Source: Pseudanabaena cinerea FACHB-1277 (GTDB lineage Bacteria; Cyanobacteriota; Cyanobacteriia; Pseudanabaenales; Pseudanabaenaceae). From it: a stretch of DNA of 34,588 nt. Both the position numbers and the translations under genes were made by a program. This document shows positions 1-34,588 of the stretch, one piece after another. The DNA lies in contig NZ_JACJPY010000049.1 of the NCBI RefSeq assembly GCF_014696345.1, forward strand, positions 1 through 34,588, in the 5' to 3' direction. Below the pieces are notes generated by a model. It had not been told where the DNA came from. It made no database searches and saw nothing but the letters and a program-made list of their open reading frames with translations. Every line of letters begins with the position of its first letter. Within the stretch, counting starts at the first letter, position 1.

Positions 1-166
1 GAATGCTGCTGGTTTATGGAACTTCTATTTAGATTCTGCTTAAAAATGGATGGAAAAAGTAAAACCCTTTCTGTACTTTACTTTTATTTCCCAACAGGTC
101 TATTAATCTCCAAACTTAATTTGAGATTCTTGGAATTGTCAAAGCAATTAAAAACAATTCAAAAAT

Positions 167-346
167 ATGAGTAACCAAAATCAAGTGCAAAAACAGGTCG
201 CAAATCAAGCGATCGCCACCAACTCTAACCCCAATTTCGATGTCACGCCCCTAATCATGCCCATTAGTTATTCCATCTCAGGAGCGATCGCCCTCGCTGC
301 GCTTGCTGCTTTTCTGCGTCAACTGTTCAACCTTGGCAGAGAATAG
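167..346 (+). CDS. Small single-pass membrane protein, hypothetical
   Basis: A 59-codon ORF from ATG to TAG. The N-terminal half is polar and rich in Asn and Gln; residues about 28-52 form one hydrophobic, alanine-rich helix, followed by a short basic tail ending GRE. Two HIP1 octamers lie inside it and are read in frame as Ala-Ile-Ala, which fits native cyanobacterial coding sequence. I see no strong Shine-Dalgarno sequence. I do not recognise the family; it has the size and shape of small thylakoid or cytoplasmic-membrane subunits, but that is only analogy. The 166 bases before it and the 257 bases between it and valS show no other gene. Confidence 0.45.
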   Translation: MSNQNQVQKQVANQAIATNSNPNFDVTPLIMPISYSISGAIALAALAAFLRQLFNLGRE

Positions 347-603
347 CCATGAATGCTGTCACGATCGCCATTCAGTTTAGATGTAATTTAGATGTGTGAG
401 AGTCCCATATTGAAAAACTCTTGTTTTTCGCAGGTAACTCGCATTACATTTTATAGCGTCATGGCGATCGCGCAATGTGTAGCGCATGATGCTAATTAGT
501 TTGTTAGCGATCGGGTGACACTTTGACAATCGCGCTAGTAAATTTAAGTGCTAAGATACTTGCTGCATATCAATCAAAACCTATACCCTTTGCTGCACCT
601 GTT

Positions 604-3324
604 ATGAGTACGACCGAACTTCCTAAACAATATAACCCCCTCGAAGCCGAAACTAAATGGCAAAAATATTGGGAAGATAGCGGCGTATTTGTGGCAGAGT
701 CAAACAGCGATCGCCCCCCCTACTGCATCATGATCCCGCCGCCAAACGTCACGGGCAGTCTGCACATGGGTCATGCTTTTCAGGAAATATTGATCGATAT
801 TTTGATCCGTTACCATCGGATGCGCGGCTTTAACACCCTCTGGCTGCCTGGTACTGACCATGCCAGTATTGCAGTCCAAACCATTCTCGATAAGCAGATC
901 AAGGCAGAAGGCAAGACCAACCAAGAAATTGGGCGCGAAAAATTTTTAGAACGGGCTTGGCAATGGAAAGCCGAATCAGGTGGCACAATTGTCTCGCAGT
1001 TGCGGCGGCTAGGTGCTTCGGCAGACTGGACGAGGGAACGCTTTACGATGGATGCAGGACTCTCTAATGCCGTAACTGAAGCTTTTGTCAAACTCTATGA
1101 TGCAGGTTTGATCTATCGGGGCGAATATCTTGTTAATTGGTGTCCCGCTTCCCAATCAGCCGTATCAGATTTAGAAGTAGATAGCAAAGAAGTCCAAGGG
1201 CATCTGTGGAACTTTCGCTATCCCCTTGCCGATGGCTCTGGTCACTTGGTCGTAGCGACCACCCGTCCCGAAACCATGCTCGGTGATACGGCAGTGGCTG
1301 TCAATCCTGAAGACGATCGCTACCAGCATCTCATCGGCAAAACGGTGATGCTGCCCATCATGAATCGTGAAATTCCCATCATTGCTGATCAATATGTCGA
1401 TCGCACCTTTGGTAGTGGCTGCGTCAAGATCACACCCGCCCATGATCCCAACGACTTTGAGATGGGACAGCGCCATAATTTACCCTTGATCAATATTCTC
1501 AATAAAGATGGTTCCGTTAATGAAAATGGCGGCGAATTTCAAGGGCAGGATCGCTTTGTGGCGCGGAAGAATGTGGTGGCAAAGTTAGAATCATTGGGGT
1601 TAGTGGAAAAGATTGAAGACTATACCCACAGTGTTCCCTATTCCGAACGTGGCAAGGTTCCCGTTGAGCCATTACTTTCCATTCAATGGTTCGTCAAAAT
1701 CAAGCCCCTCGCCGACAATGCTCTAGAGCAGTTCGATCAGCATAATTCCCCCACTTTTGTTCCCGATCGCTGGGGTAAGGTCTATCGCGATTGGCTAGTC
1801 CGCATTAAGGACTGGTGCATTTCCCGTCAGCTTTGGTGGGGACATCAGATTCCTGCATGGTATGCCCCCGATGGCACAATTTTTGTGGCTAAGACCGAAG
1901 CGGAAGCTTACGCACAAGCTCAAGCAAAATTTGGTGCAGATGTCACCCTAGAGCGCGATCCTGATGTTTTAGACACTTGGTTCTCATCGGGCTTATGGCC
2001 ATTCTCCACCCTAGGCTGGCCAGAAGCAACTGCGGACTTTCAAACCTTCTATCCCACGAGTGTTTTGGTAACAGGCTTTGACATTATCTTCTTCTGGGTG
2101 GCAAGGATGACGATGATGGCAGGTTATTTCACGGGTAAAATGCCCTTCCATACGGTTTACATTCATGGATTGGTGCGCGATGAAAATAATCAAAAGATGT
2201 CTAAATCCAAGAATAATGGCATCGATCCTTTATTGCTGATTAACAAGTATGGAACCGATGCGCTGCGTTATTCCCTCGTCAAGGAAGTGACGGGGGCAGG
2301 ACAGGATATTCGCCTTGATTACAATCGCAAAACCGATGAATCGACAACGGTGGAGACAGCGCGAAACTTTGCCAATAAGTTATGGAATGCCTCACGGTTT
2401 GTGATTATGAATTTGGATGGCAATCATCACAGCGCTATAATTCCTAATGAAAATCTAGAACTTGCCGATCGCTGGATCTTGTCCCGTTACCATCAAACCA
2501 TTTTGCAAGTGCGCGAACAGCTTGATGCCTATAGCCTCGGTGAAGCATCCCGCAGTCTCTATGAATTCTTTTGGGGTGACTTTTGCGATTGGTATATTGA
2601 ATTGGTGAAATCGCGTCTGCAAGAGAGCGCCGATCCCCAGTCTCGCGATAGGGTGCGCCAAACCCTTAGCCTCGTCCTTGATGGGGTTTTACGGCTATTG
2701 CATCCCTTTGTTCCCCATGTCACCGAAGAGATTTGGCAACTGCTCACCTATGGAACTAGCGAACCATCAAGCGATCGTCCCGTTCTCGCCATTCAACCCT
2801 ATCCCTCACTGGACAATGCCTCCATCGATCCCGAATTAGAAGAACAGTTCAATTTGCTATTCGGCACAATTCGTACAATTCGCAATCTTCGTGCTGAAGC
2901 CGAAATCAAGCCTAGTGCTAAATTAACGGTAATCTTGCAATCAGAAAACGAACGGGAGCGATCGCTGCTGGCGGCTGCCAAAAGTTACATTCTCGATCTG
3001 GCAAGGGTGGAAGACATGGCTATTGTGGAGGCAATTAGCGGCAAGGATACAGAGAAAGCGATCGCGGGTGTAATTGGCACGGTGCAGGTGATTGTGTCTC
3101 TAGTTGGCGTGGTGGATATTGCCCAACTGACGGCTAAATTAGAACGCAGTCTCGCCAAGCTAGAGGCAGCGATCGCCGCTTCTCAAAACCGCCTCAATAA
3201 CGAAGGTTATGTCAAAAAAGCGCCCCCTGAAGTGGTGGCAACCGCCAGAGCCGAACTAGCGGAATCTCTCAAGCAGCAAGAGATTCTCAAGGCACGTCTA
3301 GCGCAGTTGCAAGGAAATAGCTAG
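604..3324 (+). CDS. valS: Valyl-tRNA synthetase
   Basis: Class I aminoacyl-tRNA synthetase that charges tRNA-Val with valine in the cytoplasm. From the ATG at 604 it is 906 residues, normal for the family. Visible motifs are the HIGH-type signature HMGH at residues 54-57 inside [15 protein letters not shown], the KMSKS loop at 531-535, the CP1 editing domain ([17 protein letters not shown]), the anticodon-binding region, and a C-terminal coiled-coil arm from about residue 835 that is typical of ValRS. The frame stays open upstream to a TTG at 523, but the extra 27 residues do not look like ValRS, whose N-terminus normally opens near [18 protein letters not shown], so I prefer ATG 604. A hairpin follows the stop. 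Confidence 0.97.
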
Positions 3325-3329
3325 AGTCA

Positions 3330-3362
3330 ATAGCTTGTCGGCGCGAAGCGCCGATAAGCTAT
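3330..3362 (+). terminator. Hairpin after valS
   Basis: Two 15-base arms (3330-3344 and 3348-3362) pair with a single G-T wobble around a GAA loop. The tip reads GCGCGAAGCGC. It lies 5 bases past the valS stop and has no clean U-tract, so it may be a terminator, an RNA-stability element or a dispersed palindrome. Confidence 0.6.
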
Positions 3363-3413
3363 ACAAGAGGCAAATGAAGTATAGAATAATCACAAACCTT
3401 TAAACTCATACCC

Positions 3414-3983
3414 ATGTCAGAGTTAGTACCTTCAGAAATTCTTAAAAATCGCCTCAGTTACCAAGGCTCCAAATTCTCCTTTCATGTCGATCGCATCAAG
3501 TTACCCAATGGAGTCATTGGTGAATATTCTTACATCAAGCACCCTGGGGCAGGTTTAGCAGTTCCCGTAACCGCAGATGGTAAATTTATTCTTGTTAAAC
3601 AATATCGATTTGCCATTCAGAAATATTTATTGGAATTTCCTGCTGGCACATTAGAGGTCGGCGAAGGGCATGATGTCACCATCAAACGGGAATTGGAAGA
3701 AGAAACAGGTTATAGTGCTGCCAAATGGCAATATCTAGGCGGGTTTTATCTTTGCCCAGGCTATTCCGATGAGGTAATTCACGCCTATTTAGCCGAGACA
3801 CTCACTAAACTAGAACATCCCCCTGCTCAGGATGTGGATGAAGATATTGAAGTTGTGCTGTTGAGTCGGGATGAGATAGAAGCATTACTGCGATCGCCTG
3901 ATGCTGACAGCAGCCTAGATGCCAAGTCAATTACCGCATTTTATTTAGCATTAAGCAGATCACCATCGACAATGGTGCTGTAG
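3414..3983 (+). CDS. Nudix hydrolase, ADP-ribose pyrophosphatase-like
   Basis: A 189-residue protein with a textbook Nudix box at residues 78-100: G78, E84, then REL-EEE at 92-97 and TGY. The preceding FPAG and the following beta-strand region with YLCPGYSDEVIHAYLA resemble the ADP-sugar pyrophosphatase (NudF) subgroup, which hydrolyses ADP-ribose and related nucleotide sugars using Mg2+ bound by the box glutamates. The substrate is inferred from subgroup resemblance only. ATG start at 3414. It sits alone between valS and a methyltransferase on the same strand; the 41-base gap to the next ORF would allow co-transcription. Confidence 0.9.
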   Translation: MSELVPSEILKNRLSYQGSKFSFHVDRIKLPNGVIGEYSYIKHPGAGLAVPVTADGKFILVKQYRFAIQKYLLEFPAGTLEVGEGHDVTIKRELEEETGYSAAKWQYLGGFYLCPGYSDEVIHAYLAETLTKLEHPPAQDVDEDIEVVLLSRDEIEALLRSPDADSSLDAKSITAFYLALSRSPSTMVL

Positions 3984-4048
3984 GATTGAGATTACCACTA
4001 CTTTTACCTGATTAACTGACAAATTTGCCCGATAATTTGCAACAGCCA

Positions 4049-5263
4049 ATGATTAAAGCCCCCATTAACCCCGATCAAATCAGTGAAGTCACTGATACCG
4101 TTGCCTCCCTCTACAATGTCTACCCCTTCCCTCCCGAACCATTTCTAGATGAGCCACCCCCAGGGTATAACTGGCGCTGGAATTGGCAAGCTGCCTATAG
4201 TTTTTGTACAGGCAAGAAGCCCGATCGCCAAAATATTCGCATTCTTGATGCAGGCTGCGGTTCGGGTGTGAGTACAGAATATTTGGTGCATCTCAATCCT
4301 GAAGCATCGGTGGTGGGCATTGACATTAGCGCAGGGACTTTGGCAGTGGCACAAGAGCGCTGTCGGCGATCGCGGGCGGATCGGGTGGCGTTTCATCACC
4401 TGAGTTTGTTTGATGTCGATCAACTAGCAGGAGAATTTGACCTAATTAATTCCGTGGGCGTTTTGCATCACACCGCCGATCCCATTCGTGGCATTCAGGC
4501 ATTGGCAAGTAAGCTCGCCCCAGGAGGATTGCTACATATATTTGTCTATAGCGAATTAGGACGTTGGGAAATTGGCTTGATGCAGGAGGCGATTGCTTTG
4601 TTGCAGGGCGATCGCCGTGGCGACTATGCCGATGGCGTGCAGGTGGGGCGATCGCTATTTGCCACATTGCCCGAAACCAATTGTTTGCGCCGCCGCGAGC
4701 AGGAGCGTTGGGCAATGGAAAACCAGCAGGATGCCTGTTTTGCCGATATGTATGTGCATCCGCAGGAGATTGATTACAATATCAATACTCTATTTGAATT
4801 AATCGATGCTTCGGGCTTAGATTTCTTGGGCTTTTCCAATCCCCAAGTTTGGAACTTGGAGAGACTCATTGGCAAGGTTCCCGATCTGATGGAACGGCTG
4901 CAAGGACTAAGCGATCGCCAAAAATATCGACTGCTAGAGGTTCTTGATCCCCACACAATTTCCCATTATGAATTCTTTTTAAGTCGCCCACCTCTATCTA
5001 AGCAAAATTGGCAAATTGAATCCGAGCTATTAGCAGCAATCCCTGAACCTAGCCCCTGTATTTATGGCTGGCAAGAGAGTCCCAACTTCTTTGATTACAA
5101 TTATCAAATTGTGAAGCTCAGTGATGCTCAGTGGCAATTTTTATTAGGCTGCGATCGCCAAAAAAATGTCGCCGAAATTCTCGCTGCGGTGAATGTTTCT
5201 CCCAATCTTTCCTTGGATGATGTACGATCGCTACAACAATTGCAGGTAATTGTATTGGGCTAA
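4049..5263 (+). CDS. Class I SAM-dependent methyltransferase
   Basis: The protein is about 404 residues from ATG 4049; an upstream in-frame TTG at 4025 would add eight. The SAM-binding motif I is ILDAGCGSG, followed by an acidic motif II (VVGIDIS) and by FDLINSVGVLHHTADP, typical of the Methyltransf_11/25 fold. The N-terminal NVYPFPPEPFLDEPPPGYNWRW stretch precedes the Rossmann domain. A C-terminal extension of about 170 residues ends in what looks like a small helical or winged-helix domain, making the protein longer than a bare methyltransferase. The substrate cannot be read from the sequence. Several HIP1 sites indicate a resident gene. Confidence 0.85.
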   Translation: MIKAPINPDQISEVTDTVASLYNVYPFPPEPFLDEPPPGYNWRWNWQAAYSFCTGKKPDRQNIRILDAGCGSGVSTEYLVHLNPEASVVGIDISAGTLAVAQERCRRSRADRVAFHHLSLFDVDQLAGEFDLINSVGVLHHTADPIRGIQALASKLAPGGLLHIFVYSELGRWEIGLMQEAIALLQGDRRGDYADGVQVGRSLFATLPETNCLRRREQERWAMENQQDACFADMYVHPQEIDYNINTLFELIDASGLDFLGFSNPQVWNLERLIGKVPDLMERLQGLSDRQKYRLLEVLDPHTISHYEFFLSRPPLSKQNWQIESELLAAIPEPSPCIYGWQESPNFFDYNYQIVKLSDAQWQFLLGCDRQKNVAEILAAVNVSPNLSLDDVRSLQQLQVIVLG

Positions 5264-5382
5264 AAGTAAAAGGTGCAAAGTCCCTTTCATGGCAACTTTC
5301 AGTTAGTCATGTTACAAACAGGGGCAGTTCATGATTTTTGGTCTTCAGTTTTCACTTTGTCCGTAATAAACGGTTTTCACAT

Positions 5383-6051
5383 ATGAAATGGATAAAATGG
5401 ATTTATATCGCCGCAGGAATAGCATTTGTGCTAAAAATGCTATTCCTAGCAAACCCAGCACCGCGTTTGCCCTTCTCAATCGTTGAGGCGATCGCCAAAG
5501 ATAGCGGCGTGAGTAACGTGGTGTCGGGTATTATATTTCGCAATCGCCTCTATGACACAATTTTTGAAGTAATCGTTTTCACGATCGCAATTATGGGGGC
5601 AAATTTTTTGATGGCTAATGAGCAACCCTTTACCCGAATTTATCAATTTACCGATCAGACTTCCATTGTCCTTGCTCAACTAGGGGCAACAGTCGCCGCC
5701 CTAGTCGGTATCGAACTCGCAATCCGTGGACACCTTAGCCCAGGAGGAGGCTTTGCGGCAGGTGTGGCGGGTGGCACAGCGATCGGCTTAATTGCAATTA
5801 CTTCGTCTCCCGAAAGATTACAAAATGTTTATAAACGTTGGCACGCCGCCACTTGGGAAAAGGTATCAGTATTGATTTTTATTGTTCTATCAGTAGTTAC
5901 CCTCTCAGGGATAGAACTGCCCCACGGACAAATGGGCGACCTATTTAGTGGCGGTATTATCCCAATCCTGAATATATTGGTGGCGATCAAGGTGGCGTTA
6001 GGCTCATGGTCAGTCGTATTAGTTTTTATTCGCTATCGCGGTTTATTGTAA
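5383..6051 (+). CDS. Na+/H+ antiporter subunit B-like (MnhB/MrpB family)
   Basis: From ATG 5383 it is 222 residues with several membrane segments. The MnhB hallmark is the loop RGHLSPGGGFAAGVAGG followed by a hydrophobic helix. The protein ends in a further transmembrane pair (GIIPILNILVAIKVALGSW). In characterised Mrp systems this subunit is part of a multi-subunit cation/proton antiporter related to complex I. None of the other Mrp subunits is in the window: the upstream neighbour is a methyltransferase and the downstream one a small membrane protein, so any partner genes must lie elsewhere. An upstream in-frame TTG at 5338 would add 15 residues that look non-native. Confidence 0.82.
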   Translation: MKWIKWIYIAAGIAFVLKMLFLANPAPRLPFSIVEAIAKDSGVSNVVSGIIFRNRLYDTIFEVIVFTIAIMGANFLMANEQPFTRIYQFTDQTSIVLAQLGATVAALVGIELAIRGHLSPGGGFAAGVAGGTAIGLIAITSSPERLQNVYKRWHAATWEKVSVLIFIVLSVVTLSGIELPHGQMGDLFSGGIIPILNILVAIKVALGSWSVVLVFIRYRGLL

Positions 6052-6096
6052 TAATGACAGCGTTATTATTGTCGTTAAGACTTATGGTTGCGACCT

Positions 6097-6501
6097 ATGC
6101 AGAACATATTTGCAGGTATCTTCTTTTCTATTGGATTTATATTTTTGACCGTGACCGTTTCATCTTTGGCGACCAAAGATTCTACCCCAAAAGATCGCAG
6201 TGCGGCTATGGGGGGAATTATCATCGGAGTTCCTGCAATAGCTGCGGGAACTTGGTTGGTTTTGAAGCAGCGAAAAAGGCATGATGATCTCAAGGAAGTA
6301 CGGCAAAGGCAGATTGAATTTAACTTTTTAACGACATTGCAGGCTAATGACGGTAGCATTACGGCAATTAGTTTTGCGATCGCCAATCAGTTAACCCTAG
6401 ATGAAGCAAAGCAATATTTAGACGCAAAAGCGGCTCAATTGAATGCTGATTTTAATGTTACTGAAGATGGCGGCGTGAGCTATAAGTTTTATCTGTCTTA
6501 A
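6097..6501 (+). CDS. Small membrane protein with cytosolic helical tail, hypothetical
   Basis: From ATG 6097 it is 134 residues; a TTG at 6088 would add three. Two hydrophobic helices (residues about 3-21 and 37-54) are separated by a polar loop, and a charged linker (KQRKRHDDLKEVRQRQ) leads to a C-terminal soluble segment. That segment reads like a short helix-turn-helix or winged-helix unit: a helix, then ITAISFAIANQLTLDEAKQYLDAKAAQLNADF, then two strands ending VSYKFYLS. It follows the MnhB-like gene by 45 bases on the same strand. I do not recognise a named family; the winged-helix reading is inference from pattern. Confidence 0.7.
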   Translation: MQNIFAGIFFSIGFIFLTVTVSSLATKDSTPKDRSAAMGGIIIGVPAIAAGTWLVLKQRKRHDDLKEVRQRQIEFNFLTTLQANDGSITAISFAIANQLTLDEAKQYLDAKAAQLNADFNVTEDGGVSYKFYLS

Positions 6502-6551
6502 GTTTGTCCATCACGGCTTTGCCATGACGGGCAAAAATTGCACTGTAAATT

Positions 6552-7274
6552 ATGAGCGTAACTATGGAAAAATGGCAACGTGCCGAGGGGCGAGCTTGGG
6601 ATCAACTGCGTCCTGTAAGTTTGCAACGAGGCTTTACCTCTGCCCCTGCGGGATCGGTGTTAGCCAAGTTTGGCAATACGCAATTAATTTGCACGGTGTC
6701 GATCGCTGAGGGTGTACCCAAATTTTTGCTAGGTAGCAATCAGGGGTGGCTGACAGCCGAATATCGGATGCTACCTGCCTCCACGATGCCACGACAGGAG
6801 CGAGAACTGATGAAGCTGTCGGGGCGAACGCAGGAAATCCAGAGGTTAATCGGGCGCAGTTTACGGGCAGCGATCGACATGACCGCGATCGCCAATTACA
6901 CTTTTAATATTGATATTGATGTACTTCAGGCGGATGGCGGCACGCGCACGGGCGGCATTACGGGCGGCTTTATTGCCCTCAAAGATGCCTGCAATCGCCT
7001 ATTAAATGAAGGTAAAATTAGCCGTAATCCCATTATCAAATCCGTGGCGGCGGTATCAGTGGGGCTAATTAATGGGCATCCAATTTTAGATCTCAACTAT
7101 CAAGAAGATGTGGCGGTGTCGGTGGATCTCAATGTGGTTATGGATAGCCAAGGCAAATTGATTGAGGTGCAGGGTACTGGCGAATCCGATACATTTTCGC
7201 GATCGCAGCTTAATCAAATGCTGGATGTGGCAGAAAAAGGTATTAGCGAGTTGTTGCGCTTGTCGCTAACTTAA
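6552..7274 (+). CDS. rph: Ribonuclease PH
   Basis: Phosphorolytic 3'-to-5' exoribonuclease that trims tRNA precursors, releasing nucleoside diphosphates; the active form is a hexamer. The 240 residues match the normal bacterial length. Visible family features include the N-terminal [31 protein letters not shown], the [23 protein letters not shown] segment, and the glycine-rich [13 protein letters not shown] phosphate-binding region, ending with the usual TGESDTFSR segment. ATG 6552 is taken; ATG 6564 is a possible alternative. A strong hairpin begins right at its stop codon. Confidence 0.95.
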
Positions 7275-7335
7275 AACCCCAAAAAATTTAGAGCATTGGC
7301 GCGAAGCACCAATGCTCTAAATTTCTTGGGGTTTT
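7273..7335 (+). terminator. Long hairpin terminator after rph
   Basis: Arms of 27 bases (7273-7299 and 7309-7335) with one mismatch enclose a 9-base loop containing GCGAAGC. The outer stem is AAAACCCC pairing with GGGGTTTT, so the right end is also a U-tract. It begins inside the rph stop codon. Confidence 0.85.
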
Positions 7336-7434
7336 TAATAGGATGTTAATAAAACTTGCTAACTGGGTAATATCCTGCTTGTGAAAAGCATAGACAGTGC
7401 AGTGACACAAAAATGTGTCCGATGAGGAAAAGTT

Positions 7435-8517
7435 ATGAAGGCAGTGCGATTAAATCTTGAAGACAAACAGAATTGGCAGAAGTTACAATATATTCTGACC
7501 AGTCTTGCTTCCGATTACATGGATCTAGTGGCGGCAGAGCAAACTGAATTTAAGTTTGAGCAGCAGATTCTATCCATTGCTTTTACGCTCATTAGTGCCG
7601 ATGGTGATCGCGATCGCCTCAATGAATTTACACAAATCCTAGATCGTTACTTCAATCGCTTACAACTATTGGGCGCAAGGCGGATTGAATGGGAGTTTTA
7701 TTTAATTGGGGAATCAGTACCAATGCTCACGCAGGGGCGGGACATTCCATTGTTGACCGCGCCTGTGGCTAATGTTGTTGCAAATAATTCTGCTCTTGCC
7801 CGTCAACCTAAGCGATCGTCACTAAGTCAAAAGAACCAAAGGAGCCAAAAGAACCTAAATCGCAGATCAGGTAGTGCCATTAGCAAGGGCAAAGCAAAGA
7901 TTGCCGATCTTGCCAAGGCTGCCTATGGTTGGCTCACCGATCCCAAGACGATCGCCGCCGCCCAAACCACTAGCCGCCTCACCATTCGCGATCCTAGAGG
8001 CACTTTAATCGCGGTCAAAGATATCGCGATCGCCCGTTTCGAGCAGACCCTGCAATGGGTCGATACCTTCCCTTGGGAGACATGGACTAAGGAAAAGGCA
8101 CAACAAATCAAGCGCCGCCACCAGCGTAATTTGGTAAGGGCAATCATCGAGGATGTCCTAATTTTTGCGGTCATGGCGATCGCTGCCTTCTGGTTGATTG
8201 AAGCTCTATCGCCACCTTCCTTCAACTTGGCGCTGTTACCTCAGCAGCACTATGACAGCAATATGACCAATGCTCAATATCGCTGCGGCAATCCTGCGGT
8301 AAATCTCAAAAATTATGTCTGTTTAACAAGGGGAATGCGCTATGACCAAGTTGCCAGCATTTTAGGCTCTGATGGCAAGCCTTTAGGTATTGATCATAAA
8401 TATGGCGATCGCGCCGTAATCATTAGCTGGTCTAGTCCTGATTTAAGTCTCAATGCCACTTTTGTCAACGATCAACTCGTCTCTAGAGCTTACCGCCAAC
8501 TATCGGCTAATAAGTAA
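7435..8517 (+). CDS. Membrane-anchored protein with BamE/SmpA-like C-terminal domain, hypothetical
   Basis: A 360-residue protein. Residues 1-100 are a soluble, helical, charged region. A basic, low-complexity linker follows (residues about 120-155: SSLSQKNQRSQKNLNRR), then a helical stretch. One transmembrane helix lies near 238-258 (VLIFAVMAIAAFWLIEAL). The last 75 residues read as CLTRGMRYDQVASILGSDGKP...AVIISWSSPDLSLNATFVNDQLVSRAYRQL. That pattern (helix, then strands describing a value with SLNATFVNDQLV) resembles the BamE/DUF3862-like small fold; this is inference. The function is unknown. HIP1 sites are present, so the gene looks resident. Confidence 0.75.
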   Translation: MKAVRLNLEDKQNWQKLQYILTSLASDYMDLVAAEQTEFKFEQQILSIAFTLISADGDRDRLNEFTQILDRYFNRLQLLGARRIEWEFYLIGESVPMLTQGRDIPLLTAPVANVVANNSALARQPKRSSLSQKNQRSQKNLNRRSGSAISKGKAKIADLAKAAYGWLTDPKTIAAAQTTSRLTIRDPRGTLIAVKDIAIARFEQTLQWVDTFPWETWTKEKAQQIKRRHQRNLVRAIIEDVLIFAVMAIAAFWLIEALSPPSFNLALLPQQHYDSNMTNAQYRCGNPAVNLKNYVCLTRGMRYDQVASILGSDGKPLGIDHKYGDRAVIISWSSPDLSLNATFVNDQLVSRAYRQLSANK

Positions 8518-8524
8518 TTCTAAA

Positions 8525-8549
8525 TTAAGAAGTGGCTTAGCCATTTCTT
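8525..8549 (+). terminator. Short hairpin after the 360-residue membrane-protein gene
   Basis: AAGAAGTGGC pairs with GCCATTTCTT (one wobble) a few bases after the stop codon. The U-tract is weak; this is a possible terminator only. The rest of the gap to 8735 shows nothing clear. Confidence 0.4.
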
Positions 8550-8735
8550 AACTCATCTTACACAGATAGAATTCCTGAGATAGCTAAGGTCTCGGGCTGG
8601 AGCGGGACACAGCCCTACAAAAGATGAGTTTCATCGGTTAAGAAATCAGTCCTAGTCTGCATGGATTTGAGAATACCGCACTTACTCTTGATACCCAATT
8701 GCTTCTCTCCCGCTTTTTTTCTTGCTATAGTAACT

Positions 8736-9134
8736 TCAATTTAGTCGCCTTGTACTAGTGTTGTTAATCTTGCTCAAATCATCAATCAAATGGCAGGGTA
8801 ATAACTTTTGTCGCGCAGGAACTTCTAATTTACATAGCCTAGCTGCCTCGATCGCAAAGTCGATACAATTAATTCCCCAACAGATAGAGAACCAGCGATT
8901 AGTATACTTCTCTTCTAGGATAGCGATCGCTTCTTGTAAGATGCGATCGGGTACTTCAAAGCGGATGGATTTCTTGATATAGATTGCGCGATCAGAATGA
9001 TCAACGTAGCCCCAAAATACTGGAAATTTAGGGATTTTCGGCTTAAATCCGCACCAAATTTTGATCTCTGCATACTCAAATAAGCAAGCAGCATGGGGAA
9101 AGCCTGTTTCGCTAATGATTGTGAGATTACCCAT
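8736..9134 (-). CDS. Hypothetical protein, possibly permuted-papain (NlpC/P60-like) fold
   Basis: A 132-residue ORF starting with ATG at 9134. I do not recognise it with certainty. It shows an N-terminal ETGFPHAACLF...WCGFKP and a C-terminal CWGINCIDFAIEAARLC. A histidine near the N-terminus, a GF-x-P turn and a C-terminal NC(x)DF motif is the arrangement seen in circularly permuted NlpC/P60-type proteins, so a cysteine-hydrolase fold is possible; this is inference. One HIP1 site lies inside. It is transcribed away from the adjoining ilvC fragment and ATPase operon. The ORF is short, and the opposite strand carries a 74-codon ORF, so some doubt remains. Confidence 0.5.
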   Translation of the reverse strand: MGNLTIISETGFPHAACLFEYAEIKIWCGFKPKIPKFPVFWGYVDHSDRAIYIKKSIRFEVPDRILQEAIAILEEKYTNRWFSICWGINCIDFAIEAARLCKLEVPARQKLLPCHLIDDLSKINNTSTRRLN

Positions 9135-9280
9135 TTGGAATTTAGACTAAAAAGATGGAAAGAAAGGCATAAAGTACTTGAGACAAACTACCAAAGGAGC
9201 AATGCTCAATAAAGCCAATTGACATTGATTACCATGATTTACCAGAAACTACAAGAATTTCGCAAGTCGATTTATGAACT

Positions 9281-9392
9281 TCTTCGCGGAAGGTGTTTTC
9301 GAGGATGCCGCCGCGTGTGCCGCCGATGCCCTTAGCATATGCCATAGCGCGATCGCGGGCTTGTCCAGTGGCATCTTGATATACCGCCAAGG
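9281..9392 (-). pseudogene. Fragment of ilvC (ketol-acid reductoisomerase)
   Basis: Positions 9281-9387 align without gaps to 12666-12772 inside the intact ilvC on the same strand, with 6 mismatches in 107 bases; similarity resumes for a few bases after a 3-base gap. Translated, it encodes the segment [25 protein letters not shown], with one changed residue (T to N). Sequence on both sides is unrelated to ilvC. It is therefore a dead fragment that marks a past duplication or import. No other convincing gene lies in 9135-9670. Confidence 0.9.
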
Positions 9393-9670
9393 CTAATGTC
9401 GAGATACATTATGAAAGATGCTCCCACAAATATTTACGATCATGATAATCCACAAAGATTGCTATAGAGATGTCATAATGGTAAGCAAGTTATTTAGACA
9501 AAAAAGCAATCGTATCTCTAATCTCGCTCTAGACTCTAATCAACCACAAGCAAAGACTTACACTAACAAAGCAGAATAGGCGATCGCGATGAGATTTTGT
9601 CGGATACCATAAAGTTCATTGAGCAGGAATCAGTTAATTAAGCGATTACAAGCAAGCAACAGGAGTCTAT

Positions 9671-11164
9671 ATGCACTTACAAAGAGTTCAAGTTCCCGAT
9701 TTTCGAGTTCTCAAGGATGTAGACATTACTTTTGAGAAAGATTTTAACCCTAGAGTTTTCCCCCTCGGCAGCCAAAACGGCGGCGGCAAAAGTACTTTAT
9801 TGCAGTTGGTTTTTATATTGTTATATTGCTCAGCTAATTCTGATAGTTTGCTTGCTTTAAAAAATCTGCTTCATGGATTTAATTTGCCTAAAGATGAAGA
9901 TAAAAGAATATTAGCTATTATTGATATTTGGGATAACCAAAATACAGTAAAATTAGAATTTTTCGTTTGCAAAGATTATGTCGTTCAACAAGCATCAAAT
10001 ACTGCTGAAAGAGAAATAGAAGAAATAAGAACAAAGTTTTCTGTGTTTACAGAATCAAAGACTTTCCAGAATGAATTAAATAATTTATCTAATAAGTTAA
10101 AACTACTACAGGAGAGCATAAAAAAAATAGACTCTAATTATCCTGAGTTATTAAATCCACAAGCTTCATATGCTCCTATAGACAGTGAACCTGATGATTC
10201 AACTAAATCATTACTTATAGAAATGTTACGAGCGCAACTATGGGAACTAGATATTTTTTTGGAAATAGAAGATATGGATAAGCTATCTTCAGAGTTAAAT
10301 TTCAAACTTGAACAAGCAAAATCTAACTTAATAAAAAGTCAAAGAACAACTGACTTTAAAATAAAGGAACTGAACGCTGAGATAGACCTTTTAAAGGCTA
10401 AACTAAGAAAAGATAATATAATATATATATCTGACTACATTGCTACAGATAATTCATCAGATAATTTAGCCTTACTTTGTAATGTAAAAGATTTAAGAAT
10501 TGACTCAGCTCATCAATTCTTCAACCAGCTATCAAACAGAATATTCTTAGCTGCTCCATCAACTCAAGTTTTCTTGTTCCTATCTAAACCATCAAGAAGA
10601 TCTCTTTTCTTAGATAGGGATAAGTACTATTCATTACTAAGTAAATCAAATAATAAATTACCTGGACTTTTTACATACGATTTCTTAGCAGTTGACTTAC
10701 TCATTGAATATTTTAAGACTGCAAGAGATCAAGATTTTAGACAAGCGCTAGAGACAGGTGAATACGGTAATAATTATCAAAATGTACTAAAAGATTTGAG
10801 GCTTTTACTTCAAGACAAAAAAGTTAATTTAAGATCAGATTTTTCAGGATTAACCTTTACTAAAGAAATATATGGCAAAACAGTTGAACTAGAACCAGAA
10901 GATTTAAGTCATGGAGAGCTAAAAAGGTTAAGTATCTATGTTTGGATAAAGCACAACAATATTAAAGATGCAATTGTATTAATGGATGAAGTAGATCTTG
11001 CATTGCATCCAGATTGGCAGTATCAGATTGTCTCTGACTTACTTGAATGGGAGCCAAGTAATCAATATATATTAGCTACCCATTCCTATGAATTGTGTAA
11101 CGCCTTAACACCTTCCCATGTAAAAATATTAGAGCCAAAACTTACAGAAAGACGTAGTGATTAG
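9671..11164 (+). CDS. AAA/ABC-type ATPase with coiled coil (AAA_15/OLD-like), putative defence ATPase
   Basis: A 497-residue SMC/ABC-like ATPase. The P-loop is GSQNGGGKST at residues 33-42, close to the N-terminus as in RecF/OLD-type proteins. A long charged helical region at about 115-245 is probably coiled coil. The ABC signature equivalent is LSHGELKRL (from 412), Walker B is AIVLMDEVD (D439, E440), and a switch histidine lies in ATHSYEL (H471). It is followed after 2 bases by a TOPRIM-like gene. ATPase plus separate TOPRIM partner is the architecture of PARIS (AriA/AriB) and of split OLD systems; assignment to either is inference. The gene is AT-rich, with no HIP1 octamer, unlike its neighbours, which suggests acquisition. 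RBS AGGAG lies upstream of ATG 9671. Confidence 0.8.
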   Translation: MHLQRVQVPDFRVLKDVDITFEKDFNPRVFPLGSQNGGGKSTLLQLVFILLYCSANSDSLLALKNLLHGFNLPKDEDKRILAIIDIWDNQNTVKLEFFVCKDYVVQQASNTAEREIEEIRTKFSVFTESKTFQNELNNLSNKLKLLQESIKKIDSNYPELLNPQASYAPIDSEPDDSTKSLLIEMLRAQLWELDIFLEIEDMDKLSSELNFKLEQAKSNLIKSQRTTDFKIKELNAEIDLLKAKLRKDNIIYISDYIATDNSSDNLALLCNVKDLRIDSAHQFFNQLSNRIFLAAPSTQVFLFLSKPSRRSLFLDRDKYYSLLSKSNNKLPGLFTYDFLAVDLLIEYFKTARDQDFRQALETGEYGNNYQNVLKDLRLLLQDKKVNLRSDFSGLTFTKEIYGKTVELEPEDLSHGELKRLSIYVWIKHNNIKDAIVLMDEVDLALHPDWQYQIVSDLLEWEPSNQYILATHSYELCNALTPSHVKILEPKLTERRSD

Positions 11165-11166
11165 TT

Positions 11167-12138
11167 ATGAGTTTAAGTAAGGAAGAATTAGAACAACACT
11201 GCAAGTTTATTTTAAGTGATAGCAGAGTTAGAAACAAAATTATTATTCTGTGTGAAGGTGATGTTTATAAAGAAAATGGTAAATTATCTCCTCTGTACTA
11301 TAAAAAAATGGAAAACTTTCCAGATGCAAATTTTTATAGTGCCTGCGTTCCCAAACCTTGGAGCAACCTTAGACCATGCTTTTTTAACTGCGGCGATCGC
11401 AACGACGTTTTAGATACATACTTTACTTTGCGAGAGATGATCAAAGAAGATACAAATAATCAGTACAATTATCTTGAATACAATCATCCCAAGAAAATCT
11501 TTGCTTTAGTAGATTTAGATATTCAAATAAAAAAGATTAATAATTATCACTTTACTGATACACAGCAAATATTCTCTAACCTTTATCAAAGTGGTAAAAT
11601 CAATACTCTTAATTCAGAGCTAGATCATGAAATATGGACTACAGGATTAATTCACAAAGAGGCATACTTTCTAATTCCAGTACTTCAATCACTATTTGAT
11701 GAACAAATCAATCCTCCATTTTATAAAAACAGCCAATTGTTACTCAACAATATTTATATTTCTATGTCTCACGATATCAGCAGTGATTCTGATTTAAAAA
11801 ATAGTTTTGAAATTGCCTGTTCTCGAATTTGTCATTGTAACGGATTGAATTTTAGTGATGCAGATAAATTGAGAGATAGCTGGATTAACGAGTTTCAAAA
11901 TACTACGGATGAAGAAAGAAAGCATGAGCTAGTTTTTAGTTTACTAACCATCAGAAAAGCTAAAGAATATTGGCATCAAATTAAACCAAGTGATGAATTG
12001 GATATAGACGTTTCTCTGTATAGGAATCAACTTCTATTAGCGATCGCTAGAAATTTCTATGCAAAACAAACCGATGATGAAGCAGCAGCGAAATATCACA
12101 TTCCTTACTTTTTTAAAATGCTGCGTAAATTTGCTTAA
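11167..12138 (+). CDS. TOPRIM-like (DUF4435-type?) effector partner of the ATPase
   Basis: A 323-residue protein. Residues 24-32 (KIIILCEGD) and 110-118 (KIFALVDLD, acidic pair D116/D118) give the strand-E ... strand-DxD order of a TOPRIM fold, where these acids bind the metal in nucleases such as OLD and AriB. The rest is helical and I cannot assign it to a named domain. The spacing to the ATPase (2 bases) points to one transcript and matched expression. A role as the nuclease or effector released by the ATPase is inferred from PARIS/OLD precedent. Two HIP1 sites occur in this gene but none in its partner. A strong terminator follows. Confidence 0.68.
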   Translation: MSLSKEELEQHCKFILSDSRVRNKIIILCEGDVYKENGKLSPLYYKKMENFPDANFYSACVPKPWSNLRPCFFNCGDRNDVLDTYFTLREMIKEDTNNQYNYLEYNHPKKIFALVDLDIQIKKINNYHFTDTQQIFSNLYQSGKINTLNSELDHEIWTTGLIHKEAYFLIPVLQSLFDEQINPPFYKNSQLLLNNIYISMSHDISSDSDLKNSFEIACSRICHCNGLNFSDADKLRDSWINEFQNTTDEERKHELVFSLLTIRKAKEYWHQIKPSDELDIDVSLYRNQLLLAIARNFYAKQTDDEAAAKYHIPYFFKMLRKFA

Positions 12139-12183
12139 TGGGTAGAAGATCGCAGCCCTATTAAATTTACAGAACATTGATCC

Positions 12184-12220
12184 CAATAAAAAAGCGGCAC
12201 ATTGTGCCGCTTTTTTATTG
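12184..12220. terminator. Bidirectional terminator between the TOPRIM-like gene and ilvC
   Basis: A perfect 17-base inverted repeat (12184-12200 and 12204-12220) around ATT, with a GCGGCAC core and A/T tracts on both sides. It can serve both convergent genes. Confidence 0.9.
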
Positions 12221-12229
12221 AAAAATCAA

Positions 12230-13252
<1,023 letters not shown>

Positions 13253-13424
13253 TTAGCTAAGTTGTAATTTCTATTGTCAATTAGCTATAAACAGTTTTTC
13301 TAGTCTAGCAAAAGGCGTACATCTAAAGGAATATTTTTTTAAAAAGGCGATCGCTTAGAAAACTATGCAAAACTTTGATCATTAAGCATTAAATATTAAC
13401 AAACAATTAACAAACCCTTCCTTT

Positions 13425-14588
13425 ATGAAACGTATTACGCTGCTTGGCTCCACAGGATCGATTGGTACGCAAACCCTAGATATTGTTGCCGAATATCCTC
13501 AAGAATTTCAAATTGTGGGCATGACCGCAGGGGGCAACATTGATTTATTTGCTCAGCAAATACGACAGTTTCAGCCTGAAATTGTGGCGATCGCCAATGA
13601 TCGAAAAATTGGCGAACTTAAGGAGGCGATCGCTGATTTGCCACAACCGCCGATCATGCTTGCAGGGGCAGAAGGGATTGAAACCGTGGCAGCCTATGGC
13701 GATGCCGAAGCAGTGGTCACAGGGATTGTCGGTTGTGCAGGGCTATTACCGACGATCGCCGCCATCAAAGCAGGTAAAAATATTGCCCTTGCCAATAAGG
13801 AAACCCTCATCGCTGGCGGTGAAGTGGTCGTACCACTAGTCAAAAAATATGGCGTAAAATTATTGCCAGCCGACTCCGAGCATTCAGCAATTTTTCAGTG
13901 CTTGCAGGGTGTGCCAGAAAATGGACTAAGGCGGATCATTCTCACCGCTTCGGGCGGGGCATTTCGCGATCGCCCCACTAGCGAGATGACTAACGTCACC
14001 GTTGCTGATGCCCTCAAGCATCCCAACTGGGCAATGGGTAAAAAAATTACCATCGACTCAGCCACCCTGATGAATAAGGGGCTAGAAGTAATTGAGGCAC
14101 ATTATTTATTTGACGTTGACTACGATCATATTGAAATAGTGATCCATCCCCAAAGCATCATTCATTCCTTGATCGAACTCACCGACACCTCAGTACTAGC
14201 GCAGTTGGGCATCCCTGATATGCGCCTGCCCCTGCTCTATGCCCTATCCTATCCCGATCGCCTGCCCACCCAATGGGAGCGCCTCGACTTGGTGAAATGC
14301 GGCACTTTGACCTTCCGCGCCCCCGATCATCAAAAATATCCCTGCATGGATCTTGCCTATGCCGCAGGTCGCGCTGGTGGCACAATGCCTGCCGTCCTCA
14401 ATGCTGCCAATGAGCAAGTGGTAGAGCTATTCCTGCAAGAACGGATTCGCTATAGCCAGATTGCTGACCTAATTAAATATGTATGCGATCGCCATGATTG
14501 CGTATCACATCCAGAATTAGAGGACATTCTCGCAGCCGATCGCTGGGCAAGAAGTACCGTACTAGAGCAGGTGATGGTGAGCGTATAA
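13425..14588 (+). CDS. dxr: 1-deoxy-D-xylulose 5-phosphate reductoisomerase
   Basis: Second enzyme of the MEP isoprenoid pathway; rearranges and reduces DXP to MEP with NADPH and a divalent metal. The 387 residues are normal length. Motifs: NADPH site [14 protein letters not shown] at residues 7-20, [10 protein letters not shown], the metal/substrate site [14 protein letters not shown], and [19 protein letters not shown]. The AT-rich region before ATG 13425 includes ATTAACAAACAATTAAC but no clear operator. It shares the window with idi, another isoprenoid gene, about 9.6 kb away and not in an operon with it. Confidence 0.97.
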
Positions 14589-14655
14589 CCTAATAATGAA
14601 ATAATGAATAATGGGCGGCTAACGCCGCCAATCATAGGTTTCATAGGTTATACGC
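14581..14655. terminator. Nested inverted repeat over the dxr and HEAT-repeat gene stop codons
   Basis: The outer arms GCGTATAACCTA (14581-14592) and TAGGTTATACGC (14644-14655) contain the 3' ends of both convergent genes. An inner GGCGGC-TAAC-GCCGCC hairpin lies at about 14613-14628. Probable shared terminator or convergent barrier. Confidence 0.65.
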
Positions 14656-15342
14656 TTTCAGAGCGTATTCTGCCGCCACTGCCACTTGAGGATGGGCATC
14701 CTTAGATAAATAGTTGAGTGCTGACAGACTTTTTTCACTTTTGAGGTTCCCCAAAGCCTCCGCCAAACGCTGTCTGGTTAGCCAATCATCCGATTGCACA
14801 AAGCGCAAAATCCGATCCACACAGCGCACATCCCCCACCTCTCCCAAAGCAGCGATCGCTGCCTGATGCAACATCGTCTCTTCACTATCAAGGGCTTGCA
14901 TCAAAGCATCATAGGCTCTACCATCGCCCAAATTGCCCAACGACACCGCCGCGCTAAATCTTACCAGCCATTCTGTGTCCTCATAAAAAGCACGTAAAAG
15001 TGGCTCCACAGCTCGATTATCCTGCAAGTAGCCCATTGCCCCTGCCGCATCAGCGCGAATGCCATAGTCATTTTCCGTTTCCAAGATCTTTGCCAAGATC
15101 GGAAAACAATCCTCTGTATGCTTTAAACCTAGAGCAAATACTGCCATCGAGCGAATTTGCAGGTTATCGTCATCGATTACCTTTAAAATGAGGGGAACCG
15201 CCTGCTCAGGCTCCAAATTGCGTAAAGATACCAAAGCTCTGAGGCGATCGCGGGAATTTTCACTCTCCAGTTGTTGGGCAAGGGCGGTCAAATCGGGAGC
15301 ATTGGGCAAGGGGCGATCGCGAGCATCTGAACTAATAGACAT
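14641..15342 (-). CDS. HEAT-repeat (PBS-lyase HEAT-like) protein, NblB/CpcE-like
   Basis: A 233-residue all-helical protein built of about six HEAT-like repeats of roughly 31 residues, each with the pattern ...LVRFSAAVSLGNLGD..AYDALMQAL... . Characteristic turns such as IRSMAVFALG, IRADAAGAMGYL, VRFSAAVSLGNLGD, LHQAAIAALGEVGD and TRQRLAEALGNL are visible. In cyanobacteria such proteins include phycobilin lyase subunits (CpcE/F) and the phycobilisome-degradation factor NblB, which is close to this size. Assignment to NblB rather than another HEAT scaffold is inference. The start ATG at 15342 is followed by a short polar N-terminus. It is convergent with dxr. Confidence 0.82.
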   Translation of the reverse strand: MSISSDARDRPLPNAPDLTALAQQLESENSRDRLRALVSLRNLEPEQAVPLILKVIDDDNLQIRSMAVFALGLKHTEDCFPILAKILETENDYGIRADAAGAMGYLQDNRAVEPLLRAFYEDTEWLVRFSAAVSLGNLGDGRAYDALMQALDSEETMLHQAAIAALGEVGDVRCVDRILRFVQSDDWLTRQRLAEALGNLKSEKSLSALNYLSKDAHPQVAVAAEYALKAYNL

Positions 15343-15616
15343 AGAAAAACCTAAAAACTAACTATTAAAACCATTAAAATGATATCAAACCTAAGAATCG
15401 AGTAATAGTACTTAGACCCGCACCTCGATTCGTCACTCAATTCTTAGATCTACGTCCTCGTGCACTAGGATGCAAATAACTTATGATTTGTGTAACTCAA
15501 TTAGCAGTGAAAAGCGTTGCTTAAAGTTATATTAGCAAAGCCGCTTGTCTTGAAATTAGCAAAGAGTTTCTGAGAAAGCGCCATCTCATAGCCCCTAAGA
15601 CAAAAGATTTACGCTC

Positions 15617-15625
15617 GTGAGGAGT
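15617..15625 (+). promoter_or_regulatory. RBS region complementary to the Yfr1 sRNA core (pseudogene copy)
   Basis: GTGAGGAGT, ending 5 bases before the ATG at 15631, is fully complementary to ACUCCUCAC of the conserved unpaired core of the cyanobacterial sRNA Yfr1 and contains the Shine-Dalgarno. The intact paralogue has the identical site. Confidence 0.6.
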
Positions 15626-15630
15626 GGAAT

Positions 15631-15965
15631 ATGAAAAAACTATCTTTGCAATTGGCTGGCGGTATCACCTTGTTGGGCGCAATGTTGGGCGCGATCGCCG
15701 CTACGCCCACAATGGCTGAAACCAACGTATCCCAAATCAGCCAAGCCATGAGTAGCGATGCTGTTGCTCAAAACGTTACCTCTGTATCTCAACTGAGAAC
15801 AAGGTTGGCAACAGTACGCAAACCAACCTAGAAGCTTTCATTAGATTTCCAATTACCAACAACATCACCATCACTCCCGATATTCAAGTGATTTTTAACG
15901 CCAATAACAACAGCGCTAATAGCACGTTAATTATCGGCACATTAAGAACTGTCTTTAGTTTTTAA
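15631..15965 (+). pseudogene. Gutted SLH-domain porin (internal deletion, out-of-frame junction)
   Basis: The first ~51 codons nearly match those of the intact porin at 16322 (the same MKKLSLQLAGGITLLG signal peptide, with a 12-base insertion). At about 15795 the sequence jumps to the equivalent of codon 462 of the intact gene and then matches its last 55 codons to the stop at 15965 (NKVGN...TLRTVFSF). About 410 codons are missing: the SLH domain, coiled coil and most of the barrel. The two halves are in different frames, so the start codon reads into a stop at 15829-15831 after 66 residues. The remaining C-terminal codons differ from the intact copy at many sites, so this was a diverged paralogue before deletion. 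Confidence 0.92.
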
Positions 15966-16321
15966 AGAAAGGCACGCTTTGCGCCCTTTTTGCGCCCTTT
16001 TTGTGATGATTTAGGATCTCACCACATACATATATAAGGTTCTCCCCCCACAATGCCAGCCCCAAAAACCGCTTAATAGGACTTCGCTTCCCCATCTGAT
16101 TCCTAGACTTTGTTAAAATAAGCCAGTTGGGTGAACTAAAACCTTATCCTTGTGTGCTACGATACAAATAATCTATGACTTGTGTAACCAAATTATCAGC
16201 ACCAACCGCTATATGAAGTTACTTTAGAAAAAGTGTCTATCCTGAAATCAGTAAAAAATCTTAGGAAAACGCCAACTCATAGCCCCTAAAACAAAAAATT
16301 TACTCTCGTGAGGAGTGGAAT
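15966..16321 (+). promoter_or_regulatory. Porin leader, duplicated from the upstream copy
   Basis: No gene is seen here. From about 16155 to the ATG the sequence is a clear, diverged copy of 15462-15630: CAAATAA-TATGA-TTGTGTAAC, CTCATAGCCCCTAA and the identical CTCGTGAGGAGTGGAAT before ATG. The promoter and 5' UTR were therefore duplicated with the gene. The first 60 bases after the pseudogene stop are a degenerate GCGCCC-rich stretch. Confidence 0.6.
16308..16316 (+). promoter_or_regulatory. RBS region complementary to the Yfr1 sRNA core
   Basis: GTGAGGAGT immediately before the intact porin ATG pairs over nine bases with the ACUCCUCAC core of Yfr1. Yfr1 is known to repress outer-membrane porin-type mRNAs in Prochlorococcus by pairing at this place. 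Whether it does so here is inference. Confidence 0.6.
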
Positions 16322-17872
16322 ATGAAAAAACTATCTTTGCAATTGGCTGGCGGTATCACCTTGTTGGGCGCGATCGCCGCTATGCCCGCAATGGCTGAAA
16401 CCAACGTATCCAAAATCAGCCAAGCCATGAGTAGCGATGCTGTTGCTCAAAACGTTACCTCTGTATCTCAACTCAGCGATGTCCGTCCTACCGACTGGGC
16501 ATTCACCGCATTACAATCCCTCGTTGAGCGTTACGGTTGCATCGCTGGCTACCCTGATCGCACCTTCCGTGGCAACCAAGCCACCAGCCGTTATGAATTT
16601 GCTGCTGGTTTGAATGCTTGCTTAGACAAGATCAACGAAATCATCTCCGCAGGTTTGGCTGACAAGGTATCCAAAGAAGACCTCGCCACCTTGCAAAAGC
16701 TTCAAGAAGAATTTGCTGCTGAACTTGCCACCCTTCGTGGTCGTGTTGATGCCCTCGACGCTAAGACCGCTAAGCTCGAAGCTCAACAGTTCTCCACCAC
16801 CACCAAGCTCTCTGGCGAAGCAATCATGTCCGTACAGGGCGGTAGTGGTAATACTGGCGCTCCAACCAGCACCAACGTCTTTGTATCTAGCCGAGTTCGC
16901 TTAGATCTCAACACCAGCTTTACTGGCTCTGACTTGTTAAAGACCAGACTCGAAGTTGGTAATGGGACTGTCAATATTCCTACTGCATTCGGTGCTGGCA
17001 GTGGTCCTGCGGGTAGCAATATCGGTTTCCAAACCTATGGTCAAGACTACACTGGCTTAGCTGGTGGATCTACATTTACCCTTGCCAAGTTGCGCTATGA
17101 CTTCAACATTGCCGATGCTCGCGTGTCCGTTGGTCCTGTGATGCACGCCTATGATCACATCGACACCAACAGCTACGCTAACAATGAAGCAGTTGATTTC
17201 GTTTCTACTTTCTTCATCAACAACCCTCTCCACGTTCTTGTTAATAACCAAACTGGTGGCGCTGGTGCTGCCTTTGATTGGAATATTAGCAAGAGTGCAT
17301 TTACCCTTCGTGGCTTGTACTTGGCTGGTAATGGCGCTCAACCTGCTGCTACTGCTGCTAACAATGGTGGTTTGTTTGGTGATGCTTATCAAGCAACTGC
17401 TGAACTTGAATTTGCACCTAAGAATGACAAAGGTGAAAAGCCTTTTGCCCTCAAGTTGCTATACACCAACGGCTCGGTTGCTAACACCGACATTAATGCG
17501 GGTGGTGTAAATGTTGAGTGGAAGTTTGCTAAGGGTGCAGCATTGTTTGGTCGCTATGGCTTCGGCTCTACCAAGCGTACACCTATTCTTGGTGCTGCTA
17601 CTGCTGATCTTAGCCCTCAAACTTGGATGTTTGGTTTGGCATTCCCTGACTTGTTTAAGGAAGGTGCAATGGCAGGTATTGCTGTTGGACAACCTTTCAT
17701 CGAAAACAAGGTTGGTAATGCAACCCAAACCAACTTGGAATTGTTCTACAACTTCCCTGTCACCAGCAATATCCGCATCACTCCTGATGTTCAATTCATC
17801 TTCAACCCCAATAACTCCAGCGCCAACAGCACTATCTTTGTTGGTACTTTGAGAACCGTATTCTCCTTCTAG
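16322..17872 (+). CDS. SLH-domain outer-membrane porin (SomA/B-type, 'iron uptake porin' family)
   Basis: A 516-residue outer-membrane protein. The signal peptide (1-25) ends AMA. An SLH domain spans about 51-108 (LSDVRPTDWAFTALQSLVERYGC, GYPDRTFRGNQATSRYEFAAGL) and anchors the protein to pyruvylated wall polymer. A short coiled coil (about 115-160) precedes a beta-barrel (about 165-516) that ends in the aromatic residue typical of outer-membrane proteins (VFSF). This is the standard cyanobacterial porin layout; the family mediates passage of inorganic ions. Codon use is uniform, like a highly expressed gene. The GAGGAG RBS is strong and sits in a Yfr1-complementary site. A strong terminator follows. 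The upstream paralogue is a deletion pseudogene. Confidence 0.95.
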   Translation: MKKLSLQLAGGITLLGAIAAMPAMAETNVSKISQAMSSDAVAQNVTSVSQLSDVRPTDWAFTALQSLVERYGCIAGYPDRTFRGNQATSRYEFAAGLNACLDKINEIISAGLADKVSKEDLATLQKLQEEFAAELATLRGRVDALDAKTAKLEAQQFSTTTKLSGEAIMSVQGGSGNTGAPTSTNVFVSSRVRLDLNTSFTGSDLLKTRLEVGNGTVNIPTAFGAGSGPAGSNIGFQTYGQDYTGLAGGSTFTLAKLRYDFNIADARVSVGPVMHAYDHIDTNSYANNEAVDFVSTFFINNPLHVLVNNQTGGAGAAFDWNISKSAFTLRGLYLAGNGAQPAATAANNGGLFGDAYQATAELEFAPKNDKGEKPFALKLLYTNGSVANTDINAGGVNVEWKFAKGAALFGRYGFGSTKRTPILGAATADLSPQTWMFGLAFPDLFKEGAMAGIAVGQPFIENKVGNATQTNLELFYNFPVTSNIRITPDVQFIFNPNNSSANSTIFVGTLRTVFSF

Positions 17873-17892
17873 GTTGTTAGATTATTAATTTA

Positions 17893-17935
17893 GCCAAACA
17901 AAAAAGCCCCGCAATGCGGGGCTTTTTTGTTTGGC
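17893..17935. terminator. Bidirectional terminator after the porin
   Basis: A perfect 20-base inverted repeat around AAT, with core AGCCCCGC/GCGGGGCT, followed by TTTTTT. It abuts the stop codon of the convergent gene. Confidence 0.95.
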
Positions 17936-18336
17936 TACATACCAATTAGACGCTTTGCCATCGGGAAATAGGTTGCCCATATTTTGGGATCGGGGCGGCT
18001 TGCCCAATCACGGCGCGAGACTCGTAACTGTAAAATAATGGCGGCTTTGTCTAGATCAGGGTTTTGGGCGGTCACTTTGACGGATACATTAGAAACTAAG
18101 ACTTCACGATCAAAGGTGCGCTGAGCCGCCGATCGCGCTAAGATCTCCGCTTTTCGCATCATTACCGTAAAGCCCTCGTCCCGATTGGCGAGTAAGCGAA
18201 TGTCGACCTCACGGCGTTCCGCCGAAGCAGGATAAGCGATCGCCAAAAATGACAGCCCAGCGATCGCCGTCACCAGAGATTGTTTAAAAGTCTGGGGTAA
18301 TTTAGGGAAAAAGTCAGCAAATTTGACGTTTAGCAT
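17935..18336 (-). CDS. Small exported protein, hypothetical
   Basis: From ATG 18336 it is 133 residues; a TTG at 18369 would add 11. There is a hydrophobic signal segment (SLVTAIAGLSFLAIAYPASA) with likely cleavage after ASA. The mature part (RREVDIRLLANRDEGFTVMMRKAEILARSAAQRTFDREVLVSNVSVKVTAQN) is a strand-helix-strand arrangement ending in strands and WASRPDPKIWATYFP. It reads as a single small periplasmic alpha/beta domain that I do not recognise by name. It is convergent with the porin, sharing its terminator. HIP1 sites in the signal region suggest a resident gene. Confidence 0.72.
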   Translation of the reverse strand: MLNVKFADFFPKLPQTFKQSLVTAIAGLSFLAIAYPASAERREVDIRLLANRDEGFTVMMRKAEILARSAAQRTFDREVLVSNVSVKVTAQNPDLDKAAIILQLRVSRRDWASRPDPKIWATYFPMAKRLIGM

Positions 18337-18603
18337 TGCCAGATACCCACAAAAAAAGTTAAAGATCAAGAAAGAGCAAGTTTATCAAAAGGTCGTCAAG
18401 ATATTAGCAAAAAATTTGGGAAAAATTGTGCTATTGTCTGCTAACAAATTTGGCATCAGAGCTTAGCTCATTTGATTGCCTGTTTGATCATTTTTGATCA
18501 TTAAAGTTAGGATATTGCGCCGCTTTGCGCCGCAACATCGTAGCCCAAAATTCTACTTTTTTAATCGCTACTCTCAAAATATGGAGGTCATCTAGGGGGC
18601 ATT

Positions 18604-21600
18604 ATGTCAAAAGCTGTGATTAGTAGTTTAATTGACGAAATTAACCTATTGCTGAGCCGTCCTGTGGGTTCTGTGTCACGCAGGGTGTCACCAGATACGA
18701 TCTATCAAAGGGAGCAGCTAAAACAGTTGCGATCGCACCTTGAGAACTTAACCGACGACGCATATTTAGGCAATCTAGAACAGGAATATCAAGCCTTGGT
18801 AGAGCGTCTGCAATCTCAACAGCAACAGGGTATAAACCAAAGCGCAAATCAGCTCAAAACGGATAAACTAGAGACATTGCCCCCATCATTGGTTAGTCCG
18901 ACTAGTAATCTTACTGGCAATGTTTTTAGCGTGGAACCTGACTTATTTAAGGAGACTAGCACCATGACCAATGCTACGCCCGACCCCAACCCCACATTTA
19001 TCAACGATCGCATGATTGCTTCTTTACAACAGGCAATTCAGCAGACATTGCAACAGGTTGTTAAAGAGTCGGTGCAGCAGTCGGTGCAGCAAATTGTCAG
19101 TCAGACCTTGGCGGTTGAAAGGGCGTTGATGGTGGGAGAGATTTCGGCGAGCCTAAACCAAAGTATTGATCAAAGCCTGAGTCAAGGATTAAGCAAAATT
19201 GCGGAAAATCAGCAACGATCGCAAATAAGCCAAGAGTTAGCTTCGTTAAATCAACAAAAGCAAAGGTTAAATGATGAAATTGCCAAACTAGAGTCCGATC
19301 GCAGTAATTGGATGCAACAATTTCAGGAATTTCAAAGCTCACAGCAAGAATCAATGCGGCGATCGCTGCAATCGGTTGATCAATATGTGCGTGAGCAGAT
19401 TGTGGATACAGTGCAACAGACCGTACAACAGACCGTACAGCAAACCGTACAGCAAACCGTGCAGCAAACCGTGCATCCGCCTATCCCATCTGTCACAGAT
19501 ACCACTCCTAACAGTGCCAGCAGTTATGATGCCGAGTTTGCTAGTCGTGTCCAAGCACAAAGCGATCGCTTTTTAGCCCATCTAGATGAAATGTTTAATT
19601 CTACATTTCAGTCCCTAGAGCAAGATATGCAAGAGTATCAAAGTGCGATCGCCACCAAAATCAGCTATATGGAAACCCTTGAGCAGAAGGGTGAGGCGTT
19701 AATTAGTGCTTTGGTAGAGCGCATTAGTCAGCAAAATGAAGCTCAAAATGAAGCGCCAATAGTTAATGCGCCGACAGTGCAACTGCCCGAATTACCTGCG
19801 GATATTCCTGTTAGATATTTAGAGACTGTGCCAGAGCCTGCGGACGAGAGTCTAATTAGTGCCTTATTGGCGGGTAACGAGTTTGGCGAAACAATAGTTG
19901 CTGCGGATATGGAGACAATTATTGAGCCTAGATTGGCAGTAGTTGCACCAAATATTGAGCCAAGTTCTGAGATCGAGCAGAGTAATAGTTCAAATATTGA
20001 GCTAAGTTCTGAGATCGAGCAGAGTGATAGTTCAGATATTGAGCCAAATATTGAGTCAAATATTGAGTCAAATATTCTAGCGATCGCTGCCCCTGCTGAA
20101 AATCTGAGTATCGAGAAATTACTAGATGCCCCATCAGATAGCTTATTTGAGGAATCTGTAACCACCGAAATTGATCCCCTGACGGATGAATCAGCGCAGG
20201 AAATTTATTTTGCCGATAATACAATTAATCCAGACTTTGATCTTGAGGCTCCAACACAGCTAGTTGAAAATTTTGGTCTATACGATGAACATCAACAGGC
20301 TAGTGCTTCTGATGTTAGGGAATTAGAAGAACTAGTGCAGAACCAGCAGGCTTTCAATGATTTAGAGAGCAATGGCTTGGAGCGAGGGCAATCAGTTAGT
20401 GATGTGCCTGTTAATGATGAATTAATGCCTAGGGGTGAAGATCCTGAACTTTTGGAATGGCTAGATGAAAGTAGCAATTGCCCGACTCCCACTAACTTGG
20501 CGGAGATATCGGCAGACGAAGAGTTACTATCTTGGTTGGGAAATGATGCGATCGATATGGCAAAGTTGCCTTTAGAAAGTAAATCTACAGGTTCAGCAAC
20601 GAATATTTCCGTAATTAAAGATATTACGGCTGAACTATTAGTATCAACTAGTCCATCTTCAGCTATTAACATTACCTCTAAAACCCCCCCCGATGTTAAG
20701 GGCGATCGCCAAACCAATCAGCTTGCTCAACCTAGTGCTATTAATTTAGCAAAAGCCAATGAAAGAGCCAGTGAGAAAGTTAATGCACCATTCTTTCGCG
20801 AACTTATCAGCGATCAAGCTGATGATTCTGATGAGTCTCTAATTCTATTTGCCAACAATGCGGATCAAGATGATGCGGAATCGCCTGATTGGGAAGATTC
20901 TCTATTCAATGAATTAAATTCTGACTTAGAACATTTGGATGCTGGCGTGGGCATCGATCCCCTAATTGCGGCAAACATTGATCAATTTATTCGTAATACA
21001 CCTTACTCTGTTAACAATTGGGAAGAAGACCTATCTTTAGAACCACAAACTATTGAAACTCTGCTGCAAAGTACTGATAGCGATCGCCAAGCTATGGAGT
21101 TACAAATTGAAAATGTGCCAGAGTTGCCCGTAGTAGCAGCTCCATCTACAGAAGCAGTCTCTGAGCAGCCTGATGAAGTTGGGAATATTAAAGCATCTGA
21201 GATCTTTCCAATTATCGAGAATCCTGATGTGCTATTTCTCAATGAGTTAAATGAAGCCTTCGATGATGAATCGACAGATGCCCCCTCCCCAAATCTAGTG
21301 GCGGAAAATATAGGCTCGTCTGCTGACGCGATCGATGATGAGATGGATGCAATTTTTGCGGATGTGATTGCGGACAACATGGCAAAGCAATCTCAGGATG
21401 ATCCCTTTGAAACTGGAGATGAACTCGATTTATTATTCAAAGGGGATGCAGAGGCTAATTTAGCAGTTGACGGTGCAATTAGTCCATCTGTTAGCGCAAT
21501 AGTTGCTCCAATCGAGCAATTTACCGCAGATGCTAACGCACTGTTTATTGATGATATTACGGATGATAGTGCCAATACCATTCTTGATCTTGAAGTGGAG

Positions 21601-24216
21601 TTGACAGGGCAGACAATCGCAAGTGTAGAGCAAAATCTAGACATTGATTTTGATAGTGAAAGCGATCTGGAAACCTTGCTATTTGGCTTCGACCCTGCGA
21701 CAGAACTTGAAAGTCATCAGTCTTTAAATACTGCCAATACCGTCAAGACATTGGCGATCGATCAAGATATCCTTACACAGACTCCACCTGGTGGAGATGA
21801 GCAAAATCTGGAGCTAGATGCGGATATTCTCAAAGATATGTTTGCCTTTGAGCCATCTGAAGAAGAGATTGCGTCAACAAATAAAACTATTCAGGAAGAT
21901 AATGCTGACTCTAGTTTAGTGATGGCAGAAGTTACCAGTTTTGTGGTAATGGAAGATATGGCAACAGTGTTAGAGTCTAGTATCGAGTCTGCGATCGCCT
22001 CGCCTGTTACCGATGATGGGGAAGATGACTGGACTGCGGCCCTAGAGCAGCTTGAGGCAAAACTATCTCAAGAACAAAGAAATCTAAAAATATCTTCTCA
22101 AGCTAAACCTATTACTCAAGTCTCTGAGCTATCGGCAGATGAGTTTTTTGCCTCCTTAGAATATGAAAAGGAATATGAACAACTGAGCGCCTTTGCTGAT
22201 AAATCAGGTGTTGCCGATGGTGATTTGTCTGGGGACTTGATGGCGATCGCCGATGACGAAGTTGATGATAGCAATCTTGATGCAGATGACTTGCTACTCA
22301 ATCAATTTGCTGACGCTCAAACTGATCAGTCCACAGATTCTGGTCGCAGAGAATGGGATAACTTACTGAATGATCTGGATACTTTTAATTTTAATCAACC
22401 ACTGCTTGACGATCACCGCCAACAAATGGGTCTGTCTGCGGTTGCGCCCATTAGTGACACGAGTGAAAATGTCTTAGATATTGACTCCCTTGTCATCGAG
22501 ACACAGCGCGATCCCCTCATTCCTGCACCGCCAGCACCAGAGGTTTATAGCCTAGATGACACTTGGATTTTAGGCATCGACTTTGGCAGTGTGGCAGTTA
22601 GAGCCAGTCTGCTCAATGCTAATACCAACAAGGTTTATGCCCTCTCCCTTGATGATTGTGAAGAACTAAGCTGCCAGTTAGCTTGGGCGACTGGTCAGCA
22701 AGTTGACGATCCGATCGCTGCCAATATGCGCGTAGTCACCAAAAAATCAAGAAACTTTGAGCTAGAAACTGGCGAAATTGCCATCAATCAATTTAAGCAA
22801 TTTCTCAAAATTGGACTGCCCTATCGCGGGGTCAGTGCTTGGCAACCGATCATTCAATGGTCAGATCAACAGCAATTGAATTTGCGTTGGTTGGTGGGCG
22901 CTCTCAAAACTCTGTTAGAACAGATCCAAACCCGTGCCAGTCATGGCAAATTGCCAGACTTGGGCTTGATTTTGCTAAAACTGAGTGGTGTGGTGTTTGG
23001 CTATCCCGATCATTGGTCTGACGCTTATATTCTCAATGTCCGTGAGGCGATCGTGAAGGCAGGGCTAGTCAAGCAACCTGAACAGGTTTTGGCAGTGGAG
23101 CAAGCGATCGCCCCAATTTTATCCTTAATCCATAATCAAGAATTAGCAAATCAAATTACCCTCTTAATGGATGCAGGAGCCTTGACGACTAGCATTTGCT
23201 TGGTGAAGGGCGCAGTTAATCCGCAGGAGCGGGTAGATGCTACCAAGATCCAAGTCCATAGCATTGACTATGCGGGCAATGGCATCAATCAAGATATTGT
23301 CATACATCTGTTCTATCCCCATTGGCAATTAATCACCAATCCCCATCGCCATCTTTGCAACCTTGAGCATCTCAGTCTGCCAGAGGTGGGCGCACCTGCT
23401 CCAGAATTGCGGATACTGCTCCAGCAATATCTCTGCGGTTTTGAGTTAGGAAGACAGATGTTAGAGTTTGCCGATCGCGTCAAAATTGCCTTTAGTGAAG
23501 ACCCTAGCCGCGAGCAATGGAATGATGAACTAATGGGACATCCGCTTTTGGTGATGCGCCGCGAATTAGAGAACTTAATTTTGCAACCCTTTATCAAGCG
23601 CCTCAATCGCGAATTGAATAATGTCTTGAGCAATGCTGGTCTATTAGGCGAAGATGTGGCGCAGATTTTGCTATTGGGTGGCACAATGGCTATGCCATCC
23701 CTATCCCGTTGGCTATCGCAAAAGCTACCCAATGCTCAAATTGAAAGCCTACCTAAGACAGCGATCGCCGATGGACTCGCCGTAGCCCCACTTTATTCAC
23801 AGATGTATAATGTGGCGCGTCAGCAATATTCCGATTACTTCCTATTGCAAGAAATTTGTCGCCTTAATCTCACTAAGTCGATCAATTCTGCCCAATTGCT
23901 AAATCAGTTAAAAATGCGTGGCGTGAATATTAAAGCTTGCCGCGATCGCCTATTGACCATTTTGCAGGGCGATCTGCCCGATGGGCTGTTCCCTTGGCAA
24001 GAGCCAGAGCAAGGGGTAATCTTGGAAGATCCCACCCTCAGCAATGATTTATTGGCAGGGCGTTTGTTTGAGCTAGAAACCGATGGTACTTATCAGCCTA
24101 ACGTGGTTAAATTTCAGCAATTGCGGATCTATTTGCAAGCAGTCATTAGCAATATGAGCCAATCATTAAACGAGCCACTGGTGTTTCCTGAAATTTTGGC
24201 TATCGCCAATGATTAA
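18604..24216 (+). CDS. Giant coiled-coil / disordered / Hsp70-actin-like ATPase fusion protein
   Basis: At 1870 residues it is by far the longest gene here. Residues about 1-110 are helical. Residues about 130-380 are Gln-rich coiled coil with VQQSVQQ and a VQQT array at 270-290. Residues about 400-1315 are acidic and low complexity, with short repeats at 450-490 and a dozen scattered acidic-hydrophobic motifs (for example DPELLEWL at 613, DEELLSWL at 638, DELDLLF at 939). From about 1320 the fold changes to an Hsp70/actin-like ATPase: phosphate-1 GIDFGS (1324-1329), a degenerate phosphate-2 MDAGALTTSICLV (1522 on), and an adenosine motif ILLLGGTMAMPS (1688 on). There is no signal peptide or membrane segment. 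The function is unknown; a cytoplasmic scaffold or ATP-gated hub is inference. ATG 18604 follows GGAGG and AGGGGG. Confidence 0.9.
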   Translation: MSKAVISSLIDEINLLLSRPVGSVSRRVSPDTIYQREQLKQLRSHLENLTDDAYLGNLEQEYQALVERLQSQQQQGINQSANQLKTDKLETLPPSLVSPTSNLTGNVFSVEPDLFKETSTMTNATPDPNPTFINDRMIASLQQAIQQTLQQVVKESVQQSVQQIVSQTLAVERALMVGEISASLNQSIDQSLSQGLSKIAENQQRSQISQELASLNQQKQRLNDEIAKLESDRSNWMQQFQEFQSSQQESMRRSLQSVDQYVREQIVDTVQQTVQQTVQQTVQQTVQQTVHPPIPSVTDTTPNSASSYDAEFASRVQAQSDRFLAHLDEMFNSTFQSLEQDMQEYQSAIATKISYMETLEQKGEALISALVERISQQNEAQNEAPIVNAPTVQLPELPADIPVRYLETVPEPADESLISALLAGNEFGETIVAADMETIIEPRLAVVAPNIEPSSEIEQSNSSNIELSSEIEQSDSSDIEPNIESNIESNILAIAAPAENLSIEKLLDAPSDSLFEESVTTEIDPLTDESAQEIYFADNTINPDFDLEAPTQLVENFGLYDEHQQASASDVRELEELVQNQQAFNDLESNGLERGQSVSDVPVNDELMPRGEDPELLEWLDESSNCPTPTNLAEISADEELLSWLGNDAIDMAKLPLESKSTGSATNISVIKDITAELLVSTSPSSAINITSKTPPDVKGDRQTNQLAQPSAINLAKANERASEKVNAPFFRELISDQADDSDESLILFANNADQDDAESPDWEDSLFNELNSDLEHLDAGVGIDPLIAANIDQFIRNTPYSVNNWEEDLSLEPQTIETLLQSTDSDRQAMELQIENVPELPVVAAPSTEAVSEQPDEVGNIKASEIFPIIENPDVLFLNELNEAFDDESTDAPSPNLVAENIGSSADAIDDEMDAIFADVIADNMAKQSQDDPFETGDELDLLFKGDAEANLAVDGAISPSVSAIVAPIEQFTADANALFIDDITDDSANTILDLEVELTGQTIASVEQNLDIDFDSESDLETLLFGFDPATELESHQSLNTANTVKTLAIDQDILTQTPPGGDEQNLELDADILKDMFAFEPSEEEIASTNKTIQEDNADSSLVMAEVTSFVVMEDMATVLESSIESAIASPVTDDGEDDWTAALEQLEAKLSQEQRNLKISSQAKPITQVSELSADEFFASLEYEKEYEQLSAFADKSGVADGDLSGDLMAIADDEVDDSNLDADDLLLNQFADAQTDQSTDSGRREWDNLLNDLDTFNFNQPLLDDHRQQMGLSAVAPISDTSENVLDIDSLVIETQRDPLIPAPPAPEVYSLDDTWILGIDFGSVAVRASLLNANTNKVYALSLDDCEELSCQLAWATGQQVDDPIAANMRVVTKKSRNFELETGEIAINQFKQFLKIGLPYRGVSAWQPIIQWSDQQQLNLRWLVGALKTLLEQIQTRASHGKLPDLGLILLKLSGVVFGYPDHWSDAYILNVREAIVKAGLVKQPEQVLAVEQAIAPILSLIHNQELANQITLLMDAGALTTSICLVKGAVNPQERVDATKIQVHSIDYAGNGINQDIVIHLFYPHWQLITNPHRHLCNLEHLSLPEVGAPAPELRILLQQYLCGFELGRQMLEFADRVKIAFSEDPSREQWNDELMGHPLLVMRRELENLILQPFIKRLNRELNNVLSNAGLLGEDVAQILLLGGTMAMPSLSRWLSQKLPNAQIESLPKTAIADGLAVAPLYSQMYNVARQQYSDYFLLQEICRLNLTKSINSAQLLNQLKMRGVNIKACRDRLLTILQGDLPDGLFPWQEPEQGVILEDPTLSNDLLAGRLFELETDGTYQPNVVKFQQLRIYLQAVISNMSQSLNEPLVFPEILAIAND

Positions 24217-24217
24217 T

Positions 24218-24739
24218 CTACAGCGCACTGATAAAGCGATCGCAGCAATCCCTAAGCCAATAGGTATAGACTTCGGGGCGATCGCGAATGTCCGCTTGTA
24301 ATTTTGATAAATCAATCCATTGCCAATCCTCTGCTTCTTCAGGATTGAGAATAGGCGGGCGATCGCTATAGCCGAGAAACACATGATCAAATTCATGTTC
24401 GATCAAGCCTTGATCTAATTCCGCCCGATAAATAAAGCTAAACAGTTCCTTTAACTCGCAGGTCATGCCCATTTCTTCCAACAAGCGGCGTTGTGTGGCG
24501 ATCGCCAGCGACTCATCGGGACGCGGATGGCTACAGCAAGTATTTGTCCAGAGTCCGCCCGAATGATATTTATGCTTAGCACGCTTTTGTAATAGCAGTT
24601 GCCCCTGCGAGTTGAGAATAAATATGGAAAAAGCGCGGTGCAGTTGCCCTAACTGGTGCGCCGCCAACTTCTCAGCGACCCCAATCTGGCGATCGTTAAC
24701 ATCGACCAAAATAACCTGTTCTGCGGATAGATTGCTCAT
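24218..24739 (-). CDS. idi: Isopentenyl-diphosphate delta-isomerase, type I
   Basis: Interconverts IPP and DMAPP after the MEP pathway. The 173-residue protein carries the type I Idi Nudix-like fold: HRAFSIFIL, QKRAKHKYHSGGLWTNTCCSHP (catalytic cysteine in TNTCCSHP, metal-binding histidines), the Nudix-like RRLLEEMGM, and the acidic E-x-E pair in LIEHEFDHVF. Length is typical of bacterial type I enzymes. Most cyanobacteria that I know of use the flavin-dependent type II enzyme, so this form is less usual. It converges with the 1870-residue gene with one base between their stop codons. HIP1 sites are present. Confidence 0.93.
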   Translation of the reverse strand: MSNLSAEQVILVDVNDRQIGVAEKLAAHQLGQLHRAFSIFILNSQGQLLLQKRAKHKYHSGGLWTNTCCSHPRPDESLAIATQRRLLEEMGMTCELKELFSFIYRAELDQGLIEHEFDHVFLGYSDRPPILNPEEAEDWQWIDLSKLQADIRDRPEVYTYWLRDCCDRFISAL

Positions 24740-24800
24740 TATTAAATCTTTGAATATATTCTATTGGTGTTTTACGTAGTACAAAATAACTTTTGAGCAT

Positions 24801-24864
24801 CAGTGCTTTGAGTTGCTAACTTAAAAAATATTTTTGATTTTTAAGTTAGCAACTCAAAGCACTG
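24801..24864. terminator. Perfect 27-base hairpin after the HEPN gene
   Basis: The arms 24801-24827 and 24838-24864 are perfectly complementary around a 10-base loop. For the minus strand the hairpin ends the ParA-HEPN operon and precedes idi. The length and perfection exceed a normal terminator. Confidence 0.75.
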
Positions 24865-24884
24865 TATTGTGGAATCATTTCCAA

Positions 24885-25493
24885 CTAAAGTATCAGCACA
24901 TATATTGCCTCGCCAGCTTTTTTCAAAAAATTAGTCGCAGACTGACAATCACTTTTAGTAATTGAATACTTTTGATTTGTCAAAGGATTAATATCAGCTT
25001 CATGAACAATTCTATTTCTTTGGTCAACAATCAGTTTTAGCTCAGTTTTTACAGTTTCAGTATCCATTGCCATATTACTCGCAATTTTTTGCCATTTTTG
25101 CGGCTCGTTCCATATATAACTTAGTCCCTTTGCCACGTTATCAGGAGTTTGATAAGATACTGTTTTAAGTTTCCTGATAATTGCTTGTTCAAACACAAAC
25201 TCTTTTGGGGGGAATGTTGCAGATATCAACTCACTATACGTGGATATTGTTATGGCTTCTGCAAGGTATTGGGGTGTTGTCGGACGGTTTCCCATAAATA
25301 TCTCAACCATTCCTATGCGAATAAGATCATGCATAAATTTATCAAAAGCGCTGACAGAGTAAACGATTTGCGCTCGTAATAAATCGTCAAAGGACAGAGG
25401 AGTAGATATAGAACCCTCCAAATACTCATACACTGGAGTAAGAGATTCTGCTTCCTCAATATTTTTCCTAAACAAATTTAACGCATTATGCAT
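24885..25493 (-). CDS. HEPN-domain protein (RiboL-PSP-HEPN-like), putative ribonuclease
   Basis: A 202-residue, all-helical protein. The first helices read LSFDDLLRAQIVYSVSAFDKFMHDLIRIGM, as in RiboL-PSP-HEPN proteins, and the C-terminal helix carries the HEPN active-site motif R-x4-H in QRNRIVHEAD (R159, H164). In the superfamily these residues form a metal-independent RNase site in a dimer. The start codon overlaps the stop of the ParA-like gene by 8 bases (25486-25493), so the two are translationally coupled. The gene is AT-rich with no HIP1. A HEPN nuclease restrained or targeted by an ATPase is a known theme in defence and toxin systems; applying it here is inference. Confidence 0.78.
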   Translation of the reverse strand: MHNALNLFRKNIEEAESLTPVYEYLEGSISTPLSFDDLLRAQIVYSVSAFDKFMHDLIRIGMVEIFMGNRPTTPQYLAEAITISTYSELISATFPPKEFVFEQAIIRKLKTVSYQTPDNVAKGLSYIWNEPQKWQKIASNMAMDTETVKTELKLIVDQRNRIVHEADINPLTNQKYSITKSDCQSATNFLKKAGEAIYVLIL

Positions 25494-26511
25494 AGTGTAA
25501 TAAATTAATCAATTCTTCGCCAAGGTGATTAAATCTTTCTGAAAACCCATTTCTTGTTTCACTCATTGTTGTAAGAATCTTCCCAGTCTCATTTATTTCC
25601 GCATCCGTTAACTCAAAAATAGGTACTCCAGCAACACGAGATTTTGGTAATAATCCTTGAAAATCAGGAATCTCATCTAGGCAATAACCATTACTTACTA
25701 AGTTTGGTGGATATTGTTCATTATTTAGTGCCATTCCAGCCTCAGATATTGCAACAAAAAATTCTTCACTCACCTTTTTTTTTATCTCACTAATGTTGTC
25801 TCTATATGGTCTAGCAGCAACTCCATTGCGAATGTTGAAACGTTGAATTAAAGTACCTAAAAACTTTGGTACACCTTCTAAAAGAGGATATGCAGAATCA
25901 GAAAAGTTTTGGATAGAATTTCTTTTCCAATCCACCCATCTTGGTAGTCTATCCTTTAAAGTATCAATTGCCATCACAGAAAATGGATCGGGGTTTGTTG
26001 GCACTACAAATCCGTGTGAAGACAGAAATAAATTTTGATTGATAGCGCTTAGCCCTGGATTTAAGTCAATTAATGTGTACTCAATATTGTATTTTTCTTC
26101 AGTAAGTTTCATTAATTGAGCAAATGCTCCAGGCAAATTTTGCAATGTTGGCATAGCATTGATAGATGCAAATGACAATGCTGTATCATATTCTGATAAG
26201 TTAGCGTGACCTGCCAGCAAGTACAGAGAAGTAGCTCTGGATGGAGAAAAACAATTCACTGCTTGAATGGGAGACGGTTTTCCATCAAATGCAACTGAAA
26301 CACCATCTTTTATGTTGTGTTGTCTAGTTTCTGGGTCGATATAATACTTTTCAAAGTCATCACCCAGAATCAAGTTTGATAAATTACATTGAGGGTCAGC
26401 ATCTACAACTAACACCCTGTGAGTTTTTGATAACATCCATCCAATGTTATATACAGAGGTTGTTTTACTTACCCCGCCCTTGTGATTAAAAAGTACTATT
26501 CGCTTTGACAT
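25486..26511 (-). CDS. ParA/MinD-family ATPase, partner of the HEPN protein
   Basis: A 341-residue deviant Walker A ATPase. KGGVSKTT lies at residues 11-18 and VLVVDADPQCNLS near 33-45 is the A' region; the Walker B-like strand is YTLIDLNPGLS. Otherwise it follows ParA/Soj order, with an insertion in the middle and a C-terminal helix pair beyond a minimal ParA. No ParB gene or parS-like repeats are near, and the operon partner is a HEPN protein, which argues against a simple chromosome-segregation role. AT-rich with no HIP1, like its partner. Divergent from the chorismate lyase gene, with a 104-base shared upstream region. Confidence 0.85.
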   Translation of the reverse strand: MSKRIVLFNHKGGVSKTTSVYNIGWMLSKTHRVLVVDADPQCNLSNLILGDDFEKYYIDPETRQHNIKDGVSVAFDGKPSPIQAVNCFSPSRATSLYLLAGHANLSEYDTALSFASINAMPTLQNLPGAFAQLMKLTEEKYNIEYTLIDLNPGLSAINQNLFLSSHGFVVPTNPDPFSVMAIDTLKDRLPRWVDWKRNSIQNFSDSAYPLLEGVPKFLGTLIQRFNIRNGVAARPYRDNISEIKKKVSEEFFVAISEAGMALNNEQYPPNLVSNGYCLDEIPDFQGLLPKSRVAGVPIFELTDAEINETGKILTTMSETRNGFSERFNHLGEELINLLHYA

Positions 26512-26615
26512 ATCTGCCTATTTGAGTAAAGTTTTAAGATGGATTAAGACACTACAAACCACTGTAACCGATTACAATATTAGGGTATGTTACGGATTGT
26601 TAAGAGAAATCCTGT

Positions 26616-27257
26616 ATGGCTCCCTCATCTCCCGAAGTTATTGCTATCCCTGCGTCCTGTGCCATCAAAGGCGGCAAACCACCAGCATGGAACCGTATCG
26701 AATCGATGTGGCAGGGTAGTGAAGAAGATATTCGTCAAGGTTTGCCCTTTAGTTTACTTTCCCCTATCTGGCAAATATTTCTATTGGGTGATGGCGCTCC
26801 CACGCGGCATTTGCAGCTACTCACTAAATCGCCCATTACCGTTGATGTGGTGGCGATGACCGCCATTGGTGACGATGATGACAATGCGCCGCCCGATATT
26901 GCCGCGATCGCCTCTCCCCGCATTCGCCGTCAAATTTGGCTGCGATCAGCAGAAACGGGCGAAATCTTTTCCCATGCGACATCATGGTGGTCGGAAGCGG
27001 TGATGCAGAAATATTTAAAAGATCCCTCCTTGCCGATTTGGGTCAGCCTCAATCAAAAATATACGGAGCTTTATCGCGATCTCAAGGGCATTTATCATGG
27101 CAGTTGTCCTCAGGTGGCGGAGGCTTTTGGCTACCCTGAAATCAATACCTACTGGGGGAGACATTATTTGCTATGGCATGGAGGCACACCAATTACGATG
27201 ATTTATGAAATTTATTCCCCCGCCATTGGCAAATATCTGGGTGCTAGTCATCTGTGA
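26616..27257 (+). CDS. Chorismate lyase-like protein (cyanobacterial DUF98 type)
   Basis: A 213-residue member of the chorismate-lyase/UTRA-like family found in cyanobacteria, which converts chorismate to 4-hydroxybenzoate plus pyruvate for plastoquinone head-group synthesis. Family features visible are LSPIWQIFLLGDGAPTRHLQLLTKSPITVDVV, the IRRQIWLRS.TGEIFSHATSWW strand pair with conserved basic residues, a helical YLKDPSLPIWVSLNQKYTELYRDLKGIYHG, and the C-terminal GRHYLLWHGGTPITMIYEIYSP. ATG 26616; HIP1 present. The enzyme assignment rests on the family; activity is not shown by sequence alone. Confidence 0.88.
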   Translation: MAPSSPEVIAIPASCAIKGGKPPAWNRIESMWQGSEEDIRQGLPFSLLSPIWQIFLLGDGAPTRHLQLLTKSPITVDVVAMTAIGDDDDNAPPDIAAIASPRIRRQIWLRSAETGEIFSHATSWWSEAVMQKYLKDPSLPIWVSLNQKYTELYRDLKGIYHGSCPQVAEAFGYPEINTYWGRHYLLWHGGTPITMIYEIYSPAIGKYLGASHL

Positions 27258-27293
27258 GCTAGAGCGCTGTAGCCTCATATTTCTGATGACAGA

Positions 27294-27311
27294 TTTACAT
27301 TTGTTTACATT
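27294..27311 (+). promoter_or_regulatory. HLR1 box (RpaB-binding site) upstream of the Hlip gene
   Basis: Two identical TTTACATT half-sites (27294-27301 and 27304-27311) are separated by 2 bases, an exact fit to the published HLR1 consensus (G/T)TTACA(T/A)(T/A)-NN-(G/T)TTACA(T/A)(T/A). It lies about 54 bases before the ATG of the Hlip, as in other cyanobacterial hli genes controlled by RpaB. Confidence 0.85.
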
Positions 27312-27364
27312 AAAAGTATATTTCTATTAATAAATGTAAAGCTATTATCGAGAAGTTATAGATC

Positions 27365-27673
27365 ATGGTTACAACTCCAGCAAAATCCGAATCAGTTAAT
27401 AGTGATGCCCCTAAGCAAGTTGGATTAAATGTAAATCCGACTGGTGCAGGTGTATTTGGTTTTAGCAACTTCGCCGAGACTTGGAATGGTCGCATGGCTA
27501 TGATTGGCATTGTTGCGGGTTTTGCTAACGAAGTGGTTACAGGCAAAGGTATTCTTGCTCAAGTCGGCATTACTGGTGGGATTAGTGTTTTGTTTGCTTT
27601 GTTTTTTACAGGATTTACCGTGGCGACTTTGCTAGGTTACTACGCGATTAAAGCCACTAAGAATGCTGATTAA
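27365..27673 (+). CDS. High-light-inducible protein (Hlip/Scp), chlorophyll-binding
   Basis: A 102-residue thylakoid protein. The chlorophyll-binding helix carries the ExxNxRxAMxG motif in AETWNGRMAMIGIVAGF, as in other cyanobacterial Hlips. A second hydrophobic helix (GISVLFALFFTGFTVATLLGYYAI) follows. Hlips bind chlorophyll and carotenoids and dissipate energy or protect photosystem assembly during high light. It is longer than the common ~60-70-residue single-helix forms. A perfect HLR1 box lies upstream. Which hli/scp paralogue this is cannot be decided here. Confidence 0.93.
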   Translation: MVTTPAKSESVNSDAPKQVGLNVNPTGAGVFGFSNFAETWNGRMAMIGIVAGFANEVVTGKGILAQVGITGGISVLFALFFTGFTVATLLGYYAIKATKNAD

Positions 27674-27712
27674 TAAAGGCTTTTAAGGGCTTGACATTCA
27701 AATTTAAGGCAG

Positions 27713-27747
27713 TAAAGATTTTGGAGGCGGTGCTTTCAAAATCTTTA
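27713..27747 (+). terminator. Terminator after the Hlip gene
   Basis: Perfect 11-base arms (TAAAGATTTTG and CAAAATCTTTA) around a 13-base loop, followed by a T-rich stretch. Confidence 0.7.
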
Positions 27748-27777
27748 TTATTTTGTCTATAATTATGGGTATAATCG

Positions 27778-27794
27778 AAAATGATTATCATTTT
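27778..27794. promoter_or_regulatory. Zur/Fur-family operator upstream of the metal ABC ATPase
   Basis: The perfect inverted repeat AAAATGAT-T-ATCATTTT lies 22 bases before the ATG and just downstream of TATAAT-like sequences, a position that would block transcription. On the minus strand it overlaps TGATAATCATTTTCG, which matches 13 of 15 positions of the cyanobacterial Zur box TGATAATNATTATCA. Confidence 0.7.
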
Positions 27795-27816
27795 TGGCTG
27801 GCGTTAACCCAAGATT

Positions 27817-28590
27817 ATGCTCGAAGTGCGGGATCTGTCGGTACGATATCGTGAAACCATAGCTCTATCGAATATTTCCTTTGAGATCAACAGAGGTACT
27901 GTGGTCGGGCTGATTGGACCAAATGGGGCGGGGAAAAGCACTTTGCTCAAGTCGATGCTGGGGCTGATTCCCAATCAAGAGGGACAGGTTTTTTATAATC
28001 AACAATTTCTGAAGCAGCAATGCCAAAAGGTTGCCTATTTACCGCAGCGATCGCAGATTGATTGGGACTATCCTGTAACGGTGTGGAACGTGGTGATGAT
28101 GGCAAGGATAAACCATCAACCTTGGTGGCGCATGGGTGGAGCAAGTCGCCGATCGCAGGAAATTGTCCAAGAGGCATTGGCGCGGGTTGAACTTGATAAT
28201 TTGCGCGATCGCCCGATTAAGCAACTGTCAGGGGGGCAGCAACAGCGCGTGTTTTTAGCCAGAGCGATCGCCCAACAAGCGGATCTGCTGCTCTTGGACG
28301 AACCGTTTACTGCCATCGACAAAAAAACGGAATCCCTGATGTGGCAGATCTATGAAGAACTCAAACAGGCAGGCAAGACGCTCCTGATCAGTTGCCATGA
28401 GTGGGGTGAAACCCTCGATCGCTACGATCATCTTTTACTATTAAACCATTGCCTAATTGCCAGTGGCACACCCCGACAGGTGCTAACCCCTGAGCATATT
28501 CAGTTGGCTTACGGCAGTCCTGATGTGATTAATCTAGCTGGGCGATCGCCCCAAGCTGCCACCGATGCAGAGGAATTTATGTTTTGCTAA
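27817..28590 (+). CDS. Metal (Zn/Mn-type) ABC transporter ATP-binding protein
   Basis: A 257-residue ABC ATPase. Walker A is GPNGAGKST (34-42), signature LSGGQ (137-141), Walker B LLLLDEP (157-163), and the switch histidine is in ISCHEWGE. The segment LPQRSQIDWDYPVTVWNVVMMAR is characteristic of the ZnuC/MntA/TroB metal subgroup. The energised uptake would be of Zn2+ or Mn2+ across the cytoplasmic membrane. Unusually, no permease or substrate-binding gene is adjacent: the next gene is on the opposite strand. The Zur-like operator favours zinc. Gene symbol withheld because Zn and Mn versions cannot be separated by sequence alone. Confidence 0.88.
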   Translation: MLEVRDLSVRYRETIALSNISFEINRGTVVGLIGPNGAGKSTLLKSMLGLIPNQEGQVFYNQQFLKQQCQKVAYLPQRSQIDWDYPVTVWNVVMMARINHQPWWRMGGASRRSQEIVQEALARVELDNLRDRPIKQLSGGQQQRVFLARAIAQQADLLLLDEPFTAIDKKTESLMWQIYEELKQAGKTLLISCHEWGETLDRYDHLLLLNHCLIASGTPRQVLTPEHIQLAYGSPDVINLAGRSPQAATDAEEFMFC

Positions 28591-28600
28591 AGCTTTGCTA

Positions 28601-28978
28601 TTACTTAGCTGAGCCTGTATAAGCTCGCCAACCACCATAGCTAGTAATTTCCCTCTGCCCTTCACACAGAAAAGGCTCTCCCAAAACCCCTAAGACCTCC
28701 TGACCATCGGCTAAAACAATTTTGCCAATACTTAGACCCGCAGGCTCCGATTGCAAAATTGTCCCAAGGGCATCGGCGGTGATTGACCAGATCTCTAGGG
28801 CGATCGCCTGTCCATCGGCACTAACCCGCAACATGGCAGGGTGGCGATCGTTAATTGACCACAGGCGATAAAGTGGCGCAGTGCGATCTTCCCTGACAAA
28901 TACCGCACCGACTTTTTGCAAATTTACATTTAGCTCCAAACCCCGCATCAGGGTTCCATTCACCGCAAAATCAATCAT
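28601..28978 (-). CDS. Allophanate hydrolase C-terminal-domain-like protein (GGCT-like fold)
   Basis: A 125-residue protein that reads as a free-standing copy of the C-terminal domain of allophanate hydrolase: FAVNGTLMRGLELNVNLQKVGAVFVREDRTAPLYRLWSINDRHPAMLR, then GLSIGKIVLADGQEVLGVLGEP and ITSYGGWRAYTG. This domain has a gamma-glutamylcyclotransferase-like fold. No amidase-type N-terminal allophanate hydrolase gene is nearby. A free-standing role is unknown. HIP1 sites are present. It converges with the ABC ATPase, 10 bases apart. Confidence 0.85.
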   Translation of the reverse strand: MIDFAVNGTLMRGLELNVNLQKVGAVFVREDRTAPLYRLWSINDRHPAMLRVSADGQAIALEIWSITADALGTILQSEPAGLSIGKIVLADGQEVLGVLGEPFLCEGQREITSYGGWRAYTGSAK

Positions 28979-29064
28979 AATCGCATTTACCCATAATACT
29001 TACAGTGATATTTATAGTGCTTTGTTCTTACAATAATACGGACAAAGTTGGGCAAAAATAGATC

Positions 29065-29465
29065 TCACTCAGATTCAGTGGCATCGGGGTAAATTGCCTT
29101 GATATCGGCGCAAACCTGCTTGCGCTGCTGCCAAGAGACAAAAGCAACCGAGTTGCACCATGTGGACAATGCACAACTGGACAGTGTTTTTGGGAAATAC
29201 AGTTTGAATCGCATTAGGAAAAACCGTCAACCCATCGACACAGGCAATCAAGACCGCGTTGGTGACATTGGCGATCAAGGTTGGTGACACTTCGACACCA
29301 TACATCTCCTCTAGTTGAGATTGGATATCCCGCACACTCATGCCACGTGCATACAGGGAAATATTTTCTCATCTAGCCTGATAGGCGATTCTGCCACTTC
29401 TTTACCAGCAGTGGTTCAAACTCCCCAGCAGCGATCGCGGGGGGACGGCAATTTCGGCAACAAGA
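29065..29465 (-). pseudogene. Decayed IS256-family (mutator-type) transposase
   Basis: Reading the minus strand in pieces restores an IS256-family transposase: an acidic/basic N-terminal segment (EIAVP...DR, FEPLLVKKWQNRLSG), then LDEKIF-, [34 protein letters not shown], then [29 protein letters not shown], and in another frame [23 protein letters not shown] up to a stop at 29065-29067. At least three single- or two-base frameshifts are visible (near 29375, near 29355 and near 29160). A stretch between NAV and CVDG is missing, including the first catalytic aspartate region. No terminal inverted repeats were found, so this is a relic. Confidence 0.85.
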
Positions 29466-29482
29466 AAAGTTTATTAGAAATT

Positions 29483-30367
29483 TCATTGGTGTATCGGTAA
29501 AGTAGGCTTGACCGAATTGATTTCCTGTTTTTGCCGATGATATTTAAATATCCATTCAGGGGGATAAAATAGCAATTTTAGGCGATCGCTCCACTTATCT
29601 AATTCCTGACAATCTTGGTAAATCAATATCCATTCATGGAAAGCAATTCTGATCGGATTGAAGGAATAGACGGGGCGGGTAAGACCGTATCGAGGCTGAT
29701 TGGCACGTTTCTCCTCGGTGAATGTCCCAAATAAGCGATCGTAAATAATTAAAACTCCACCATAGTTGCGATCAATGTATTCAGGATTGGAAGCATGGTG
29801 AACTCGGTGATGGGAAGGAGTATTAAAAATCCATTCTAGCCAGCCTAACTTAGGAATTAACTCTGTATGTATCCAAAATTGATAGAACAAATTTATTGAT
29901 AAAGTAATACTCACTGCGAAAGGATGAAAGCCAAGCAAATACATAGGGGTAAATACTAGATAATTCCCAGATATTAGATTTGTCCACCCCAAACGATATG
30001 CTACCGACAAATTGAAATGTGCGCCTGAGTGATGAACGGCATGACTTGCCCAAACCCAACGCATACGATGGGCGAGTCGATGACTCCAATAGTAAAAGAA
30101 CTCCTCAACAAGAAATAATAGAATCAACCCCCAGATATTATTCAATGGTATTGTCCACCAGTGATATTGCCATACAAATAGAGCGATCGCCGCCACAACG
30201 GCTCGAGACAAGAAGCCATTTGCGAAACTGCCGATCGCTACACCAAGGGAGGCGAAGCTATCGGGAAGAGAAAAACTCCCCTTATTAGTTGATAATATAA
30301 AGATTGCCTCTAGGAAAATCGCTCCTAAAAACACATAAGAATATTGAGCAAAAATACTAGCCACCAT
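29483..30367 (-). CDS. Sterol desaturase / fatty acid hydroxylase-family membrane protein
   Basis: From ATG 30367 it is 294 residues (an ATG two codons upstream is also possible). It is an integral-membrane, di-iron oxygenase: histidine boxes HRLAH, HAVHHS and HRVHHA are all present, in order, between about residues 95 and 195, with transmembrane helices on either side. These histidines bind the two irons. Members hydroxylate or desaturate sterols, carotenoids or lipids; the substrate here is not readable. The C-terminal 70 residues are soluble and charged. HIP1 sites are present. The IS256 relic lies just downstream. Confidence 0.9.
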   Translation of the reverse strand: MVASIFAQYSYVFLGAIFLEAIFILSTNKGSFSLPDSFASLGVAIGSFANGFLSRAVVAAIALFVWQYHWWTIPLNNIWGLILLFLVEEFFYYWSHRLAHRMRWVWASHAVHHSGAHFNLSVAYRLGWTNLISGNYLVFTPMYLLGFHPFAVSITLSINLFYQFWIHTELIPKLGWLEWIFNTPSHHRVHHASNPEYIDRNYGGVLIIYDRLFGTFTEEKRANQPRYGLTRPVYSFNPIRIAFHEWILIYQDCQELDKWSDRLKLLFYPPEWIFKYHRQKQEINSVKPTLPIHQ

Positions 30368-30393
30368 AATCAATTAACTCTAATCGTTCACAA

Positions 30394-31284
30394 TTATTCG
30401 GGAAATTTACGGCTTAACCAAGCAAAAATCTGATTTGCACTCTGCTTGCCTAAATCACTAAGTCCATTGAAATTAACAGGATTTAAGGTGCGATCGAAAC
30501 CATGGATACCGTCAGTAATCGTTACCGCCTCTACATTCTTATTAGCTAATTTCAATGCCTCCACAAATTTAGTCATCAGCCCATAGGGTACAATGCGGTC
30601 GTTCGTACCGTGGAAAAGTAAAATTGGTGCATTAGCTTGTTGGGCATTGAGGATTGCATTAGCTTTGCGAATGCGCTCTTGTACTTGGGGATCTTTGCTA
30701 TCTAAATCTCCGCCGAAATAAATATCAGCATGACGAGTCAAGCCCGTATAATAGCCATAGAAACCAATCATGCCATTCGGTAGATCGGATATATTTGCCC
30801 ATAATTCGTTTCCGTAGAAATAGGAATCGCCCCCAGAAACTAATACCTGTGCGGCGAGAGTAGCACCTGCCGAACTACCATGCAAAACTATACGATTTGG
30901 GTCAATACCCAATTGTTTTGCCTCCTTTCGTAAATACTGCACTGCGGCTTTAACATTTTGCACGGGTTGCGGAAAAACTGGTTTAGCTTCATTCTTGTTA
31001 AACAAGCGATAGTCGATATTTAGAGTTGCATAGCCAGCACGATGATATTCATCAGCCCAACTGGAAAGCCATTCTTTACTACCCGTTACGCCACCACCAC
31101 CATGTACGATCAGAATGATGGTACGCTTTTGATTTTTAGGAATGCACAAATCACCAACAAATGCCTGTTTAGCTGTGGGTGGCGTATAGATAACAGTCTT
31201 GCAAAGTGGAGCGGCGATCGCCTTACTCTGGCTGATGAAGACAACACTGCCAATTAATAGACCACAAAGAATTTTAAACAACAT
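30394..31284 (-). CDS. Secreted alpha/beta hydrolase (esterase / dienelactone hydrolase-like)
   Basis: From ATG 31284 it is 296 residues with a signal peptide (MLFKILCGLLIGSVVFISQSKAIAA); an upstream in-frame ATG at 31314 would add 10. The oxyanion-hole motif is HGGGG, the nucleophile elbow GSSAG, the acid lies in NDRIVPYG, and the catalytic histidine in IHGFDR, giving a complete Ser-Asp-His triad. Esterases of the BD-FAE/dienelactone type share this order. Probably periplasmic. It is upstream of the desaturase-family gene on the same strand with a short gap and may share a transcript. Confidence 0.88.
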   Translation of the reverse strand: MLFKILCGLLIGSVVFISQSKAIAAPLCKTVIYTPPTAKQAFVGDLCIPKNQKRTIILIVHGGGGVTGSKEWLSSWADEYHRAGYATLNIDYRLFNKNEAKPVFPQPVQNVKAAVQYLRKEAKQLGIDPNRIVLHGSSAGATLAAQVLVSGGDSYFYGNELWANISDLPNGMIGFYGYYTGLTRHADIYFGGDLDSKDPQVQERIRKANAILNAQQANAPILLFHGTNDRIVPYGLMTKFVEALKLANKNVEAVTITDGIHGFDRTLNPVNFNGLSDLGKQSANQIFAWLSRKFPE

Positions 31285-31383
31285 AATTTTCTGAACCTGA
31301 TAAAGTTCGAGCATTAAGTTATACTGAACAAAAAAATGTCGTAGACATTTAGTTATTTAAAAACTAATACTGGGCTTGGTTTT

Positions 31384-31419
31384 CAAGCAACGGAAGTGTA
31401 GTGACACTTCCGTTGCTTG
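31384..31419. repeat. Perfect 16-base hairpin
   Basis: CAAGCAACGGAAGTGT, a 4-base AGTG loop, and its exact reverse complement. It lies upstream of the hydrolase gene and downstream of the broken gene at 31562, with no U-tract. The rest of 31285-31561 shows no gene. Confidence 0.75.
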
Positions 31420-31561
31420 GTATTAAATTCTATTGAGGCTATAGGTAGTACAGAAAACATTCATTCCCTAGGCACTTATCAAAGCCACTTAGCATAATTG
31501 TTGGGGCAATCAAGAATATTGTCTCCATCCATACGCAAGGGAATGGAGGTCTTTAAATGAT

Positions 31562-32297
31562 TTAGTTAAACTTCACATCTCGTAAGGGTGTAGTGGTCGC
31601 ACTTGCGCCAGTGCTGAGGATTTCATCCGCAAAATTACTAATGCGATTACCTACCATCGTAAACACTGTTCCTGTGCCAATCGCTCCATCGGCAATAGGG
31701 ATTACCAAAGCGATCGCTCCATAGGAGTTACTAGATACCGATCCACCACGGGAGTTGACTGTGCTAATGGGCTTGGCGGTGAGAATGTTAATGCGATAAT
31801 TATTCCCTTGACGGAACGACACAGCCAAATTGATAGGATAGCTCTTGCCTGGAATTGTGACTGTGCCGTGATTATACTGAGAAAGGGTAGGAATTACATT
31901 ATTTTCACCTGCTCCAGATATATCGCGGTTTTCACCTAGCTGCGGACAAGGGGAAAACCTAAGACAGAAAATATGGATTGGGTGGTTTTCAAGTTGTCCT
32001 TGACAACTTGAAAACCGCGATAGTATTTAATTCAGACTGAGAACTATAGCTATCAATTTGAATGGAAACCTTTAACCCTTGAGTAGCTTGGACAATGCGG
32101 CGATCATTACGAGCCGTAGTGGAGCTTGCTCCCGATCTGGAGATAGTGGTAGCACCCATTGTGCCAGTGTAAGTTGCTAATGGCGCTCTTTCTGTAGAAG
32201 TTTGAGCGATTAGACTTGACGTGGGAACTTCCGCAAATAGAGAAGTTATAGGAACTGCCCAAAATATAGCAGTGAGAGAGATCGCCAACTTAGACAT
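31562..32297 (-). pseudogene. Small exported protein gene split by a MITE
   Basis: The N-terminal part (32297 down to about 32023) encodes a signal peptide (MSKLAISLTAIFWAVPITSLFAE) and a Thr/Ser-rich region. After the insert, the C-terminal part (GENNVIPTLSQYNHGTVTIPG...ATTTPLRDVKFN) runs to a stop at 31562. Removing 31923-32022 (100 bases) joins the two frames: ...SQSELNT-ISGAGENNVIP... for a 211-residue product. The length of 100, 1 modulo 3, is exactly what the frames require. I do not recognise the family; it would be an exported, beta-rich protein. As it stands the first half reads into SRTT and stops at 31989. It has the same GGAGAAAA RBS arrangement as the 134-residue repeat protein gene. 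Confidence 0.88.
31921..32022. mobile_element. MITE, ~98 bp with TA target-site duplication
   Basis: The terminal inverted repeats are TCGCGGTTTTCA, with TA on both outer sides (31921-31922 and 32021-32022). The interior has no coding capacity, and its right half is itself a 15-base inverted repeat (31984-31998 and 32002-32016). A TA duplication with short TIRs is typical of IS630/Tc1-mariner-derived MITEs. Exact excision restores the frame of the host gene. Confidence 0.88.
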
Positions 32298-32603
32298 GAT
32301 TTTTTCTCCAGAAGAATAAAGTTATCACAAAGCATTTGTAAAAAGGATTAAGGTGTAAAAACCCTTCATGGGGGCGCAGCCCCCACACCCCATTTAACTC
32401 AATTTGCTTATGACTAACGCAAACCGACCAAGAACTCAAGTTCTTGGTCGGTTTGCGTTAGTCAGCTAAAGCAGACTAAAAGAATTCCTCTAATCAGCCC
32501 GTTGAAACGGGTTTAAGCTTTCAGCCCGCAATTTATGGCTACTGCGTAAGTCCTATAAATGATGGCGCAAAGCGCTGTAAGATTGCTGTAGAGGTTACTC
32601 AGG
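32298..32603. other. Intergenic stretch of hairpins
   Basis: No gene seen. It holds a G/C hairpin GGGGGC-GCA-GCCCCC at 32370-32384, the long palindrome at 32411-32464, and a REP-like CCCGTT-GAA-AACGGG hairpin near 32498. All are of dispersed-repeat type. Confidence 0.6.
32411..32464. repeat. 54-bp near-perfect palindrome
   Basis: The arms 32411-32436 and 32439-32464 are perfectly complementary with a 2-base loop. In either strand this forms a 26-bp stem. No coding content. Confidence 0.9.
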
Positions 32604-33008
32604 TTATTTTACTGTTCTAGTAGTTGTGCCAGTTTTACCATTTACACCTGTGCGAGTGGTGGTTTGAGTCCCACTGCCATTAACAGAGCGATTAGTAGTT
32701 GTAGTATTGCCGTTTACGCCTGTGCGAGTGGTGGTTTGATTTCCACTGCCATCAACAGACCGATTAGTAGTTGTAGTATTGCCATTTACACCTGTGCGAG
32801 TGGTGGTTTGATTTCCACTGCCATCAACAGAGCGATTAGTAGTTGCAGTATTGCCATTTACGCCTGTGCGAGTGGTGGTTTGAGTCCCACTGCCATTAAC
32901 AGAGCGCTTGGTGGTTTGTTGAGCAATTACCTGAGAGTTGCCACCCATGAAGACAGGCAAAGAGATGGAAACAAACAAGATTGAGTGGATAATTGTAAAT
33001 TTAGACAT
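32604..33008 (-). CDS. Exported tandem-repeat protein, hypothetical
   Basis: A 134-residue protein with a signal peptide (MSKFTIIHSILFVSISLPVFMGGNSQVIAQ) and then four 24-residue repeats of the type TRTGVNGNT.TTNRSV.GSG.QT, rich in Thr, Gly and Asn. The DNA repeats are 72 bp in exact register (marker TGTGCGAGTGG at 32649, 32721, 32793 and 32865). It probably forms an extended or beta-roll surface protein; the function is unknown. Such perfect repeats change copy number readily. An RBS GGAG lies before the start ATG at 33008. Confidence 0.75.
   Translation of the reverse strand: MSKFTIIHSILFVSISLPVFMGGNSQVIAQQTTKRSVNGSGTQTTTRTGVNGNTATTNRSVDGSGNQTTTRTGVNGNTTTTNRSVDGSGNQTTTRTGVNGNTTTTNRSVNGSGTQTTTRTGVNGKTGTTTRTVK
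32633..32920 (-). repeat. Tandem array of four 72-bp repeats
   Basis: The units start at 32649, 32721, 32793 and 32865 with few substitutions between copies. They are coding repeats within the 134-residue protein, in frame. Confidence 0.9.
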
Positions 33009-33034
33009 GATGTTTTCTCCTGTAGTGAATAAAT

Positions 33035-33086
33035 AGAAATTGAGATTAGAAATTGAGATTAGAAATTGAGATTAGAAATTGAGATT
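33035..33086. repeat. Four exact copies of a 13-bp direct repeat
   Basis: AGAAATTGAGATT is repeated four times without a single change, ending just before the stop of the Spy-like gene (33088) and lying in the leader of the repeat-protein gene. A simple-sequence repeat that could change length by slippage. Confidence 0.95.
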
Positions 33087-33087
33087 A

Positions 33088-33495
33088 TTAACCGTTGTTC
33101 CGATTACGGATATTTTGCTCCCACTGCTGATACTGAGCGGGTGTAAGAATCCCTTTCATTTCTGATTGCATATTTTGCAAGATACCCTGCATAGACCTCT
33201 TTTGCCTAAAGGATAGATTGGCAGACTGGATGGCAGTTCTTAAATCTTTCCCTTCATTTAGAGCAGTCTTGATTTGTTGTTGCTGTTCAGCACTGAGTTT
33301 TGCATTTACCTCGGCGATCGTGCGTTCACTCAATGCCGCAATCTGTTGCCCTTGCTCCACAGTAAGATCAAGTCCTTTGAGAGCAGGTAATTGACTGGTG
33401 ATGTAAGGCTTAGAAGCATTTCCCTGAGCAATAGACGGTGGCACATTACTGATCAGTATTAACCCCGTTAAGGCAATCATTGCAAGTCGCAACAT
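33088..33495 (-). CDS. Spy/CpxP-like periplasmic protein
   Basis: From ATG 33495 it is 135 residues; the frame is open upstream to 33606, but those 37 residues do not look native. A signal peptide (MLRLAMIALTGLILISNVPPSIAQG) precedes an all-helical charged region: LDLTVEQGQQIAALSERTIAEVNAKLSAEQQQQIKTALNEG and RSMQGILQNMQSEMKGILTPAQYQQWEQNI. The two LT-x-x-Q motifs fit the Spy/CpxP family of small chaperone-like periplasmic proteins. Its stop lies right next to the 13-bp repeat array. The detailed function is not readable. Confidence 0.75.
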   Translation of the reverse strand: MLRLAMIALTGLILISNVPPSIAQGNASKPYITSQLPALKGLDLTVEQGQQIAALSERTIAEVNAKLSAEQQQQIKTALNEGKDLRTAIQSANLSFRQKRSMQGILQNMQSEMKGILTPAQYQQWEQNIRNRNNG

Positions 33496-33639
33496 AATTT
33501 TAGTATGTGGTGTTAGAACATCTTTAGCAGAATTAGCGTAACAATCGAGGATAATAATAACTAGGGTATTCAGTCCCCAACTATTGGGACAAAAGTCCCT
33601 TGACAATTCCCGATTTTGGTCAACTAATCTAATTATTTA

Positions 33640-33756
33640 TAGCTATAGTCACTTCTACTAGGACAAATCAAAACCCAAGAAGCGAGTGGCGGCACTTCGC
33701 GCCGCCACTCATGTTCTGGTTTTGTGTCCTAACAAGCATGACTATGGCTATAGCTA
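33640..33756. repeat. Nested inverted-repeat element (MITE-like)
   Basis: An outer TAGCTATAGTCA (33640-33651) faces TGACTATGGCTATAGCTA (33739-33756). A middle GGACAAATCAAAACC (33661-33675) faces GGTTTTGTGTCC (33718-33729). The core GAGTGGCGGC (33684-33693) faces GCCGCCACTC (33701-33710) around ACTTCGC. It occupies the divergent promoter region between the Spy-like gene and the histidine kinase. Confidence 0.75.
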
Positions 33757-33774
33757 AACTTTCATTAATGTTGA

Positions 33775-34491
33775 ATGGTCATGATGCCATCTAAAACCCC
33801 CAGAATTATCATTATCTTAGAATGGGCTTTGATTAGTTTCGTTGTAATTTCTCAGTTGCTAATGATAAATCGCCTTAAGGAAAGTATTGGGCTGATATTC
33901 ATAGGTTTAGCCATCTTTAGTGGATTAGGAATGTGGCGATCGCCTAAAAAGCTCCCTAAAAAGATATTTAATTACGTTAACACCATTGTCCAATGTTTCA
34001 TTATTACTGCTTTAACCATTTGGGTGAAAATCTATAGCTATCAACTATTGTTTTTAGTGGTTGTAATTCGGAGTTGTCTAATTCTCAGGGGCTTTGAACA
34101 ATTTGTAGTAAGTGGATGTGTATTTGTGGGTGCCTGTGCCATTCATTCCTATCGCCTTGCCCATCAACAACTACCATTACAATTGGCAGATAATCAACCT
34201 GAATTTATTTGGCTAAACCTTAACCTGTTGTTTGGCTTACTCATTTTCTCATTGCAATTATTAGTAGATAAAATCCTAGTAGAAGAGCAGAATAAACTAG
34301 AACTAGCGATTATAAATCAAAAATTAAGAAACTATGCTTTGAGGATTGAGGATTTGGCTACTATTAAGGAAAGAAATCGTATTGCCAGAGAAATTCACGA
34401 TTCTTTGGGGCATTCCCTTACTGTATTTAATCTGTATTTAGAAGCTGCACTAAGATTGATGCCTACCGATCAGCAGGAGGCAGAATGCTGA
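33775..34491 (+). pseudogene. Truncated NarL/DesK-type sensor histidine kinase
   Basis: A 238-residue ORF starting with ATG 33775. Five or six transmembrane helices occupy the first ~165 residues, then a coiled linker. Then comes RNRIAREIHDSLGHSLT, the HisKA_3 H-box, with phosphoacceptor H208. It ends 30 residues later at TGA 34489 in the sequence LMPTDQQEAEC, just where this family would go on into the ATP-binding HATPase_c domain. The following 97 bases show no such domain in any frame. It is therefore unable to bind ATP as encoded here. A real truncation, deletion or frameshift is likely; the partner response regulator may lie outside the window. Confidence 0.75.
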
Positions 34492-34552
34492 CGGGGCGAC
34501 AAAAGATATGGGAAGTATGAGTAGATGGGGATTTGAGGATTTAAGATAAAAA

Positions 34553-34586
34553 AGATAGGTCAAGTCATAGTAAGTATGACCTATCT
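34553..34586. terminator. Hairpin at the window end
   Basis: AGATAGGTCA (34553-34562) pairs with TGACCTATCT (34577-34586), with an alternative inner GTCATA/TATGAC pairing. Two mutually exclusive stems are possible. May be a terminator or a repeat edge. Confidence 0.5.
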
Positions 34587-34588
34587 AG

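Follow-up and report, generated by a model that had tools for sequence, protein, structure and literature searches.

A putative IS630/Tc1-mariner-type MITE within a small gene for a probably exported protein of Pseudanabaena cinerea

Analysis of a 34,588-nt stretch of Pseudanabaena cinerea FACHB-1277 (the whole of which we call the window) indicated that positions 31923–32020 very probably constitute a MITE of the IS630/Tc1-mariner type, moved by a transposase into a TA within a small exported-protein gene and breaking that gene. MITEs that fold, break genes and lie 3′ of genes are already known as a kind; this MITE family is new. In the mechanism that we propose, the element carries no gene, and its ends would be the sites at which an IS630 transposase supplied from elsewhere binds and cuts. 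The enzyme would have placed it at a TA inside a gene whose product was probably exported, with duplication of the TA, as seen for a sister family (family B) and inferred for the window copy. The net gain of 100 bp would have shifted the frame, so that the first part of the gene would now end in a short tail encoded by the MITE, and the second part would be left without a start of its own like the original one.

Anatomy of the element, its family and related IS630 elements

With its two flanking TAs, the element occupies 102 bp (31921–32022). Its terminal repeats, TCGCGGTTTTCA, lie in opposite orientations at the positions given in Table 1; nowhere else in the 34,588 bases of the window does this sequence occur with up to one mismatch. 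By chance, 0.12 such places were expected, and 1 of 100 shuffles contained two or more. When the TA is counted in, the ends show perfect inverted identity across 14 bases, in agreement with the TA-flanked terminal repeats of the original prediction, and the arms continue less perfectly to a length of 39 nt (74% complementary). The predicted 15-bp hairpin at the right end was found as a perfect stem (31984–31998 paired with 32002–32016, 3-nt loop) with a folding z of −7.9, and a left hairpin is also present in the family consensus, the left-end fold scoring −1.6 in the window copy vs −6.7 in the consensus. Folding of the two strands gave z values of −6.9 and −7.5, which none of 200 shuffles equalled. 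A terminator search (GC-rich stem followed by a T run) gave one match in the window copy, on the + strand and hence antisense to the host gene, and two matches in the region vs 1.0 expected. An Rfam search of the window at the gathering score matched no family.

Table 1. Coordinates of the element and of the two parts of the host gene in the window
Feature	Position	Strand	Evidence
5′ part of split gene, residues up to SELNT, putative exported protein	32021–32297	−	ORFs, joined frame, codon usage
3′ part of split gene, ISGAGENNV... to stop codon	31562–31922	−	ORFs, joined frame, codon usage
Putative non-autonomous IS630-type MITE, family A, 98 bp	31923–32020	+	Perfect terminal repeats, 19 distinct places in own genome
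Left TA, probable target duplication	31921–31922		Sequence; TA at both ends in 9/12 aligned full-length copies
Right TA, probable target duplication	32021–32022		Sequence
Left terminal inverted repeat	31923–31934	+	Repeat search
Right terminal inverted repeat	32009–32020	−	Repeat search
Left fold-back hairpin, partly decayed in window copy	31927–31959	+	13 pairs in family consensus
Spacer core	31960–31983	+	Alignment of 12 copies
Right fold-back hairpin, intact	31984–32016	+	15 pairs, 3-nt loop

Searching the window's own genome with the element returned 25 matches in 19 distinct places, six rows being the same hairpins on the opposite strand, so that the further copies that had been predicted do exist. 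A model search gave 29 own-genome matches, both strands counted, and matches in 23 of 26 genomes of the genus. Many hits in relatives retained one hairpin only. The nearest full-length copy in the own genome was 84% identical to the window copy, and shorter copies reached 90% over 69 bases. Twelve full-length copies of this family (family A) were aligned, leaving out the shorter copies L007, L014, L015 and L016 and the relics L021, L022 and L025, and gave a mean column identity of 88%; both outer ends carried a TA in nine of them. The consensus opens with TATCGC and closes with GCGATA; between them lie, in order, a hairpin of 13 pairs, a spacer of 24 nt and a hairpin of 15 pairs. The window copy differs from this consensus at 14 of 102 positions. 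Within the spacer, the unpaired AAATATGGATT (31969–31979) was invariant in all 12 copies and more conserved than the element ends. The exact core pattern had no match among the named genomes, a set from which the records of the own or very near genomes are possibly absent. A coding repeat, of which the Rickettsia palindromic elements are an example, was considered and rejected: both strands of the consensus have an open frame of 34 codons, yet the substitutions followed no codon pattern, with 30, 26 and 23 at third, first and second codon positions and 22/79, 23/77 and 15/76 synonymous in the three frames (L005 excluded from both counts).

Candidate parents were found outside the window's genome. 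In genome G013, of the same genus, locus L090 holds an IS630 element roughly 1.05 kb long whose frame breaks at an A run; its ends are TATCGCGGTTTGCAAGAAAGTAAGGACA and TATCGCGGTTTTCAAGATAGTGAGGACA, and its protein parts have HTH_Tnp_IS630 and DDE_3 domains. A protein 100% identical to that of L090, with the same element ends, occurs in Pseudanabaena ULC068bin1 (L173). IS630 elements with matching ends, such as TATCGCGGTTTGCAAG and TATCGCGGTTTTCAAG, were present in Pseudanabaena (L173 and L178) and Aphanocapsa (L176). Among eight named loci with a relative of the matching transposase, six belonged to Pseudanabaena, and the remaining two came from Aphanocapsa and from an uncultured Verrucomicrobia bin. 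Of 28 end bases, L090, L178 and L176 shared 18–23 with the MITE ends, both those in the consensus and those in the window copy, compared with 16–21 for the sister IS elements L094 and L148 and 7–16 for the ends of 11 other IS630 elements; of 7,158 TA-starting 28-mers from the same loci, the best apart from parent and sister IS ends reached 17–19. The sister element L094 is 1,022 bp long, has TATAGCGGTTTTCAAATGAGC ends and encodes a transposase 51% identical to that of L090.

The check for an autonomous IS630/Tc1 element with the same ends led to elements with similar ends in Pseudanabaena and Aphanocapsa and failed in the own assembly, where the L090 transposase had no match at the strict limit of 1e-30 in 179 contigs, from which a collapsed 1-kb IS could have escaped. 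A single DDE_3 fragment of the own genome, at a contig end, lies beside a terminus of a different type (TACAGCC), which rules it out as the parent. Since no matching transposase was found there, family A is probably now immobile in the window's genome; mobilization in trans, by a transposase copy since lost or missing from the assembly, is possible.

Family B, whose MITEs are about 105 bp long and fit the L094-type IS, is present in the own genome at L027, L035, L037 and L044 and in genome G006 in 42 copies, two of them counted twice, giving at least 40 distinct copies, many nearly identical. Thirty-five of the 40 share flanks with genome G005; the others (L186, L191, L200, L205 and L213) had no counterpart among the G005 loci compared, which are part of the G005 copies. 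The expansion of family B appears mostly to predate the split of G005 and G006. One copy (L199) interrupts a GAF/cyclase-domain gene of G006, with the same insertion in G005, and all 19 relatives that were compared run uninterrupted across the junction, five of the alignments being gapped slightly elsewhere. At the junction, a single TA is present in 13 relatives and another dinucleotide in six (G025, G011, G020, G019, G010 and G015), the six including the relative most similar in sequence, G025. The net insertion was 103 bp, i.e. the element and one TA. This empty site is direct evidence that elements of this group insert with duplication of the TA. Because the sister family has it, the TA duplication proposed for the window copy is likely too, by kinship, even though no empty site was found at the window locus.

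Fold-back ends and placement behind genes

In both families the MITE ends fold back on themselves and the ends of the parent IS elements do not. The 45-nt end segments of the family-A consensus and of three family-B copies gave z values of −5.0 to −7.9 against single-base shuffles, compared with −0.9 to +1.1 for the ends of five IS elements of both parent types. Each MITE end resembles a parental terminal repeat joined to an inverted copy of itself, forming a hairpin absent from the parent, and in transcripts this hairpin would make a strong stem. Doubled transposase-binding sites, stable RNA stems and replication-based palindrome correction are all possible accounts of the fold-back ends.

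The placement of 19 other family-A copies (18 other places in the own genome and L049) was evaluated after removal of the element, with genes called by a crude ORF rule without annotation, at cut-offs of 80, 120 and 150 codons, and, as the null, each copy placed at random among the TAs of the intergenic region in which it lies. At 120 codons, 18 of the 19 were intergenic, and 14 of these had a stop codon no more than 30 nt away vs 4.98 expected, a number that none of 200,000 simulations reached; the gene pairs around the 18 were convergent in seven cases, co-directional in ten and divergent in one. The counts were 15/17 (5.37 expected) at 80 codons and 13/18 (4.83) at 150, and full-length copies alone gave 8/10 vs 3.06 (P 0.0002). 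No other family-A copy is as clearly intragenic as that of the window; the others inside ORFs were L009 and L010 at 80 codons, L010 at 120 and none at 150. Outside the own genome the tendency was weak: eight independent relic sites included five near a stop codon vs 2.32 expected (P 0.018, one gap being trivially short), or four vs 2.1 (P 0.07) under a stricter cut-off for gene length. Family B in G006 showed a smaller excess and may have a mild tendency toward stop codons: 6/35 vs 2.95 (P 0.057) at 120 codons, where 3 of the 40 copies given were inside ORFs and 2 at edges, 8/32 vs 4.13 (P 0.029) at 80, and 5/34 vs 2.61 (P 0.10) at 150. In the own genome, family B gave 2/6 vs 2.53.

In the own genome, family-A copies other than that of the window persist mostly directly 3′ of stop codons. 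Because family and genome differ together, insertion preference and survival are inseparable in the comparison of A with B. For RUP and other pneumococcal repeats, the available part of one study reads a similar pattern as relaxed constraint behind genes (PMC3049150), so that survival rather than function may suffice to explain the placement.

One site in the genus carries such a hairpin at a conserved position. The site is intercistronic and directly follows the stop codon of a gene for what resembles, by eye, an HNH endonuclease; a single hairpin of the right-hand type was present there in 17 of 18 orthologous loci. In 7 of the 26 genus genomes nothing matched the site, and in the own genome the sole match was the hairpin of the window copy. 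The conserved stem is 84% alike to the right end of the MITE over 43 bases and would be a MITE remnant. In 15 of its 17 sequences (one was dropped for being one base longer and one as equal to that of another genome), 92.8% of stem cells paired vs 89.4% for shuffles, none of 500 reaching the observed value, with two-sided changes in 4 pairs vs 1.6 (5 of 500) and 8 cells vs 2.9 (0 of 500), kinship inflating the significance. By eye, no clear T run was seen at this site. At the same site in genome G016 (L282, 1932–1987 and upstream) there is a family-B-like double hairpin, which would be an independent insertion or a replacement.

Paired changes were also seen in the mobile copies. In the 12 aligned rows, 90.5% of hairpin cells paired; shuffles gave 88.5%, and 1 of 500 came up to the observed value. 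There were five two-sided pair changes vs 1.8 (11 of 500), one of them in the window copy, which has a T-A pair where other copies have G-C. A copying bias, i.e. template-switch correction of imperfect palindromes, could have produced these changes instead of selection on RNA; we regard this explanation, which concerns the hairpins only, as a serious possibility that falls short of being the favoured one. Near-perfect palindromes with short loops are the classic substrate of such correction, and two-sided changes occur both in mobile copies and at the conserved site. Against it, the conserved site has one hairpin: if it once held a full element, the stem was kept while the rest was lost, which correction bias alone does not predict. 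Co-option of MITE hairpins as gene-end RNA structures is a plausible hypothesis. The wider proposal, that IS630 elements of Pseudanabaena repeatedly spawned double-hairpin MITEs whose stems were kept as 3′-end or intercistronic RNA, with single-stem fossils preserved across species, is put forward tentatively, as a scenario that we consider possible and would not yet expect to hold.

The split host gene

The first ORF of the split gene starts at 32297, enters the element and stops at 31989. The start of the second ORF, at 31828, is 469 bases away, a distance equal to 1 modulo 3, and leaving out 100 bp joins the two into a single open frame of 211 codons, as had been calculated in the original prediction. 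The same prediction took the frame offset as strong internal proof; with a prior chance of one in three, it amounts to support only. A 219-codon open stretch spans the junction, and by codon score the joined frame was the best sense frame in both halves (0.09 vs −0.02 and −0.20 for the other sense frames in the first, 0.12 vs −0.05 and −0.17 in the second). The further copies of the element, the autonomous elements with similar ends and the empty site of family B support the claim that an IS630/Tc1-type MITE has split a gene. Judged by eye, the N-terminus of the joined product resembles a signal sequence.

Several repeats surround the gene. A perfect 16-bp hairpin between its end and an esterase gene (31384–31419) is a candidate gene-end structure, and just 5′ of the gene lies a perfect palindrome (26 bp, 2-nt loop; 32411–32464), whose arm occurred in 8 of 324 loci examined, every one covering the same place. 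Farther on, a putative exported protein built of 72-base repeats of the VNGNTTTTNRSVDGSGNQTTTRTG type is encoded at 32604–33008 (−), with a 13-base tandem repeat, TAGAAATTGAGAT, upstream of it (33034–33085). The split gene and this repeat-protein gene have similar start regions (32287–32314 and 32998–33025; 86% over 28 nt), a likeness that suggests a common leader or a duplicated upstream region.

An old insertion, with the gene now a decayed or re-used pseudogene of which the cell uses the second part or the fusion with the MITE, is compatible with the MITE reading; we consider it possible, if rather doubtful. The insertion had been called recent, a claim that the differences of the window copy from the consensus and from its nearest full-length and shorter relatives do not bear out. 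Those 14 differences in 102 positions, the lack of a close full-length sister copy in the own genome and an 88-codon ORF with a TTG start within the second part are what an old insertion would accommodate. All 211 codons are still open, however, and the sense frame looks coding-like in both parts, while the changes in the right hairpin are two-sided and preserve pairing, so that the divergence may largely predate the insertion.

The statement that excision restores the frame stands as arithmetic. According to the available part of the study on the ISY100 transposase, the cut made by that enzyme falls exactly at each 3′ end and, at each 5′ end, two bases inward (PMC2170065), and end-joining after excision of this kind would be expected to leave TA, two bases and TA, about four extra bases that keep the gene out of frame. 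Since four leftover bases equal 1 modulo 3, ordinary excision is not expected to repair the gene; precise loss of the element would need another route.

That the two ORFs were never one gene, and agree in frame by the one-in-three chance, is improbable. This reading draws on the absence of known relatives: a Pfam search of the 211-residue joined product gave no family above cut-off, and a search of 37 further genomes of the family brought up nothing related to the joined protein. It also draws on an antisense frame of the first half that scored 0.091, equal to the gene's own 0.09, which makes the codon test weak there. Opposed to it are the codon scores, which favour a single joined sense frame in both halves, and the open stretch of 219 codons across the junction. 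As the split gene is without relatives in those 37 genomes, the proposed empty-site comparison at the window locus came to nothing, and a search with the first half in 25 other genomes of the genus found no empty site. A non-mobile, REP-like RNA hairpin or terminator module, with the terminal repeats as by-products of its palindromes, would account for the many single-hairpin matches in relatives, the placement of family A near stop codons and the similar hairpin kept at one site with compensatory changes, and is nonetheless very hard to credit given the TA at both ends of 9 of 12 aligned copies, the empty site of family B, the match of the ends to IS630 elements without end hairpins and the position of the window copy inside a gene.

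Relation to known MITEs and meaning for the genus

The MITE of the window can be compared with several known systems. RUP, as described in the part of the paper available, is about 107 bp long, has terminal repeats like those of IS630-Spn1, is tightly folded and over-represented between convergent genes, and splits a gene annotated as two CDSs (PMC3049150). By anatomy alone, the window family is like it in size, IS630-like ends, folding and gene splitting; it differs in its host and in that, as far as that description goes, the terminal repeats of RUP pair mutually, whereas the ends of the window family also fold on themselves. ISY100 of Synechocystis, for which the available text states that the TA target is duplicated and that about 30 bp per end are enough for transposition (PMC2170065), shares the IS630/Tc1 family and the TA target and duplication but is autonomous, and the matching Pseudanabaena IS ends have no hairpins. 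In Anabaena sp. 90, 147 small MITEs, 15 of them in disrupted ORFs, are predicted to fold; likened by description, they differ in that the available part of the report gives no matching IS in that genome (PMC3542288). QMITE2 of Coxiella, which the part of a review available places mostly in 3′ untranslated regions (PMC10969869), is alike in its 3′ placement, again by description. In the open-licence literature, no report of Pseudanabaena MITEs was found among the matches listed, which is weak evidence of absence. Nezha, reportedly an active MITE of cyanobacteria, is similar by description as a cyanobacterial MITE.

The case in the window is an ordinary yet well-documented one of a bacterial MITE breaking a gene. 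Beyond the insertion, the main interest lies in MITE ends that fold back with no counterpart in the parent and in their survival behind genes. With the genus-wide set it can be tested whether mobile hairpins come to serve as gene ends, and why the MITEs fold and their parents do not. If the retention of their stems at gene ends is true, a mobile element would be a source of new gene-end hairpins in Pseudanabaena.
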